Of a DNA stretch of 64,000 bases, positions 1 to 64,000 are shown piece after piece. The stretch is taken from contig NZ_CP083374.1 in the NCBI RefSeq assembly GCF_017488845.2, positions 1 through 64,000 of the forward strand, given 5' to 3'. Source of the DNA: Ensifer canadensis. Lineage in GTDB: Bacteria > Pseudomonadota > Alphaproteobacteria > Rhizobiales > Rhizobiaceae. The stretch's first letter is position 1; the number at the start of each line of letters is the position of its first letter. The notes under the pieces are model-generated. The model did no database searches and was not told the origin of the DNA. It saw only the letters and a program-made list of their open reading frames with translations. The position numbers and the translations under genes are program-made.

Positions 1-1758
1 ATGGGGATATCGCGGCATACGCAGACGGTATTAACGGCCCGCAGGCCGGACTCAGCACAGTTTTCTACCCCAACGTTCTGGAATTTGTTCACACCCAAAC
101 TCGTCACCGTGCTTCGCGAGGGGTATGGCTGGTCGCAATTTCGCAGCGACGCGGTCGCCGGGCTTACGGTGGCGATCGTGGCCTTGCCGCTTTCCATGGC
201 GATTGCCATTGCTTCGGGCGTCTCCCCCGAACGCGGCCTCTTCACCGCGATTGTCGGCGGCTTCCTGATATCCGCTCTCGGCGGCAGCCGTTTCCAAATC
301 GGTGGACCAGCAGGCGCCTTCATCGTGCTCGTAGCGGCGACTGTGCACAGCCACGGGCTGGATGGCCTGCTTCTGGCGACGACGCTGTCGGGTGTCTTCA
401 TGCTGACCGCCGGCTATATGCGGCTCGGCACCTATATCAAATTTATCCCCTATCCGGTGACCATCGGGTTTACCGCCGGTATCGCCGTCATCATCTTCGC
501 CAGCCAGATCAAAGAACTGTTCGGGCTGAGATTGTCGGGCGCGGAACCCGGTGAACTTTTGGCGAAGCTGGCCGCACTGACCGCCGCAGCGCCCACGTTC
601 AATTTTTCAACGCTTGCCGTGGCAATACTGACGATCAGCACCATCCTCGCCCTGAAACGTTTACGGCCGGGCTGGCCAGGCATGCTGCTCGCCGTCGCCG
701 CCGCTTCGCTCGTCGCGGCAGTCTTCTCCTTGCCCGTGGACACTATTGGAACTCGCTTCGGTGGCATTCCGCGCGGCCTACCGCTGCCGTCAATTCCCGC
801 GATGAGCAACGAACTTTTACTTGCCGTTTTGCCGAATGCTGTTGCCTTCGCCTTGCTCGGTTCAATCGAGTCGCTGCTTTCGGCCGTCGTTGCCGATGGC
901 ATGACAGGACGACGTCACCGTTCCAATTGCGAACTTGTAGCGCAGGGTTTGGCCAATATAGCCTCAGCGCTGTTTGGCGGCATCTGTGCGACCGGCACAA
1001 TCGCGCGCACAGCGACCAATGTCCGAGCCGGCGCACATGGCCCCATCTCTGGGATGCTACATGCCTCGTTCCTCCTCGGCTTTATGCTAATTGCCGCGCC
1101 GCTCGCGAGCTACGTCCCGCTCTCTGCACTTGCCGGTTTGCTCACCGTCGTCGCCTGGAACATGATCGAGACGCAATCAGTGGTCGCGCTGATCCGCTCC
1201 TCGCGGGGTGATGCACTGGTGCTGCTCGTCACTTTCCTGCTTGTGGTCTTCCGCGACCTGACAGAGGGCATCGTCGTGGGTTTCGCGCTCGGAGCAGTAC
1301 TCTTCATCGACCGTATGTCGAAGACGATCGCCGTCGAAGCTCACACTCTTCCACTGCTAGACGACACCGCCGACGAGGCAAATGGCGGGCGCGAGGCTTA
1401 TCACGCGGAAGTCGCCAGCGATCCGGACACGGTTATTTACCGCATTTCCGGCGCATTCTTCTTCGCCGCTGCCACGACGGTCGGCGCAATCCTCGACCGC
1501 ATCGCCGACCAGCGGCGAAACTTCATCCTCGATTGCTCGGCAGTTTCCTTTCTCGATTCTACTGCTGCCAGTGTCATTGAAGGCGCGGTGCACAAAGCTG
1601 GGCGTGCCAGAGTGCGCTTCTTCATCACGGGCGCCTCTCCGCAGGCTCGCCGCATGCTGTTTGCGCACAATGTGCGTCCCCCTCGCGTGCGGTACAAAGC
1701 CACGATTGAAGGGGCGCTAAGGCAAATCGAGAAGGAAGATAAACCCGGCGGAACATAA
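1..1758 (+). CDS. SulP-family anion permease with C-terminal STAS domain
   Basis: A 585-residue inner-membrane protein of the SulP family (sulfate, bicarbonate or other anion uptake). Residues about 40-430 are a series of hydrophobic helices, including the family segment VAGLTVAIVALPLSMAIAIA and the glycine/alanine-rich IGGPAGAF loop. Residues about 475-575 form a STAS domain with the typical FLDSTAASV core. Family SulP proteins are 500-600 residues, so this one looks complete. The ATG is the very first base of the window, so an upstream start cannot be excluded and the promoter is not visible. No carbonic anhydrase or sulfur gene lies beside it, so the transported anion is unknown. Confidence is high for the family and low for the substrate. 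Confidence 0.9.
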   Translation: MGISRHTQTVLTARRPDSAQFSTPTFWNLFTPKLVTVLREGYGWSQFRSDAVAGLTVAIVALPLSMAIAIASGVSPERGLFTAIVGGFLISALGGSRFQIGGPAGAFIVLVAATVHSHGLDGLLLATTLSGVFMLTAGYMRLGTYIKFIPYPVTIGFTAGIAVIIFASQIKELFGLRLSGAEPGELLAKLAALTAAAPTFNFSTLAVAILTISTILALKRLRPGWPGMLLAVAAASLVAAVFSLPVDTIGTRFGGIPRGLPLPSIPAMSNELLLAVLPNAVAFALLGSIESLLSAVVADGMTGRRHRSNCELVAQGLANIASALFGGICATGTIARTATNVRAGAHGPISGMLHASFLLGFMLIAAPLASYVPLSALAGLLTVVAWNMIETQSVVALIRSSRGDALVLLVTFLLVVFRDLTEGIVVGFALGAVLFIDRMSKTIAVEAHTLPLLDDTADEANGGREAYHAEVASDPDTVIYRISGAFFFAAATTVGAILDRIADQRRNFILDCSAVSFLDSTAASVIEGAVHKAGRARVRFFITGASPQARRMLFAHNVRPPRVRYKATIEGALRQIEKEDKPGGT

Positions 1759-1875
1759 CAACTGTACGATTGTCGGGCTCGACACGTTCATTGCCGGTGA
1801 GACGAGTTTCAGCCTCGTCGGCTATCATGCCGGCATGCGCGCCGCCCACCGGCTGGCTTGGCCAGCGGTTCAAGT

Positions 1876-1998
1876 TCACTGCAAATGCACCGGATTGATC
1901 TGCCTTGCCCGTTGGACGAAGGCCGCAACAACGTCTTCGTTGGCGCGGGAATCGAGATAGCCGCAATGCCCGCGATCCAGCGCTTCGACGGTCTTCAT
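1876..1998 (-). pseudogene. possible C-terminal gene remnant (40 codons), unrecognised
   Basis: Directly after the benE fragment breaks off, another minus-strand frame opens with ATG and runs 40 codons to a stop. Its composition is protein-like (GYLDSRANEDVVAAFVQRAR), unlike the arginine-rich junk in the neighbouring frame. It may be the tail of a different gene joined to benE by a deletion. I do not recognise the family. There is no convincing ribosome-binding site, so it may not be expressed. Confidence 0.25.
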
Positions 1999-2326
1999 GA
2001 GCTTCCTTGCCGAGGGCGATCGCCGCGATATTGAAGGCATTGGAGCCGAACGGAGCCAAGATGAGCGAGCCGAAGCCCGTCACGGCCACAATGGGATTGG
2101 CGCTCGTCTTGAACCCATCGTTCCGCGAGACCAGCATTCCAGGCATATGTTGGCCGGTCAGCGTAATCAGGAACAGCGGCAGCGCGACCGAGATCAGCGC
2201 ATTCAGCGAGAACTCCGGCAAGGTGAAGACGGGAGCGGCGAATTCCAGCTTCAGGCCGGATAGATCGACGCGACCTTGCGTGAGCAGGCAGGCAAGCCCG
2301 AGCACCCAGAATGCCGACCACCGCAT
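1997..2326 (-). pseudogene. benE (benzoate/H+ symporter family) internal fragment
   Basis: About 110 codons on the minus strand encode a recognisable central piece of the BenE benzoate transporter family: two hydrophobic stretches, then LPLFLITLTGQHMPGMLV and the conserved APFGSNAFNIAAIALGKEAH. Intact BenE proteins are near 390 residues. Here similarity stops abruptly after EAH; beyond that the frame is arginine-rich and unlike the family, and nothing upstream supplies the N-terminal half. I read it as a decayed remnant left by deletion between the SulP gene and the histidine kinase. The ORF continues to about 1625, but that part runs antisense into the SulP gene and is not real coding. Confidence 0.6.
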
Positions 2327-2481
2327 AACGGGCGGAGAAGCGACATATAGGCCAGTTAGAGATGCGACAGTCCCGCCTCTTGGGACGTGAGCGGGTGGTT
2401 CATCTGGCCACCCTCAATGAAAGCTTCGGCGCAAATTCGTTGGCCGCCAACGTATGGGAAACAGTTTTCCGATAAATCAAT

Positions 2482-2493
2482 CGTCCTAGGACG
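2482..2493. promoter_or_regulatory. 12-bp perfect palindrome upstream of the hybrid kinase
   Basis: CGTCCTAGGACG is a perfect palindrome 41 bp before the histidine kinase start. It sits where an operator would lie. No second copy was noticed in the window, so its role is a guess. Confidence 0.25.
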
Positions 2494-2533
2494 GGCCGCT
2501 GGATGATGTCCCTCCGGCATCTGGAGAGGACGA

Positions 2534-4300
2534 ATGCACAAAGACAAGATCCGCCAGGCCCTCATCGAGCTTCTGTATCGCAACTCCTATGGCGTGGTGA
2601 TCTCCAACATCGTCATTTCTGGCGCTGCCGTGTACGTCCTTCGCAATGCCGTATCGGGGAGTTGGCTCGCCGGATGGGTTGGCGCTCTCTATCTGCTCAT
2701 TATCTTGCGTGTGCTCGCCTCCCGCCGTTTTTTCAGCCGCCCAAGGGATTCCCGGTCCATCATGCGATGGGCCTGGCTCGCTGCAGCATTTACCTGGGCG
2801 TCCGGTCTGCTGTGGGGCACGCTCGGCTGGGTCGGCTTCCTTCCGGATGCGCCCATCGTCCTTTCGTTCACGGTTATCGTTCTGACCGGCCTCGTCTGCG
2901 GCACGGTGCCGTCTCTTTCAGCCTTTCCGCCCGCGCTCATCGGCTCAATTCTTGTGACGGTCCTGCCGATCGCCGTCCGCTGCATTCTGACGGACAGCGA
3001 TATTTCCGGCGCTTTCCTGTTCCTGCTCGCCTCCCTTGTGGCAATCAACTTCTACTACTGTCGCATCACCTACCGGATGTTGCGTGAAACCGTCAGCCTG
3101 CGACTGGAAAACGAAAGCCTCGTCGGTCACCTGCAAGAGGAACGTGATCGGGCACAGGCAGCAGACCGCGCCAAGACTCGATTTCTGGCAGCCGCCAGCC
3201 ACGACCTGCGCCAGCCGATCCATGCGTTGAGCCTGCTTGTTTCCACACTGGCAGTATTGGGGCAGCGCGGAAACGTCGCCTCAGGCGATGCTCGCGATCT
3301 GGCAACGAGGGCGAAATCCGCCGTCAGCAATCTCGGCGGACTGCTGAATGCGCTGCTCGATATCTCCCGACTTGACGCCGGCATCGTGACGATCGCAAAC
3401 GAGACAGTGTCGTTGCGCGACCTCTTTCGCGATCTTCGCGACGAGTTCGCCGCAGAAGCAAACCAGCGCGGCCTTGACTGGCGGATCGTCAACAGCGACT
3501 TGCTGATCGACAGCGACCCGATGATGCTCCGACGGATCCTCAACAACCTGTTGTCGAACGCGTTCCGCTATACCAAAGCGGGCGGCGTCCTCCTTGGCTG
3601 CCGCAGGCGCGGCAATTCGGTCGAAATCCAGGTCCTGGATACGGGCTCCGGCATTCCTGCCGATCAGCAAACGATGGTCTTCGAGGAATTCATGCAGTTG
3701 CAGAATCCGGCAAGGGACCGCACACAGGGTCTGGGCTTGGGTCTTGCCATCGTTCGGCGCACGGCCGAGCTGCTGCAACATCCCTTAAGATTGGTTTCCG
3801 TGCCCGGGCGCGGCTCGATGTTCTCGATTACAGTTCCGAGGGCTCGCTCGGTAGGATCTCCCCTGCAATCCGGCCGGCCATCTCCCGCGGCCGGCATCAC
3901 GGCCGGTATCATACTGGTGGAGGACGAGAAGGAGGTGGCCGACGCCATGGTTCGGCTTCTGACCCTGGAGGGGCATCGGATCTATGCCGGCCGGTCTGCT
4001 GAGGAGGTGCTGAGAGTCCATTCCGAAGCCCTGGTGGCAGGCAGCGCGCCGGTCGATCTTATCGTTGCCGATTACCGCCTGCAGCATGGCGCCACAGGTC
4101 TGGACGCGATCCAGGCCCTTTGCGACCACATCGGCCGCCGCGTTCCGGCCATCATCGTTACCGGTGATACCTCGCCATCGCGCCTCAAGGAAGTTAGCGC
4201 CAGTCGTGCTCGTATTCTGCACAAGCCCATTACCGGAGAGGAACTGCGCGAAGCGATCCATGCCGCCTTGGAGGACTTCGAGCCGGAACCCCGCGGATAA
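2534..4300 (+). CDS. Membrane-bound hybrid sensor histidine kinase / response regulator
   Basis: A 588-residue inner-membrane hybrid kinase. Residues about 20-180 contain around six hydrophobic helices with no obvious periplasmic sensor domain, so the membrane region itself may sense. A short coiled linker (about 185-215) leads to the HisKA H-box ASHDLRQPIHAL, with phospho-acceptor His223. The HATPase N-box is near residues 336-347 (LNNLLSNAFRYT), with the G1 and G2 boxes at DTGSGIP and GLGLGLAIV. A C-terminal receiver domain (about 457-580) has acidic residues E463/D464, acceptor Asp513 in VADYRL and Lys564. A GAGAGG-type ribosome-binding site precedes the ATG. No output regulator is adjacent, so the phosphorelay partner must be encoded elsewhere. 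Confidence 0.93.
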   Translation: MHKDKIRQALIELLYRNSYGVVISNIVISGAAVYVLRNAVSGSWLAGWVGALYLLIILRVLASRRFFSRPRDSRSIMRWAWLAAAFTWASGLLWGTLGWVGFLPDAPIVLSFTVIVLTGLVCGTVPSLSAFPPALIGSILVTVLPIAVRCILTDSDISGAFLFLLASLVAINFYYCRITYRMLRETVSLRLENESLVGHLQEERDRAQAADRAKTRFLAAASHDLRQPIHALSLLVSTLAVLGQRGNVASGDARDLATRAKSAVSNLGGLLNALLDISRLDAGIVTIANETVSLRDLFRDLRDEFAAEANQRGLDWRIVNSDLLIDSDPMMLRRILNNLLSNAFRYTKAGGVLLGCRRRGNSVEIQVLDTGSGIPADQQTMVFEEFMQLQNPARDRTQGLGLGLAIVRRTAELLQHPLRLVSVPGRGSMFSITVPRARSVGSPLQSGRPSPAAGITAGIILVEDEKEVADAMVRLLTLEGHRIYAGRSAEEVLRVHSEALVAGSAPVDLIVADYRLQHGATGLDAIQALCDHIGRRVPAIIVTGDTSPSRLKEVSASRARILHKPITGEELREAIHAALEDFEPEPRG

Positions 4301-4661
4301 CCAGGGTATTGAGCGCACCAGGCGTCGGCAGCAATGTTGCCAGAGTCTCGTTGGCGCGGCTGGGCCGGCTCGCCACAGCGGGTTCAAAATAGCGACGGCG
4401 GGGGACCGGGAATACTAGCGCCGGCAAGTCTTCCCGCTTGATCGAGGGGTCGGGCCAGCCTCGCGGCACCCGGCACCCTCACACACCCGGTCTGACCAGC
4501 GACCGCGCGTAATCGCCAAGAACCGCACCGCGCCGATGTTTTCGACCGTGCGGATGGAGGCTGTCTGACGGCCAAAGCAAGCGGCAAAAAGACCGGCAAG
4601 GCTCTCGCCGCTTTTTCCACGCTAAGGGTAAATGGCGGGTTTGGGAGATCACGCCCGCGTG
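4301..4661. other. 361-bp convergent gap without a recognisable gene
   Basis: This gap lies between the 3' ends of the hybrid kinase and the winged-helix/TPR regulator. It holds short ORFs only, none protein-like. Near 4576-4618 there is a weak C/G-rich inverted repeat flanked by runs of A and T that might act as a terminator for the minus-strand gene, but its stem is only about 4-5 bp. Confidence 0.4.
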
Positions 4662-6179
4662 TCACTCCGGGAGCCCCGCCTTGCGGTAGCCATCGACGAA
4701 ATGCGCAAGCGTCGCAGCGTCGCGGAATGGCTCGGTCGTCGCCCAGTGGTGGATTGTGAAACTCGGATTGCCAACCAGGAAGAGTTCGACCTCTGTGCGT
4801 GCCTCGTCGAGCCGGCCCAGCTGAGCAAGGCTTGCCGCCAGGAAACGGCGCGAGCTTGTACGGTACGTCTCGTCCCTGCGCAGCGTCTCGACAGCGGCTT
4901 CGTACTCGCCAGCCGCGTATTGGGCCTGGCCGAGCGTCAGATAGTACCAACTCGCCGGAAACGGGTTCAGCCGGAACGCCTTGCGAATGTGCTCAAGCCC
5001 CTCCTCCACCCGTCCGGCCAGGACCGCGACATCGGAGAGTGCCGCCCAACTGTCGGCCTCGTTCGGGTCGAGTTCGATCGCCGTGGCAAATTCCCGATCG
5101 GCTTCGGCGAAGCTGCGCTCATAGGCAAGCAGGTAAGCCAACACCCAGCGGCAGCCAGCATCGTTGGGATCGAGCGCGACGGCTTTGCGCGCCATTTCCA
5201 ACGCTATGCCACGGCTAGCTTCGGTGGGTCCGCCCGAATGCACCCACCCCATCCAGTGGTTCATGGCAAGCCAGCGATAGGCCTCGGCATAATCAGGATC
5301 GAGCGAAACTGCGCGCGTGAGCATCAGATGCGCTTCCTGCGCCGACTGCGGCGTGTCATCCATCAGCTTACGCGCCCGCACGCAGAGATCGTAAGCCTCG
5401 ATATTGTTGGGTCGGTTGCGCGACGGCGGTGCGCGCAGCCGGCCGAGCAAGGCTTCCACGATCTTGCCGGTGACCTCGTCCTGAACGGCAAAGATATCTT
5501 CCAGGCTGCGATCGAAGCGTTCCGCCCATAGGTGTTCGCCACTCACCGCATCGACCAGCTGGGCGTTGATGCGCACATGCTCGCCGGCGCGACGAGCGCT
5601 GCCCTCCAGCAGGTAACGCACGCCAAGATCCTCAGCGATCCCGCGCACGTCCATCGCCCTCCCCTTGTAGGCAAAGGCCGAATTGCGTGCGATGACAAAA
5701 AGGCCGGAGATCCTGGACAGGTCAGTGATCAGATCTTCGGTCAACCCATCCGCGAAGGATTCCTGTTCGGGGTCGTTGCTGATATTCACGAAGGGCAGCA
5801 CGGCTATCGATGGTTTGCCGGGCAGCGGCAAAGGTTTTCGCATCGCGCCGCTCAGCTGCTCGATGGCCCTGGTGAAGCGGTAGCCGACGCGCGGAACCGT
5901 CGAGATCCATTCACCGCCGTCGGCGGCGGGACCAAGCAGCTTGCGCAGCTGCGCGATCTGGACGGTGAGATTGCCTTCCTCGACAGCCGTGCCCGGCCAC
6001 GCCGCATCCATCAACTCGGTTTTTCCAAGAATTTCGCCGGGTCGTCCGACGAGTGCTGCAAGCAGCTTTAGCCCGCGGTGGCCAACGGCAACGGGATCAC
6101 CGTTCCGAAGGAGCGTTCCAGCATCCGGATCAAGCACGAATGGACCAAAAGCAAAGCGCGATCCCTGCATACGGCGCAT
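4662..6179 (-). CDS. OmpR/CadC-type winged-helix regulator with TolB-like and TPR domains
   Basis: A 505-residue soluble one-component regulator. Residues about 10-105 form an OmpR/CadC-type winged helix (for example GHRGLKLLAALVGRPGEILGK and ISTVPRVGYRF). Residues about 123-250 are the TolB-N/adenylate-cyclase-associated type domain (KPSIAVLPFVNIS, then LGVRYLLEGSARR). About 260-480 is a helical TPR array with A/LDPN repeats. Unlike CadC there is no transmembrane segment, so a cytoplasmic signal is likely. It is read divergently from the YjiS-MFS pair 128 bp away, which is the obvious candidate target. A paralogue with the same domain order lies at 34501-36105. The ligand is unknown. Confidence 0.88.
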   Translation of the reverse strand: MRRMQGSRFAFGPFVLDPDAGTLLRNGDPVAVGHRGLKLLAALVGRPGEILGKTELMDAAWPGTAVEEGNLTVQIAQLRKLLGPAADGGEWISTVPRVGYRFTRAIEQLSGAMRKPLPLPGKPSIAVLPFVNISNDPEQESFADGLTEDLITDLSRISGLFVIARNSAFAYKGRAMDVRGIAEDLGVRYLLEGSARRAGEHVRINAQLVDAVSGEHLWAERFDRSLEDIFAVQDEVTGKIVEALLGRLRAPPSRNRPNNIEAYDLCVRARKLMDDTPQSAQEAHLMLTRAVSLDPDYAEAYRWLAMNHWMGWVHSGGPTEASRGIALEMARKAVALDPNDAGCRWVLAYLLAYERSFAEADREFATAIELDPNEADSWAALSDVAVLAGRVEEGLEHIRKAFRLNPFPASWYYLTLGQAQYAAGEYEAAVETLRRDETYRTSSRRFLAASLAQLGRLDEARTEVELFLVGNPSFTIHHWATTEPFRDAATLAHFVDGYRKAGLPE

Positions 6180-6189
6180 CTATAGTCCG

Positions 6190-6215
6190 TTTGGAAGTTT
6201 TTGAGAACTATTTGG
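6190..6215. promoter_or_regulatory. Possible operator: three TTTG(A/G) direct repeats
   Basis: In the divergent region between the winged-helix regulator and the yjiS-like gene, TTTGG, TTTGA and TTTGG begin at 6190, 6200 and 6211. That is roughly one helical turn apart, the arrangement expected for OmpR-type winged helices binding in tandem. The repeats are short and AT-rich, so chance is possible. Confidence 0.25.
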
Positions 6216-6307
6216 GAGGCCTTAATTACGACGCCGTTTGTATCCGGCAGACTCCATCCTCTTTCAGGTCGAGGGCCGCTGGCCGCTCAAACCATATGGA
6301 GGTTGCC

Positions 6308-6577
6308 ATGAACGATATTCCCACCTCTGCGTCGACCCTGCTTCAGGCAGCGTGGCCGGCAATGCCCGTGGAACCGGCGGAGGTGTCGCGCCGACACTAC
6401 AGCCTGGCGACCTTGCGAAGCATCATCGCTACCTGGGGTGAGCGGATACGCTTTCGCTGGGAACTTGAGCAAAAGTTGAAGGAAGATCCTCATTTGATCG
6501 ATGACATCGGTCTGACGAGACAGCAGTTCGAGGCAGAGATCGCCAAGTCCTTCTGGCAAGTATCAAACCCCTTATAA
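6308..6577 (+). CDS. DUF1127/YjiS-like small protein
   Basis: An 89-residue protein whose C-terminal half matches the DUF1127 (YjiS-like) pattern: arginine-rich WGERIRFRWELEQKL followed by DDIGLTRQQFEAEIAK and a terminal FWQ. DUF1127 proteins in rhizobia are small, often RNA-associated or regulatory, and mostly of unknown individual function. The chosen ATG follows a GGAGG ribosome-binding site (about 6298-6302). An upstream in-frame ATG at 6296 overlaps that site and is less likely. It ends 12 bp before the MFS gene, so the two are probably co-transcribed from a promoter in the 6180-6307 divergent region. Confidence 0.8.
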   Translation: MNDIPTSASTLLQAAWPAMPVEPAEVSRRHYSLATLRSIIATWGERIRFRWELEQKLKEDPHLIDDIGLTRQQFEAEIAKSFWQVSNPL

Positions 6578-6589
6578 GGCGAATGCTTC

Positions 6590-7756
6590 ATGACTGCCGA
6601 AAGCACGACAATATCGCGCGAGGATCGGATCCCATGGGCCGCGATGGCAGGCATCATCGCGACCGTCACGGTGTTCGCCGTGGCACAGGGGCTAACCTAT
6701 CCGCTGCTCAGCTTCATTCTGGAGCGGCAGGGAATGACATCAGGCGTGATCGGCCTGTCGGCGGCGATGACGCCGCTCGGTTTCATTGTATCCGCGCCTT
6801 TCATTCCCGCGTTGACCCGGCGGGTGGGCGCGCCACGGCTTGCGATCCTGTGTTCGATGCTGGCCGCGCTCACCCTGATCGCGATTGGCTGGACACAGGA
6901 AGTATGGGCCTGGATGCCACTGCGCTTCCTGCTCGGCTTTTTCGCCAATCCGCTTTACGTGATCAGCGAAACCTGGCTGCTCGCGATCACGCCCGCGCCA
7001 CGCCGGGGCCGCATCATGGGCCTCTATTCATCGATCGTGTCGGCTGGCTTCGCCATCGGCCCCCTGTCGCTCGGGCTGGTTGGCACGCAGGGCTGGCCGC
7101 CCTTCATGATCGGCATCGTCGCCTTCCTTCTCTGCGGCCTAATCGTGCTAGCGGTCGTGCCGCGCCTGCCCGACATGCCGCATGAGGGTGAGGCAACATC
7201 GGTCGGCGGCTTCTTCGCACTGGCACCGCTCCTATTGTTCGCGGTTTTCACTGCCGCTGCTTTCGAGCAGACCCTGCTTTCCTTGTTTGCTGTCTACGGA
7301 GCAGCGCTCTGCAGCGCGGAAGAGCGCATTGCTTCGCTCATCACCTGCTTCATCGTAGGCAATGCCGTGTCGCAGATTTTGCTCGGGCGCGTCGCAGAGC
7401 AGTTTGGCTCGAGACGGACGATGCTGGTCTGTGCTCTGGCTTCGCTGGCTGGCTGCCTGCTGCTGCCGTGGTTCTTCAACTCGTGGCTCATCTGGCCGCT
7501 CGTTTTCGTCTGCGGCGGGGTCTCGTTCGGGATCTACACCATGTCGCTGATCCAACTCGGCGAGCGTTTCGCCGGTCAAGCCTTGATCGCCGGCAACGCT
7601 GCCTTCGCGATCCTATGGGGTACAGGCGGCATCGTGGGCTCGCCCGTCACAGGACTGGCGATGCAACTGATCGGACATCAGGGATTGCCATTGTCCCTTG
7701 GCCTGCTGTGCTGTGTCCTGGCCCTGCTCCTGATGGCGGAGAGACGACGGGGTTGA
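6590..7756 (+). CDS. MFS exporter (YcaD-like, 12 TM)
   Basis: A 388-residue major facilitator with about 12 hydrophobic helices. The cytoplasmic A-motif region between TM2 and TM3 carries TRRVGAPRLAILCS, and a second copy occurs in the C-terminal half (GRVAEQFGSRRTML). The length and loop pattern fit the YcaD/drug-exporter group of MFS proteins. The substrate cannot be told from sequence. It directly follows the YjiS-like gene and is divergent from the winged-helix/TPR regulator, suggesting a regulated efflux module. Confidence 0.85.
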   Translation: MTAESTTISREDRIPWAAMAGIIATVTVFAVAQGLTYPLLSFILERQGMTSGVIGLSAAMTPLGFIVSAPFIPALTRRVGAPRLAILCSMLAALTLIAIGWTQEVWAWMPLRFLLGFFANPLYVISETWLLAITPAPRRGRIMGLYSSIVSAGFAIGPLSLGLVGTQGWPPFMIGIVAFLLCGLIVLAVVPRLPDMPHEGEATSVGGFFALAPLLLFAVFTAAAFEQTLLSLFAVYGAALCSAEERIASLITCFIVGNAVSQILLGRVAEQFGSRRTMLVCALASLAGCLLLPWFFNSWLIWPLVFVCGGVSFGIYTMSLIQLGERFAGQALIAGNAAFAILWGTGGIVGSPVTGLAMQLIGHQGLPLSLGLLCCVLALLLMAERRRG

Positions 7757-7835
7757 TCCGGGCACTTGCCTCATGCCGCGCCGACGATGAGAAGCCGGGT
7801 TCCACCAATAGGGAGTCAGCATGATCGCCGCCTGG

Positions 7836-7882
7836 TATATCCCATTGACATATCCACGGCCAACGACCTATATGGGGATATA
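7836..7882 (+). promoter_or_regulatory. vapBC promoter with overlapping inverted-repeat operator
   Basis: TTGACA (7845-7850) and TATATG (7869-7874) are separated by 18 bp, a good sigma-70 promoter. An inverted repeat flanks it: TATATCCCA at 7836-7844 and GGGGATATA at 7874-7882, with 8 of 9 positions matching. A further ATATCCC lies at 7891-7897. VapB antitoxins and VapBC complexes repress their own promoters through such repeats. Confidence 0.6.
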
Positions 7883-7909
7883 CTTAAGCCATATCCCAAG
7901 AGGTGATCG

Positions 7910-8140
7910 ATGGACCAGGGCTCCGTATTTCAAAGCAATCGCAGCCAGGCGATCCGTCTACCGAAGGCCGTGGCGCTACCCGACGATGTCAAGAGAGTCG
8001 ATGTCGTGGCGGTCGGAAGGACTCGAATAATAACCCCGGCCGGGGAAGCTTGGGACAGTTGGTTCAACGGCGAACGGGCGAGCGCCGACTTCATGGCGGA
8101 TCGTGATCAGCCCGAGCAGCAAGAGCGCGAGACGTTCTGA
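7910..8140 (+). CDS. vapB: VapB-family antitoxin
   Basis: A 76-residue antitoxin. The N-terminal segment with RSQAIRLPKAVALPDDVKRV is the SpoVT/AbrB-type (VapB/MazE) swapped-hairpin DNA-binding fold. The acidic, Gln-rich C-terminus (DRDQPEQQERETF) would wrap the toxin. AGAGGTG at 7899-7905 is the ribosome-binding site. Its stop codon overlaps the vapC start by one base, the usual translational coupling of such pairs. Autorepression at the inverted repeats just upstream is expected. Confidence 0.88.
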   Translation: MDQGSVFQSNRSQAIRLPKAVALPDDVKRVDVVAVGRTRIITPAGEAWDSWFNGERASADFMADRDQPEQQERETF

Positions 8141-8544
8141 TGCTCAAATACATGCTCGATACCAACATCTGCATCTTCACGATCAAGAATCGTCCAGAGC
8201 CTGTTCGCGAGGCTTTCAACCGCCACCAGGGGCAGCTCTGCATCAGTTCGATCACTCTTATGGAACTGATTTTCGGCGCTGAAAAATCGGCAATGCCGGA
8301 GCGAAATCTCAACGTCGTTGAAGGATTTGCGGCAAGGCTCGACGTACTGCACTTTGATCGCTTGGCGGCAGCACACACTGGCCAACTCCGGGCCGAGCTG
8401 GCCAGGGCCGGCAAGCCAATCGGACCTTACGATCAATTGATTGCTGGCCATGCCCGCTCACAGGGACTGATCCTGGTCACCAACAATGGACGGGAATTCG
8501 AAAGAGTGCCTGGCTTGCGTCTTGAGGACTGGGCGACCACCTGA
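8140..8544 (+). CDS. vapC: VapC-family PIN-domain ribonuclease toxin
   Basis: A 134-residue PIN-domain toxin, normal in length for VapC. The conserved acidic residues are present: Asp7 in MLDTNI, Glu42 in LMELIFG, Asp98 in GPYDQLIAG, and the TNNGREF motif (Asn115, Glu119). VapC toxins are Mg-dependent endoribonucleases that cut tRNA or rRNA. It is translationally coupled to vapB (one-base overlap). All key residues look intact, so the pair should be functional. Confidence 0.92.
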   Translation: MLKYMLDTNICIFTIKNRPEPVREAFNRHQGQLCISSITLMELIFGAEKSAMPERNLNVVEGFAARLDVLHFDRLAAAHTGQLRAELARAGKPIGPYDQLIAGHARSQGLILVTNNGREFERVPGLRLEDWATT

Positions 8545-8645
8545 CAATGGAAGGCATGCCCGATTGCCAGGGGCGCGAAAGCCTGGCCGGAGGAAGGAAC
8601 AAACTTGCAGGATAAGCGTTCTGCGGCGAAACGGAGGCAACGCAG

Positions 8646-8894
8646 ATGCAAGGTATCAATTGGGATCACCCCGTCAGGGTCGGTCCAGAAGGTGAGCGGT
8701 GTATCAACGGGCCAGAGGATGCGCTGCAGTATCTAAGTGAATGGCCGCAAGGCGGATGGTTCTACGAACGGGCCAGAAATCGCTGCCACGCCGCGCTGGA
8801 GCGCGGGGAGAGCCTTGGGCTGTCGCGCAAGGCCTTCATTGGCGCGGCCATCGAATGTTCATTCCCGATTGCGGAGGACGAGATATCCTCGTGA
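8646..8894 (+). CDS. DUF982 family protein
   Basis: An 82-residue protein with the DUF982 pattern: an N-terminal W-x-x-PV-x-V strand, GPEDALQYL, WPQGGWFYERARNRCHAAL and a C-terminal RKAFIGAAIE. DUF982 is a small family found mostly in Rhizobiales, often in several copies per genome, with no known function. CGGAGG lies about 9 bases before the ATG. It stands alone about 100 bp after vapC. Confidence 0.8.
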   Translation: MQGINWDHPVRVGPEGERCINGPEDALQYLSEWPQGGWFYERARNRCHAALERGESLGLSRKAFIGAAIECSFPIAEDEISS

Positions 8895-9293
8895 GTTGCC
8901 GGCCAGCAACCTGATTTCACGATCGGGGCGGTTCTCCACAGCCCGTGAATTTCGCACGAAATTACAAGCTCCTAAGCCTGCCGGCATTCGTGGATAACCA
9001 GTGCATCACTTGAGGGTTGCTTCGCCTGCTCCACCGCCGTTTTTCCAGTGGCATGAAATCCATCTAGGGTGCACAAGCTCCGGCGTTCCGGGCGGTTAGT
9101 GTAGCAACTATCAAAGAGGCCGCGCCCTGCTGCCGCAGGCGCGGCCTCCACGCTTTTCAGGACGACATTTTGCGGAACTGTTGAGGTTTGACTGGGCGAC
9201 GCCAACTTTCACATCAACGACGTGAATCGGTTCGCCCCAACCGATTCAAAACTCTCATTGGACGCGGATTCTCCGACGCGCGATGCTGCGTTC
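8895..9293. other. ~400-bp intergenic region with one strong hairpin
   Basis: No convincing gene. The notable feature is the hairpin at 9116-9148. The region might carry a small RNA ending at that hairpin, but no promoter could be assigned. Confidence 0.4.
9116..9148. terminator. Strong GC hairpin (11-bp arms)
   Basis: GAGGCCGCGCC (9116-9126) and GGCGCGGCCTC (9138-9148) are perfect inverted arms around an 11-base loop. CTTTT follows five bases later on the plus strand. It could be a rho-independent terminator of an unannotated transcript. Confidence 0.45.
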
Positions 9294-9587
9294 ATGACCC
9301 AGCAGTGCTCCAACCTCTACTTTCAACGGATAGATCCCAGCCGAAACATGGCGCGCTACTATGCGCTTTCGATCCAGCCGACGCTCTTTGGCGAAATCTC
9401 CCTTATCCGCGCCTGGGGACGCATCGGTACGCTCGGCCAGGAGATGAGCCATCACTTCGCATCCGAGGCCGATGCCATTGCGATCCTTCTCCAAATCGCC
9501 CGCAGAAAGAGGGCGAAAGGCTATGTTGCCAAGGCAATCTGTGGAAAATCACCTGAGGAGGCGGGAGTTGTTGCGCAAGACCGATGA
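9294..9587 (+). CDS. WGR-domain protein
   Basis: A 97-residue protein that is essentially one WGR domain: YFQRIDPSRNMARYYAL, then FGEISLIRAWGRIGTLGQ containing the WGR signature, and a tail with an alternating Lys/Arg/Ala helix. WGR domains occur in eukaryotic PARPs, and stand-alone bacterial versions are common in rhizobia, where their role is not established; nucleic-acid binding is inferred. The start at 9294 is chosen because family members begin only a few residues before the YxxR strand. A GTG at 9222 would add 24 residues with no family resemblance. Confidence 0.75.
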   Translation: MTQQCSNLYFQRIDPSRNMARYYALSIQPTLFGEISLIRAWGRIGTLGQEMSHHFASEADAIAILLQIARRKRAKGYVAKAICGKSPEEAGVVAQDR

Positions 9588-9642
9588 CATTGGCGCCATT
9601 CGGGCAAAGTATCCTTTCGTCAAAAACGAGGAGGAACAACCT

Positions 9643-9921
9643 TTGACCACCACAACTGAAATCGCAGAAAAGATCGCCGGCGAGCATGGCCTGACGAAGG
9701 CTCAAAGCAAAGCCGTCGTTGAATCCGTGCTTGCAGCCATCTCCGCCGCTTCGGTCTCCGGCAACGAAACCTCCCTGCCCGGCTTCGGCAAGTTCAAGGT
9801 CAAGGCCACGCCTGAGCGTGAAGCCCGCAATCCGGCAACCGGAGCGACGATCAAGGTCGCGGCAGCAAGGAAGGTGTCCTTCGTACCGGCAAAGGCTCTG
9901 AAGGACGCACTCAACAAGTAA
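9643..9921 (+). CDS. HU/IHF-like DNA-binding protein (TTG start)
   Basis: A 92-residue HU-family histone-like protein: two N-terminal helices (EIAEKIAGEHGLTKAQSKAVVE), the strand LPGFGKFKVKATPEREARNP, and the C-terminal AAARKVSFVPAKALKDALN. HU proteins bend DNA non-specifically and condense the nucleoid. The TTG at 9643 is chosen because GAGGAGG ends about 8 bases before it and the HU fold begins there. The frame extends upstream but without HU similarity. Its length of about 90 matches the family exactly. The arm sequence is a divergent, Ala-rich type rather than canonical HupB, so it is probably an accessory paralogue. Confidence 0.85.
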   Translation: MTTTTEIAEKIAGEHGLTKAQSKAVVESVLAAISAASVSGNETSLPGFGKFKVKATPEREARNPATGATIKVAAARKVSFVPAKALKDALNK

Positions 9922-9934
9922 CGTCGCAGCTTTT

Positions 9935-9956
9935 GGCCCCGCCTGCTGGCGGGGCC
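9935..9956. terminator. Hairpin after the HU-like gene
   Basis: GGCCCCGCC (9935-9943) and GGCGGGGCC (9948-9956) form a perfect 9-bp stem with a 4-base loop, 13 bases after the HU-like stop. There is no T-run after it on the plus strand, so it may be a transcript-stabilising or weak terminator structure. Confidence 0.5.
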
Positions 9957-10091
9957 ACTGAACTCGCTTGGGCTCTGCGTCCAGGCAAAAGCAGAACCCG
10001 ATGCCATGGGGGTTCTCAGCCGCACGCGTTTAAGCGCCACCGCCGCTGCGCACCATCGTCAAACGCAGTGAAGACGTCCGGCCGGACCGCC

Positions 10092-10310
10092 TTACCCGTC
10101 GAACCGGCCGTTCGAGATGTCCTCGGCCGACGTCACGGAAACCGCGACGCTGACGCCCTTGATCACCGTGCCTCCAGCCCTTTGGAGATCAACGACGGTC
10201 TGAAGGGCGCCTTTGACCGGCACCGTCATCGGCTCGACGGTCCCTGCCTCCAGGTCAATAATATAAAGTCCCTCTTCGCCGGCGAAACCTAAGATCGCAA
10301 GTTTTGCCAT
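10092..10310 (-). CDS. Small hypothetical protein downstream of the SARP-like regulator
   Basis: A 72-residue protein beginning MAKLAILGFAGEEGLYIIDL. I do not recognise a family. It is mildly acidic, with alternating hydrophobic strands and no membrane helix or signal peptide. A G-rich ribosome-binding site lies about 7 bases before the ATG at 10310; another in-frame ATG at 10316 is possible. It starts 28 bp after the stop of the SARP-like regulator on the same strand, so the two form a likely operon. Its function may be linked to that regulator. Confidence 0.6.
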   Translation of the reverse strand: MAKLAILGFAGEEGLYIIDLEAGTVEPMTVPVKGALQTVVDLQRAGGTVIKGVSVAVSVTSAEDISNGRFDG

Positions 10311-10338
10311 GCACATTCCCCCCCGCTCGGTTGAATTT

Positions 10339-12285
10339 CTAGAAGCCTGCCTTCTTGAGACCTTCACGATAGATGTCTTTGTGCCATTTTTCCTTAATCG
10401 GCACGATCGACAACCAGTTTTCGACATCAAAGTCGGGATGGGTTTCTCGGACTCTGGTAACGAATACATGTGCTTTGTCGCGGTGGCCGAGCATGGCCCA
10501 GCTCGCGGCCGCCAACCGGTCGGCGAGGCTGCCATCTGCCATTCTATCGATGTAGCCAATCGCCGCCTCGAAACGGCCGAGACCGTAGCAGGCGCCCGCC
10601 GCCGTCCACAGGTAGGAATCTGGGCTTATGGGATTGAGTTCGATGGCGCGCTCGATGGTCCGACACGCGGTATCCAGACGCGAACAGTGGGCCAAGGCGT
10701 CGGCGTGGTCGGCAATGATATCCGCGTAATGTGGGCTTAGCGTCTCGGCCAGTTGCAAAGTCTCGACACTTTCGTCGAGAGCACCCTGCAGCAGCTTTGC
10801 CACCCCAAGCTCGCGGTAGCCATCCGCCATGTCGCTGCTTGTCTCAATGGCCTGCAAGGCATAGGCCTCAGCCGACTTCAGCAAAACCGCCTCGCCTCGC
10901 GCCGTCAGAAGCCACTCCTCCGAATAGGTTCGTGCAAGCGAGCTGAGCGCCGGCGCGAAGTTGGCGCTTTCCTGCAAAACCGCTTTCATCTCCTTTCGGG
11001 CACGACGCAGGTTTGGCAGCGTCAAGCGGTCGAAAAACCGCCGTCCAAGCAGATAGCGGTGATACGCGGCCGGGTTCCGATCGAAATTGGAGCGCGTGAT
11101 CCTGTGGCGCTCGATTTCGCTCGCGACCGAAAGTGCCAGGCGCCCGGATATGTCACGCCTGTTTTGCGCGAAACGCGCGCCATCAAGGCTGAGGCGCTCC
11201 GCCCAGACAATCTCGCTCGTGGGAAGAAACACGAGCTGTGTGAACAAGGAAAGCGCCTCGTCCACACCGCTCAACCGTGTCTCGAGCACATAGGTCAGGC
11301 CATGATGCTCAAGCATCGCGAGCTGGTCTTCAGTTTTGCGGCTTATCTGCAGGGCGGAGTAAGGTGCCAGCACCTGAACGCTATTCAGCACACAGAAGCC
11401 AATGGTGATGTCCTCCAGAAGCGAGGCCACAATCATCGCTGCGGCGGGTTCGCGGCTGTAGTTGCTGGGCGGGAGCAACGCCAGGCGCGGCAGGCTAGGC
11501 CTTGAATGTTCCGTCAGTTCAGCGGGATTGATGATCTCGACATTTGCCGCCCGCGCCGCGATCTTGGCTGGCGGGAACGATTGTTTCTCCTTCATCCAGG
11601 ATGCGAGCATCTCGTTTCGCCGTTCAAACGTGCGCTTGAGAAGCTCAACCTCTCCCTGCACTTCGTAGGCCTGCAGCAGAAATTTGGGTGCGATCTGGTC
11701 GTTTGAGCCCGTGAGAAAGACGAGAAGCGCGGCCTGTTGGACGACGGCACGCTGGTCAGCTGTGTTGGCCAGAGATGCCATCAGCCGCATGGCATGATCG
11801 AGAGCTATCAGCTGACGCTCTCGCTGCTGCGCTAGCCAGTGGTCAAACAAAGAATTTTGAAGGTCGATTTTATCCAGAAAAGCCGATCGAAGCCGATCAA
11901 CAAGCACCTTGAGTTCATCGAACGAGCCTTCAGGCTCGGCCATCCCAAACAACGAAACATCGCAGGTGATCGAGGATGACTTGAGCTCGATCCCATGGTT
12001 CGAAAAAACAAGAAAATGCACATTGAGCTCGGATTGACGACCTCTGATCCGCGAGATCAACCTGCGAAGATTGGTGAAAGCGACCGATGGCGTTCCCCTG
12101 CCCCAAAGCAGCTCCGCAACCTCCATTCTCGTGGCGGTCCGACGGCCTGTGGAAAAAAGGTAGGCGAGGATCACAAGCGCCTTTGCGGGGAACGGGATGG
12201 CGTGCCCATGCTCATCGAGCAACTCCAGACCGCCAAATGTCCGCAGGCGGAAGATCGTCGACTGTGGTTCGCCGCCTGAATCCAA
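10339..12285 (-). CDS. SARP/BTAD-type transcriptional regulator with TPR repeats
   Basis: A 648-residue regulator. The N-terminus (about 10-105) is an OmpR-like winged helix of the SARP kind (FRLRTFGGLELLDEHG, then NLRRLISRIRG). A bacterial transcriptional activation (BTAD-like) helical region follows, to about 250. Residues about 265-400 resemble the TolB-like domain of the other TPR regulators in this window (LPRLALLPPSNY, TYVLETRLSGVDE, VWAERLSLD). The C-terminal 240 residues are TPR helices (AIELNPISPDSYLW). No membrane helix is present. The downstream small protein is probably co-transcribed. The target genes and ligand are unknown; the MATE exporter gene is divergent, 436 bp away. Confidence 0.8.
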   Translation of the reverse strand: MDSGGEPQSTIFRLRTFGGLELLDEHGHAIPFPAKALVILAYLFSTGRRTATRMEVAELLWGRGTPSVAFTNLRRLISRIRGRQSELNVHFLVFSNHGIELKSSSITCDVSLFGMAEPEGSFDELKVLVDRLRSAFLDKIDLQNSLFDHWLAQQRERQLIALDHAMRLMASLANTADQRAVVQQAALLVFLTGSNDQIAPKFLLQAYEVQGEVELLKRTFERRNEMLASWMKEKQSFPPAKIAARAANVEIINPAELTEHSRPSLPRLALLPPSNYSREPAAAMIVASLLEDITIGFCVLNSVQVLAPYSALQISRKTEDQLAMLEHHGLTYVLETRLSGVDEALSLFTQLVFLPTSEIVWAERLSLDGARFAQNRRDISGRLALSVASEIERHRITRSNFDRNPAAYHRYLLGRRFFDRLTLPNLRRARKEMKAVLQESANFAPALSSLARTYSEEWLLTARGEAVLLKSAEAYALQAIETSSDMADGYRELGVAKLLQGALDESVETLQLAETLSPHYADIIADHADALAHCSRLDTACRTIERAIELNPISPDSYLWTAAGACYGLGRFEAAIGYIDRMADGSLADRLAAASWAMLGHRDKAHVFVTRVRETHPDFDVENWLSIVPIKEKWHKDIYREGLKKAGF

Positions 12286-12721
12286 TCGCTCGACCTCTAT
12301 CAGATTTCCACACGATCCTAAGTTGAAGTAGGCGGAAAATCATGCCGAAGTCAACTTACAGTATCAGAGTGCAACGGCGAACTCTCAAAGTCTCAAAGCT
12401 TCGCACATTTGTCCCAATCAATAGTGCAGCACCACGTCACAATCAGCGCAATGGGGAGCGGGTCTGATGCGTCAACACAGCGAACAAGTTCAAAGCAGCG
12501 TGGCTGAGAAGCGCCGGACCGGCCGCCTTGATAGATCTAAGAATTTGACATCGGGACCGGCAGGCGGATAAAGCTCGGCTAAGGTATCGGGCACCTGCCG
12601 CCTGCGGACGCAAGTCACGGTGAAGCCCGACGATACTCATCTTCTCACCCTCGAAGCATTTCGTCGGTAGGCAAAGCAGGCTCCCTGTCAAATGCGAAAT
12701 GCCTCATTTGAGGAGTGAGCG
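12286..12721. other. 436-bp divergent intergenic region (SARP-like gene / MATE gene)
   Basis: No gene seen. TAAGTTGA (12319-12326) and TCAACTTA (12351-12358) are perfect inverted 8-mers 34-73 bp before the SARP-like start and could be an operator. TTGACA at 12545-12550 with ATAAAG 17 bp later is a possible plus-strand promoter for the MATE gene, giving a leader of about 140 bases. Confidence 0.35.
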
Positions 12722-14119
12722 ATGTCGTCCGGACACGCACAGCAAAATCCGTTCCTGACCGCTCCGATCGGGCGGCTCTTTATTACCAATGCTTTGCCGA
12801 TGATGCTTGTCATGATGATGAGCGGACTATTGACCGTGGTTGATGCCGCCATCCTCGGGCATTTCATTGGTGCCGATGCCCTGGCTGCGGTCAGCATCGT
12901 CTTTCCAGCGGCGATGGTCACCATCGCATTGTCGACGCTTGTCAGCGGCGGCATGTCCAGCCTGCTTGCCCGGCATCTAGGCGCAGGTGCGCGAGACATG
13001 GCGGCGGCAGTATTTGCACGGGCCCACGGTCTCGCGCTCGCGATGGCGCTGGTGCTGATCTTTGCCTTCCTTGTGGGCGGGCGCACCGCCACCGGCCACA
13101 TAGCAGGCACCGAAGGCAACATCGCCGAAATGTCGTATCGCTACCTCCTGATCATGATCTGCGCGACGCCTGTGCAGTTTCTGCTGGGGCTGCACGCGGA
13201 TGCTTGCCGCAACGAAGGCCGCGTGGGCCTGATGGCATTGATGTCGGTCGGGGTAACCTTCGCCAATATCGCGTTCAACTACGTGTTGATCGTCGAGCTC
13301 GATCTTGGCATTGCCGGATCGGCGTTGGGCACGGCGCTGGCCCAGGCCCTTGGCTTGGCACTCCTGGTCGGGATGCGGCTACACGGCGTTTGGATGATAC
13401 CGCTCGCTTCGCTTGGGGCGCATAGTTGGGCCGGTGGCTGGCGGCCCATTGTGCTCCTCGGCATGCCGCTGAGCCTGAGCTTCATCGGCATCGCACTGGT
13501 TGCGGCCGCGGTGATCGCGACATTGCGGCTGACCGCCGGCGCCAGCTACGCCGACACTGCTGCTGCTTATGGCATCGTCATGCGCATTTTCAGCTTTACC
13601 TTCCTGCCACTCATGGCGATCGCGCTCTCCACGCAAAGCATCGTCGGCAACAATGTCGGAGCCGGTTTTTATCAGCGTTCGGACAGAATGTTGCGCCTCG
13701 CAGTAAGCGTTGCGTTTTTCTATTGCGTCGCGGTCGAACTCATCTTGCTGAGCGCAAGCAGCAGGATCGGCGCGGGCTTTGCGCAGGATGCGTCTGTCGT
13801 CGCAGAAGTCGGCGCAATCCTGCGGCCGATGGTTTCTCTTTATCTCTTTACCGGGCCCATTCTGGTGTTCGCGCTTTATTTCCAGGCCGCGGGCCAGCCT
13901 GGGAGAGCGGCGGTGCTGACGCTCGTCAAGCCGTTTGCGCTTAGCCCGCTGCTGATTGTCTGCTTTGGGGTCTTCGGCGACAGCACGGCGATCTGGTTTG
14001 CCTTTCCGGTCACAGACTGCCTTGTGGCCACCCTCGCGACAGCGATCCTTATCCCAATCCTGAAGACCCCCGCACCTGCAGGCGGCTTTGGGCTCAGGGT
14101 CCAAAGGATAACTGTATGA
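12722..14119 (+). CDS. MATE-family multidrug exporter
   Basis: A 465-residue protein with about 12 hydrophobic helices in two MatE repeats (about 20-180 and 240-400). The N-terminal repeat includes MMMSGLLTVVDAAILGHFIGADALAAVS, typical of Na+/H+-coupled MATE antiporters. GAGGAG sits before the ATG. The C-terminus is short and hydrophilic. A convergent TetR gene lies 240 bp away, but the TetR operator is on its far side, so regulation of this exporter by that TetR is not supported. The substrate is unknown. Confidence 0.87.
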   Translation: MSSGHAQQNPFLTAPIGRLFITNALPMMLVMMMSGLLTVVDAAILGHFIGADALAAVSIVFPAAMVTIALSTLVSGGMSSLLARHLGAGARDMAAAVFARAHGLALAMALVLIFAFLVGGRTATGHIAGTEGNIAEMSYRYLLIMICATPVQFLLGLHADACRNEGRVGLMALMSVGVTFANIAFNYVLIVELDLGIAGSALGTALAQALGLALLVGMRLHGVWMIPLASLGAHSWAGGWRPIVLLGMPLSLSFIGIALVAAAVIATLRLTAGASYADTAAAYGIVMRIFSFTFLPLMAIALSTQSIVGNNVGAGFYQRSDRMLRLAVSVAFFYCVAVELILLSASSRIGAGFAQDASVVAEVGAILRPMVSLYLFTGPILVFALYFQAAGQPGRAAVLTLVKPFALSPLLIVCFGVFGDSTAIWFAFPVTDCLVATLATAILIPILKTPAPAGGFGLRVQRITV

Positions 14120-14226
14120 CAAACCAAGCGGGACCACATGAGGCCGGCAGCGTTGCCGGTTGGTGATGACGCAAGGGAGCGATGTGGTGCGGTGCCACGC
14201 GAAGTTTCGTGGCGCCAAAATCAATA

Positions 14227-14329
14227 CTGCATGTTTCCTTAAATCCTATTCGATTTAAGGATAAAAACGTGCAGCAATTCATAGGGCTACAGCGACCTTT
14301 GCGCGTCTAATAGGACGCGCGGCGCTGTA
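14227..14329. repeat. Two-palindrome intergenic element (RIME-like)
   Basis: This element has two adjacent long hairpins. In the first (14227-14274), the arms CTGCATGTTT and AAACGTGCAG enclose a perfect inner stem, CCTTAAATC (14237-14245) and GATTTAAGG (14252-14260). In the second (14288-14329), TACAGCG and CGCTGTA enclose GCGCGTC (14301-14307) and GACGCGC (14314-14320). A roughly 100-bp unit of two large palindromes between genes resembles the Rhizobium-specific intergenic mosaic elements. It sits between two convergent genes and may also terminate transcription from both sides. Confidence 0.65.
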
Positions 14330-14358
14330 ATTTCGCGCCATTGAATTGGCCCGGGACC

Positions 14359-14952
14359 CTACGCGGGCTTCATGAGAAAGCCCGTGGCCAGTGCGTGGAA
14401 AGCGGCTACAGCCTTCGGCAATACGCCCTGCGGATCGTCGCTGGCGGCAATCCAGAGGGCGGCATTGAGCGCAGCGCCACTGAGAAGCCGGGCGGCGGCT
14501 TCCGCGTCCACCGGCTTGAGTATCCCCTGCGCGGTCAGCCGCTCAACTGTGCGCTTTGTCGCCTGAAGACAGCTGCTCTGGCTCGGCCATTGCGATGGAT
14601 CGCCCAAGACAGCAGGTCCGTCGAGCAGAACAATGCGTTGCACTTCTGGGACAAGTGCCATCTCGATATAGGCGGCACCCTCGGCCAGCAAGCCTTGCCA
14701 AGGGTCTGTCGCACGGGCGCCGATCTCCTGCGCGCGCAAAGCCATGTCGGAGTCGATCTGGTTGACGACCGCGGCCAAGAGGCCGCGCTTGTCGCCAAAA
14801 TTGTGGTAAAGCGCCCCTCGCGTGAGCCCGACTTCGGCTGTCAATTCGTCCATTGAAGCAGCGGAATATCCCTTTTCGGCAAAGGCTTTTCGCGCCGCCG
14901 CGATCAGCTTGACGCGGTTTTCCTCCATCGTCTCGACACGCCGTTTCGCCAT
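14359..14952 (-). CDS. TetR-family transcriptional repressor
   Basis: A 197-residue TetR regulator with the N-terminal helix-turn-helix RVKLIAAARKAFAEKGYSAA, then EVGLTRGALYHNFGDKRGLL. The rest is the variable helical ligand-binding domain. I chose the ATG at 14952, preceded by GAGGG, because TetR proteins begin just before helix 1; the frame runs upstream to 15081 but would place its start over the operator. It is divergent from the RidA gene, and a perfect 10-bp-arm palindrome lies 20 bp upstream. The likely role is repression of itself and of the RidA gene. Confidence 0.9.
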   Translation of the reverse strand: MAKRRVETMEENRVKLIAAARKAFAEKGYSAASMDELTAEVGLTRGALYHNFGDKRGLLAAVVNQIDSDMALRAQEIGARATDPWQGLLAEGAAYIEMALVPEVQRIVLLDGPAVLGDPSQWPSQSSCLQATKRTVERLTAQGILKPVDAEAAARLLSGAALNAALWIAASDDPQGVLPKAVAAFHALATGFLMKPA

Positions 14953-14972
14953 CTTGCCCTCAAATTCATATA

Positions 14973-15003
14973 CGCCTCGTATATGGACTTGACATACGAG
15001 GCG
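14973..15003. promoter_or_regulatory. TetR operator: perfect 10-bp inverted repeat with overlapping promoter
   Basis: CGCCTCGTAT (14973-14982) and ATACGAGGCG (14994-15003) are perfect inverted arms around 11 bp, between divergent tetR and ridA. TTGACA (14989-14994, plus strand) overlaps the right arm, with a weak -10 (CTATTT) 17 bp later at 15012-15017. A repressor bound here would block transcription toward ridA. A second small symmetric element, TACG-CAC-CGTA, lies at 15022-15032. Confidence 0.65.
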
Positions 15004-15117
15004 CATTTCGGCTATTTCACATACGCACCGTACATGAAACGAGTGAGCATGGAAAGCGCTTGAAGCGTCGCCTCCGCTCATTGGATGCGGTCAAATGACA
15101 ACAAGGCGAGATCAAAG

Positions 15118-15507
15118 ATGACAGAGCGCGAAGCAATCTTTCCCGCAAACCGGCACGCTCTTTATGAGGAACACGGTTATTCGGCCGCCATTCGATCCGG
15201 TGACCTATTGTTCGTCTCCGGCCAGGTTGGTAGCCGTATCGACGGAACGCCGGAACCCGACTTTGAACGCCAGGTCCAACTGGCCTTCGAAAACCTCAAG
15301 GCGACGCTGAATGCGGCCGGGTGCACATTCGACGATCTTGTCGATGTGACGACGTTCCACACGGATCCCGAGAACCAGTTCGCAACGATCATGACCGTCA
15401 AACAACAGATTTTTAGCAAGCCGCCTTACCCGAACTGGACCGCAGTCGGTGTCAATTGGCTCGCCGGCTTCGACTTCGAGATCAAGGTCATCGCCCGCAT
15501 CCCCTAG
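15118..15507 (+). CDS. RidA/YjgF/YER057c-family enamine deaminase-like protein
   Basis: A 129-residue RidA-family protein, the usual family length, with GDLLFVSGQVGSRIDGTPE, NLKATLNAAGCTFDDLVDVTTF and PPYPNWTAVGVNWLAG. RidA proteins hydrolyse reactive enamine/imine intermediates released by PLP enzymes, while other subfamilies have catabolic roles. The ATG at 15118 follows AGGCGAG; a frame start at 15085 would add 11 residues. The canonical Arg near the C-terminus that binds the substrate carboxylate is not obvious (the segment reads FEIKVIARIP), so it may belong to a non-archetypal Rid subfamily. It is controlled by the divergent TetR and lies beside the PLP-rich ectoine cluster. Confidence 0.85.
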   Translation: MTEREAIFPANRHALYEEHGYSAAIRSGDLLFVSGQVGSRIDGTPEPDFERQVQLAFENLKATLNAAGCTFDDLVDVTTFHTDPENQFATIMTVKQQIFSKPPYPNWTAVGVNWLAGFDFEIKVIARIP

Positions 15508-15686
15508 GCTCCGCCGGCGCGATCGTGGGACAGATTTCTAACAGTCGGTCGCGGTACCAATGGAACATTGGCTCAACTCCGACATTGGGAAGTCCGATGG
15601 TTTCGCCGGCCTTGCTGCTCGAGACGCATACGGCGCCGGCCGCATAGCTCGTTCTCGAATTTGTCAAGCATGAAGGAATTCGGCCC

Positions 15687-16757
15687 TCAGTCCGGAACGA
15701 CAACCAGATTGCCGACAAAAGACTTGGCCATGAAGTCCGTCTGGGCGCGATGAAACTCACGCAGCGGATAGACGCCTGCGACCAGCGGCCGGATTCTGTT
15801 TTCTTCGATATAGCGAACCAAGCGCCTGAAATCGGCCCGGGTGCCCTGGCTTGAACCGTGCAGTTCAAGCTGCTTCAGATACATCGTGCGCAAATCGAGC
15901 TGAACGACGGCGCCGCCGATCGCGCCGGCGGTGGTGTAGCGACCCTCCGGTTTCAGCACCTTCAGAAGATCGTTGAACATCGGGCCGGCAACGAGATCGG
16001 CAACGACATCGATCGGTTTGCCCTGTGATGCTTTGGTGACTGCGTCCACGAGATCGCCTTTGTCGCGCGTGACCACGGCACTGGCGCCGATATCGAGAAG
16101 GGCCTGCTCTTTACCCGCGCTGGTAATGGCTATTGGCACCGCGCCACGAACCCGCGCCAGCTGGATAATGGCGGAACCGACGCCGCCCGAGGCACCAGTC
16201 ACCAGCACGGTCTCGCCGGCGACCAGCCGTGCCCGTTCCAACATGCGTTCCGCCGTCAGGTAGGCACAACAGAACGTCGCCAGCTCGACATCCGTCAGAT
16301 CGGTATCGACGACATGGGCATTTTCCGCTGGCAGCGCCATATATTGAGCATAGCCGCCGTCGCGGCCATGGCCCATGTAATCGATGTCGGCAAGGCTGTC
16401 GTCATCGCGGTTGTAGATCGAAAAATCCACCATCACTCGTTCACCGATACGCGCTGGATCGACGCGCGATCCGGTGGCGACGATGCGACCAACGGCATCG
16501 GTGCCCTGGATGCGTGGGAAAGTGAGGGTGTTGCCCTGGCGACGCCAGGTCGAAACCGCCGCTGCGTCGTCCTCCGTGCCATAGGCGCCCTGGCGCACCC
16601 AGACATCGGTGTTGTTCATTCCGCAGGCCGTCACCCTTATCAGAACCTCGTCGGAGGCCGGCTCCGGCACGGGGACAGCGCCGTTGTAGACGAGCTTGTC
16701 GAGCCCGCCATGACCGACGAGTTGCACCGCGCTCATCGTTGTCGGTATCAAGGTCAT
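15687..16757 (-). CDS. Zinc-type/quinone oxidoreductase-like medium-chain dehydrogenase
   Basis: A 356-residue medium-chain dehydrogenase/reductase. The N-terminal GroES-like domain has VPEPASDEVLIRVTACGMNNTD, in which the catalytic-zinc region reads CGMNNTD. The nucleotide-binding domain has VLVTGASGGVGSAIIQLA. An insertion around residues 60-75 (AYGTEDDAAAV) is longer than in minimal quinone reductases. It starts 11 bp after doeD on the same strand and is probably part of the doeC-doeD transcript. It is not one of the standard ectoine-catabolism enzymes, so a role on an aldehyde or alcohol side product is only an inference. Confidence 0.8.
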   Translation of the reverse strand: MTLIPTTMSAVQLVGHGGLDKLVYNGAVPVPEPASDEVLIRVTACGMNNTDVWVRQGAYGTEDDAAAVSTWRRQGNTLTFPRIQGTDAVGRIVATGSRVDPARIGERVMVDFSIYNRDDDSLADIDYMGHGRDGGYAQYMALPAENAHVVDTDLTDVELATFCCAYLTAERMLERARLVAGETVLVTGASGGVGSAIIQLARVRGAVPIAITSAGKEQALLDIGASAVVTRDKGDLVDAVTKASQGKPIDVVADLVAGPMFNDLLKVLKPEGRYTTAGAIGGAVVQLDLRTMYLKQLELHGSSQGTRADFRRLVRYIEENRIRPLVAGVYPLREFHRAQTDFMAKSFVGNLVVVPD

Positions 16758-16768
16758 AACGGCCTCTC

Positions 16769-18145
16769 TCAGCGCCCGAGAACCTGGTCGATTGCCGCCG
16801 TCGCGGCTTTCACGACGATATCGGCTTCATCCCGTGTCAGGCATAGCGGCGGGGCAAAACCGAGGATATCGCCTTGCGGCATGGCGCGGCCGATGACGCC
16901 ACGCTCGGCAAGAGCGGCAGAAACCTGCGGGCCGATCTTCTGGCTCACATCGAAGAACCTACGGTCGTCCTTGTCTTCGACGAACTCGACGGCTGCCATC
17001 AGCCCATCGCCACGAACCTCACCCACATGCCTGTGGCCGCCAACCGCTTCGGCAAGTCTTTCGCGGAAATAGGCGCCGGTCGTACCGGCATTTTCGATGA
17101 GGCCGAGTTCGTCGATCAGCTCGAGATTGGCGACCCCGGCCGCAGCACAGATCGGATGGGAGGAATAGGTCCAGCCATGGCCGATGGCCCCGAGTTCGTC
17201 GGATCCCTGAACCAGAACCTGCCACACCTTGTCGGAGACGATCGTTCCCGAGAGCGGTGCATAGGCGGAGGTCAGCCCCTTGGCGATGGTGATGAGATCC
17301 GGCTTCATGCCGTAGTGATCCGAGCCAAACATCGTGCCGAGACGGCCGAAGCCGGTTACGACCTCATCGGCGATTAGCAGGATGTCGTATTTGGCAAGCA
17401 CCGCCTGGATCTTCTGCCAATAGCCCTTCGGCGGCGGAACGATACCGCCGGTGCCGAGGATCGGTTCACCGATGAAGGCGGCAATGGTGTCCGGGCCTTC
17501 ATTGACGATCATTTCCTCAAGCTTGTCGGCGCAATATTGCGAGAACTGCTCCTCGTCCATCGAACGGTCTGGCCGGCGGAAATAATAGGGTGCCTCCGTG
17601 TGCAGGATCGGTGCGCGTGGGAGGTCGAAGGCGTTGTGAAAGAGCGCAAGACCGGTCAGCGATCCAGTCATCACGCCGGATCCGTGATAGCCACGCCAGC
17701 GTGAAATGATCTTCTTCTTTTCCGGCCGTCCGAGAATGTTGTTGTAGTACCAGATCAGCTTGATGTTGGTCTCGTTGGCGTCCGAACCGGAAAGCCCGAA
17801 ATAGACGCGGGACATGCTCTCCGGTGCCCGGTCGATGATCATCTTGGACAGCGTGATCGAGGCTTCGGTGCCATGCCCGACATAGGCGTGATAGTAGGCC
17901 AGGTTCTTTGCCTGCTCGGCAATCGCGTCAGCGATCTTCTGACGGCCATAGCCGACATTGACGCAGTAGAGCCCGGCAAAGGCATCGAGACTGGTCCGCC
18001 CGTTGACGTCGGTGATGTAGACGCCCTCGCCGCCGGCAATCACCCGGGTCGGGGTCTCGCCGCGCGCATGCATGCCCATGTGGGTCGACGGATGGAAGAA
18101 GTGGTCGCGGTCCCAGGCGGTCAGTTCGTTGTTGCGGTCGAGCAT
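16769..18145 (-). CDS. doeD: Class III aminotransferase DoeD (ectoine catabolism)
   Basis: A 458-residue PLP-dependent class III (omega) aminotransferase. The Schiff-base lysine is Lys289 in [10 protein letters not shown], with Asp260 in [13 protein letters not shown] contacting the PLP ring nitrogen, and the region [11 protein letters not shown] contacts the phosphate. In ectoine degradation DoeD converts L-2,4-diaminobutyrate to aspartate-semialdehyde. Sequence alone would also fit omega-amino acid:pyruvate or putrescine aminotransferases. The assignment rests on position, next to doeC, doeX, enuR and the ehu-eut operon. It begins 49 bp after doeC. Confidence 0.85.
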
Positions 18146-18194
18146 GGTCTTTTGTCCTTATGCTGTCGGTCTTCGATTGGTTGATGGAGCGACT

Positions 18195-19697
18195 TCAGGC
18201 CGCGGTGTCGATGCAGAGATATTTGAGCTCGGTGAAGGCCTCGAGCCCGTATCTCGATCCTTCGCGGCCGAGACCCGACTGTTTCCAGCCGCCGAAGGGA
18301 ACGGGCCCGCCGGTAATCTTCACCCGGTTGATCGCCACCATGCCGTAGTCGAGTGCCCGGCCGAGCCGCATCTGTCGTGCTCCGTTCTCGGTGACGACAT
18401 AGGCGACCAGGCCATAGTCCGTGTCGTTGGCACGGGCGATCACCTCCGCCTCGCTGTCGAAGGAGGTGACGGCCGCCACAGGGCCAAATGTCTCTTCCCG
18501 CATGATCAGCGCGTCATCGGGAACATCGGTCAGCAGCGTCGGCTCGTAAAATAGCGCGCCCACGTGGTGCCGCCTGCCGCCGGATATAAGGGTCGCTCCG
18601 CGTTTCAGCGCGTCGGCGACCTGTTCCTCGACCTTAGCGACAGCGCGCTCATGCATCAGCGGACCGATGTCGACACCGGCATCCAGACCGCCCCCGACGT
18701 TCAGCTTGGCGATACGTGCCGCAAGCGCGGCATTGAAAGCCCTAAGGATCGGGCGTTCGACGTAGATCCGATTGGCAGCCAGACAGTCCTGGCCGGACGT
18801 CGCGAACTTGGCGTTGATAGCGATGTCGGCCGCTTTTTCGATATCCGCGTCGGCAAAGACGATGAGCGGGGCATGTCCGCCAAGCTCCATGACGAGGCGC
18901 TTCATCGTCGGCGCGCATTGGCCGGCGATCAGTCGGCCGATCTCGGTCGATCCGGTAAAGCTCATGGCGCGCAGGCGTTTGTCCGCGCACATCTGCCCGA
19001 CGATCTCCGCAGCATCGCCGGTGACGACGTTAAAGACGCCTGCTGGAATTCCGGCCCGTTCGGCGAGTTCGGCGAGCGCCAGCGCCGAAAGCGGCGTTTC
19101 GCAGGACGGGTGGGCGACCACCGTGCACCCCGCCGCAAGTGCTGCGGCAGCCTTTCGGGTGACCATGGCGGACGGGAAGTTCCAAGGCGTGACAATACCG
19201 ACGGCGCCGAGCGCCTCCCGACGCACGATCATCTCGGCGCCGGCAAGGTGACTTGTGACGCTTTCGGCATTCAGGCGTTTGCCTTCTTCGCCATACCACT
19301 CAAGGAAGGACGCGGCATAGTCGATCTCTCCGCGTGCTTCGGCAATCGGCTTGCCCTGCTCCAGCGTCATGATTAAAGCGAGATCGTCCTTGGCAGCCAG
19401 CATCAGTTCGCACCATTTGCGCAGTATGCCGGCGCGCTCCTGCGGAAGCATATCCCGCCACCCGGCGAAAGCCCTGTCTGCCGCGTCGATCGCCGCAGTC
19501 GTTTCATCGCCATCGAGCGACGCCACCCAGGCAAGGGTCCCGCCCGTGGCCGGGTCGGTCACCGCAAAGCTCTTGCCCTGGCGAGAAGAGGTCCAGCGAC
19601 CGTTGACATAGGCAAGCTCGCGCAGCAGGTGACGATCTCCCAACTGGTTCAGCGTGTCGTGAAACGGTGTGCGGGCGAAAACGGCGGCCATCGGCAT
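18195..19697 (-). CDS. doeC: Aldehyde dehydrogenase DoeC / succinate-semialdehyde dehydrogenase family
   Basis: A 500-residue NAD(P)-dependent aldehyde dehydrogenase of the GabD type. The catalytic Cys305 is in SGQDCLAAN and the general base Glu271 in MELGGHAPL; VTPWNFP is present near residue 170. The position usually occupied by the conserved Lys of the KPxE/S motif that contacts the adenosine ribose is His196 (VAHPSCETP), which is unusual. In this context it should oxidise aspartate-semialdehyde to aspartate, the last step of ectoine use. Two ATGs lie at 19697 and 19691. Three repeat sites for an AsnC-type regulator lie just upstream. Confidence 0.85.
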   Translation of the reverse strand: MPMAAVFARTPFHDTLNQLGDRHLLRELAYVNGRWTSSRQGKSFAVTDPATGGTLAWVASLDGDETTAAIDAADRAFAGWRDMLPQERAGILRKWCELMLAAKDDLALIMTLEQGKPIAEARGEIDYAASFLEWYGEEGKRLNAESVTSHLAGAEMIVRREALGAVGIVTPWNFPSAMVTRKAAAALAAGCTVVAHPSCETPLSALALAELAERAGIPAGVFNVVTGDAAEIVGQMCADKRLRAMSFTGSTEIGRLIAGQCAPTMKRLVMELGGHAPLIVFADADIEKAADIAINAKFATSGQDCLAANRIYVERPILRAFNAALAARIAKLNVGGGLDAGVDIGPLMHERAVAKVEEQVADALKRGATLISGGRRHHVGALFYEPTLLTDVPDDALIMREETFGPVAAVTSFDSEAEVIARANDTDYGLVAYVVTENGARQMRLGRALDYGMVAINRVKITGGPVPFGGWKQSGLGREGSRYGLEAFTELKYLCIDTAA

Positions 19698-19738
19698 CTC
19701 CTCGGCATGGGCTGAGGAGATAGTGGCAGCGGACGGGC

Positions 19739-19812
19739 GAGAGATTGTCTGTTCAGCGAGCAGCGACGAGAGACTTTGTCTGAAATCGTGCCGGAGGAAA
19801 GAGAGATTGTCT
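19739..19812. promoter_or_regulatory. Three AsnC/Lrp-type operator repeats (candidate DoeX sites)
   Basis: GAGAGATTGTCT occurs exactly at 19739-19750 and 19801-19812, with a variant GAGAGACTTTGTCT at 19768-19781 that contains the perfect inverted repeat AGAC-TTT-GTCT. Starts are 29 and 33 bp apart, about three helical turns, as expected for an octameric Lrp/AsnC regulator wrapping DNA. The sites fill the gap between doeX and doeC and lie 42-115 bp upstream of doeC. Confidence 0.6.
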
Positions 19813-20293
19813 AGGGTGCTGCCGGCATCAATGCGGCCAGAGGGAGAACGGTTTCTTCCTTGACGGTCTTCGTCACGATGTAGGTGAAGTAACGGTCGAT
19901 CCCCAGTTCGCGATCGAGCAGGCTGTCGACCAGCCGCTGGTAGGCGTCGATATCTGCCGCGATGATCTTCAGAATATAATCGACGCCGCCGCCGACCGAC
20001 CAGCAGGCGGTGATCTCGGGTATGGTTGCGACGGCGCGCTCGAAGCGCTCGAAATCAGCCTGCCGGTGATTGCCGAGCGTCACTTCCATCATCACGCTCG
20101 CCACCGGCGCCACGCGGCGCACAGCCACCCGGGCATGGTAGCCGGTGATGATGCCGGCCTTCTCCAGTTTGCGAAGTCGCATCCAGCACGGCGTCGGCGA
20201 CAGCCCGGCCTTTTCGGCGAGCGCCAGCTTGGTAATGCGACCGTCCTCCTGGACAGCCTCAAGAATGCGCAGGTCGATGGCGTCGAGTTTCAT
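19811..20293 (-). CDS. doeX: AsnC/Lrp-family regulator DoeX
   Basis: A 160-residue feast/famine regulator. The N-terminal winged helix-turn-helix is DLRILEAVQEDGRITKLALA, then GLSPTPCWMRLRKLEKAG. The C-terminal RAM ligand-binding domain has the GGGVDYILKII strand and DIDAYQRLVDSLL. An AsnC-type gene called doeX or asnC accompanies ectoine catabolic genes in many bacteria. Its stop codon abuts the third GAGAGATTGTCT repeat. It is divergent from enuR and precedes doeC. L-2,4-diaminobutyrate or N-acetyl-diaminobutyrate is the inferred ligand. Confidence 0.85.
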   Translation of the reverse strand: MKLDAIDLRILEAVQEDGRITKLALAEKAGLSPTPCWMRLRKLEKAGIITGYHARVAVRRVAPVASVMMEVTLGNHRQADFERFERAVATIPEITACWSVGGGVDYILKIIAADIDAYQRLVDSLLDRELGIDRYFTYIVTKTVKEETVLPLAALMPAAP

Positions 20294-20362
20294 TTCATGG
20301 CTTTCGCGCGTGCTGTTTCATGTCAAATCTGGGAAAAGAGATTGGGTGTTGATTTTGCCGTT

Positions 20363-20377
20363 GTCAATTGACCTGAT
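20363..20377. promoter_or_regulatory. Candidate EnuR site in its own promoter
   Basis: AATTGACCTGAT (20366-20377) matches the two repeats before ehuA at 11 of 12 positions (20366 versus 21838). It overlaps the palindrome GTCAATTGAC (20363-20372) and lies 18 bp before the enuR ATG, suggesting autoregulation. Confidence 0.5.
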
Positions 20378-20395
20378 TTTCAGCAGTGTAAAATC

Positions 20396-21781
20396 ATGAC
20401 AACTTGGCGCCCCGACCCTGCCCAACTCCGCCGTCCGGCCTACCTCTCGTTGGCCGAACAGTTCGCGCGCGCGATTCAGGAGGGCAAACTATCCAACGGG
20501 CAGCGCCTTCCGACCCATCGCAACCTTGCCGACGAGCTGTCGTTGTCGGTTCAAACGGTGAGCCGGGCCTATGACGAACTGATCCGCCGAGGGCTTGTGT
20601 CCGGCGAAATCGGGCGCGGCAGCTTCGTGCAGACCCAGGCAAAGGAGCCTGAGCCCCCCTATCTGCCGGAGCGCCTGGGCGAACTGATCGACCTTTCGAT
20701 CCTCAAACCGGTCTGCGAACAGCTCCATCTGCAGAAAATGCGGGGAGCGTTTGCCTGGCTTGCCGAGAACCTGCCCTCGAGTTCGGCGCTCTCCTTCCGC
20801 CCCAACATGGTGTTCCCGCGTCATCGCAACGTGGCGGCAGAATGGCTTGCCCGCTGTGGCCTGGAGATATCGCCGCTCAATGTCAGCCTGACCAACGGCG
20901 CGACATCGGCCATGACGGTGGCGCTGATGAGCGTCGCGCCTCCCGGATCGACAATTGCGACCGAGGCGGTGAGCCATCATACGCTGGTGCCGCTGTCGAC
21001 CTATCTCGGCATCCACCTCGAAGGCCTGCCGATCGACCATGACGGCATGATCCCTGGGGCCCTGGACGAAGCCTGCCGAAAAGGCGTCATCCGGGCGATT
21101 TTCCTGCAGCCGTCGGTCATCAACCCGAAGGCAACGCTGATGAGCGAGGCGCGGCGCGCCGCCCTTGCCGAAGTCGCCCGTCGTCATGACATCGCGATCA
21201 TCGAGAACGACATTCTCGGTCCGCTCGTCGATGCGGGACTAAAGCCGGTCGCGGCCTTTGCGCCGGAGCGGACGCTCTACATCACGAGTTTCACCAAGAT
21301 CACCGTTCCGGGCCTGCGCATCGGCTATCTCGCTGCACCCGATCGCTATGTGGCTGCCGTTGCCAACCGGCATCTCGTCTCGAACTGGATGGCGACACCG
21401 GCAATCGCCGAGATCGCGACGCATTGGGTGAGCGATGGAACGGCAATCGAGCTGGTCGACTGGCAGCGGCGGGCACTGGCTGCCCGCCACGCCATTGCCG
21501 CCGAGGCGCTCGGCAATCTCGACTATCATTCCCATCCGCAGAGCCTGCATATTTGGCTGCCGCTGCCGGAGGGTCATACCGAAGAGGGCTTCGTCTCGCA
21601 GGCGCGCCTGCGTGGCGTGGCGATAGCGCCAGGATCTTCCTTCCGCACCTCGGACCTCGGCTGGCGCCCGGCCGTGCGCATATCGCTGGGCTCCACCACC
21701 GAGCAGGAATTGCGACAGGGCCTCGGCATCGTCGCCTCGCTTGCGATGGGAAATCCCGAAGCGCTTCTGCTTGCGATTTGA
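20396..21781 (+). CDS. enuR: MocR/GntR-type regulator EnuR
   Basis: A 461-residue MocR-family regulator: an N-terminal GntR winged helix (about 15-78; LPTHRNLADELSLSVQTVSRAYDEL) fused to a class I aminotransferase-like domain. The PLP lysine is Lys301 in YITSFTKITVPGLRIGY. EnuR represses ectoine uptake and catabolism genes and is relieved by N-alpha-acetyl-2,4-diaminobutyrate reacting with its PLP (known for Ruegeria pomeroyi EnuR). The position directly upstream of ehuA and divergent from doeX supports the name. There is no ribosome-binding site before the ATG and an AT-rich TAAAAT ends one base before it, so translation may be leaderless or weak. Confidence 0.9.
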   Translation: MTTWRPDPAQLRRPAYLSLAEQFARAIQEGKLSNGQRLPTHRNLADELSLSVQTVSRAYDELIRRGLVSGEIGRGSFVQTQAKEPEPPYLPERLGELIDLSILKPVCEQLHLQKMRGAFAWLAENLPSSSALSFRPNMVFPRHRNVAAEWLARCGLEISPLNVSLTNGATSAMTVALMSVAPPGSTIATEAVSHHTLVPLSTYLGIHLEGLPIDHDGMIPGALDEACRKGVIRAIFLQPSVINPKATLMSEARRAALAEVARRHDIAIIENDILGPLVDAGLKPVAAFAPERTLYITSFTKITVPGLRIGYLAAPDRYVAAVANRHLVSNWMATPAIAEIATHWVSDGTAIELVDWQRRALAARHAIAAEALGNLDYHSHPQSLHIWLPLPEGHTEEGFVSQARLRGVAIAPGSSFRTSDLGWRPAVRISLGSTTEQELRQGLGIVASLAMGNPEALLLAI

Positions 21782-21805
21782 GGCGAAAGCCTATTTTCCG
21801 GGCGG

Positions 21806-21849
21806 AATTGGAATAATTGTCATGATATTATTATTCCAATTGACATGAT
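21806..21849. promoter_or_regulatory. Candidate EnuR operator before ehuA (direct and inverted repeats)
   Basis: AATTGTCATGAT (21815-21826) and AATTGACATGAT (21838-21849) are direct repeats 23 bp apart. They overlap a perfect inverted repeat, AATTGGAATAAT (21806-21817) and ATTATTCCAATT (21830-21841). A TTGACA (21840-21845) within the second copy could be the -35 of the ehuA promoter, so binding would block it. Direct repeats about two turns apart suit dimeric MocR regulators. Confidence 0.65.
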
Positions 21850-21904
21850 TTAGATGGGCGATCATCGTTAAGGCATCACCGGTCCCCACCAGGGAAAGAC
21901 GTGA

Positions 21905-22690
21905 ATGCCCGAACCCATCATCCGCATCGATAACATCATCAAGCGCTACGGTCCGTTGACGGTGCTCGACGGTCTGTCGATGCAGGTCATGCCAGGAGAA
22001 AAGCTTGCGCTCATCGGTCCGTCCGGCTCCGGCAAGACGACGATCCTGCGCATCCTGATGACGTTGGAGACGATCAGCGGCGGCCATATCCATGTCGATG
22101 GTGAGCAGCTCTATCACATGCCCGGGAACGGCGGCCTCGTCGCCGCCGACGAGCGCTACCTTCACCGGATGCGCGAGAAGATCGGCATGGTCTTCCAGCA
22201 CTTCAACCTGTTTCCGCACAAATGCGTTCTCGACAATGTCACGCTGGCGCCGATGCTGACCAAGGGCATGGCAAGGCCGGCCGCGGAAAAGCGGGCAATG
22301 GAGCTTCTCGACATGGTGGGCATGGCCGACAAGGCCAAAAGCATGCCCGCGCAGCTGTCGGGCGGGCAGAAACAGCGGGTGGCGATTGCCCGGGCGCTGG
22401 CGCTGTCGCCGAAGATCATGCTGTTTGACGAAGTCACATCCGCACTCGACCCCGAGCTTGTCGAGGAAGTGTTGAACGTCATGCGCAAACTCGCAGCCGA
22501 GACCGACATGACGATGCTGCTCGTCACCCATGAGATGGGCTTTGCCCACGATTTTGCCGACCGGATCCTTTTCTTCGACCGCGGCAAGATCGTCGAGGAA
22601 GGCAAACCGGACGACATCTTCCGTCATCCGAAGCAAGAGCGCACGCAAGTGTTCCTGCGCAAGATAATCGCGGCAGGGCACCGCGTCTGA
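21905..22690 (+). CDS. ehuA: Ectoine/hydroxyectoine ABC importer, ATPase EhuA
   Basis: A 261-residue polar amino acid-type ABC ATPase with Walker [11 protein letters not shown]-loop FQHFNLF, signature LSGGQKQR, Walker [13 protein letters not shown] and H-loop THEMG. It powers uptake of ectoine and 5-hydroxyectoine through EhuC/EhuD. AGGGAAAG lies before the ATG. It is the first gene of the plus-strand ehuABCD-eutABCDE unit. The gene order through 30018 is exactly that described in Sinorhizobium meliloti, which is the main support for the specific name. Confidence 0.93.
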
Positions 22691-22752
22691 GCGTTCGCGC
22701 CGGGATGTGCCCCAAACAAGAAGATGAAGAACAGCCAGAGGAGCCGATACCG

Positions 22753-23604
22753 ATGAAAATGACGCATTTTATGACAGTGGCCGCAAGCGTTTCGACGCTG
22801 ATTGCATTCGTTGCCACAACCCCGGCCGCTGCTGACGACGACAAGCTGCAGCAGCTCAAGGAGCAGGGCTTTGCCCGCATTGCGATCGCCAACGAGCCGC
22901 CGTTCACCGCAGTCGGCGCCGACGGCAAGGTGTCTGGTGCCGCACCGGACGTTGCCCGCGAAATCTTCAAGCGCCTCGGCGTTGCTGATGTCGCCGCATC
23001 CATCTCCGAATATGGCGCGATGATCCCCGGCCTTCAGGCCGGGCGGCACGATGCGATCACCGCCGGCCTCTTCATGAAGCCCGAGCGCTGTGCAGCGGTT
23101 GCCTATTCGGAACCGGTTCTTTGCGACGCGGAAGCCTTCGCGCTGAAGAAGGGCAATCCCTTGAAGCTGATGAGCTACAAGGACATTGCCGACAATCCCG
23201 ATGTCAAGATCGGCGCGCCGGGCGGCGGCACCGAGGAAAAGCTGGCGCTGGAAGCCGGCGTTCCGCGCGATCGCGTCATTGTCGTGCCTGATGGTCAGAG
23301 CGGGCTGAAGATGCTGCAGGATGGGCGCATCGACGTTTACTCCCTGCCGGTCCTGTCGATCAACGACCTGATGTCGAAAGCCAACGACCCGAACCTCGAG
23401 GTTGTCGCCCCTGTCGAAGGTGCGCCGGTCTACTGCGACGGCGCCGCGTTCAAGAAGGGCGACGAAGCGCTGCGCGACGCCTTCGACGTCGAGCTGGCGA
23501 AGCTGAAGGAATCCGGTGAGTTCGCCAAGATCATCGAACCCTATGGTTTTTCCGCCAAGGCGGCGATGTCGACGACGCGCGAAAAGCTCTGCGCGGCCCA
23601 GTAA
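22753..23604 (+). CDS. ehuB: Ectoine/hydroxyectoine-binding protein EhuB
   Basis: A 283-residue periplasmic solute-binding protein with a 27-residue Sec signal (ends TTPAAA). The ligand-site residues known from the S. meliloti EhuB structure are present at a constant offset of 27: Glu48 and Phe51 (NEPPF), Tyr87 (SEYGAM), Phe107 and Arg112 (LFMKPERC) correspond to mature Glu21, Phe24, Tyr60, Phe80 and Arg85. The aromatic cage is therefore conserved. The start at 22753 is preceded by AGAGGAG; the frame is open 48 bases further upstream but that part is not signal-like. A strong hairpin follows the gene. Confidence 0.95.
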   Translation: MKMTHFMTVAASVSTLIAFVATTPAAADDDKLQQLKEQGFARIAIANEPPFTAVGADGKVSGAAPDVAREIFKRLGVADVAASISEYGAMIPGLQAGRHDAITAGLFMKPERCAAVAYSEPVLCDAEAFALKKGNPLKLMSYKDIADNPDVKIGAPGGGTEEKLALEAGVPRDRVIVVPDGQSGLKMLQDGRIDVYSLPVLSINDLMSKANDPNLEVVAPVEGAPVYCDGAAFKKGDEALRDAFDVELAKLKESGEFAKIIEPYGFSAKAAMSTTREKLCAAQ

Positions 23605-23610
23605 GGTTCT

Positions 23611-23647
23611 CCGGCTCCCTTCTTCGCGCTTGCGACAAGGGAGCCGG
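23611..23647 (+). terminator. Intercistronic hairpin after ehuB
   Basis: CCGGCTCCCTT (23611-23621) and AAGGGAGCCGG (23637-23647) are perfect 11-bp arms with a 15-base loop, 6 bases after the ehuB stop. There is no T-run. Such structures after binding-protein genes protect the upstream mRNA and lower expression of the permease genes, giving excess binding protein. Confidence 0.65.
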
Positions 23648-23687
23648 TCTCGATCGCTCACGACGACGACTGGAAATGTGAACAACG

Positions 23688-24347
23688 ATGATCGACTGGT
23701 CCGGCTACATAGGGCTGATATTGCAGGGCGCGCTGGTGACGCTGCAGCTGACGGTGCTTGGCTCGGCGCTCGCCGTCGTCATGGCCTTCGTGGCAGGGCT
23801 TGCGCGCGTCAGCCGCTTCATGGCGGTGCGGGCGCTGGCGACGACCTACATCGAGTTCTTTCGCGGCACCTCGATTTTCGTGCAGCTGTTCTGGGTCTAT
23901 TTCGTGCTGCCTTTCGCAGGCATCACGCTGACGCCGCTACAGGCGGGCGTCCTGGCGCTCGGCCTGAATGTCGGTGCCTATGGTGCCGAGGTGGTGCGCG
24001 GTGCGGTGAAGGCGATCGGCCGGGAGCAGCGCGAAGCCTGCATCGCGCTCAACCTGACCCGCTCTCAGGCCATGCGCCACATCATCCTGCCCCAGGCCCT
24101 GCCGCTGATGTTGCCGACCTTCTGCAACAACGCCATCGAATTGTTGAAGGGCACGGCCGTCGTTTCGTTGATCTCGCTGACGGACATGACGTTTCAGGCA
24201 CAGGTCGTGCGTGCCCAGACCGGCAATACGCTGATCCCGTTCACGGTGATCCTCGTTCTCTACTTCCTGATGTCCTGGGTCATTTCGCGCAGCATGCGGT
24301 GGCTGGAGCGACGCATGACACGCGGCCTTGATGGCGTGAGGGTTTGA
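23688..24347 (+). CDS. ehuC: Ectoine ABC importer permease EhuC
   Basis: A 219-residue inner-membrane permease of the HisMQ type with about five helices. The EAA loop that contacts the ATPase is near residues 105-130 (IGREQREACIALNLTRSQAM). It pairs with EhuD, the next gene, which starts 5 bases after this stop. It lies after ehuB and the intercistronic hairpin. Confidence 0.92.
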   Translation: MIDWSGYIGLILQGALVTLQLTVLGSALAVVMAFVAGLARVSRFMAVRALATTYIEFFRGTSIFVQLFWVYFVLPFAGITLTPLQAGVLALGLNVGAYGAEVVRGAVKAIGREQREACIALNLTRSQAMRHIILPQALPLMLPTFCNNAIELLKGTAVVSLISLTDMTFQAQVVRAQTGNTLIPFTVILVLYFLMSWVISRSMRWLERRMTRGLDGVRV

Positions 24348-24351
24348 TCCG

Positions 24352-25014
24352 ATGGAATGGGATTGGAATTTCGTCTGGCAGATCATGCCGACCCTGCTCG
24401 AAGGCCTGAAGATCACGATCCTGGCCACGGTTCTGGGGGCAGTGGTCGCCGCCGTCGTCGGCCTCGTCTTTGCGATCCTCAGGCTCTCGGCCCCGAAACC
24501 GATTGCCCGAGTGGTCGGCTTCATCCTCGAGTTCATTCGCGGCACGCCGCTGCTTGTCCAGCTTTACTTCATCTTCTACGTCCTGCCTGACATAGGCATC
24601 AGCCTGCCTGCGCTTGTCGCCGGCGTCATCGGGCTTGGAATCCACTACGGCACCTACACGGCTGAAGTCTATCGCGCCGGCATCGAGAACGTGCCGCGCG
24701 GGCAATGGGAGGCGGCGCGCGCCACCAATCTGACGCTGCGCCAGACCTGGCTGCACGTGATCCTGCCGCAGGCGATACCGCCCATGATCCCGGCGCTGGC
24801 GAACTATCTGATTGCCATGTTCAAGGAGACACCGCTGTTGTCGGCCATCACCGTACTGGAACTGATGAATCAGGCGAAAAGCATCGCCAACAGCAACTAT
24901 CGCTACATCGAACCGATGACGCTTGTCGGCGTCTTCTTCCTGATCATGAGCCTGATCTCTGTCGTCTTCCTCAGGTGGCTGGAAGAACGCTACAGCCGGG
25001 TGGAGGAACGCTGA
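24352..25014 (+). CDS. ehuD: Ectoine ABC importer permease EhuD
   Basis: A 220-residue permease, a paralogue of EhuC. It has five hydrophobic helices, the early motif FIRGTPLLVQLYF and the EAA loop VPRGQWEAARATNLTLRQTW. Its stop overlaps the eutA start by one base (TGATG), so import and catabolic genes are translationally coupled. It completes the EhuABCD importer. Confidence 0.92.
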   Translation: MEWDWNFVWQIMPTLLEGLKITILATVLGAVVAAVVGLVFAILRLSAPKPIARVVGFILEFIRGTPLLVQLYFIFYVLPDIGISLPALVAGVIGLGIHYGTYTAEVYRAGIENVPRGQWEAARATNLTLRQTWLHVILPQAIPPMIPALANYLIAMFKETPLLSAITVLELMNQAKSIANSNYRYIEPMTLVGVFFLIMSLISVVFLRWLEERYSRVEER

Positions 25015-25793
25015 TGGAAAAAACGCTGTCTCTTTCCCTTGCTTCTCGCGCACCGAAGCTTGACGAGCGCCCGCTCGAAAAACGCGTCGGGCTGATTATC
25101 CTCGCCACCGACCACACGACCGAGCCGGACTTCCAGCGCATGGTCGCAAGCGATCGTATCGGCATCTATGTCGCGCGCATCCATTATGCCAATCCGGTCA
25201 CGCCTGAAAACCTGCGCGCGATGCAGCCGTCGCTGACGACGGCCGCCGGCCTGATCCTGCCCGACGAACAGCTCGACGTTATCATGTATTCCTGCACCTC
25301 GGCCTCGGTGGTCATCGGCGACGAGCAGGTCACGGCGGCAATCCATGCATCAAAGCCCAACGTGCCGGTCGTCACCCCGACGGCGGCGGCGGTCAAAGGC
25401 CTCCATGCCCTCGGTGCCCGCCGCATTTCCGTGCTGACCCCCTATACCCTCGAGACCAGCCGGCCGATGGCGGATTATTTTGCTGAGAGCGGATTTACGA
25501 TCGATCGGTTTACCTGCCTGGGCCTGACGGATGATCGCGAAATGGCGCGTATCGGTTCCGACGAAATCATTGCTTTCGCCAGGGAGGCGATGGCGGAGAA
25601 ATCCGACGCGCTCTTCATTTCCTGCACGGCGGTCCGCGCCGCCTCTGTCGCTGCCCGGATCGAGGATGCGATTGGCAAGCCCGTTGTCACCAGCAATCTG
25701 GCAACCGCCTGGGCGTGCCTGCGCCTTTGCGGCGATGACGAGCACCGTCCTCAGCTCGGCCGGCTGATGACGCTGCCGATGGCGGGAGCGTGA
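25014..25793 (+). CDS. eutA: EutA, Asp/Glu racemase/maleate isomerase-superfamily enzyme
   Basis: A 259-residue protein of the aspartate/glutamate racemase and arylmalonate decarboxylase superfamily. The two catalytic cysteines are visible in VIMYSCTSASV and ALFISCTAVRAA. EutA works with EutB and EutC in turning 5-hydroxyectoine into ectoine before hydrolysis; the exact step of each enzyme is less well fixed. It starts within the ehuD stop codon. The frame is open further upstream over ehuD but this ATG is the only sensible start. Confidence 0.9.
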   Translation: MEKTLSLSLASRAPKLDERPLEKRVGLIILATDHTTEPDFQRMVASDRIGIYVARIHYANPVTPENLRAMQPSLTTAAGLILPDEQLDVIMYSCTSASVVIGDEQVTAAIHASKPNVPVVTPTAAAVKGLHALGARRISVLTPYTLETSRPMADYFAESGFTIDRFTCLGLTDDREMARIGSDEIIAFAREAMAEKSDALFISCTAVRAASVAARIEDAIGKPVVTSNLATAWACLRLCGDDEHRPQLGRLMTLPMAGA

Positions 25794-25795
25794 GC

Positions 25796-26803
25796 ATGGC
25801 CGGATCTCCCCTGCCCGTGGCCTATGGCGACATTGAAGCGGCCGCCCGCCGGATTTCGGCGCATGTGCTGAGAACGCCTTTGGTTCTCTCACCATCCCTG
25901 TCCGAGTTGTCGGGTGTGCCTGTCGGGCTCAAGCTGGAACATCACCAGACCACCGGCAGCTTCAAATTGCGCGGCGCCTGCAACGCCTTGCTGTCCATGT
26001 CGCCTGACGAGCGCAAGCGCGGCGTCGTTGCCGCCTCCACCGGCAATCACGGCCGGGCTCTCGCCCATGCCGCAAAGGCCGAAGGCACGATTGCGACGAT
26101 CTGCATGTCGCACCTCGTTCCCGACAACAAGGTCGCTGAAATTCGTCGTCTTGGCGCCAGGGTCCATATCACCGGTGCCTCGCAGGACGATGCCCAGCGC
26201 GAAGTCGAAAGGCTCGTCGAGCAGGACGGGCTCGTGATGGTGCCGCCGTTCGACAATCCGGCTGTTGTTGCCGGCCAGGGCACGCTCGGTCTCGAAATCG
26301 TCGACAGCATGCCGGAGGTCGGAACCGTGCTCGTTCCGCTTTCCGGCGGCGGCCTGGCCTCGGGCGTGGCGCTGGCGGTCAAGACGCGCCGGCCGGGCGT
26401 TCGCGTGATCGGCATCACCATGGAACGTGGCGCGGCGATGAGGGCGAGCCTCGATGCGGGTCGCCCCGTCGAGGTTCCCGAGGTGCCAAGTCTTGCGGAC
26501 TCGCTCGGCGGCGGTATCGGCCTTGCCAATCGCGTCACCTTTGCCATGTGTCACGCGCTGCTCGATGACATCGTGTTGCTCTCGGAAGCGGAGATCGCCG
26601 CTGGCATGCGGCACGCCTACGCGCAAGAGCGCGAGATCGTCGAAGGCGCAGGTGCGGTCGGTATTGCGGCACTGCTTGCCGGCAAGATCGACACGCACGG
26701 CCGCCCGCTTGCGCTGATCCTCTCCGGCCGAAACGTCGACATGGGGCTGCACCGGCGCGTGGTGAATGGCGAGACGGATCTGTTGCGGGAGAACGCGGCA
26801 TGA
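25796..26803 (+). CDS. eutB: EutB, PLP-dependent threonine dehydratase-like enzyme
   Basis: A 335-residue fold-type II PLP enzyme (serine/threonine dehydratase family). The PLP lysine is in TTGSFKLRGACN, and the glycine loop that binds phosphate is VPLSGGGLASG. It acts in hydroxyectoine-to-ectoine conversion. GGGAG is 8 bases before the ATG at 25796. A GTG at 25790, overlapping the eutA stop, would add two residues. It overlaps eutC by four bases (ATGA). Confidence 0.9.
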   Translation: MAGSPLPVAYGDIEAAARRISAHVLRTPLVLSPSLSELSGVPVGLKLEHHQTTGSFKLRGACNALLSMSPDERKRGVVAASTGNHGRALAHAAKAEGTIATICMSHLVPDNKVAEIRRLGARVHITGASQDDAQREVERLVEQDGLVMVPPFDNPAVVAGQGTLGLEIVDSMPEVGTVLVPLSGGGLASGVALAVKTRRPGVRVIGITMERGAAMRASLDAGRPVEVPEVPSLADSLGGGIGLANRVTFAMCHALLDDIVLLSEAEIAAGMRHAYAQEREIVEGAGAVGIAALLAGKIDTHGRPLALILSGRNVDMGLHRRVVNGETDLLRENAA

Positions 26804-27792
26804 CACGCATGACCATTTTGACCGAGGCCGACCTGAGGGCGCTCGTGCCGCTGGACCTTGCGGCCGTCGATTGCGTCGAGAATGCCTTTCACGCGCTCGC
26901 CACGAAAGCTGTGGTGATGCCGCCGATCCTGCGCCTCGATATCCCCGAACACCGGGGCGAAGTCGACGTCAAAACAGCCTATGTCCCCGGTCTAGACGGG
27001 TTCGCGATCAAGATCAGTCCCGGCTTCTTCGACAATCCCATGCTCGGACTGCCGAGCACCAACGGCCTGATGGTGTTGCTGTCGGCCACAACAGGTGTCG
27101 TGCAGGCGCTGCTCCTCGACAATGGCTATTTAACCGACGTGCGCACGGCGGCGGCGGGCGCGGTTGCTGCCAGGCACGTCTCGCGACCGGACGCCTCGGT
27201 GGCCGCTATTTTCGGTGCCGGCATGCAGGCAACGCTGCAGCTCGAAGCGCTTTGCCTGGTACGGCCGATCCGGGAAGCGCGGATCTGGGGTCGGGATAGC
27301 GAAAAGGCAGAGGCTGCGGCGCGGTCGCTGACAGCGAAGTTCGGATTTCCCGTGCGCGCTGAACGCGATGCGCAGCGAGCGGTGGATGGCGCGCATGTGA
27401 TCGTCACCACGACGCCGGCGGAAACACCGATCCTCCAAGCTGCCTGGCTGCAGCCCGGCCAACATCTGACCGCGATGGGTTCCGACGCCGAGCACAAGAA
27501 CGAGATCGAACCCGCAGCAATCGCCCGAGCCTCGCTCTATGTCGCCGATAGTCTGAAGCAGACGCGGCGTCTCGGCGAACTGCACCACGCCATAGAGGCC
27601 GGCTCCATTGCCGCCGACGCCGATTTTGCCGAGCTCGGCCAAATCATCGCCGGCCAGCGGCAGGGACGCACCGATGCGAACCAGATCACGATCGTCGACC
27701 TGACCGGCACCGGGATCCAGGACACCGCCATTGCCACGCTTGCCTTCGCCCGCGCGCAGGAGCGCGGCAAGGGCACGACATTTGAAAGTTGA
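26800..27792 (+). CDS. eutC: EutC, ornithine cyclodeaminase/mu-crystallin-family enzyme
   Basis: A 330-residue NAD(H)-binding protein of the ornithine cyclodeaminase family: GYLTDVRTAAAGAVAARHV, the Rossmann motif IFGAGMQATLQLEAL, and GSDAEHKNEIEP. With EutA and EutB it converts hydroxyectoine to ectoine. The ATG overlaps the eutB stop by four bases. Confidence 0.9.
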   Translation: MTRMTILTEADLRALVPLDLAAVDCVENAFHALATKAVVMPPILRLDIPEHRGEVDVKTAYVPGLDGFAIKISPGFFDNPMLGLPSTNGLMVLLSATTGVVQALLLDNGYLTDVRTAAAGAVAARHVSRPDASVAAIFGAGMQATLQLEALCLVRPIREARIWGRDSEKAEAAARSLTAKFGFPVRAERDAQRAVDGAHVIVTTTPAETPILQAAWLQPGQHLTAMGSDAEHKNEIEPAAIARASLYVADSLKQTRRLGELHHAIEAGSIAADADFAELGQIIAGQRQGRTDANQITIVDLTGTGIQDTAIATLAFARAQERGKGTTFES

Positions 27793-27823
27793 GACCGGCA
27801 CGGCCGGAGAATGAGGGAGAGAC

Positions 27824-29005
27824 ATGACCCAACCCAATCTCAAATTTTCCCTTGGGGAGTATGAGGCGCGATTGAAAAAGACGCGCAAGGCCATGGAGGA
27901 AAAGGGCGTCGACCTGCTCATTGTCAGCGATCCGACCAATATGGCCTGGCTCACCGGCTATGACGGATGGTCGTTCTACGTGCATCAGGCGGTGGTGGTG
28001 CCGCCGACCGGCGAGCCGATCTGGTACGGGCGCGGGCAGGATGCCAATGGCGCCAAGCTGACGGCCTATCTGAGCCATAAGAACATCATCGGCTACCCTG
28101 ATCACTATGTGCAGTCCACGGAGCGCCATCCGATGGATTATCTCGCTGCAAAGCTCATCGAGCGCGGTCTCGACAAGCTGCGGATCGGTGTCGAGATGGA
28201 CAACTATTGGTTCTCGGCGGCCGCCTATGCGGCCTTGCAGAAGCATCTGCCCAATGCCCGCTTCGTCGATACGACGGCGCTGGTCAACTGGCAGCGCGCG
28301 GTGAAGAGCCCAACCGAAATCGGCTATATGCGCAACGCTGCCCGTATCGTCGAAGGCATGCATCAGCGCATTTTCGACAAGATCGAGGTCGGCATGCGCA
28401 AGTGCGATCTCGTCGCCGAGATCTACGATGCCGGCACGCGCGGCGTCGACGGCATCGGCGGCGACTATCCCGCGATCGTGCCATTGCTGCCTTCAGGCGT
28501 CGAGGCGTCTGCCCCACATCTGACCTGGGACGACCGGCCGATGAAGTCGGGTGAAGGCACATTCTTCGAGATTGCCGGCTGCTACAATCGCTACCATCTG
28601 CCGCTATCGCGTACCGTATTCCTCGGCAAGCCGACGCCGGCGTTTATCGACGCAGAAAAGGCGACACTGGAAGGCATGGAGGCGGGGCTTGCCCAGGCCA
28701 AGCCGGGCAACACCTGCGAGGATATCGCCAAGGCGTTCTTCACTGTCTTGAAGAAGTACGGCATCGTCAAGGACAACCGCACGGGTTACTCGATCGGCAT
28801 GTCCTATCCGCCGGATTGGGGCGAGCGCACCATGAGCCTGCGTCCCGGCGACAGGACCGAGCTGAAGCCCGGCATGACCTTCCACTTCATGACCGGCCTG
28901 TGGCTCGAGGACATGGGTTTTGAAACCACAGAAAGCATCCTGATCACCGAGACGGGGGTCGAATGCCTCGCCAATGTGCCGCGCAAGCTTTTCGTGAAGG
29001 ACTGA
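27824..29005 (+). CDS. doeA: Ectoine hydrolase EutD/DoeA (M24 peptidase-like fold)
   Basis: A 393-residue creatinase/prolidase-fold protein: an N-terminal creatinase-N domain (about 10-150; DPTNMAWLTGYDGWSFY) and a C-terminal pita-bread domain. DoeA (EutD in rhizobia) opens the ectoine ring to N-acetyl-diaminobutyrate. The usual five metal ligands of M24 metallopeptidases are not all evident, fitting a creatinase-like, metal-independent hydrolase. The GAGGGAGAG ribosome-binding site is strong. Confidence 0.93.
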   Translation: MTQPNLKFSLGEYEARLKKTRKAMEEKGVDLLIVSDPTNMAWLTGYDGWSFYVHQAVVVPPTGEPIWYGRGQDANGAKLTAYLSHKNIIGYPDHYVQSTERHPMDYLAAKLIERGLDKLRIGVEMDNYWFSAAAYAALQKHLPNARFVDTTALVNWQRAVKSPTEIGYMRNAARIVEGMHQRIFDKIEVGMRKCDLVAEIYDAGTRGVDGIGGDYPAIVPLLPSGVEASAPHLTWDDRPMKSGEGTFFEIAGCYNRYHLPLSRTVFLGKPTPAFIDAEKATLEGMEAGLAQAKPGNTCEDIAKAFFTVLKKYGIVKDNRTGYSIGMSYPPDWGERTMSLRPGDRTELKPGMTFHFMTGLWLEDMGFETTESILITETGVECLANVPRKLFVKD

Positions 29006-29007
29006 TC

Positions 29008-30018
29008 ATGACGGTTTCAGAGCTGCGCCCGTCTGCGATCTCGCCGACCGTCGATTTCTCGATGGACGGCGTCCAGCATGGCTTCCTGCGGCTGCCCTAT
29101 AGCCGCGATGATTCCGCCTGGGGCTCGGTGATGATCCCCGTCACCGTCGTAAAAAACGGCGAAGGGCCGACGGCCCTTCTGACCGGTGGCAATCACGGCG
29201 ACGAGTATGAGGGGCCGATCGCCCTGTTCGACCTTGCGCGAACCCTGAAGGCTGAAGACGTGGCCGGCCGGGTCATCATTCTGCCGGCGATGAACTACCC
29301 CGCCTTCGTCTCGGGGACGCGCACATCACCGATCGATAAGGGCAACATGAACCGCAGTTTCCCGGGAAGGCCCGACGGCACGGTGACGGAGAAGATCGCC
29401 GATTACCTCCAGCGCGAACTGCTGCCGCTCGCCGATATCGTCCTCGATTTTCACTCCGGCGGAAAGACGCTGGATTTCCTGCCGTTCTGCGCGGCGCACA
29501 TCCTGTCGGACAAGCAGCAGGAGGCACGATCGTTTGAACTCGTGGACGCATTTTGCGCGCCCTACTCGATGAAGATGCTCGAGATCGACGCGGTTGGAAT
29601 GTACGACACCGCGGCGGAGGAGATGGGCAAGATCTTCATCACGACGGAACTTGGAGGCGGTGGCACGGCAACTGCAAAAAGCGCAGGCATTGCCAAACAG
29701 GGTGTCACCAACGTCTTGCGCAGGGCCGACATCCTGAAGGGTGGGGACAGGTCGGCTGCCGGCCGGACGCAATGGCTGGATATGCCGGATGGAAATTGCT
29801 TTTCCTTTGCCGAGGACGCCGGCCTGATCGAACCTCTGGTCGACATGGGGGACAGCGTCGTTGCCGGTCAGGTCGTCGCCCGCATCCACCCGATCGGCAA
29901 AACCGGCGCCCTGCCTTCCGACGTCTGCACGAAGATGGATGGCATCCTGTGCGCCCGGCATTTCCCAGGCCTCGTCAAGGCAGGAGACTGCGTCGCGGTC
30001 GTTGCGGTTGCCGTCTAG
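29008..30018 (+). CDS. doeB: N-alpha-acetyl-L-2,4-diaminobutyrate deacetylase EutE/DoeB
   Basis: A 336-residue zinc deacetylase of the succinylglutamate desuccinylase/aspartoacylase family. The zinc ligands are in GGNHGDEYEGP (His and Glu) and the later LDFHSGG (His). It removes acetate from N-acetyl-diaminobutyrate to give diaminobutyrate, the DoeD substrate. The ATG at 29008 lies 2 bases after the doeA stop and follows GAAGGA. The frame also opens at 28963 inside doeA but that start is unlikely. Confidence 0.93.
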   Translation: MTVSELRPSAISPTVDFSMDGVQHGFLRLPYSRDDSAWGSVMIPVTVVKNGEGPTALLTGGNHGDEYEGPIALFDLARTLKAEDVAGRVIILPAMNYPAFVSGTRTSPIDKGNMNRSFPGRPDGTVTEKIADYLQRELLPLADIVLDFHSGGKTLDFLPFCAAHILSDKQQEARSFELVDAFCAPYSMKMLEIDAVGMYDTAAEEMGKIFITTELGGGGTATAKSAGIAKQGVTNVLRRADILKGGDRSAAGRTQWLDMPDGNCFSFAEDAGLIEPLVDMGDSVVAGQVVARIHPIGKTGALPSDVCTKMDGILCARHFPGLVKAGDCVAVVAVAV

Positions 30019-30220
30019 TTCGACCCGTTCTACTGCACGCTTTGACCCGACTGCCGGCTGTCATCGCAAGTGATCCGTCGGGGTCGTCACCGCTGGAGGG
30101 TGGTACCGCAAATACTGGCTCGGTGTCGGCGCCGCTCAGTCCGCTGCAGCAAAATGCGCCATCTGGTCCGCGTGTGCCTTTGCGAAGCATGGACGGGCCG
30201 CGGGGTTACTGGCGAAGCTC

Positions 30221-31831
30221 TTACAATTGGACTTCTTCGCCTTGCGATTGCCGAACGTGTGCCTTTGCATATTTTGCCAATCCGATCTTGATGGCGACCA
30301 GCACCGGGGCGGCAAACAGAAAAAGCAGTGCGACGGCGTTGAAGGCAGTGTCGAAGGCAATCACCGTCGATTGACTTGTGACCGCCCGGCCCAGAAGGCT
30401 CGTTGCTGCCCGGCTAGCGGCAGCTCCTTCCATCCCTTTCGCCATCAGCATAGCTGTCGTGATCTTCAGTCGTTCGAGCACCGCGATCTCCCCTCCGGTC
30501 ACGTCGGCGGCAAGCACAGCGACATTGGCGGCAACGTTATGGTCTATCAATGTTTGCAGCCCTGCGACCCCGATCAGTCCACCAAGCTGGCGACCGGTAT
30601 TGAAGAGGCCGATCCCGGAGGCAAGATTGCGGCTGTTAAGGTTGCTGAATGCGATCAGGGTGATCGATAGAAACAGGAAGCCGAGACCCAGACCGCGCAA
30701 CAGGACCGCCGCCATCATGTCGTCCGCGCCGCTCTCGCTGGTCGAGCCGGACAGCATCCACATCGCGACCATGATCATCAGGATGCCGAAGGGCACCGTG
30801 GCAAACGGAGGAAGGTGGCGGGCCTGCATGAGATAGGCAGCCAGCAGGAGCGCGCCGATGAAAAGTGCACCGCTCGGCAACAAGAGCTGCCCAGCGTCGG
30901 TGGGCGTGAATGCGAGAACGGACACGGCGAATGAGGGAATGAGGAAGGCGCTCCCGAACAGTGCGGCGCCGGCAACGAAGCTGACGATGAAGGCGAAGCT
31001 GAAATCCTCCGACCGGAACAGGGTAAAATCGAGCAGACCCTGCCCCTTTGCCAGCACCTGTTGGCCAAGAAACGCCAGCAGCGTGGCCATGCCAATCACC
31101 GTTAGCCACAGGATCCGAGGCTCCTCGAGCCAATCCCATCGACTTCCCTGGCTGAGGACATACGTGAGCGAAAAGAGCGCGACGGACATCAGTGTAAAAC
31201 CGATCCAGTCAAACGGGCGATGCGCCGCTTTTGCCGGCATTGGCATGTCTACGATCGGTAGAAGCCCGGCGGCGCCGAGCGCCACCGGGACAATACTGTA
31301 GAAGATCCATGTCCAGGACTGGCTGTCGAGCAACCATCCCTGAAGCGCTGGGGCGATCGTCGCTGGCGCGACAACGGCCCCCATGGCGAACAACGCTTGC
31401 AGGATTGGTTGACGAGTTCTGGGATAGGCGAGGAAAATAATCGCCTGACCGCCGACCAACAGGGTGCCGCCGGAGAAGCCCTGAATTACTCGAAGGACGA
31501 CCAGCAAGTCCAGGCGAGTGGCCATGGCGGCGATGGCGCACGCCAAGCCCATGGCAAGGGTCGAGGCAATAATCAGGCGCAAGGGATGGATGCGGCTGAG
31601 CAGCCAGGGGGCCGTCATGAAGCCGATGAGTTTGAAACTGGTGTATCCGACATCCAGCCAGGCGAACTCGTCTGGCGTTGCATAGGTGTCGCCGATGATA
31701 TCACTACGCCCGAGCGACAGGACGGTGCTGGCGATCGCCTCCGTCAGGGCGGCAAGCACAATGCCAATGACCAGAAGCGCGCCTGTCGTCGATCTCTCAC
31801 GCTCCGGGATCGCGATGACGACCATTGTCAT
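30221..31831 (-). CDS. DHA2-family (14-TM) MFS efflux pump, EmrB-like
   Basis: A 536-residue drug:H+ antiporter-2 type MFS protein with about 14 hydrophobic helices, including RVIQGFSGGTLLVGGQAII (the motif C-like region). It overlaps the HlyD-family gene by four bases (ATGA), and together they form an EmrAB-type inner-membrane/adaptor pump that would use an outer-membrane TolC. The substrate is unknown. It is the last gene of the SDR-cupin-HlyD-DHA2 unit. Confidence 0.88.
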   Translation of the reverse strand: MTMVVIAIPERERSTTGALLVIGIVLAALTEAIASTVLSLGRSDIIGDTYATPDEFAWLDVGYTSFKLIGFMTAPWLLSRIHPLRLIIASTLAMGLACAIAAMATRLDLLVVLRVIQGFSGGTLLVGGQAIIFLAYPRTRQPILQALFAMGAVVAPATIAPALQGWLLDSQSWTWIFYSIVPVALGAAGLLPIVDMPMPAKAAHRPFDWIGFTLMSVALFSLTYVLSQGSRWDWLEEPRILWLTVIGMATLLAFLGQQVLAKGQGLLDFTLFRSEDFSFAFIVSFVAGAALFGSAFLIPSFAVSVLAFTPTDAGQLLLPSGALFIGALLLAAYLMQARHLPPFATVPFGILMIMVAMWMLSGSTSESGADDMMAAVLLRGLGLGFLFLSITLIAFSNLNSRNLASGIGLFNTGRQLGGLIGVAGLQTLIDHNVAANVAVLAADVTGGEIAVLERLKITTAMLMAKGMEGAAASRAATSLLGRAVTSQSTVIAFDTAFNAVALLFLFAAPVLVAIKIGLAKYAKAHVRQSQGEEVQL

Positions 31832-32925
31832 GACCCGCTCCCAAGATCGATCGCGACTCGCGCGGAAAGGCCAGGAACTAGACGACCAAGCAGCGGACTG
31901 CCGGCAAGCCGGATCTTCACCGGAACGCGCTGGACGACACGAACGAAGTTGCCAGTTGCATTGTCGGTGGGGAGCAAGCTGAAGGCAGAACCGCTGCCAG
32001 GCGCAAAACTGTCAACAACACCTTCAAGGGCATCGTTCGGATAGCCGTCGATGCGAATGCGCACGCGCTGCCCGGACCGGATATGTTCGAGCTGCGTTTC
32101 CTTGAAGTTCGCCACCACCCACACACCGGCGACCGGTACGATATCGAGCAAGGCGTTGCCTGGTGCGACAAGCCTTCCGATACGGACTTGGCGGTTACCG
32201 ATGACACCAGCGATAGGCGCGCGAACCACGGTGCTTTCGAGATCGATCTGGGCGAGATCACGAGCGGCCTGTGCCTGGGCCACGGCGGCAACGGCGGCCT
32301 CGCGCTGAGCGGCAAAGACCGTTATGCGTTGCTGCTGAGCCTCGACTGTGGCGGATGCAGCCGCCACGCCCGCCTCCGCTCTTGATCGCGCGGTATCGCT
32401 TTCATCGACATGAGCCTGGCTGATTGTGTTGCTGCGGATAAGCTCACGACGGCGGCCATAGGCCTTGGTCGCCAGATCCATCTCGGCGACAGCCGAACGT
32501 TTCTGTGCTGCGGCCTGTCGAATGAGGGCGTGCTGAAGTTCGGTCTCCGCGTCGACATTGGTGAGGCGAGCTTCGGCAGCTTCCACGTTGGCCACCGCTT
32601 GCGCAAGGCGCGCCCTGTAGTCCCGATCATCGATCCGGAACAGTACCTGCCCTGCGCTTACAGTCTGGTTGTCATCAACCTCCACCGCCGTGACGTAGCC
32701 GCCGACTTTTGGGGCAAGCGCGGTCACATCGCCGCGCACATAGGCGTTGTCGGTCGACGCCTCGCCGCTCGGACGAGCCCAGGCCCATCCGCCGGCCACG
32801 GCGATCACTGCGCCGAGACACAGAAGCAGGCCGACGACCTTTTTCTTGTTGCCTTGTTTTGCTGCGCCACGGATCGCTGCGCCCTCGCCCACGACGGTGG
32901 CGGCTTTGTCCTCGAGCGGATCCAT
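31828..32925 (-). CDS. HlyD/EmrA-family efflux adaptor
   Basis: A 365-residue membrane-fusion protein. A short cytoplasmic N-terminus leads to a single TM near residues 28-48 (VVGLLLCLGAVIAVAGGWAWA). The split biotinyl-lipoyl domain comprises TDNAYVRGDVTALAPKVGGYV and RAPIAGVIGNRQVRIGRLV, separated by a long coiled coil (about 105-215). It couples the DHA2 pump to an outer-membrane channel. Confidence 0.9.
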   Translation of the reverse strand: MDPLEDKAATVVGEGAAIRGAAKQGNKKKVVGLLLCLGAVIAVAGGWAWARPSGEASTDNAYVRGDVTALAPKVGGYVTAVEVDDNQTVSAGQVLFRIDDRDYRARLAQAVANVEAAEARLTNVDAETELQHALIRQAAAQKRSAVAEMDLATKAYGRRRELIRSNTISQAHVDESDTARSRAEAGVAAASATVEAQQQRITVFAAQREAAVAAVAQAQAARDLAQIDLESTVVRAPIAGVIGNRQVRIGRLVAPGNALLDIVPVAGVWVVANFKETQLEHIRSGQRVRIRIDGYPNDALEGVVDSFAPGSGSAFSLLPTDNATGNFVRVVQRVPVKIRLAGSPLLGRLVPGLSARVAIDLGSGS

Positions 32926-33015
32926 TTTCTCAGTTCCTGTTGGGGTTAAGTGGCCGCGAGGCAGCCCTTCGATGGAGTTGCCAAAGGCTGCCTGAGCGGA
33001 AACGCGTTCGACGCG

Positions 33016-33429
33016 TTATTCGCCGATCGGCGTGGTCAGTTCCTTTTCACCAGTGTCGACGACGAACACCGCGAGCAATCGCGCCGGCTTCGTGTCGCTG
33101 GCGTTTGCACTGACGCCATGACGAGCGCCGGGATCCTCGTAGAAGTTCTCGCCGGCCGCGTAGACCCGTTCCGGTGCGCCGTTGACGCTGCTGCGGATCG
33201 CGCCTTCGAGCACTGTTGCGTAGATGAAGGCCGAGTCCGGATGCGTATGGCCGGGCGATGCGCCACCCGGCCCGTATTCGACGAGCACGCCCTTCATGCT
33301 CTTGCCGGGAACGTTCGGAAGGACGTGGTCGAATACGATTGTCACCTTGCCTTCGGGTCGGTCGGCGGCTGAAACCGGGGTGATCGAGATCGTTGCCAGG
33401 GCAAAGGCCTGGAGAAACCGTGTCAGCAT
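33016..33429 (-). CDS. Secreted cupin-domain protein
   Basis: A 137-residue protein with an N-terminal signal peptide (cleavage near SAA, about residue 22) and one cupin domain. Cupin motif 1 is in SPGHTHPDSAFIYATVLEG and motif 2 is near ENFYEDPGARHGVSANAS, with His ligands suitable for a metal. It would sit in the periplasm. It lies 75 bp after the SDR gene and 90 bp before the HlyD gene on the same strand, so it is likely co-transcribed. Its reaction is unknown. Confidence 0.8.
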   Translation of the reverse strand: MLTRFLQAFALATISITPVSAADRPEGKVTIVFDHVLPNVPGKSMKGVLVEYGPGGASPGHTHPDSAFIYATVLEGAIRSSVNGAPERVYAAGENFYEDPGARHGVSANASDTKPARLLAVFVVDTGEKELTTPIGE

Positions 33430-33504
33430 TGTCGTTTTCCTTTGGGTGTTTCGTGGGACGCCGCGCCAGGTCCCGCACGGGCGTCTTTGGCGTCTGCGCC
33501 AGGC

Positions 33505-34257
33505 TCAGTGTGTGACTTGCTGGCCGAGCCAGTCCTCGAAGCGGATCATGCCGAGGCGCGGTTTGTCGCCTGGTGTCAGCGACTGATCGTTAAGCACCGC
33601 ACCGAAGTAGCGTGCGTGAACGTCCGGCACGACCTTGCGCGTGTCATGCTTTGCCTTGAGGAAGCGCCTCACCAGTTCATCGAGCGGAACGGCCTCGGGG
33701 CCGGCGACTTCGACCGTGCCGTTGATCGGCGGTGCGAGTGCGACATCGGTGAGCGCCGCCGCCACATCGTCGGACGCAATCGGCTGGAACAGCGCCGGCG
33801 ACAGGCGGATCTCGCCGTCGACGTCGGCCGATTGCGCGATGCCGCCGACAAACTCGAAGAACTGCGTGGCGCGCAGGATGGTGTAGGGAATGCCGGACGC
33901 CTTGATCAGGTTTTCCTGCGCGATCTTGGCCCGGAAATAACCGTTGTCCGGAAGGCGTTCGCTGCCGACGATCGACAGGGCAACGTGATGGCGAACGCCG
34001 GCAGCGGCTTCGGCCGCCAATAGATTACGACCCGAGGTCTCGAAAAACTCGAGAACGGCCTTGTCTTCCCAGACCGGCGCATTCGCCACGTCGACGACGA
34101 TCTCGGCGCCATCCATCGCTCCCGCGAGCCCCTCGCGGGTGATAGTGTTCACGCCGGTATTGGGAGAGGCAGGCAGCACGTCATGACCGCGCTCGCGCAG
34201 GTTCTTCACAAGTTTCGATCCAATGAGGCCGGTGCCTCCGATGACGACGATCTTCAT
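33505..34257 (-). CDS. Atypical SDR / NAD(P)-binding reductase (NmrA-like)
   Basis: A 250-residue atypical short-chain dehydrogenase with the N-terminal motif VVIGGTGLIGSKLVKNL and the NmrA/YwnB-like segments GVRHHVALSIVGS and GIPYTILRATQFFEF, lacking a YxxxK catalytic pair in the usual place. Such proteins are NAD(P)H-binding reductases or redox sensors. It is the first gene after the divergent promoter region shared with the winged-helix/TPR regulator, which probably controls it. Confidence 0.85.
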   Translation of the reverse strand: MKIVVIGGTGLIGSKLVKNLRERGHDVLPASPNTGVNTITREGLAGAMDGAEIVVDVANAPVWEDKAVLEFFETSGRNLLAAEAAAGVRHHVALSIVGSERLPDNGYFRAKIAQENLIKASGIPYTILRATQFFEFVGGIAQSADVDGEIRLSPALFQPIASDDVAAALTDVALAPPINGTVEVAGPEAVPLDELVRRFLKAKHDTRKVVPDVHARYFGAVLNDQSLTPGDKPRLGMIRFEDWLGQQVTH

Positions 34258-34334
34258 GGGTTTTCTCCGCTTTTCCCGACCGCAACCATTGCCGTCTGTA
34301 CGAATGGAGAGTACCTGCGGGTATGTGGGAAGTC

Positions 34335-34378
34335 CTTGAGGCAGGCTTGAATTGCCTTTGAAGGATGCTTGAATATAT
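34335..34378. promoter_or_regulatory. Operator candidate: four CTTGA-type repeats at exact 11-bp spacing
   Basis: CTTGA at 34335, 34346 and 34368 and TTTGA at 34357 form a four-copy direct repeat with a period of exactly 11 bp. It sits between the divergent SDR gene (start 34257) and the winged-helix/TPR regulator. Regulators with OmpR-type winged helices, including SARPs, typically bind direct repeats spaced by one helical turn. Confidence 0.6.
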
Positions 34379-34500
34379 GTCCAAGACGCCTGCCTGACCG
34401 AAGCCCTTACGGGGCGGGTGGCGGGCCAGACGTCTGCTACCGATGTCAGACATCAATTCGTCAGTTGCCTCGGCCGCGAGCCGGTGGCGCGCGTTCAGGG

Positions 34501-36105
34501 ATGCCGGCCTTGCAGTTCATGTTTGCAGACTACGTGCTTGATCGGGAGCGCAGGGAACTGACCCTGCGCGGGCAAGTCGTGGCAGTCGGACCGCAGGTGT
34601 TCGATCTTCTGCTCCACCTGGTGGTGAACCGCAACCGCGTCGTCAGCAAGGACGACTTGCTGGAGGCGGTGTGGAGCGGTCGGATTGTCTCGGAATCGAC
34701 GATCACCAGCCACATCAATGCGGTTCGCAAGGCCATCGGCGACAGTGGCGAGGAGCAGTGCCTGGTTCGCACGATCGCGCGCAAGGGTTTCCGCTTCGTC
34801 GGCGAAATCACCGTCGATGAGACCGGTAAGACGCGACAACCCGGCGTGCACGGCGCCACCGAGCAGGCCCTGGGAAAATTGCAGGAGCAGCCGTCCGCGC
34901 TTGTCCTTCCCGACAAGCCCTCCATTACCGTCCTGCCGTTCCAGCACCTGAGCGGCGATCCGGAGCAGGAGTATTTCGCCGACGGCGTGGTCGAGGACAT
35001 CATCACGGCACTGTCGCGCATCCGCTGGCTGTTCGTCATCGCGCGCAACTCGAGCTTTACCTACAAGGGCCGGACGGTGGACGTGAAGGAAGTCGGCCGG
35101 GAACTGGGCGTGCGCTACGTGCTGGAAGGCAGCCTGCGCAAGGCGGGCAACCAGGTGCGCATCACCGGCCAGTTGATCGACGCCACGACCGGGGCGCATC
35201 TCTGGGCAGAGCGCTTCGAGGGCGCGCTCGACAACATTTTCGACCTTCAGGATCAGATTTCGGCCAGTGTCGTCGGCGCGATCTCACCGCAACTCGAGCG
35301 CGTGGAAATCGAGCGCGCCAAACGCAAGCCGACGGAAAGCCTTGACGCCTACGACTATTACCTGCGCGGCATGGCGAAACTGCACATCGGAACCCGCGAA
35401 GCGATCGAGGCAGCGTTGGCCCTTTTCTACAAGGCGATCGAGCTCGACCCCGACTTTTCATCGGCCTATGGCGGGGCGGCCTGGTGCCATTTCTGGCGCA
35501 AGCTGAACGGCTGGATGGTCGACCGGAACCACGAGATCGCCGAAGGCGTGCGGCTGGCGCGGCTGGCGGTGGAGCTGGGTCGCGATGATGCGGTGGCATT
35601 AACGAGAGCCGGCCACGCGCTCGGGCATCTCACCGGCGACGTCGACGGCGGCATTGCGCTCATCGACAGGGCACGGCTACTCAATCCGAACTTCGCCCCC
35701 GCCTGGTTCCTCGGCGGGGCTCTGCGTGTCTTCCGTGGCGAAACGGAAAACGCCATCGAGGATCTCGCGCATGCCGTTCGTTTGAGCCCATTAGATCCGG
35801 AAATGTTTCGAATGGAGGCCGCCACTTCGCTCGCGTATTTCTTCGACGGGCGCTTTGATTCCGCCTCGTCTTGGGCGGAAAAGGCGCTGGGAAACCTGCC
35901 CAGCCTCCTCGTCGCGGTCGCCCTTCTGGCGTCGAGCCACGCGCTCGCGGGGCGGCTCGTAGAAGCGCGACAGGCCATGCGGCGCCTGCGCGCGCTTGAT
36001 CCATCCTTGCGCATCGCCAATCTCAAGGACTGGCTTCCGATCCATCGCCCGGAAGATTATGCGCGGTTTGCCGATGGTCTGCGCCTGTCTGGGTTGCCGG
36101 AATGA
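34501..36105 (+). CDS. OmpR/CadC-type winged-helix regulator with TolB-like and TPR domains
   Basis: A 534-residue paralogue of the 4662-6179 regulator: a winged helix (about 5-100; VFDLLLHLVVNRNRVVSKDDLLEAVW), a TolB-like domain (about 135-270; SITVLPFQHLSGDPEQEYFADG, written here in two strands), then TPR helices. No membrane segment. The frame is open from 34369, but I chose the ATG at 34501 because the winged helix begins there and the added 44 residues are Pro/Arg-rich. It is divergent from the SDR-cupin-efflux unit across the 11-bp repeats, so it is the likely regulator of that unit and itself. Confidence 0.87.
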   Translation: MPALQFMFADYVLDRERRELTLRGQVVAVGPQVFDLLLHLVVNRNRVVSKDDLLEAVWSGRIVSESTITSHINAVRKAIGDSGEEQCLVRTIARKGFRFVGEITVDETGKTRQPGVHGATEQALGKLQEQPSALVLPDKPSITVLPFQHLSGDPEQEYFADGVVEDIITALSRIRWLFVIARNSSFTYKGRTVDVKEVGRELGVRYVLEGSLRKAGNQVRITGQLIDATTGAHLWAERFEGALDNIFDLQDQISASVVGAISPQLERVEIERAKRKPTESLDAYDYYLRGMAKLHIGTREAIEAALALFYKAIELDPDFSSAYGGAAWCHFWRKLNGWMVDRNHEIAEGVRLARLAVELGRDDAVALTRAGHALGHLTGDVDGGIALIDRARLLNPNFAPAWFLGGALRVFRGETENAIEDLAHAVRLSPLDPEMFRMEAATSLAYFFDGRFDSASSWAEKALGNLPSLLVAVALLASSHALAGRLVEARQAMRRLRALDPSLRIANLKDWLPIHRPEDYARFADGLRLSGLPE

Positions 36106-36316
36106 GCCCACCGGCTTGAACTGGATGACGACGTCACCGCCCTCGCCGGGACAGACTGGCCGCCGTCAACGAGCCAGTCCTCTTTTCCCTGCTCAACCGA
36201 GCACTCTAAAGGCTACTCGACAGGGTCAATCCAGAAGACAGCCCGGTATCGCCCAGTGGCAACGCGAAGCAGGCGATGGCGAAGGCCCGAGGGCGCCTTT
36301 CGTCAACGCGCCCAGA

Positions 36317-37669
36317 TCACAGCTGCGCAAAAATACGCTTCAGTTTGAGGCCCAATGTCGCCGCGCGCGCCAGCATCAACACCATCATCCCGAGCCAGAG
36401 CCCGTGATTGCCCCAGACTTGCTGGAGAATGTATGCCGTCGCGAGGAAGACCATCGTCGAGATAAACATGCTGTTGCGCAGTTCCCGGGTGCGTATTGCG
36501 CCAATGAACACACCATCGAGCATGTAACTCGTCACCGAGATCAGCGGCAACACGACGACGTAGGGAAGAAAGCGGACGGCCGCGGCGCGAACTTCCTCCT
36601 GGTTGGTCAACAGGGAAATGATCGTCGGACCAGCCAGCGCATAACACAGTGAAAACAGCAGCGCCACCAGGCCGGACCACAGGAAGGCCGCCTTGATCAC
36701 ACGTCGAAGGGCCTGTTTGCGGCGTGCACCGATGACGGATCCGACAAGGGTCTCGGTCGCATGGGCAAAACCATCGAGGCCATAGGAGGTGATGCCATGG
36801 AGGTTCAAGAGCACGGCGTTGGCCGCCAGGATCGCGTCGCCTTCTGCAGCGCCGCTTCGCGCAAACCAGCCGAAGCACACCAGCAGGAAGAGGCTGCGCA
36901 AGAATATGTCGCGGTTGACTGCAATCAAGCTTCGAAAGGCGGCACCATCAAGGAGGTCGCGCAAGTCCAGCGGTTGCCCCGCACTGAACGGTCGCACGAT
37001 CAACAAACCGGCAATGAAGGCAGCCCATTCGGCCATGGCGGTGCCAGCGCCGATGCCGGCGACCCCCCAGTCGAACACGAAGACCAAGGTCACGGTCGCG
37101 GCCAGGTTGAGCACATTGAGCGCTACCTGCAAGGCCAGCGAAATCATCACCCGCTGGCGACCCAGCAGATAACCGAGCAGAACGAAATTCCCGAGAGCCG
37201 CGGGGGCGGACCAGATTCGCGCCGACGCGTAAGCCACGGCACTCTCGTAGACCGCTTCGCTGCCACCAAGGAGCGCAAGCCCGATTTCGATGATCGGCTT
37301 CTGCAGCACTATGATGATCGCGCCACCGGCAGCGGCAATGAGAAGCGCCCTGAGCAGATGCTTGCGCACAAGCGCGCCGTCCTCGGCCCCCGATGCCTGA
37401 GCGACCAGTCCGGTTGTCGCCATCCGCAGAAAGCTGAAGCTCCAGAACAGGAAATTGAACAGAACGCCGCTGAGCGCCACCCCGCCGAGAGACCAGGGAC
37501 CGGGAAGATGCCCCGCCACCATCGTGTCGACCAGCGACAACACCGGCTGCGCGAGATTGGCCAGGATGATCGGAAACGCCAGCGTGACCATCCGGCGGTT
37601 CCAGTTTTCCTGCAGCTCCACAGGTGGCGAAATGTTCATCGCGCATTCGACCTTGGCGGAAGTATCCAC
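36317..37669 (-). CDS. MATE-family exporter, DinF-like
   Basis: A 450-residue MATE protein of the DNA-damage-inducible DinF subgroup, about 12 helices, with PIILANLAQPVLSLVDTMVAG near the N-terminus. The first ATG is at 37669; an internal ATG at 37639 (MNISPPVEL) would fit the family start as well. It is convergent with the winged-helix/TPR regulator and followed by tdh in the same orientation, 87 bp upstream. The substrate is unknown. Confidence 0.87.
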   Translation of the reverse strand: MDTSAKVECAMNISPPVELQENWNRRMVTLAFPIILANLAQPVLSLVDTMVAGHLPGPWSLGGVALSGVLFNFLFWSFSFLRMATTGLVAQASGAEDGALVRKHLLRALLIAAAGGAIIIVLQKPIIEIGLALLGGSEAVYESAVAYASARIWSAPAALGNFVLLGYLLGRQRVMISLALQVALNVLNLAATVTLVFVFDWGVAGIGAGTAMAEWAAFIAGLLIVRPFSAGQPLDLRDLLDGAAFRSLIAVNRDIFLRSLFLLVCFGWFARSGAAEGDAILAANAVLLNLHGITSYGLDGFAHATETLVGSVIGARRKQALRRVIKAAFLWSGLVALLFSLCYALAGPTIISLLTNQEEVRAAAVRFLPYVVVLPLISVTSYMLDGVFIGAIRTRELRNSMFISTMVFLATAYILQQVWGNHGLWLGMMVLMLARAATLGLKLKRIFAQL

Positions 37670-37756
37670 ACGGCCGCACCAGTTTGCCTAAACATCTCTA
37701 TCACCCCGGCCGGTTGGCCTGTTTACGTCGATACTGTCTGCAAAACGTTGTCCCGC

Positions 37757-38791
<1,035 letters not shown>

Positions 38792-38830
38792 TTGGTTGTC
38801 TCCAAAATCAACTGCCCGCCTGGGGCCTGC

Positions 38831-38968
38831 CCCTCATCCGGCTGCCGCCACCTTCTCCCCGCGAGACGGGGAGAAGGACTATGCCGCACCCCTTGGGCCC
38901 ATCTCGGACTGCCCGCAGGCTCAGCCTCTTGCCGGGCACGTCCCCTCTCCCCGTATACGGGGAGAGGG
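38831..38968. repeat. Palindromic intergenic repeats between kbl and tdh
   Basis: Two related palindromes. CCTTCTCCCC (38851-38860) and GGGGAGAAGG (38868-38877) form the first. A perfect 26-bp palindrome with half-site CCCTCTCCCCGTA occupies 38943-38968. The flanking CCCTCATCCGGCTGCCGCCA and GGTCAGGGTGAGG are typical of a dispersed repeat seen between genes in many Rhizobiales. It may act as a transcript-stabilising hairpin within the kbl-tdh unit. Confidence 0.7.
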
Positions 38969-38994
38969 TCAGGGTGAGGAGCAGAGCTCTACAC

Positions 38995-40185
38995 TCACTT
39001 GATCACACCGAGCTCGCGGCCGACCTCTTCGAATGCGGCGATCGCCCGGCGCACGTCGTTTTCGCTGTGGGCGGCCGACATCTGCGTGCGGATGCGCGCC
39101 TGGCCCTTTGGCACCACCGGGAAGGAGAAGCCGATGACGTAGACGCCCTTCTTGAGCATGCGCGCCGCCATCTCCTGCGCCAGGGCGGCATCGCCGAGCA
39201 TCACCGGGATGATCGGATGGCCCTCGCCGGCGAGCGTGAAGCCGAGCTTCGACATCTGGTCACGAAACAGCGCCGCATTGTCCGACAGCCGCGCCCGCAG
39301 CGCATCGCCGTTGTCGATCAGGTCGAACACTTTGAGCGAGGCGGCGGCAATCACCGGCGCCAGCGTGTTGGAAAACAGATAGGGCCGCGAGCGCTGGCGC
39401 AGCCAGTCGACAACCTCGGCCTTGGCCGACGTGTAACCGCCCGAGGCGCCGCCGAGCGCCTTGCCGAGCGTGCCGGTGATGATGTCGACGCGGCCCTCGA
39501 CACCGCAATGTTCGGCCGAGCCGCGACCGTTCCTGCCGACGAAGCCGACCGCATGGCTGTCATCGACCATGACCATGGCGCCATACTTCTCGGCGAGGTC
39601 ACAGACGCCCCCGAGATTGGCGATGATGCCGTCCATCGAGAACACGCCGTCGGTGGCGATCAGCTTGAAGCGACTGCCTTCGGCCTTCTTCAGCTCTTCC
39701 TCCAGCGCCGCCATGTCGTTGTTGGCATAGCGGAAGCGCTTGGCCTTGGAGAGGCGCACGCCGTCGATGATCGAGGCGTGGTTCAAGGCGTCGGAGATGA
39801 TCGCGTCCTCTTCGCCCAGCAGCGTCTCGAACAGGCCGCCATTGGCGTCGAAACAGGAGGAATAAAGGATCGTGTCTTCCAGGCCGAGGAAGGCGGAGAT
39901 GCGCGCCTCCAACTGCTTGTGCTCTTCCTGCGTGCCGCAGATGAAGCGCACCGAGGCCATGCCGTAGCCATAACGATCGAGCGCCTTTTTGCCGGCCTCA
40001 GTCAGCTCCTCGTTGTCGGCCAGGCCGAGATAGTTGTTGGCACAGAAGTTCAGCACCCGCTCGCCCGAGGCAACCTCGATCTCGCCCGCCTGTTTCGAGA
40101 CGATCACCCGCTCCGACTTGTAGAGACCGGATGATTTCAAGCCATCGAGTTCGGAGCGGAGATGGGAAAGAAAAGCATTGGTCAT
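38995..40185 (-). CDS. kbl: 2-amino-3-ketobutyrate CoA ligase (glycine C-acetyltransferase)
   Basis: A 396-residue alpha-oxoamine synthase. Features include [28 protein letters not shown], the segment [13 protein letters not shown] (PLP Asp and His), and the Schiff-base lysine in [17 protein letters not shown]. It partners Tdh in threonine degradation. I chose the ATG at 40185 ([13 protein letters not shown]) because Kbl proteins are about 398 residues and begin there. The open frame reaching 40395 adds 70 residues without family similarity. Confidence 0.95.
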
Positions 40186-40364
40186 GGCGGGGTAAAGCCT
40201 CACTCTTGCCGGCGAAACACTTCCATGTCGCAGCACTGGGAAATCCATATTGAACAACGAGGACCGGGCTGTTGCCCGATCGTTTGCCACAATCGCCCGG
40301 CCTTCACGCACGATCGGCGGGCTGGCTGCCGCGAGCGCGTGAAAGCGGGCAATCAGGACTGAAG

Positions 40365-41453
40365 TCAGGCCGCCGCGGCAAACCCGTTGCGGCACAGCTC
40401 CTTGAGCTCGTCCAGCGACATCGCGTCGAGATCAAGGGCCGTCAGAAGGTCGTTCTCCGCGGTGAAATCACGGCCATACATCGCCGAGAAAATTCGGATG
40501 CCCGCCTCGTGCAGTTCCGCGGGATGGCCTGCGAGACGTCCGATCTTCGCCGTCATGACCAGACCGAAGGGCACGTCTTCCGTCACGTAGCGGCTATCGG
40601 CAGTGGTCGGGCCGCTGCCGCCATTGCCGGCTTCGTGCATCTCCTGATTCATCTGGGAGATGGAGCTCATCGGCACGTGGAATGACAGATGAAAGTGCTG
40701 AAAGATATTGCGCACCTCAAGTCCGAGCTTGCTGGCGATGGCGATGCGCTCCCGGTCGAGATCCTCAAGAAGGCGTCCGACGTTCGGCGTCACGTTCTGG
40801 CCCTGGCTCCAGCTTTCGCCGCGCTCCATGCGGGTCATGTTGCCGAGCGCGATGCCCATATGGTTCTGCGGATTGAGGTTGGAAAGCGCGATCGCCATCA
40901 GGCTGCCGCGGTCGAGGAAACGGTCGCCGAACAAGGACTGGCAGATCGAGAGCCCCTTGGCGCTCTCGGATGCCGGCACCGTCGCGAGATCGACCTGCTT
41001 GCGGATCGTGTTCACATTGACCGAGGTCGGGCTCAACTGCCGCCCCGATACAGCTGTCGTGCCCCAAGCGACGATCGGGACAGTAACGCCGCGCGCTGCC
41101 AGCAGGCGGGAGAGATAAAGCGCACCAAACGAGGCGTGCGAACTGAAGATGACGATCTGTCCCGGGGTAATGTGCGGTGCAATCGCATCGAGGACAGTCT
41201 TGTGACCATAGGCCGGCAGCGCGATGACGAGCGCCTCGGCACCGGCAACAAGGTCCTTTGCGCTGGTGGCAACGGCCGGATGGAAGGTGCCCTTGATCGC
41301 GCCTTCCGCAACCAGCGCCTGGCCGCTGGCCAAGGCACGCGTCCGTTCGCCGGATGGCGACCACAAGGTCACCTCGTGGCCCTGCTGCTCAACAAGCGCC
41401 GCCGTTCCAAAAGCGATCGAACCCGCCCCGACTATTCCTACCCGCATTATCAT
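40365..41453 (-). CDS. NAD/NADP octopine/nopaline dehydrogenase-family protein
   Basis: A 362-residue protein: an N-terminal Rossmann domain ([19 protein letters not shown]) and the C-terminal opine-dehydrogenase helical domain with [19 protein letters not shown] (conserved His region) and [17 protein letters not shown]. Family members reductively condense an amino acid with a 2-oxoacid, or run the reverse. It is the last gene of the minus-strand unit 40365-48950, next to the XRE-cupin regulator. In a catabolic setting the oxidative direction (splitting an opine-like N-substituted amino acid) is plausible, but this is inference. Confidence 0.8.
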
Positions 41454-41492
41454 TCCCTTTTCTGCTCATGAATTCGGCCCGCTGGCCGATCG

Positions 41493-42104
41493 TTATTTCG
41501 GACGTATCGACGTTCTCGGCGTGTTCGGCCCGACATCGCCGGACGCAACCACCAGGAATGCCCCCGCCCCGACAGGACCGACGCTTGTCAGCGAATGGGG
41601 GACGTCGGCGGCATAGCGCGCCGTTTCTCCGGCCCGAACGATCATGGTGTTGCCTGCGCTGCGCACCACGATCTCACCCTTGGTGCAGTGCAGATGCTCA
41701 ACGGTGCCTGCCCCATGCGGGTCGCTCACCAGTTCCCCTTCAGCCTCAAAACTCAGCAAATACCATTCGATCAGCGACACCATGCTGGCCGGGGACAGGA
41801 TCTGCAGCGTGCAACTGCCGTCCGCACTGCGGATGGTCGGCGTCAGGTTTCCCGGCTGGAGGTCGATGATGGAACCGCCGCGCTCTTCGCTTGCGCCGCT
41901 GACCAGACTGTTGAGGTCGATCTTGAGCGCACGCGTCAGATGCCACAGCGTTCCGTAGGTCGGGTTGGCATTGCCGCGCTCAATCTCCGACAGCATGGAG
42001 CGCGATACGCCGGACATTGCAGCCAGTTCGGCGAGTGTCAGATTCAACTCTTTTCGATATGCCTGCAAGCGCGGCCCGATCTCGGGCGGGTTGACCAACA
42101 CCAT
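41493..42104 (-). CDS. XRE-family regulator with C-terminal cupin
   Basis: A 203-residue regulator. The helix-turn-helix is near residues 8-62 (LNLTLAELAAMSGVSRSMLSEIERGNANP) and a cupin_2 sensor domain occupies about 105-195 (EHLHCTKGEIVVRSAGNTM). This architecture (PuuR type) commonly senses a small metabolite of the pathway it controls. I chose the ATG at 42104, which has GAGGGA 8 bases before it. An ATG at 42149 overlaps the preceding stop (ATGA) and would add 15 residues. It probably controls the 40365-48950 unit through the palindromes near 49085-49136. Confidence 0.85.
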   Translation of the reverse strand: MVLVNPPEIGPRLQAYRKELNLTLAELAAMSGVSRSMLSEIERGNANPTYGTLWHLTRALKIDLNSLVSGASEERGGSIIDLQPGNLTPTIRSADGSCTLQILSPASMVSLIEWYLLSFEAEGELVSDPHGAGTVEHLHCTKGEIVVRSAGNTMIVRAGETARYAADVPHSLTSVGPVGAGAFLVVASGDVGPNTPRTSIRPK

Positions 42105-42145
42105 GGCTTGTCCCTCTTTGCCAATCGAGTGAGTGTCTCCTCCTG

Positions 42146-42721
42146 TCATTCCCTGATCGGTTCGCCGAGCGTATGCATAAGCCGGTTGGCCCAGCCGAAC
42201 AGAGAGGTGGACAGGATGAGATCGAGGATTTCCTCCTTACCTAAACCGGCCTCCACCAGCGCCGCCATATCATCGGCGCTTGCTTCGGACGGGCATTTCG
42301 AAAGCTTGACCGCAAACTTCAAGATCGCCTTCAACCGCGGCTCGATCTCGGCATCGACGCCATCGGCAAAAATGGACGCAATCACATCGGTGCTTTTGGT
42401 CAACTGGTTGTAGCGACTGGCATGAACGGCCGCACAGTAGACGCAACGGTTGACGATGGAAGCACCGACGGCGCCGATCTCGCGCTCGGCGCGTGACAGG
42501 CCGCCACTATTATACATGACACCGTTGAAGAGCGGGCTTCTGTGCGTCAGCGTTTCGACATCATGCGCCAGCACCAGCACATAGTCCGAGACCTTGGTGT
42601 TGGATGGAGTGACCTTGAGCGCTTCGAGCTGCTCGGCGCTCGCGTCCGCCAGCTTGAGCGGGGTCACATAAGACCTCCAGACCGGGATATCGGTGGTCAA
42701 GTCGTGCACGATCTCGCTCAT
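42146..42721 (-). CDS. CMD/AhpD-fold peroxidase-like protein with CxxC
   Basis: A 191-residue carboxymuconolactone decarboxylase/AhpD-like protein. The redox motif CVYCAAVHASR (CxxC plus downstream His) is intact, with upstream acidic residues in SRAEREIGAV. It resembles the alkylhydroperoxidase-domain (Avi_7169-like) proteins that are encoded next to a partner CMD protein, as here. A role in peroxide or radical protection beside the flavin monooxygenase is plausible. It overlaps the partner gene by four bases. Confidence 0.8.
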   Translation of the reverse strand: MSEIVHDLTTDIPVWRSYVTPLKLADASAEQLEALKVTPSNTKVSDYVLVLAHDVETLTHRSPLFNGVMYNSGGLSRAEREIGAVGASIVNRCVYCAAVHASRYNQLTKSTDVIASIFADGVDAEIEPRLKAILKFAVKLSKCPSEASADDMAALVEAGLGKEEILDLILSTSLFGWANRLMHTLGEPIRE

Positions 42722-43218
42722 GCCAGCCCCCTCATCAACTCCAGGCCGACGGCAACCCTGATCTGGTAGCTGACGAAGGCGACGAGTTCTGAAAGCCGCA
42801 CGATGTCGTCATCGGCAAGACCCGCTTCCTGCAACAATTCGATGTCACGGCGGGTTGCCTGCTTCGGCGCATGCGCCACCAGGTCGACGTGGCGGATCAG
42901 CGCCTTGGCACGGATATCGCTGCCACCATCGAACCAGATATCGGCCATCCGGGCAGCGGCGTCGGGCGCACCGGCTTTTTCCAGCAAAGCCTCGAAATGA
43001 TCCTCGAAGGCTTTATGGTCATTGATCTTTGCAATGCGCCAGGCAAGTGCTGCGCGCTCGGCATGCGACAGGCCTCCGGGATTTTCCGGCGTCAGCGCAC
43101 TGTCATGTGTCTTCTGGGTCAGCGCCATGATGTCCGCGCGCGCCGATAGCACGCCGGCCATCGCGCTGCCGGGCTCGATGCCGACGATCGCGGCAATCAC
43201 GTCCTCGTTTTCAGCCAT
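42718..43218 (-). CDS. CMD-domain protein lacking cysteines
   Basis: A 166-residue CMD-family protein (Avi_7170-like) with an AhpD-type helical core (GGLSHAERAALAWRIAKIND) but no cysteine at all, so it cannot run AhpD disulfide chemistry. It may be a structural or substrate-binding partner of the CxxC protein encoded directly downstream with a four-base overlap. It begins 9 bp after the flavin monooxygenase-like gene. Confidence 0.75.
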   Translation of the reverse strand: MAENEDVIAAIVGIEPGSAMAGVLSARADIMALTQKTHDSALTPENPGGLSHAERAALAWRIAKINDHKAFEDHFEALLEKAGAPDAAARMADIWFDGGSDIRAKALIRHVDLVAHAPKQATRRDIELLQEAGLADDDIVRLSELVAFVSYQIRVAVGLELMRGLA

Positions 43219-43227
43219 GTGATCCTC

Positions 43228-44721
43228 CTATGCCTGCTTGCGATCGTTGACCGCTACGCTGTCCGGCAAGGGCGATGCCGTCCATTCGTCGCCGCGCAAT
43301 TCGGGCGTGTCGTAGTCAAGCAAACGCTGCCAATATTGGTCGAAATTCTCTGAGTAGAGCTTGGCGGCGATCTCCCGCACCAGCCACGACGCGCCTTCGC
43401 TGATGCCCGGAATGTCGCCACTCACCTTGCCGAGGCTGGCGGCAGCGCCCGAGTTGAAGCTGTGGATGTTGGCAAGCCACGGAGCCTGGCCTGGTTCGCG
43501 CTCGAGGAAACTGAAATCGTCGGCGAGATAGGGGAACCGGCCGAGTTGGTCATTCTCCTCGCTCTCAGGCGGCGTGAATCGGTCCTGCCACAAAAGGATC
43601 TTGTCGGCGTAGCCGTCGAGTTCCTTGCGCGCCAGCGGATCGACCCCAAAGCCGGTGCCGAGGATAAGGAAATCCGCGCGGACCGACTTGCCTTGCGACG
43701 TCTCGATGACGATTTCGTCGCCGTCGAGTTCGACACTTTCGACGGCGGCGTCAAAATGGAAATAGGCGTTGGGATGGCGGCTGACGCGCATCGTCGACCC
43801 ACGCGGCGCCGGCGTCTGGGTGCGCAGCGAGTAGTTCATGATCTGCCACCGCCTGGCGTCACCCAGCTGCGGGAACGCAGCGGTGAAGCCGAACGAGCCG
43901 ATACCCATCAGTTTGTTGATGCAGGGCATTTCCTTGCGCCGGATGAGATGGCGGACTTCGGCAGCCCCCGCTTCCAGCGCCTCGGCGGCGTTGTCGACCG
44001 CCGAGGCGCCGACCCCGACAACCACGACCCGCTTGCCGCTGAGGGCAGCAAAGTCGATCTCGTCAGAGGAATGCGCCCAGTATTTCTCCGGCAGATCGCC
44101 GACGAAGTCGGGAATGCTGGGATGCCCCATGCCGTCGCGGCCGGTTGCCATCACCACCTTCCGGGTAAGCACCGACGTTTCCCGCGCGCCCTTGCCTGTT
44201 ATCGTCAACCGCATGAAAGCGCCCTCGGGCTGGATCGCCTTGACCTCGACGCCGTTTTCGACCGGCAGATCGAGCACCTTGCGGTACCAGCTCAGATACT
44301 CCATCCACATCGGGCGGGGGATCTTGTCGAGCTTGGCCCATGCGTCATTGCCGAACTGGGCAACGTGCCAGGCGCGGAAGGTGAGCGAGGCCATGCCATA
44401 GGCCGGGCCGGTCAGTTGCTTGGGCGAACGCAGAGTCTCCATGCGCGCATAGGTCAGCCATGGCCCTTCGAGGCCCTCTTCGCTGCGATCGAAGATGCGG
44501 ATATTCTGAATGCCGGCGCCGATCAGAGCGAAACTGGCGACCAGGCCGCACATGCCGCCACCGATGACGACGACGTCATGGACCTGTTCATCGGAGGCGG
44601 TGGGCACAACCCAGTTTGCCGGCGGATAGCACAGGCAGGCAAGATCGTCGCGGACACGCTGTTCCAGCTCCAGCAGGCTCGTCGCCGCCGATGGGATCGG
44701 TGTCTCTACGTTATAAGCCAT
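43228..44721 (-). CDS. FAD/NAD(P)-dependent monooxygenase-like flavoprotein
   Basis: A 497-residue flavoprotein of the FMO/Baeyer-Villiger group. The FAD motif is DVVVIGGGMCGLVASFALI (about residues 49-67) and the NAD(P) motif VVVVGVGASAVDNAAEAL lies near residue 230. The latter carries unusual GxGASA spacing, and the strict FxGxxxHxxxW fingerprint is replaced by YWAHSSDEIDF. I infer oxidation of a nitrogen- or carbonyl-containing substrate imported by the neighbouring ABC system. It starts about 90 bp after the ATPase gene. Confidence 0.8.
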   Translation of the reverse strand: MAYNVETPIPSAATSLLELEQRVRDDLACLCYPPANWVVPTASDEQVHDVVVIGGGMCGLVASFALIGAGIQNIRIFDRSEEGLEGPWLTYARMETLRSPKQLTGPAYGMASLTFRAWHVAQFGNDAWAKLDKIPRPMWMEYLSWYRKVLDLPVENGVEVKAIQPEGAFMRLTITGKGARETSVLTRKVVMATGRDGMGHPSIPDFVGDLPEKYWAHSSDEIDFAALSGKRVVVVGVGASAVDNAAEALEAGAAEVRHLIRRKEMPCINKLMGIGSFGFTAAFPQLGDARRWQIMNYSLRTQTPAPRGSTMRVSRHPNAYFHFDAAVESVELDGDEIVIETSQGKSVRADFLILGTGFGVDPLARKELDGYADKILLWQDRFTPPESEENDQLGRFPYLADDFSFLEREPGQAPWLANIHSFNSGAAASLGKVSGDIPGISEGASWLVREIAAKLYSENFDQYWQRLLDYDTPELRGDEWTASPLPDSVAVNDRKQA

Positions 44722-44814
44722 GGTTCACCTCCGTCGGCCGATGGAACTTGGGGTTCGCATTGGCCGCCTTGCCTGCTTAGGACCCGCACCAATGCGATGC
44801 GCGCCGTTGGTTGA

Positions 44815-45900
44815 TTAGTTGTGAGCGTGCCGGTCGGGAATGACCGTCGCCGTCTCGGGCTTCCAACCGACCCAGATGTCCTCGCCGTTAAGTTGCGCGA
44901 CATCGCTTGGATGCACAAGGGTGTTGAGCAAGGTGCCCGCGCCGACATCGACCATCAGCGAGGTGTGGTTGCCCTTGAACACCCGTTGACGGATCTTGCC
45001 CTTGATGCGGTTTCCGCTGGTCGGCTCGCTCGCCGAACAATGGATCGCCTCCGGGCGCAGGACCACGTAGAGATGCTCGCCGACCTTCGGCGAAAGCCCG
45101 CCTTGGTTTGCCGTGATGGTGATGCCGTTCCAGCTGAGAGCCGCGACATCGCCTTCGGTTCCGACAACGGTACTGCGCAACAGGTTGGTCTCGCCGATGA
45201 AGTTGGCGACGAAGACCGAGCCGGGGCGGCCGTACAGCGTGTGAGGATCGCCCATCTGCTCGATCCGGCCCTTGTTCATGACCACGATCGTGTCGGACAT
45301 GGTCAACGCTTCTTCCTGATCGTGGGTGACGAACATGAAGGTCTTGCCGGTCTTTTCCTGGATGGCCTTGAGCTCGATCTGCATCTGCTGACGCAGCTTG
45401 GCGTCGAGTGCGGAAAGCGGCTCATCGAGCAGCAGCACGTCCGGATCCGGCGCAAGGGCGCGCATGAGCGCGACGCGCTGGCGCTGACCGCCGGACAGCT
45501 CCGCCGGCAGGCGATTGGCATAGTCCTGGAGCTGGACCAGTTCCAGGAGTTCCGATACCCGGCGATGAATCGCCTGGTTGTCGAGGCCCTTCAGCTCGAG
45601 GCCGAAGGCAATGTTCTTGGCAACAGTCATATGCGGGAATAGCGCATAGTCCTGGAACACGATGTTGACGTTGCGCTTGTTGGGCGGAACCTTGGTGACG
45701 TCCTTGCCGCTCAGCAGGATGCGGCCGGATGTCGGCGTTTCGAAACCGCCAAGCATGCGAAGCGACGTCGACTTTCCGCAACCGGAAGGTCCGAGCAAGG
45801 TGACGAACTTGCCAGCCTCGATGCTCAGGTTCAGGTTGTCGACGGCGACGTGCTTGCCGTAGCTCTTGTTGACATTGTCGAATTGGACGACGGGTTCCAT
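44815..45900 (-). CDS. ABC importer ATPase, PotA-like (spermidine/putrescine family)
   Basis: A 361-residue ABC ATPase with Walker A GPSGCGKST, Q-loop FQDYALF, signature LSGGQRQR, Walker B VLLLDEPLSALD and H-loop THDQEE. The C-terminal TOBE domain (about 280-350; VVLRPEAIHC) marks the MalK/PotA branch. It energises the two permeases just upstream, overlapping one by one base (TGATG). The substrate is likely a cationic or amine-type compound by family, not proven. Confidence 0.9.
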   Translation of the reverse strand: MEPVVQFDNVNKSYGKHVAVDNLNLSIEAGKFVTLLGPSGCGKSTSLRMLGGFETPTSGRILLSGKDVTKVPPNKRNVNIVFQDYALFPHMTVAKNIAFGLELKGLDNQAIHRRVSELLELVQLQDYANRLPAELSGGQRQRVALMRALAPDPDVLLLDEPLSALDAKLRQQMQIELKAIQEKTGKTFMFVTHDQEEALTMSDTIVVMNKGRIEQMGDPHTLYGRPGSVFVANFIGETNLLRSTVVGTEGDVAALSWNGITITANQGGLSPKVGEHLYVVLRPEAIHCSASEPTSGNRIKGKIRQRVFKGNHTSLMVDVGAGTLLNTLVHPSDVAQLNGEDIWVGWKPETATVIPDRHAHN

Positions 45901-46694
45901 CAGCGGGTCCTCGCGCGGCGGGTGAGATGTTCGGCGTACAGTCCGACCGCGGCCGTAACCACGAGGACAAGCGTCGCCATTGCGTTGATTTCAGGAGACA
46001 TGCCGCCCTGCACCTTGGCGAAGATCAGCATGGGCAGGGTCGGGCGATAGCCGCCAAGGAAGAAGGTGCGGACAAAATCGTCGATCGACAGAAGCACACA
46101 GAAGATCATGCCACCGAGCAGCGCCGGTCCGAGATAGGGCAGCGTCACGCGGAAGAAGGCAACGACGCTGTCGGCACCGAGATCGCGTGCCGCATCGACG
46201 AGGTTGCCGGGCATCGAGCGCAGGCGGGTGAGCGCCATGACGACGACGAAGGGCACGGCGTGCACGGTGTGGCCGAGGATGACGGCCGCCGTACCCGTCG
46301 GCATGTCGATGGTCGAGATGAAGATGCGCAGTGAGATCGCCGAGATCATGCCCGGAACGACCGCCGGCAGACAGGCGAGCGCGAAGATGATGACCTGGCC
46401 GCGGACGCCCTCGGCAACGATCAGCATGGCGATCCAGACACCGAGGATTGTCGCCGCAAGCGTCGTCGCTCCCGCGATCATGATGGAATAGAGGCAGGCT
46501 TCCAGGAACTGCTTGTCCTGCATCACCTTGACGTACCAGTCGAACGTCCACTCCCCGATCGGGAAGGCGACGAAATTGGCGCCCTTGAAGCTCATGGCCA
46601 TCATCAGCGTGAGCGGCAGAAGCAGATAGAGGATGAAGGCCCAATAGAACGCGGTCAGTGATGCGCGCGGGGCATCGGAAAACAGATTGCGCAT
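45900..46694 (-). CDS. ABC importer permease, PotC-like
   Basis: A 264-residue permease with six hydrophobic helices and the EAA loop LVDAARDLGADSVVAFFRVTLP. It is the second permease of the heterodimer, overlapping both its neighbours by one base, so translation of the importer is coupled. Confidence 0.9.
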   Translation of the reverse strand: MRNLFSDAPRASLTAFYWAFILYLLLPLTLMMAMSFKGANFVAFPIGEWTFDWYVKVMQDKQFLEACLYSIMIAGATTLAATILGVWIAMLIVAEGVRGQVIIFALACLPAVVPGMISAISLRIFISTIDMPTGTAAVILGHTVHAVPFVVVMALTRLRSMPGNLVDAARDLGADSVVAFFRVTLPYLGPALLGGMIFCVLLSIDDFVRTFFLGGYRPTLPMLIFAKVQGGMSPEINAMATLVLVVTAAVGLYAEHLTRRARTR

Positions 46695-47680
46695 TAGATT
46701 GCTCTCCTTTTACGCCCGCCGACCAGCCGCATGAAGATGGCGGCGGCGACAAGTGCGGTCACCAGCATGATCAGGGCGAAGGCGGCGCCGACCGGCCACT
46801 TGTCGCTGGCACCATGGAAGAAACCGCTGATCGTTTCGGGAAACAGCACGGTGTTGGGGCCGCCGAGCAGCATGGGGGTGGCAAAGACGCCGATACATGT
46901 CAGGAAGACCAGGCAGCAGCCCGATACGATGCCATCGCGCGACAGCGGCAGGATGATCCGGCGGAAGCGCGTGAACGGCCCGGCGCCGAGATCGGCAGCC
47001 GCATCCAGCAACGGCGACGGGATCTTTTCGATCGCCGAATAAAGCGGCAGCAGCATGTAGAGGCAGATCAGGTAGACAAGGCCGAAGCCCAGCGAGAACG
47101 ACGTATAAAGCATCGGGATCGGCCGGTCGATCAGGCCGATCTCGCGCAGCAGAACGTTGACGGCGCCGCGGTTGGCAAGCAGCATGATCACCGAAAACGT
47201 CCGGATCAGTTCGCCCGCCCAGAACGGCACGAGCAACAACAGCAGCGCCTTGGAGCGGCCCTCCGGCCTGACGACCTTGGCGACGTAGTAGGCAACCGGA
47301 TAGACCACGACCAGGGTCGCGGCGGTCGCGACGGTGGCAAAGATGAAGCTCTTGATCAGCGGCGTGAAATAGATCGCTTCCCGGAAGAAGATCGCATAGT
47401 TGTCGAGGGTGAAGCGCGACTCCACGCCCGGCTGAACCGGGTAATGGGACAGGAGGCTGATCTTCAGCATCTGATAGATCGGCCCGACATGCAGCATGAT
47501 CAGCCAGATCATCGGCACACCGGCCAGAAGGATGATGCGACCGATCCGCGATTCCACCGCCGCCCCCAGCGTTTTCCGGTAAAGCGAGGAGTTGACCACC
47601 TTGGCTATGCCGGTGGAATATCTCGGCACGGCCGCATCGCGCACCGTGCCGTATCCGGCTGTCGTGTTGCTAGTCACCAT
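46694..47680 (-). CDS. ABC importer permease, PotB-like
   Basis: A 328-residue permease with an N-terminal extension of about 45 residues before the first helix, then six helices and the EAA loop LLDAAADLGAGPFTRFRRIILP. It follows the binding-protein gene after a 160-bp gap that contains a GC hairpin. Confidence 0.9.
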   Translation of the reverse strand: MVTSNTTAGYGTVRDAAVPRYSTGIAKVVNSSLYRKTLGAAVESRIGRIILLAGVPMIWLIMLHVGPIYQMLKISLLSHYPVQPGVESRFTLDNYAIFFREAIYFTPLIKSFIFATVATAATLVVVYPVAYYVAKVVRPEGRSKALLLLLVPFWAGELIRTFSVIMLLANRGAVNVLLREIGLIDRPIPMLYTSFSLGFGLVYLICLYMLLPLYSAIEKIPSPLLDAAADLGAGPFTRFRRIILPLSRDGIVSGCCLVFLTCIGVFATPMLLGGPNTVLFPETISGFFHGASDKWPVGAAFALIMLVTALVAAAIFMRLVGGRKRRAI

Positions 47681-47770
47681 TAGACGATCTCAGTTGGCGC
47701 AGCCCGACCAGTGCCGCGCGGCGTCGTCGGCGGTCAGTCATTGCGCGTTGTTGGCTGGAAGGGGCCAGCA

Positions 47771-47785
47771 GGCCGGCCACCGGCC
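47771..47785 (-). terminator. Intercistronic GC hairpin after the binding-protein gene
   Basis: GGCCGG (47771-47776), CCA loop, CCGGCC (47780-47785) in the gap between the binding-protein and permease genes. Without a T-run it probably tunes mRNA stability, as suggested for the hairpin after ehuB. Confidence 0.4.
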
Positions 47786-47840
47786 CGGAGATCGCCGAAG
47801 CGCCCCGGGACAGGTGCAAGCTATGCGAAGCGTCGCCTGA

Positions 47841-48950
47841 TCAGGCCGCCTTGACCTCGGTGGTCGCACGGTCGATCATTTCGTTCTTCATGTCGCGGTT
47901 GACCGACGAGAAGAAGATGATGCGCTCGACTTCTTCCTGCGGAAGCGTCGAGGCGAGCTTTTCGCGTTCGTTGAGCAGATCGCCGACGCCGTTCATGGTC
48001 GAGCTGTAGCCCGACTGGCGGGTCATTGCAGCGCCGACTTCCGGGCTCGCCAGGATGGCGTCGAGCAGCTTGTACGCGTTCTCTGCGTTCGGCGCGTTGT
48101 TGACGACATTGAGTGTGTAGCAGAAGCCGAACGTGCCTTCCTTCGGCACTGACAGCTGGATCGGATGACCGTCGATGATCAGTTTGGCGGCCGGGCCAGA
48201 CCACGAATGGGCCAGATAGATGTCCTCGTTGATGAACATCTGCTGCACTTCAGACCCGGCATCATAGTACTTGCGAACCATGTCCTTGTTCTTGATCAGG
48301 AAGTCGCGCGCCTCGTTGGTCGCCTTCTGGGCGACGTCCGCTTTACCGGCATAGCTGACGAAGTCGCCGTCATGGCCGAGATATTGCATGACGATGGTCA
48401 TGAAATCGCTGACGATGTAGGAGGTTTGGCCCTTGAACTGCGGATCGAACATGATCTCCCAGCTCGGCGCCTCCTTCACATAGTCGACGTTGCGGGCGAG
48501 ACCCTCGTAGCCGGCCAGGATTGGCAGACCCCACAGATTGCCGTCGACACGCGCCCAGGGCGCGTCCTGATAGGCGGGATTGAGGTTCTTCCAGTTGGCA
48601 ATCTTGCCGGTGTCGAGCGGCTGCAGCAGCTTTGAGCTGATGAACTGCGAATAGCGGTGGCCGGCAACGGTGACGATATCGGTCGACGGATTAGCACCCT
48701 CGGCGGTAAGCAGGTTGTACTGTTTGCCCTGGTCGTCGGTCAGACGGATGCGAACCTCGATACCGGTGTCTTTCTGGAACTTGTCGATGAATTCCTGCGG
48801 CAGGAACTTGTCATAGGTGGTGATGTTGAGGACACCATTGTCGGCCCAGGCCGGGCGCGGACGAATAATGTATGGCGCCGCAAGAACAGCCCCTCCCGCA
48901 CCAAGCAGTTTCAGCGCAGTTCTACGATTGATGGATACAATTTCACTCAT
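47841..48950 (-). CDS. Periplasmic substrate-binding protein, PotD-like, with Tat-type signal
   Basis: A 369-residue solute-binding protein. The N-terminus NRRTALKLLGAGGAVLAAPYI looks like a twin-arginine signal (RR followed by a hydrophobic core), with mature protein from about residue 37. The fold matches the spermidine/putrescine-binding group (NGVLNITTYDKFLPQEFIDKF). AAAGGGGGA lies before the ATG. It is the first gene of the nine-gene unit down to 40365 and is the part that defines substrate range. The ligand is unknown. Confidence 0.88.
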   Translation of the reverse strand: MSEIVSINRRTALKLLGAGGAVLAAPYIIRPRPAWADNGVLNITTYDKFLPQEFIDKFQKDTGIEVRIRLTDDQGKQYNLLTAEGANPSTDIVTVAGHRYSQFISSKLLQPLDTGKIANWKNLNPAYQDAPWARVDGNLWGLPILAGYEGLARNVDYVKEAPSWEIMFDPQFKGQTSYIVSDFMTIVMQYLGHDGDFVSYAGKADVAQKATNEARDFLIKNKDMVRKYYDAGSEVQQMFINEDIYLAHSWSGPAAKLIIDGHPIQLSVPKEGTFGFCYTLNVVNNAPNAENAYKLLDAILASPEVGAAMTRQSGYSSTMNGVGDLLNEREKLASTLPQEEVERIIFFSSVNRDMKNEMIDRATTEVKAA

Positions 48951-49359
48951 TTAAGTCCCCCTTTTTTAGTTTTGACTTGTGAGAGCAGATATTTTGGAAT
49001 GTTCACGCACCAACTGGGCGCATTTGTCCGCAGGCAACATGGTGCCTCAGCGCGATCTGTAGAAAAGGCCTCCCCGCCCTTGTCCGGTATACCGAACTTT
49101 GCGTCCGCTAAACAGGAATTGACCTGTATAATGGACGAATGTCAAGCGAGCTTTGCAGGAAAATTACTGGGATCATCGACTGTGATGGGTGGAATCGAAC
49201 CCGAGAAAAAACGCACAGGTCCGGTTGACGGAAACCGCTCAGCACGTTCTCTCTGGTTTCGTCGCTCAAAGTCGTGATTAACAGTGATTGCTTTCCTATA
49301 TCGAGAGATGCCAAACCCGGCAGAGTGACGTGTTTCCGAGAAGACAAGGTTGAATTTTC
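48951..49359. other. 409-bp divergent regulatory region (importer unit / yghU)
   Basis: No gene. It contains the composite palindrome at 49085-49136. A TTGACA reads toward the importer at 49145-49140 (minus strand), but no good -10 follows it. Near 49190-49206 the stretch GGAATCGAACCCGAG resembles the 3' part of a tRNA read on the minus strand, but the T-stem does not pair, so it is not called as a tRNA. Confidence 0.45.
49085..49136. promoter_or_regulatory. Composite operator: GTCC-N6-CAGG-N6-CCTG-N6-GGAC plus CGGTATACCG
   Basis: GTCC (49103-49106), CAGG (49113-49116), CCTG (49123-49126) and GGAC (49133-49136) are spaced by exactly 6 bp and symmetric about one centre; the two 14-bp half-sites match at 11 positions. 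Eight bases upstream is the perfect palindrome CGGTATACCG (49085-49094), preceded by TGTC and forming a third GTCC-N2-TAWAC-like copy. The best candidate ligand is the XRE-cupin regulator of the downstream unit. Confidence 0.6.
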
Positions 49360-50274
49360 ATGACCGAGAAATCCCCCGCCGATAATTTCCCCGCCGGCTA
49401 TGCACTTCCTAAGGTCTGGACCTGGGAAGCGGGCAATGGCGGCGCGTTTGCCAGCATAAACCGCCCGATTGCCGGCCCGACCCATGACAAGGCGTTGCCC
49501 GTCGGCAAGCATCCGCTGCAGCTCTATTCGCTCGCCACACCCAATGGCGTGAAGGTCACGATCATGCTGGAAGAGCTTCTGGCTGCCGGCCATCCGGAGG
49601 CGGAATACGACGCCTGGCCAATCCGCATCGGCGATGGCGACCAGTTCGGTTCCGGCTTCGTCGAGGCCAATCCGAATTCCAAGATCCCGGCGATGATCGA
49701 CCACGCGCCGAAAGGTGGCGGAGCGCCGGTTCGCGTCTTCGAATCTGCTTCCATCCTGCTCTATCTCGCGGAAAAGTTTAGCGCCTTCCTGCCGACCGAG
49801 CTTCGCGCCCGCACGGAAACGTTCAACTGGCTGTTCTGGCAGATGGGCTCCGCGCCCTTTCTCGGGGGCGGCTTCGGCCATTTCTATGCCTATGCGCCGA
49901 TGCACATCAAATACGCCATCGACCGCTACGCCATGGAAGTGAAGCGTCAGCTCGACGTGCTCGACCGCCATCTCGAAGGCAATCGGTTCATGGCCGGGTC
50001 CGAATACACTATCGCCGACATGGCCATCTGGCCCTGGTATGGCGGCCTGGCCCTTCACCAGACCTATGGCGACGCCGGCACCTTTCTCGATGTAGGGAGC
50101 TACAAGCACGTCCAGCGCTGGACGGCCGAAATCGCGGCGCGTCCGGCAGTCAAGCGCGGCCGCATGGTCAACCGCCTGAGCGGTGATCCGTCGGAACAAT
50201 TGCACGAACGCCACGATGCCTCCGACTTCGACACGAAGACGCAGGATAAGATCGCCCAGAAAGAGACCGCGTAA
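49360..50274 (+). CDS. yghU: YghU-type (nu-class) glutathione S-transferase
   Basis: A 304-residue glutathione transferase of the YghU/YfcG disulfide-bond oxidoreductase class: an N-terminal extension (about 1-50), a thioredoxin-like domain (about 50-140; LYSLATPNGVKVTIMLEEL and VFESASILLYLAEKF), then the helical domain (GNRFMAGSEYTIADMAIWPW). The length is close to that of E. coli YghU (288). Disulfide reduction or peroxide reduction with glutathione is the expected activity. A long antisense ORF covers the same bases and is a shadow. Confidence 0.92.
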   Translation: MTEKSPADNFPAGYALPKVWTWEAGNGGAFASINRPIAGPTHDKALPVGKHPLQLYSLATPNGVKVTIMLEELLAAGHPEAEYDAWPIRIGDGDQFGSGFVEANPNSKIPAMIDHAPKGGGAPVRVFESASILLYLAEKFSAFLPTELRARTETFNWLFWQMGSAPFLGGGFGHFYAYAPMHIKYAIDRYAMEVKRQLDVLDRHLEGNRFMAGSEYTIADMAIWPWYGGLALHQTYGDAGTFLDVGSYKHVQRWTAEIAARPAVKRGRMVNRLSGDPSEQLHERHDASDFDTKTQDKIAQKETA

Positions 50275-50284
50275 GGAGAGTGGA

Positions 50285-50662
50285 ATGGCCAAGCTGCCTG
50301 ATATGACGAAACACCGGGGATTTCCCTACGCCATGCCGGGTACAGGCATCCAGTTCGTGATCCGTCGCGCCAATCCAAAGGGGGCAACGCCGATCAAGGC
50401 GTTGCCCCGCCATGCCCGACCGGGCTCGGGAGCGCACCGCATCGACGCGGCCTTCCTCCACGCCCTTTGGCATCATTTCGGCGCGGAACCGTTCGAACGT
50501 GGCAATCTTGACGCCGCCCGGCTGAACCTCCTGTTCGGCCGCGAGGTCTTGGCTGTGGACAAGGACTTCGACCCGGTGTCCTATGAAGCCATGCTCGTCA
50601 TCAACGAAAAGGTCGCTCGCCAGAGCTTCCCGGAATCGTTCGAGGACGTGTTCGAGGTATGA
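50285..50662 (+). CDS. Small hypothetical protein downstream of yghU
   Basis: A 125-residue protein that begins MAKLPDMTKHRGFPYAMPG. AAGGAGAG lies 5 bases before the ATG at 50285, 10 bp after the yghU stop, so it is co-transcribed. It has a basic N-terminal third and a helical acidic C-terminus (FPESFEDVFEV). I do not recognise the family. It could be linked to the transferase functionally. Confidence 0.65.
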   Translation: MAKLPDMTKHRGFPYAMPGTGIQFVIRRANPKGATPIKALPRHARPGSGAHRIDAAFLHALWHHFGAEPFERGNLDAARLNLLFGREVLAVDKDFDPVSYEAMLVINEKVARQSFPESFEDVFEV

Positions 50663-50993
50663 AGGTGACGGGCCGCGACCAGTGCGCCTGTTAGCGGCCC
50701 GCACCAACAGATACGGGGATCAACGGCGACCTGAGCCAACCGTAGGGCGGATGCAAACTCTCCGAACCCAGACGCGATAGTGCCCCGGCGCGGTTCTGGA
50801 GCGCGATATCTTCGATATCCCGATCAACGAGATTGGCGAGACGAAAGTCGAGGCGACCCTGCTGCAGGGCAAGCCGGTCTTTGATGCGGACAAGCTTTTC
50901 CAGCCAAATGACGTGCTGCACTCGAACTGCTGCAAAAATGCGCGCCACCCGCCCCCCTCCCGCGCGGAAGCTTTCCCGATTGATGACCGTCAG
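50663..50993. other. 331-bp convergent gap containing amidohydrolase debris
   Basis: Only the degraded amidohydrolase tail (50734-50910) is recognisable here. The rest shows no gene or strong hairpin. Confidence 0.4.
50734..50910 (+). pseudogene. Amidohydrolase (YtcJ-like) C-terminal remnant with in-frame stop
   Basis: One plus-strand frame reads like the end of an amidohydrolase-3/YtcJ protein: VGRMQT..., an in-frame TAG at 50778-50780, then AVLERDIFDIPINEIGET and VEATLLQGKPVFDA, the usual pattern of the last strands of this family. The upstream catalytic part is missing. A relic of a lost gene next to the yghU unit. Confidence 0.45.
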
Positions 50994-52103
50994 CTAGTTC
51001 GGAGCGATTGCCTTGACACCGGCAGAACTGAGATGGCCACATCGCCAGACACCGTAGCCAGCGTTGGTATCCCAGTCATAATAGAACGCGGCTTCCAATC
51101 GCGCTGACGATATGAGGTCGCTAAAAACCGATCGTATCGCCGCCACCGCCTTGGTGCGCTTCTGGTCGTCGAGCGGGCAGGAACGGGCGGAGTTCGCCAC
51201 GCCCCATTCGGTGATCCAGCAGGGCTTGCCCGTCTCCCCTGCCCCACAGAAACGAAGGAGTTCGCGGATATAGCCGGCAAGCTTCGGCCCTGCCTTGCGT
51301 CCCGGATAGACGTGAATGCCATAGGCATCGACATACTCGTCGAGCCCACGCGATTTCAGTAGGGTGACCACTTCTTCCGGGTCCAGGCGCTCCATGCCCC
51401 TTTGATCCGCCTCCCCGGCGCTCATGTCGGACAAACCGGCCGAAACGACCACCGCGTCGCGGCTATGGATCGTCGCCTTCAGCTCCTGCCGGGTAATCCT
51501 GGCAACCTCCACATAGGTTGCCAGTCCTCGCTCGAAGGCCTGCCTGTTGCGGATGTCGGAGACACGGCGCGGTGTGACGGCACCGGGTTTTCGATAAACG
51601 ACGAGATCGCCATTGTAGGCGCTGTAATTGATCTCGTTACCGGGCTCGACGGCCACGAGCGTAACGCCTGCATCGTCCAATCTGCGCAATGCCGCCTTGA
51701 GGCTTTCGCGGTACTTCGCCGGATCGAGGTCAGAGAGGCGGCGAATGTCCCAGATACGACCGAAGCCGGTTCGAGCACGAACCTCATCCGCATAGTAGTC
51801 GGGATTCGCGAGCTGAATCTCCAGCAGGATCTTCAACCCGAGGCCATGAGCGATCTCGACCGCGTCGATGCTCTTGTCTACCGGGGCTGACAGGGATAGC
51901 CGCACGTGGGTTGCACCGCTCGCGGCGATGTCACCAAGGATTTTTCCCTGCTCGTCGGGTGTCTGCCAAGCGAGATTGACCCTATTGATCCCGACGATCG
52001 CCGCCGGGTTTTGATCCCGTGCGATCGCCGACCTGGTTTCGAAGACAAAAAGCGAAAGCAGCGCGCAAAGAAGGACCGTGCGCGCTGCAACCTTCCATGC
52101 CAC
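50994..52103 (-). CDS. Secreted glycoside hydrolase-like protein (TIM barrel)
   Basis: A protein of about 369 residues with an N-terminal signal peptide (VAARTVLLCALLSLFVF...SAIA) and a barrel resembling clan GH-A glycosidases: VAVEPGNEINY, with the acid/base position NE, and the later CWITEWGVAN, where Glu in TEWG fits the nucleophile. It would act on polysaccharide in the periplasm or outside. I favour a GTG start at 52103, just after the preceding stop; the ATG at 52151 would overlap the pyruvyltransferase gene by 44 bases. It is the last gene of the polysaccharide unit. Confidence 0.7.
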   Translation of the reverse strand: MAWKVAARTVLLCALLSLFVFETRSAIARDQNPAAIVGINRVNLAWQTPDEQGKILGDIAASGATHVRLSLSAPVDKSIDAVEIAHGLGLKILLEIQLANPDYYADEVRARTGFGRIWDIRRLSDLDPAKYRESLKAALRRLDDAGVTLVAVEPGNEINYSAYNGDLVVYRKPGAVTPRRVSDIRNRQAFERGLATYVEVARITRQELKATIHSRDAVVVSAGLSDMSAGEADQRGMERLDPEEVVTLLKSRGLDEYVDAYGIHVYPGRKAGPKLAGYIRELLRFCGAGETGKPCWITEWGVANSARSCPLDDQKRTKAVAAIRSVFSDLISSARLEAAFYYDWDTNAGYGVWRCGHLSSAGVKAIAPN

Positions 52104-52107
52104 GCGC

Positions 52108-53280
52108 TCAGATCCCAATCTGGCCGAGCACATTTCTGAAGTTGGTCTCACAGGCGCGATAACGGTCGACGGCCGCCTCAGCGTCGATCTTGGAAAGGAA
52201 GTTCGAAAGATAGGTCCGCTTGTCGGCCTCGCGATTCCAGGTTGCCGCCTCGATATAGGGGAAGCCGATGAACTCGAGCATTTCGCGCATGCGGTCGTCG
52301 ACCGCGATCATCAGCGCCGGAACGCCAGCCTGCATGCCGATGATGCAGCCATGGAACCGACGGCCGAAACACATGTCTCTGGTCGTCGTCCAGCCTCGCC
52401 ATTGGTTGGTGTCGAAGAAGGTGATCAGCTCGTGTTCGCGCTGCCACTTCTCCTTGTGCTTGTACTGCGTCGCCCCGGTAATGCGTCCACTGGCGCGATC
52501 GTAAACCGGGGTCGTATCATCACCCGGCAGATCGAGATTGTAGGCGATGACCTCGTCCTGGACCACATAGCTGGCAACGGACTTCGGCCCAAGCAGTGCA
52601 TGCGCGTCGACGATCGTGTCGGCGACGCTGCCGAGGTAACCACCGAAGGCGATCTTCTGCGCGTCCGCCAAGGCCGGGTTGGCAAGTGCCGTCAGCGATC
52701 GGACCATTTCGTTCGGGGCGAAATAGAGCGAGGGGCAGCCCGTCGGCTTGACGAATTTCATCCCCTGCTCTCTCAGGAACTCCGCGGTAAAATAGCCGCG
52801 TGTCAGGAAGAAGCTTTCCCTGTTCCTGAGCACGTCCAGGAACTTGAGCGTGCCTGCCGGCAGCAACTCCTTGAGACCTTCCTTGCGCTGGATGCCGATG
52901 CCCATCACCACCACAGGCATCTTCAGCTTGGCGAAAACCTCGGCTTCGAGATCGGCGGAATATCCGGGCCGCAACAGGTTGGCGGAAGCGAAGACGCAGA
53001 TATCGAATTCGCGATTTGCCTGCTCGTAGACATCGTCCGAGGTGCGATTGTTGACCAGGTGCCAGAAGGGCACATAGGTGACATCGTGCCCCCGCAGGCT
53101 TTGTGCAGCACCCTCGCCGATCAGATAATTGCCGGTATTGGCGATTCTCCTGACCTGGGAGAGGAAGTCCTTCTTCGCCGTCACCTCGTCGAAATACGGG
53201 CGGTGGTGCACCGTCATGCCGGCAACTGAGCCGATCGTGCGCTGCAGATACGAGGGGATCCCTGTAAGTAAGATACGCAT
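52108..53280 (-). CDS. Polysaccharide pyruvyltransferase-family protein (copy 1)
   Basis: A 390-residue protein of the polysaccharide pyruvyl transferase (CsaB/WcaK-like) family: NTGNYLIGEGAAQSL near the N-terminus, CPSLYF in the middle and the C-terminal signature RRFHGCIIGMQAGVPALMIAVDDR. It should transfer pyruvate from PEP to a sugar hydroxyl as a ketal, or serve a related ketalase role. It is a tandem paralogue of the next gene upstream (53323-54501), with 42 bp between them. Confidence 0.85.
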   Translation of the reverse strand: MRILLTGIPSYLQRTIGSVAGMTVHHRPYFDEVTAKKDFLSQVRRIANTGNYLIGEGAAQSLRGHDVTYVPFWHLVNNRTSDDVYEQANREFDICVFASANLLRPGYSADLEAEVFAKLKMPVVVMGIGIQRKEGLKELLPAGTLKFLDVLRNRESFFLTRGYFTAEFLREQGMKFVKPTGCPSLYFAPNEMVRSLTALANPALADAQKIAFGGYLGSVADTIVDAHALLGPKSVASYVVQDEVIAYNLDLPGDDTTPVYDRASGRITGATQYKHKEKWQREHELITFFDTNQWRGWTTTRDMCFGRRFHGCIIGMQAGVPALMIAVDDRMREMLEFIGFPYIEAATWNREADKRTYLSNFLSKIDAEAAVDRYRACETNFRNVLGQIGI

Positions 53281-53322
53281 AACTGTCCTTTGAACGAGCG
53301 CTTGGGAGGATGCCGAGTTCTG

Positions 53323-54501
53323 CTAGTGACCGATGCCGATTTCCCGCAAAGTCGAACGGAATGTGCGCTCGCGATCGGAATATCTGTCGACGAGCTCCGA
53401 AGCATTGAGCTTCCCCAGATGGTCGGCGACGAATTCGCTGCGGTTCTCGGCGCTGTCGATCTCGTTGATGTCGACTGCAGGCAATCCGGTGTAGCCGAGC
53501 ATTTCGCGCATGCGGTCGTCCACCGCGACCATCAGGCTCGGCACGGCCGCCTGCATGGCGATGATCGAGCCGTGGAAACGGCGACCCAGATTGAAGTCCA
53601 TCGACGAAGCCCAGGCTCGCCACTGGTTGGTGTCGAAGAAGGTGCGCACCTGGAATGGCTTGCCGAGCCTGTCGGCGCCGGGATAGGCGAGGTTGCCCAC
53701 CATCGTGCCCGACGCCGTGTCGTAGACGCGCCCCTCCCCATTGGGCTCGACGCTCATGTCGAAGTGCAGAAACTCGTCCTGGACCACGTATTGCGGGACG
53801 CTGTCGCCGCCAGGCAGAGCCTTGGCATCCAGGACCGTATCCTGATTGCCGCCAAGGTAACCGGAGAAAATGGTGCGCGCCTTGCCGACATCGACCTCAG
53901 GCAGCTTTCTGAGCGATTTCCGCATGTTGTCGGGCATGAAATAGACGGACGGGCAACCGGTCGGCCGCACGAAGTTAAAGCCTTGATCTTTCAGGAAACC
54001 TTCCGTCTCGAAGCCGCGCGTCAGGAAGAAGTGCTCACGCTCCTTGAGAATGGCCAGCAGCCGCTTCGTGCCCTCTGGCAGGTTGTTCTCCAGGTCCTTG
54101 CGGTTCTGCTGACCGATGCCGAGCATGACGATCGGCATCTTGAGCTGCTCGAGCACATCGGCTTCCGCGTCGGCCGAAAGCCCCTTGCGCAGCAGATTGG
54201 CGCAGGTGAAGACGCAGATATCGAAATTCGAATTGAATTCGTCGAGGCCGACGCCATTCTTGGCGCAATTATAGAGATGCCAGAACGGCACGTGCTTGGC
54301 GTGGGGTGAAAGCGCGCGCAGGGCACCTTCGCCAATGAGATAGTTGCCGGTGTTGCTGATATTGCGCAACTCCTGCAGAAACTCCTCTTTCGTCTCCGGC
54401 TGTTTTTGACGCTCCGCATAGGAGACGGACAAACCGTGGGCGCCATTGACGAGGCGGGTGTAGTGACCGGGAATACCGGTCACAAGAATCCTTGCAGGCA
54501 T
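53323..54501 (-). CDS. Polysaccharide pyruvyltransferase-family protein (copy 2)
   Basis: A 392-residue paralogue of copy 1, sharing NTGNYLIGEGALRAL, GCPSVYFMPDN and GRRFHGSIIAMQAAVPSLMVAVDDR. The two probably modify different sugars or linkages of the same polymer. It follows the fused glycosyltransferase after 36 bp on the same strand. Confidence 0.85.
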   Translation of the reverse strand: MPARILVTGIPGHYTRLVNGAHGLSVSYAERQKQPETKEEFLQELRNISNTGNYLIGEGALRALSPHAKHVPFWHLYNCAKNGVGLDEFNSNFDICVFTCANLLRKGLSADAEADVLEQLKMPIVMLGIGQQNRKDLENNLPEGTKRLLAILKEREHFFLTRGFETEGFLKDQGFNFVRPTGCPSVYFMPDNMRKSLRKLPEVDVGKARTIFSGYLGGNQDTVLDAKALPGGDSVPQYVVQDEFLHFDMSVEPNGEGRVYDTASGTMVGNLAYPGADRLGKPFQVRTFFDTNQWRAWASSMDFNLGRRFHGSIIAMQAAVPSLMVAVDDRMREMLGYTGLPAVDINEIDSAENRSEFVADHLGKLNASELVDRYSDRERTFRSTLREIGIGH

Positions 54502-54537
54502 GCAATCGACCTTTCTGCTTGAAATACCGGCGTGGGC

Positions 54538-57213
54538 TCAACTGGCCGCCCGGATGCCGGCGTCTACCGCTGGATCCGCTGGAAAGACGGCCGTTCTTGA
54601 CTGGGACGAGTTATCGACCCAGGTGTCGCACCACGCGAGAAACTGCGAAAACGAGGATGTCCACGAACGACGGGATGCAGTCTTGATGCAGCCTTCGATC
54701 AGCGGAGCAAGTTGGTCTGGGTTGCGGGCAACCGCCTCGATGGCCTGTGCCATCGACCTGACGACTTCGGGATCGGCCGCCGCATGGATCAGCACGCCAT
54801 CTTCGCCGTCGATGATGAGTTCGTCGACGGCGCCAACCGCCGTGGCAATCGGAACGCATCCGAGCTGCTGCGCCTCGGCGATGGCAAGCGGCGCGCCTTC
54901 CCAACGGGACGGCATGACGAGCACATCCGCCCAGGACAGTGCCTTGATGAGTTCCTTGCTGGCGAAGGCCGGTGGACGGACGTCGACGGAGAGATCCTTC
55001 AATCGTTCCGTCCATGAGACGCTCGAGTCGGCAAGAATCTCGCCGCCGACGGCACGCGCCTCGAATGGAACATTCCTCGCGCGAAGCTCGGACAGCGTCG
55101 CTGCCAGCCTGTCGATCCCCTTCTGCCGATCAAGCCGCCCCATGTAGAGTACATGCAAGCGCGCATCGTCGCGCGGCTGCCGTCGGGCGGCGATCACGTC
55201 TGCCTGGACTTTCGGTGGCACCGTAAAGCCCGCGCTGTTGGAGACGGCAAAGACCTTTGCGTGCGGCACGCCAAAACTGTGCAGGTAGGTCTTCAACTGC
55301 TCGGAGCAGGTCAGGAACGCGTCGTAGCAATGTTCGTGGGCTATCGCGGCAAAAGGCTGGCCCGCCGGGCGCTTGAACGCAGTGTTGTCGACGACGTGAA
55401 GATAGCATGCCGTGCGCGTTCCCTCGGAACGCAGCCGGGCGATGAGGGGATGGACGGCCATGACATGGTTGTTGATCACCAGATCGAAACCAGACAGCTG
55501 GCCCTTCAACGCCTGCCAATCGACGCCATGCCCGTCAGCGATGAAATCCTGTCCGAGGAATGAGCCCGACCCGCCCCATGCAGGAACGCCGGCATCCCAG
55601 AAGTGAATGTGATCAAAGCTCGCATCGAATTCGTCGATGACATCCATCTTGGCGCTGCCGAGCACGAACAGATGTGTTTCGAAACCGGTTCGCTTCAGCT
55701 CGCGCGCGACAGCATAAATGACCTTTTCGGCTCCCCCGAAAGAGGCATTCGGCACCAGCAGAGCCGCGGTGCGCTTGCCGGAGCTGTGACCGAGCGGCAG
55801 GATCGGCGAACCACCGACTTCCCTTCGCAGCTCCTTGTATAGCTCGCCATAGGGCACCAGCCGCGACGGCCGCCACGTCCACCGTTTGCCCGCCGTATGG
55901 CGCAAGGGGCTGGAAGCGATGGCATTGATGCAATTGATCATCATCTGCTGCGGGGTGATCAGCGAGCGGCGCGACAGGCTCTTGGGGAATGGAAAGCGAA
56001 CTTTCAGCAGCGTCACCGTCGGCCAGACCTGCTGGTTGCCGATCGATGCGAACCACTCCAGCGCGTTGTTCTGGATCACGTCTCTGACCAGCGGCGTCGG
56101 AAGGAAAACAAGATCCGCCGGCCCGACATTCTGCGAACCTGCCGGTAGCGCAACTGCCTCGATCCCGCGCTTCACGCCGTCATTTGCAAGCTGCACGAAC
56201 AACGCGTTGGTATTTTCGCTCAACCGCTCCAGGTGGGCGAGAATGTTTGGAAGCATGCGCGAGCGCAATAAGAGATCGAAAGCCGAACCACTGCCCGCCA
56301 CGAGAAAGGGCGGGAAGTGTGCATTGTCGGGTTCGCCGACATTTGCCCAGAACGCCGGGATGATATCGTCCAGCCGAAGCACGGTTGGTGCCTTGGTCGG
56401 ATCGGTAAACAGCGAGATCGACGCATTTTCGGTGCGGGCGAAGAGATAGCGCGGCGCTTCCTCATGCTCGAAATCGACGAGCATCGGCCGGCGATACAGA
56501 GCCTTGTGGCGTTTTCTGAGGTAACTGACCGAAGTAGCGCGTTCCCGGTTGGCTTCCTTGAAACGGCTTTCGGCGCGCAACCGATACTCAAAGACCGTGT
56601 CGTGGCATGGCACCCCGACGAAGCCGTTCTCGATGCAGGACAACCAGAATTCCCAGTCTTCAAATCCGTTCTGCCGGTCGTCGCTGAAGCGCACGCCGGC
56701 GCGGAAAACGTCGATGGAAATCAGCGACCCCGTGTCGCAAATGTTGTCCGTGATGCAATGCGCCAGCCGCGAATACTGATTGCCGTAATGCGCGCGCCAG
56801 GATACCGAGAACGTATCGATGTTGGTATAGACCCAGCCACAAGCACTGCTGCCGAGCTTTTCATAGAGGGTCTCGATGGTGCGAGGCAGGACGCGATTGT
56901 CGGCATCGAGGAAATACACCGCCCGCGCCTCGGGCAGATGCTCGAGAATGAAGTCGATGGCGCGGTTGCGGGCACCACCCGGCCCCGCGTTGCGGCCGAA
57001 TATCACGTGAATGAACGGATGGACCGCAGCATAGAGCAACAGCTGGTCGAACGTTTCGTGGCACGGGTCGCCATCGACCGAAACCACGATCGCAAGCCTG
57101 GAGGTGTTCAGATCGGACGCAAGAGCGGATTCGATGGCTTCCAGGACAAGCGCCGCATGACCGTAAAGCGGCATCGCGATGGCGATGAGATCGGCCTCTG
57201 GATTACCTGGCAT
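54538..57213 (-). CDS. Fused GT2-GT4 glycosyltransferase
   Basis: An 891-residue fusion of two glycosyltransferases. Residues about 8-240 are a GT-A fold GT2 domain with VSVDGDP and the metal-binding DAD (103-105, VYFLDADNR). A long linker of about 230 residues follows. Residues about 490-870 are a GT-B fold GT4 domain: GGAEKVIYAVARELKRTG, LHVLYMGRLDRQKGIDRL and the EX7E segment MPSRWEGAPLAIAEAQQLG. Two sugars could be added in sequence by one protein. It overlaps the upstream gene by 11 bases. Confidence 0.88.
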   Translation of the reverse strand: MPGNPEADLIAIAMPLYGHAALVLEAIESALASDLNTSRLAIVVSVDGDPCHETFDQLLLYAAVHPFIHVIFGRNAGPGGARNRAIDFILEHLPEARAVYFLDADNRVLPRTIETLYEKLGSSACGWVYTNIDTFSVSWRAHYGNQYSRLAHCITDNICDTGSLISIDVFRAGVRFSDDRQNGFEDWEFWLSCIENGFVGVPCHDTVFEYRLRAESRFKEANRERATSVSYLRKRHKALYRRPMLVDFEHEEAPRYLFARTENASISLFTDPTKAPTVLRLDDIIPAFWANVGEPDNAHFPPFLVAGSGSAFDLLLRSRMLPNILAHLERLSENTNALFVQLANDGVKRGIEAVALPAGSQNVGPADLVFLPTPLVRDVIQNNALEWFASIGNQQVWPTVTLLKVRFPFPKSLSRRSLITPQQMMINCINAIASSPLRHTAGKRWTWRPSRLVPYGELYKELRREVGGSPILPLGHSSGKRTAALLVPNASFGGAEKVIYAVARELKRTGFETHLFVLGSAKMDVIDEFDASFDHIHFWDAGVPAWGGSGSFLGQDFIADGHGVDWQALKGQLSGFDLVINNHVMAVHPLIARLRSEGTRTACYLHVVDNTAFKRPAGQPFAAIAHEHCYDAFLTCSEQLKTYLHSFGVPHAKVFAVSNSAGFTVPPKVQADVIAARRQPRDDARLHVLYMGRLDRQKGIDRLAATLSELRARNVPFEARAVGGEILADSSVSWTERLKDLSVDVRPPAFASKELIKALSWADVLVMPSRWEGAPLAIAEAQQLGCVPIATAVGAVDELIIDGEDGVLIHAAADPEVVRSMAQAIEAVARNPDQLAPLIEGCIKTASRRSWTSSFSQFLAWCDTWVDNSSQSRTAVFPADPAVDAGIRAAS

Positions 57214-58684
57214 TCAGGGCCTCCGTCGACTGCTTTACCAGTCGGAAGCTCGACAACTTGAGCCAGCAAAAATCGACGGTCTCATCCACGGCCCGGCTGA
57301 GGATGATCAGATCCATTGGAACGCGGATCGCTTCGTCCATCTGCATGCTGATGCTGATGGATTGCTGGCCACCGACTTCGCGCCAGCCGCTGAACAGGGT
57401 CGAAGGTTTCACCGAACCCTTGCGTGCGAGCTCGGCGACTTCCGCGCGCGCGTTCGAACTGGCGGGGCTCAAGAGAAAACTGACGGCTGCCGGCGCGCCC
57501 TTGGGATGATCGATAATGGCGCTTGCCGACAACGAGACGGTGCCAGGCTCGATGGCGCGGTTGATCGCCCCGGCTGAGATACCGGTCGGCAGCGGGTGGC
57601 AGACGATCGCATGTTCGTGTTCGAGGAACCGGATCGTCTGGAAATCCGGGACGATCTGGGTCACCGAAACGTCAGTGATCTGGCTGAGCTTCTCGATCCC
57701 CAGCCTGTAATCGACGGTAAATTGTCCTTCCAGCAAACTGGTGGGAGCGATCATGTTCGCGGTGCTGGCGGGCTTGACCCCGGGCAGCCCCGTAAACACC
57801 CGGAACGCAAGCGGGCGCAGGTCAAGGTCAGGATGCGGATGTTCCGATCGCGCCGAGTAGCGCTCGCTGGCGATGTGGTGCCCGAGCGAAAGGCCAAGCG
57901 CGTCGGAGCCGCTTGCAGATACGCGCAGGCGAAGTGTCCTTGCCGCGCCGCCGCACGCACGCGGCAGAGAAAAGAAGTTCCAGCCGGAAACCAGGCCGAC
58001 ATAGGGAACATTCCATTCCGCCACGCCTTCGCCACTTTCCAGGTAGTTCAAAGTGACGATGAGCTCTCCACTGCCCTTCGGCAATGAGTGCAGGTGAAGC
58101 GCGAAGCCGGCGACCCCGAGGCTCGAGACGGGCAGGAGCTGCTCGATGAACGCGCTGCTCAACAGCTGCCCTACACCCTCGTCCTTCGGATCGGCAAAGG
58201 GATCATGGGCAAAGACTTCGGCAACCGGCTCCCAGTTTCGCGCATGGAAGGCGTCTTCCAGAAGGCGATAGTTTTCGAACAGTTCTTCGCGCTCACGCCT
58301 CAGCATGGCGAGTTCCGACGTGATCGAAGCCGAATATCGGGCGAGCCGGCCTACTCCGTCTTCGGCAAGCGCACGCAGGAGCGCCGAGCTCTCCGCCACA
58401 TTGACCGGGTCAAGACGCAGGACCGCCAGCTCCGGGAGCGTTCGCAAGGCAGACAGTCGCGCCAGCCCCTTCTTCAGGTCCACCTCTGCCTTGTCGGAAA
58501 AGGCGACCGCGGCGATCGGAAACGTATCCTTCAACGTGTCGAAGGAACCACCGTCGGCTTCCACATAGTCCACCAGATGGGCAACATTGCTGCCCTGCAA
58601 GATCGCCCGATCGCGATCCGATGCCAGAAGCAGCTTTTTCAAACCGAGCCGAGGCCCCATGGCGGAGTGTCTTACTTCTTGCAC
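57203..58684 (-). CDS. Unrecognised 493-residue protein of the polysaccharide locus
   Basis: A 493-residue soluble protein. I do not firmly recognise a family; it may belong to a domain of unknown function seen in rhizobial polysaccharide loci. An N-terminal alpha/beta region (about 1-110) is followed by a helical stretch (MLRREREELFENYRLLEDAF), then a beta-rich half (about 160-490) resembling carbohydrate-binding folds (ALHLHSLPKGSGELIVTLNYL). There is no signal peptide. The start is 58684 or 58660 (MGPRLGLKK). It is the first gene of the unit running to 50994, with the MarR-type palindrome about 160 bp upstream. Confidence 0.7.
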   Translation of the reverse strand: MQEVRHSAMGPRLGLKKLLLASDRDRAILQGSNVAHLVDYVEADGGSFDTLKDTFPIAAVAFSDKAEVDLKKGLARLSALRTLPELAVLRLDPVNVAESSALLRALAEDGVGRLARYSASITSELAMLRREREELFENYRLLEDAFHARNWEPVAEVFAHDPFADPKDEGVGQLLSSAFIEQLLPVSSLGVAGFALHLHSLPKGSGELIVTLNYLESGEGVAEWNVPYVGLVSGWNFFSLPRACGGAARTLRLRVSASGSDALGLSLGHHIASERYSARSEHPHPDLDLRPLAFRVFTGLPGVKPASTANMIAPTSLLEGQFTVDYRLGIEKLSQITDVSVTQIVPDFQTIRFLEHEHAIVCHPLPTGISAGAINRAIEPGTVSLSASAIIDHPKGAPAAVSFLLSPASSNARAEVAELARKGSVKPSTLFSGWREVGGQQSISISMQMDEAIRVPMDLIILSRAVDETVDFCWLKLSSFRLVKQSTEALNAR

Positions 58685-58842
58685 GTAACGCCCTCAGAAG
58701 AAACGATAACGCATATCGATGGAGTTTCTGAACCGACGACAGCTATACTGTCGATCGCCATTCATCACGCTGATTACGTAGCAGTGAATTTCGCAGTGCA
58801 CAACGGCAAAATACATAGCACGCCCAACAATAAACATAACAA

Positions 58843-58863
58843 ATACTTCAATATTTGAAGTAT
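58843..58863. promoter_or_regulatory. MarR-type palindrome, copy 2 (upstream of glycosyltransferase unit)
   Basis: ATACTTCAA (58843-58851), TAT, TTGAAGTAT (58855-58863) is a perfect palindrome. It matches the palindrome before marR (60748-60772) through ATACTTCAA versus TTACTTCAA. It lies in the only non-coding gap upstream of the 58684 to 50994 unit. Confidence 0.7.
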
Positions 58864-58878
58864 ATTGAAATGCTACTG

Positions 58879-60108
58879 TCACATTGCTGCGGGACGCCCC
58901 GTCATCGTTGTCATGAGGTCTCGCTGACGCAGCAGGCAATCCTCGAGCCGGAAGCGCCGCTCGACAGTCCTTCGCGCTGCCGCCCGCATGCCGACGGACG
59001 CCTGCGGATTGCTGACGGCGCCGAGGATTGCTTCACTGAGCGCGTCGGCGTCGAAGAACGGCACAAGGATACCGTTGTGACCCGAGCGAATGACTTCGCG
59101 AACCGGAGGCGTGTCGGATCCGATAACCAAGGCGCCGCATGCCATGGCCTCGAGCACGGACCAGGAAAGCACGAACGGATAGGTCATGTAGACATGCGCA
59201 GCGGAGACCTGAAAAAGCTGGCGAAGGATGTGGTGCGGGACAACGCCTGGAAAGATGATGTTGTCAGGCGACACGTCAAGCGAGGCGAGCAGGTGCGATT
59301 TCCATGAACCACCGCCAGGAGGCGGCGGCCCGTAGCTGGTTCCGTCACCTCCGACGAAGACGAAAACCGTGTCAGGGCGCTTCTTCACGACCTGTGCGGC
59401 GGCCTGCAGTGCCTGGGGAAAACCACGATAGGGCTCAAGATCGCGGGCGACAAAGGTGACCACCGGCGGATCATTGGCCTTCAGCACGCGACCGTCCGGA
59501 AGCCGCACCGACGCCGAAGCGTTGGGGCGGAACAGCGCGGTATCGATACCTTCGTGGCAAACGGCAATGCGCTCGCGCGTATCGGCGGGATAAAGGCTCT
59601 TTTGCCATTCGGTGGGGCTGATGCCGCCATCCATGGCTTCCAGTGACAGCAATTGCGCGACGTTGCGCAGTCGCAATCTCTTGCGCTCTTCGAGGTCGGG
59701 TTGATCGTCGGGCGCAAAGCCGATATCGGCCCCCTGCGACCGATAGAAAAACTCGCAGTAGCCAAGGGCCGGAACGCGAGGAAGGGCATCCTTGACGAAC
59801 ATCATGCTGCCCCAGCCGATGTGGCCGACGACGATGTCCGGCGTCATGTCCTGTCGCGTCATCGCATCGAGCGTTTCGGCAACGCGATGTCCGATCCGGG
59901 CATGGTGATCCGGCACCGCCATGTGCCGAGCGATGGCCGCGGACATGCGCGGCCCGGGCTCGGCCCGGTGCCGAATGACGCGCACGGACGGAATCTTCTG
60001 ATCCACGGTTTCGGTGATCAGGCTGACGCTGTTGCCGGACCGCACCAGGTCAGCCGCCAACGCGGCGAACTGGCCGAAGCCGCGCCGATGAACAAATGCC
60101 ACATGCAT
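58879..60108 (-). CDS. GT4-family glycosyltransferase
   Basis: A 409-residue GT-B glycosyltransferase. An N-terminal acceptor domain begins MHVAFVHRRGFGQFAALA. The donor domain has VVTFVARDLEPYRGFPQAL and PFVLSWSVLEAMACGALVIGSD with a conserved Glu. It starts 48 bp after the marR-like gene and so is probably in its transcript. It lies just upstream of palindrome copy 2. Confidence 0.87.
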   Translation of the reverse strand: MHVAFVHRRGFGQFAALAADLVRSGNSVSLITETVDQKIPSVRVIRHRAEPGPRMSAAIARHMAVPDHHARIGHRVAETLDAMTRQDMTPDIVVGHIGWGSMMFVKDALPRVPALGYCEFFYRSQGADIGFAPDDQPDLEERKRLRLRNVAQLLSLEAMDGGISPTEWQKSLYPADTRERIAVCHEGIDTALFRPNASASVRLPDGRVLKANDPPVVTFVARDLEPYRGFPQALQAAAQVVKKRPDTVFVFVGGDGTSYGPPPPGGGSWKSHLLASLDVSPDNIIFPGVVPHHILRQLFQVSAAHVYMTYPFVLSWSVLEAMACGALVIGSDTPPVREVIRSGHNGILVPFFDADALSEAILGAVSNPQASVGMRAAARRTVERRFRLEDCLLRQRDLMTTMTGRPAAM

Positions 60109-60156
60109 GCTATCTAATCCGCTACCTGAATGACGTCCACATTGGGTTCTGCCCGG

Positions 60157-60729
60157 TCACATGTCGTAACGTGACGCGCTGCCCCAGACGAGTTCGAGTT
60201 GATGCAGGGTCTGAAAGGCGGTCTCCAGGTTCTGGCGATCCTGATGGCCGCGATTGAGCGCCCGCTCGTAGGCCATCGCCGCGTCGCGCAAGTTCGCCCT
60301 CAGCAGCCGGCCCTTTTCCGTAAGCTTGATGCGCGCCGAACGCTTGTCGCGCTGGGAGGCAACCCGATCGATATAGTCGCCATCTGCAAGTTGCTTCAGA
60401 TAGTACGACACGTTCGAGCCGACATAGTGCCCGCGATCGAGCAGCTCGGCCACCGACAGCTCGGCATCTCCGATTGCCAGCAAGACCATGGCCTGAGCCG
60501 GACCGATGTCGTCGACACGCAGCTTGGTCAGCTCGGCGCGCACCAAACCGGAAAACCGCCTGCTCACCCTCTCCATCAGGCGCGCAAGCTCGAAATAGGT
60601 CAGCTGTCGGCAATCGTTCGCGGCTTCGGCTTGATCGTGGGCTCCTACCGCCTTCGACGTCTGCTCCTCCTGCTGGAGCAACGACACATCTTTGATCCCC
60701 GTGGACGGATAGAGTACTCTTTCATTCAT
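60157..60729 (-). CDS. MarR-family regulator of the polysaccharide locus (WggR/ExpG-like)
   Basis: A 190-residue MarR-type winged-helix protein: YFELARLMERVSRRFSGLV, then LDRGHYVGSNVSYYLKQLADGDYIDR and the wing SQRDKRSARIKLTEKG. It resembles rhizobial MarR proteins of the LdtR/ExpG (WggR, MucS) type, and ExpG sits beside type I secretion genes in the S. meliloti EPS II cluster as this one does. I chose the ATG at 60729, preceded by GGAGAG. An ATG at 60741 has no ribosome-binding site. A perfect palindrome lies 19-43 bases before the start. Confidence 0.85.
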   Translation of the reverse strand: MNERVLYPSTGIKDVSLLQQEEQTSKAVGAHDQAEAANDCRQLTYFELARLMERVSRRFSGLVRAELTKLRVDDIGPAQAMVLLAIGDAELSVAELLDRGHYVGSNVSYYLKQLADGDYIDRVASQRDKRSARIKLTEKGRLLRANLRDAAMAYERALNRGHQDRQNLETAFQTLHQLELVWGSASRYDM

Positions 60730-60747
60730 CCAACTCTCCATTTCGAA

Positions 60748-60772
60748 ATTTACTTCAAATCTTGAAGTAAAT
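60748..60772. promoter_or_regulatory. MarR-type palindrome, copy 1 (divergent marR / type I secretion region)
   Basis: ATTTACTTCAA (60748-60758), ATC, TTGAAGTAAAT (60762-60772): 11-bp perfect arms with a 3-bp spacer in the 192-bp divergent region. It would control both marR and the secretion operon. It shares its core with copy 2 at 58843-58863. Confidence 0.75.
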
Positions 60773-60921
60773 CAGACTACAACATCCCCTCCCCTCTACC
60801 TTGAACTTGCATTACCTCTTGCTTTTGTGCCACACATAGCGAAGCAATACTACGCTTCACCCTATTTTAAAGCCAGACGTCCTCCACGGATGGCTTTAAC
60901 GTCAACCTCAGGCTACTGCCC

Positions 60922-62703
60922 ATGCGTGATACTGTTCGGAACGAGACGATAAGCAACGCTCAAATTTTAGGGGTTCTGCGCCAGGATGAAATTATCAATC
61001 CAAGATTGCTAATATTGCAAGCCAAGCGTGTGTTTCTTTCCGTATCACTTTACGCCGCATTGCTCAGTGTCTGCATAAGCCTGCTTCAGCTCACGATACC
61101 GCTGTTCATGTTGCAGATTCATGACAGGGTTCTCAACAGCCAGAGCTTTGATACGCTCACCATGCTGACGCTGCTCGCGATCAGCGCATTGGTCGTCTAT
61201 GGGGTCCTAGATCTTATCCGAGCCCTTGCTTTCCAAGCGATGGGCAGCGCCATCGTGCGAAGACTGAATGCTCCGGTTCTGGCATCGGCGGTGCAGGCAT
61301 CGGTGAACCAGGGGCTTACTCGCGCCGCCCAATCCCTCCGCGACCTGTCGGAACTTCGCAGCTTCCTCACTTCATCGGCTGTGGTCGCGCCGCTCGACGC
61401 CGCTTGGTCCCCGATCTTTCTAGGGGCGCTGTTCCTGCTGCATCCGCTTTTCGGCCTGATCGGCGTCGTGTCCGTGGTGTTGCTCGTGTGCTGCGGACTG
61501 GTCAACGATTTGATGACGCGCCAGCTCACCAAAGAGGCCAACCAGGCGAATGTCGAAGCGGTCTCGAAGATCGCCGGCTCCCTTAGGCACGCCGAAGCGA
61601 TCGAGGCGATGGGTATGTTGCCGGCGCTCGCAAGGCGCTGGCGTGGCCTGCAAATCCACGCTTTGGGCGCTCTTGAGGCCGGAGGAACCAGGAGCAGGGC
61701 GATGGCGTCGCTGACGCGCAGCCTGCGCTATTCGATCCAAGTGATCACGCTCGCCGCCGGCGCCCTGCTGGTTCTCGACCAGGCCATCACCCCCGGCCCG
61801 ATGATGGCTTCGAGCATCCTTGTCGGCCGTCTGCTCATCCCCTTCGACACGATCATTGAAAACTGGCGCCAATGGGTGCTTGCCATTGCCGGCTGGCGCC
61901 GGCTCGAGGCGGCGATCGGCGAAGATCTGGCAATCCGCCAGACGACACCGACGCCCCATTCGGTCGGCGACGTGGGCGACATGATTGTGGATAAACTCGT
62001 TTACGCCGTCCCCGGCGTCGAGGTTCCGATCATCAAGGGCATTTCCTTCTCGCTTTCCCCCGGCGAAGTGCTGGGCGTGGTCGGCCCGTCGGCCGCCGGA
62101 AAATCGACGCTGGCCCGGCTGCTGGTCGGCATCTTGAAGCCGACCTCGGGTGGGGTCTTTCTCGATGGCCACAATACTTATCTTTGGGAGCGCGGGTCCT
62201 TTGGGGAATCGGTCGGATACCTCCCGCAATCGGTATCGCTGCTGGAGGGCACGATCCGGGAAAACATTGCCAGAATGGAAGATGGGGACCCCTACAAGGT
62301 CATCGAGGCCGCGCGGCTTGCAGAAGTGCACGAGATGATCGGCCGCCTGCCGCTCGGCTATGACACGCCCGTCGGCGATGGTCACCTGACGCTTTCCGGT
62401 GGACAAAGGCAGCGCATCGCGCTGGCGCGCTGCCTCTACAATCGCCCGCGCCTAGTCGTTCTCGATGAACCCAATGCCAACCTCGATTCGCTTGGCGAGC
62501 GCGCGCTGGTGCGTGCGATCCAGCGCATGCGCGACCAGGGTGCCATCGTCATCATGATCGCCCACCGGCCATCGATCATGCAGGTCGCCGACAAGCTTCT
62601 TGTCCTCGAAAATGGTCGTATCAGCCAGTTTGGGCCGCGAACGGATATCCTGACGACCGTGCCTGGGCCCGGCGAAACTCGGCGCGAGGTTGCTTCCGCA
62701 TGA
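60922..62703 (+). CDS. Type I secretion ABC transporter/permease (PrtD/ExpD1-like)
   Basis: A 593-residue export ATPase: an N-terminal membrane domain (about 35-330, six helices) and a nucleotide-binding domain with Walker A GPSAAGKST (388-396), signature LSGGQRQR (491-498), Walker B LVVLDE (511-516) and H-loop IAHRP. There is no N-terminal C39 or C39-like domain. The type matches exporters of RTX-like Ca-binding proteins and the S. meliloti ExpD1/WgdA. It overlaps the HlyD gene by four bases. The exported substrate is not in the window. Confidence 0.9.
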   Translation: MRDTVRNETISNAQILGVLRQDEIINPRLLILQAKRVFLSVSLYAALLSVCISLLQLTIPLFMLQIHDRVLNSQSFDTLTMLTLLAISALVVYGVLDLIRALAFQAMGSAIVRRLNAPVLASAVQASVNQGLTRAAQSLRDLSELRSFLTSSAVVAPLDAAWSPIFLGALFLLHPLFGLIGVVSVVLLVCCGLVNDLMTRQLTKEANQANVEAVSKIAGSLRHAEAIEAMGMLPALARRWRGLQIHALGALEAGGTRSRAMASLTRSLRYSIQVITLAAGALLVLDQAITPGPMMASSILVGRLLIPFDTIIENWRQWVLAIAGWRRLEAAIGEDLAIRQTTPTPHSVGDVGDMIVDKLVYAVPGVEVPIIKGISFSLSPGEVLGVVGPSAAGKSTLARLLVGILKPTSGGVFLDGHNTYLWERGSFGESVGYLPQSVSLLEGTIRENIARMEDGDPYKVIEAARLAEVHEMIGRLPLGYDTPVGDGHLTLSGGQRQRIALARCLYNRPRLVVLDEPNANLDSLGERALVRAIQRMRDQGAIVIMIAHRPSIMQVADKLLVLENGRISQFGPRTDILTTVPGPGETRREVASA

Positions 62704-64000
62704 CCGACAAACAGATGCTTCCGCTTCGTCCGCAGCCTTCAGAGCCCGTTGTCAGACCGCTGGCAAAAATCGCCCCTCAGGCGGCACCGACCCTGGCCGA
62801 TATCGATGAGGCGCATTCCGAACGCGCGCTTCGCCGCCTGATGGTGGCGGGGCTTGCGACCATCATCGTATCCTTCGGTGGCTTCTTCACATGGGCGGTG
62901 TCGACGGAACTCAGCAGCGCGACCGTTGCCAACGGCAGCGTGATCGTCGACTCCAAGCGCAAGACGATCAGCCATTTCGAAGGAGGTGTCATGGGGCGCC
63001 TTCTGGTTCAGGAGGGCGAACAGGTGGCCGTGGGTCAGCCGCTCATCCTCTTGGAAGACACGCGGGCACGCTCCAACTTGAATGCCCTCACCAGCCGTCG
63101 CATCGGCCTCATTGCCAGGCTCGCCAGGCTCAAGGCGGAACAGGACGGCGCCGCCGCAATCGCCTTCCCAAAAAATTTCGGCGAAGCCGGCGAGATCGCC
63201 GTCGACGAAGCGATCAAGGCGGAGAATGTCTTCTTCGACAAGCGACACGAGGCCAAGGCCGGGCGCGTCGACGTTCAGACGAAAACGATCGAGGAATATG
63301 GCGAACAGACAAAATCGCTGCTCATCCAGCTCGAAGCGACCGACCGGCAGATCGCCCTCATCACCGAACAGCGCACCGCAATCGCCACGCTGGTCGAGAA
63401 GGGCTTCGTGCAGCGCGCGAAGCTCATCGAGGTCGATACGCGCCTGAGTGAGCTCGCCAGAGCGCGCGGCGAACTGGCCGGAGACAAGGCGCAGGCAGAA
63501 AAGGCAAGGGCTGGCGCCCAACTCGCGTTGATCGGCATCGAAAGCGAGTTTCAATCGACCATCGCGGGTGAGATAACCACGGCGCGCATCGACCTGACGG
63601 ATGTCGAAGAACAGATCGTTGCGGCAAAGGATGTCTTGCGGCGCATGGAAATCCGCTCGCCCCAGGCAGGCGTGGTCAGCAACATCTGGCTGCGTACCCC
63701 CGGAAGTGCTGTCACGCCTGGCCAGCCCCTGATGGAAATCGTACCCGAAGACGAGCCGTTGGTCGTCGAGATGCGCGTCAACCCTCGTGACATCGACAGC
63801 ATATCGGTGGGCTCTCCGACGCAGATCCGTCTGACCGCCTACAATCAGCGCTCGCGCATGCCCTTCAATGGCGCGGTGACCTACATTGCCGCGGACCAGA
63901 CGGTCGATGAGAAGTCGGGTGCCTCCTATTTCACCGCTCGCGCCAAGATCGATGCGGCGTCTCTTGCTGCCGATCCCGATGTTCGCCTGTATCCGGGGGC
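62700..64000 (+). CDS. Type I secretion HlyD-family adaptor (PrtE/ExpD2-like), 3' end beyond window
   Basis: At least 433 codons, open to the end of the window. A cytoplasmic proline-rich N-terminus of about 45 residues precedes one TM (LMVAGLATIIVSFGGFFTWAV). Next comes the lipoyl half-motif KRKTISHFEGGVMGRLLV, a long coiled coil (about 130-300) and the second half with RSPQAGVVSNIWL. It bridges the ATPase to an outer-membrane TolC-like channel. The ATG overlaps the ATPase stop by four bases. Confidence 0.9.
   Translation, partial: MTDKQMLPLRPQPSEPVVRPLAKIAPQAAPTLADIDEAHSERALRRLMVAGLATIIVSFGGFFTWAVSTELSSATVANGSVIVDSKRKTISHFEGGVMGRLLVQEGEQVAVGQPLILLEDTRARSNLNALTSRRIGLIARLARLKAEQDGAAAIAFPKNFGEAGEIAVDEAIKAENVFFDKRHEAKAGRVDVQTKTIEEYGEQTKSLLIQLEATDRQIALITEQRTAIATLVEKGFVQRAKLIEVDTRLSELARARGELAGDKAQAEKARAGAQLALIGIESEFQSTIAGEITTARIDLTDVEEQIVAAKDVLRRMEIRSPQAGVVSNIWLRTPGSAVTPGQPLMEIVPEDEPLVVEMRVNPRDIDSISVGSPTQIRLTAYNQRSRMPFNGAVTYIAADQTVDEKSGASYFTARAKIDAASLAADPDVRLYPG

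Follow-up and report, generated by a model that had tools for sequence, protein, structure and literature searches.

Results

Genes of the cluster

The window, that is, the whole stretch of 64,000 nucleotides analysed (C5:1-64000 of Ensifer canadensis), carried at its right-hand end part of an exopolysaccharide cluster (Table 1). A minus-strand unit running from a wgaA-like gene to a glycosidase-like gene was preceded by a wgcA-like glycosyltransferase gene and the gene of a MarR regulator, and a type I secretion pair diverged from the latter on the plus strand. Beyond the window the cluster continued with an RTX gene and further wge-side genes up to a GT4 gene at C5:72409, and these were followed by a third PS_pyruv_trans protein (C5:73756) and a GalU-like protein (C5:74940), which scored just under the cut-off of the GalU model. 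Homologs of rmlA, rmlB, rmlC or rmlD were found neither in the window nor in C5:56001-96000, save for the GalU-like gene (27% to rmlA), and rmlC was present in two copies elsewhere in the genome. The gene names wggR, wga and so on, as applied to pSymB of the alfalfa symbiont Sinorhizobium meliloti, were assigned from position and gene order.

The longest open reading frame of the MarR gene started at 60741. The alternative start at 60729, which gives 190 aa and had been used in the sequence-only reading of this DNA, was more likely, since GGAGAG just precedes the second ATG and the annotated start in Neorhizobium galegae aligns there. The protein was 69% identical over 194 residues to the product of positions 983901-984482 of S. 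meliloti 1021 pSymB, and its winged helix (residues 78-146) was identical at 62 of 69 residues. A PDB search with the protein returned remote MarR structures only (best E 8.7e-06). The gene occupied the genomic position of S. meliloti wggR, with the same neighbours on both sides, and by these sequence comparisons its assignment as a WggR (ExpG) ortholog is well supported.

A second secretion set was observed about 20 kb from the first (L011:5459-10507, equal to C5:81459-86507), with an ABC protein at 27% identity, an HlyD protein at 29% and a putative TolC-like frame. No box with up to two mismatches was found in L011.

Table 1. Features of the cluster in the window, with the basis for each assignment; identities are to S. 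meliloti.
Feature	Position	Strand	Basis
Glycosidase-like protein, closes wga-like unit	50994..52151	-	Glyco_hydro_cc, barely reaching the Pfam cut-off; 63% to L012:26742-27758 (339 residues)
Polysaccharide pyruvyltransferase 2	52108..53280	-	PS_pyruv_trans E 1.2e-19; 81%
Polysaccharide pyruvyltransferase 1	53323..54501	-	PS_pyruv_trans E 2.4e-14; 83%
Fused GT2-GT4 glycosyltransferase, wgaB-like	54538..57213	-	891 aa; 78% along its full length to an ORF of 893 aa
DUF6212 protein, wgaA (expA1)-like; opens the box 2 unit	57203..58684	-	DUF6212 E 2.9e-119; 66%
Candidate wga promoter TTGTGC-N17-TACGTA, downstream of box 2	58775..58803	-	Putative assignment
WggR-type box 2	58843..58863	.	Between wgcA-like GT4 gene and wgaA-like gene; exact core
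Glycosyltransferase family 4, wgcA (expC)-like	58879..60108	-	Glyco_trans_4_3 E 5.6e-55; 77% to L012:18630-19850
WggR (ExpG)-type MarR regulator	60157..60729	-	Pfam MarR_2 E 1.4e-12; 69%
WggR-type box 1	60748..60772	.	marR / type I secretion divergent region; exact core; boxes of relatives
Candidate wgd promoter TTGTGC-N17-TACTAC, downstream of box 1	60825..60853	+	In conserved block; putative assignment
Type I secretion ABC transporter, wgdA (expD1)-like	60922..62703	+	ABC_tran E 2.2e-31; 77%
HlyD-type adaptor, wgdB (expD2)-like	62700..64000, continuing to C5:64100	+	67%; ORF L010:6700-8100

Palindromic boxes and their rarity in the genome

Both inverted repeats named in the sequence-only reading were present. 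Box 2 read ATACTTCAA-TAT-TTGAAGTAT, with perfect 9-bp arms, and box 1 read ATTTACTTCAA-ATC-TTGAAGTAAAT, with perfect 11-bp arms, each around a 3-nt spacer, so that the earlier description as perfect palindromes applied to the arms and not to the spacers. The two shared a 17-bp core, ACTTCAA-N3-TTGAAGT.

Scanning of the whole genome (8,094,229 bases, or 8.09 Mb, in 6 contigs) gave two exact copies of the core, both in the cluster, none with one mismatch and seven with two mismatches. Many copies at unrelated genes, which the sequence-only reading had held to speak against a regulon, were thus not seen. The reversed control pattern had 12 genome matches with up to two mismatches, so two-mismatch copies alone were at chance level. 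Within the window the core had three matches with up to three mismatches (two exact and one with three mismatches) against 1.02 expected; at least three such matches were reached by 10 of 100 shuffles, and this count is therefore unremarkable, the weight resting on the two exact copies.

Box 3 (C5:64134-64150) was one of the seven two-mismatch copies; it lay 5' of the RTX gene, 134 bp beyond the end of the window. By score alone it is no better than genome-wide chance, and it rests on its position and on the relatives described below. Together with the wge genes it lies outside the window, and was for that reason invisible to the sequence-only reading. Of the six two-mismatch copies outside the cluster, five fell inside mechanical open reading frames with a minimum length of 80 aa, two of which measured only 86 and 102 aa; the remaining copy (C1:3367837) straddled the start of a 356-aa frame. 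A wider regulon in the genome was considered and set aside, as these six copies do not exceed the control rate. A literature search with the letters of the motif returned no paper that was on the subject by its title.

From the end of the box to the start codon downstream, the distance was about 160 nt for box 2 and wgaA, about 143 nt for box 3 and the RTX gene, and about 150 nt for box 1 and wgdA. Box 1 also lay 18-42 nt before the likely start of marR, which makes control of the regulator by itself very likely. Downstream of box 1, a block of TGTG[CT]CA with AATA 17 nt on was conserved in 12 aligned sequences; downstream of box 2, TTGTGC was conserved in 10 aligned sequences and the second hexamer varied. 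Ahead of the RTX gene, the 12 loci used for the alignments showed no conserved promoter-like block.

Comparison with the EPS II cluster of S. meliloti

Eighteen proteins from C5:50994-75848 were compared by tblastn with 40 kb of S. meliloti pSymB. The first 16, from C5:50994 to the GT4 at C5:72409, had colinear homologs at 44-83% identity. On the wge side the identities were 81% for the RTX protein, 63% for a GT2, 65% for a methyltransferase, 74% for a GT4, 64% for a 243-aa protein, 44% for a 748-aa protein (C5:70166) and 66% for the last GT4. The third pyruvyltransferase and the GalU-like protein gave weak matches only, to other S. meliloti genes.

The sequence-only reading had taken the gene content to differ from that of S. 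meliloti. This was rejected, as the tblastn comparison matched the very genes supposed to differ: the two pyruvyltransferases, the fused GT2-GT4 protein and the glycosidase-like protein were colinear in S. meliloti at 83, 81, 78 and 63% identity. Its suggestion of a polysaccharide system perhaps not yet described was likewise not supported, with sixteen consecutive genes colinear between the species.

In S. meliloti 1021 the box on the marR side (wggR/wgdA region) was exact (L012:17856), the box before wgaA had one mismatch (L012:19883) and the box before the RTX gene had two (L012:14464); elsewhere on the 1.68-Mb pSymB, two other matches with up to two mismatches were found, against two for the control pattern. 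The likeness of the two clusters thus comprised an orthologous MarR regulator, the gene order from wge through wga, including wgd, wggR and wgcA, and boxes with a common core at the three equivalent places. They differed in that the exact core occurred at marR and wga in E. canadensis but only at marR in S. meliloti. S. meliloti carries rmlA-C-B-D homologs after its glycosidase gene, whereas the E. canadensis locus does not, and the third pyruvyltransferase and the GalU-like gene of E. canadensis have no counterpart in the 40-kb stretch of S. meliloti.

Boxes in related loci

Scanning of genome contigs gave 68 related loci, mostly from Ensifer/Sinorhizobium, Rhizobium, Neorhizobium and Phyllobacterium and also from Nitratireductor; the closest, at 98%, were in Ensifer adhaerens SD006 and Ensifer sp. 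LC163. These EPS-II-type loci shared marR, the secretion genes and the wge-side genes with E. canadensis but varied in their end genes. The marR-side box was present with up to two mismatches in all 67 scorable loci (shuffles 0.07%). The wga box was present at that threshold in 35 of 55 (shuffles 0.36%), with up to three mismatches in 46 and with at least four in 9. For the wge box the corresponding counts were 41 of 67 (shuffles 0%), 56 of 67 and, for worse matches, 11 of 67. The controls were single-base shuffles, 20 per region, and did not preserve dinucleotides; unscored were 13 loci for wga (12 without a wgaA match, and L165 without a cluster), one for wge and one for the marR region. Among sites with up to two mismatches, the distance from box to wgaA was 144-162 nt in 32 of 35, and the distance from box to gene on the wge side was 143-224 nt in 40 of 41. 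Related loci are not independent events because of shared descent, and the stronger point is that three promoters of one genome share the box at a similar spacing.

In a second tabulation of 28 loci (that of E. canadensis, 3 named loci and 24 from 23 family genomes), 27 had the marR-side box with up to two mismatches. The exception (L097, also L165) was a lone MarR copy, the second (64%) of Ensifer sp. USDA 6670, which lay on a small contig with no cluster genes and no box. N. galegae pNgVX carried the three equivalent boxes and a fourth near its rml genes. In Pararhizobium sp. A13 the marR-side box was exact, the candidates at wge all had three mismatches, and wga had no candidate.

Both ends of the cluster varied among 14 family genomes. 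At the wga end, rml genes were present in five (G057, G145, G257, G221, G290) and absent in eight, one contig being too short; the wga unit itself was absent there in G063 and G212. At the wge end, the third pyruvyltransferase was present in five (G270, G290, G063, G016, G212) and the GalU-like gene in six (G270, G057, G145, G140, G221, G290), the contig of G154 ending there. Because presence varied in this way, the differences in end genes are ordinary variation, and the dTDP-sugar genes, absent from the E. canadensis locus, are treated as variable rather than defining for EPS II clusters.

Co-occurrence of regulator and box

Among 297 family genomes, the regulator was called in 24 (E ≤ 1e-30) and a box with up to one mismatch in 70. 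The box was found in 23 of the 24 genomes with the regulator against 47 of the 273 without it (Fisher p = 3e-15, with related genomes not being independent), and the reversed control pattern was matched in 7 of the 24. The sole regulator-bearing genome outside this count (G071) had two-mismatch boxes at marR and wga. As 47 of the 273 genomes without the regulator also matched, the box pattern by itself lacks specificity; G297 (source of L102), the nearest of the genomes searched, had 13 matches with up to two mismatches against 14 for the control.

Diverged MarR relatives (38-50% identity; Chelatococcus, two Azospirillum and five paralogs from family genomes) had residue changes in the presumed recognition helix. 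No box with up to three mismatches was found around these eight (about 3.4 kb scanned per paralog), and L101 had one site at four. The clusters of Chelatococcus sp. CO-6 and the two Azospirillum, composed of marR, type I secretion, calcium-binding protein and glycosyltransferase genes, resembled the E. canadensis locus in having marR (or galE-marR) divergent from the secretion genes. They differed in a MarR protein of 42-45% identity, in having no box with up to three mismatches and in having no wga-like genes annotated in the stretches examined. Inverted repeats were also looked for at the promoters of Chelatococcus and Azospirillum, and no shared motif emerged.

Discussion

A probable conserved WggR regulon

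It is highly probable that the locus is an Ensifer EPS-II-type (wg/exp) cluster orthologous to that of S. meliloti, and that the palindromes are the operators of its own WggR-type MarR regulator. The parallel with WggR/ExpG drawn in the sequence-only reading was supported by the orthology of the regulator, the boxes of S. meliloti 1021, the 68 related loci and the co-occurrence over 297 genomes. Reviews describe ExpG/WggR as binding to conserved short palindromes that precede expA1, expG/expD1 and expE1, with loss of binding when the palindromes are mutated (PMC1403797, PMC3233446). Position in the S. meliloti DNA suggests that the boxes found there correspond to this published site. Activation of wga, wgd, wge, wgcA and of its own gene is attributed to ExpG/WggR, working with PhoB, MucR and ExpR (PMC1403797, PMC3233446, PMC3418255); a repressing action is also listed (PMC10458429), and five operons, wga, wgcA, wggR, wgd and wge, are given for the S. 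meliloti cluster (PMC3233446).

In E. canadensis, a WggR dimer would bind the 17-bp core at three places: box 1 between marR and wgdAB, box 2 ahead of wgaA and the genes that follow it and, more weakly, box 3 (C5:64134) ahead of the wge unit that begins with the RTX gene. A likely sigma70-type promoter would lie downstream of the boxes, an arrangement that suits an activator acting with other regulators (MucR, PhoB and quorum sensing in S. meliloti), and the product would presumably be an EPS-II-like polymer. A crude scan for PHO boxes, the PhoB sites that overlap WggR sites in EPS II clusters, gave no more matches than shuffled sequence in the E. canadensis locus and in S. meliloti alike, and was uninformative.

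Other accounts of the boxes are much less probable. That they are operators of another regulator, for example PhoB, MucR or a LuxR-type protein, with the MarR gene as a passenger, is improbable. Several regulators do act at the S. meliloti promoters according to PMC3233446, and members of the MucR and LuxI families occur in the E. canadensis genome, one of the former and four of the latter (the five LuxI matches include two fragments of a single frame). Nevertheless, the box tracked the MarR gene across genomes and, at up to three mismatches, was missing around its eight diverged relatives, and binding of ExpG at the equivalent promoters is reported in a review (PMC1403797). Box 2 lies 15 nt past the stop codon of the GT4 gene and could be that gene's terminator or mRNA hairpin, its likeness to box 1 being accidental; this is very unlikely, as its stem is AT-rich and has no T-run, its core is identical to that of box 1, further copies precede marR and the RTX gene, and its spacing to wgaA is conserved. 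A chance pair of palindromes, to which the chance-level number of two-mismatch matches would lend itself, is scarcely credible, being already contradicted by the genome scan, with its two exact copies both in the cluster and none at one mismatch, and by conservation of the box in S. meliloti and the related loci.

Nature of the polymer

The locus is very probably a related copy of the known EPS-II-type system with a conserved WggR regulon, and not a new kind of system. Compatible with this reading, which concerns the regulon, is the tentative possibility that the polymer itself is distinct from the acetylated, pyruvylated galactoglucan of EPS II: the Ensifer clade with this locus may make a chemically distinct EPS-II-like polymer, more pyruvylated and made with no dTDP-sugars supplied by the cluster, the WggR switch being otherwise unchanged. 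The lack of rml homologs at the wga end, the third pyruvyltransferase and GalU-like protein at the wge end and the 44% identity of the protein at C5:70166 point in that direction. On the other side, the core glycosyltransferases and both wga-side pyruvyltransferases are colinear at 63-83% identity, the rml genes after the glycosidase gene are a variable trait among the family genomes, and rmlC is present elsewhere in the genome. If the polymer is distinct, the biosynthetic operons would have exchanged their ends under a control logic that did not change.

Relation to earlier work

Comparative prediction of an ExpG regulon is not new, as a computational study (PMC4560400) already lists, for each S. 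meliloti strain, a predicted set of about six regulated genes, together with how far it is conserved in nearby rhizobia. Among the papers listed by literature searches, no title concerned the box in the Ensifer clade of E. canadensis, a weak negative given poor coverage of subscription papers. Through the comparison, a regulator-operator pair known from a single model symbiont is extended to tens of species, and the 67 marR-side sites are natural candidate binding sites for reading the WggR motif. It also separates the genes of the cluster that recur from those that can be exchanged at its ends, the latter being the dTDP-sugar genes, the GalU-like gene and the third pyruvyltransferase gene.

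Variant arrangements among the relatives

In the cluster of Pararhizobium sp. A13, short rmlA, rmlB, rmlD and GalU-like pieces stood at both ends (L014:29787-30061 and 6708), like remnants of lost end genes. Twelve Phyllobacterium-type loci (L149-L160, the last being Phyllobacterium brassicacearum STM 196) kept marR, the GT4 gene and the secretion side, with no wgaA- or wgaB-like gene beside the GT4 gene in the stretch examined, which in L155 extended only about 3 kb past that gene. In G212, where no wgaA-like gene follows the GT4 gene, an exact box (L198:6697) lay about 190 nt before a second set of DUF6212, GT2-GT4 and pyruvyltransferase genes at 27-38% identity to those of the window. This set would be a wga-like unit, diverged or replaced, that sits at the opposite end of the cluster and has a box of its own. 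An exact box off the cluster in G189 (L196:3351, C34), inside a 147-aa mechanical frame and with a GC-rich flank on one side, is probably due to chance. A further box with one or two mismatches was found beyond the wge end in G057, G145 and G140 (L173:6423, L177:6324 and L179:6791, respectively) and at L013:5816; it lay about 25 nt before a 314-aa frame in G057 and adjoined the rml genes in N. galegae, and is a possible lineage-specific fourth target of WggR.
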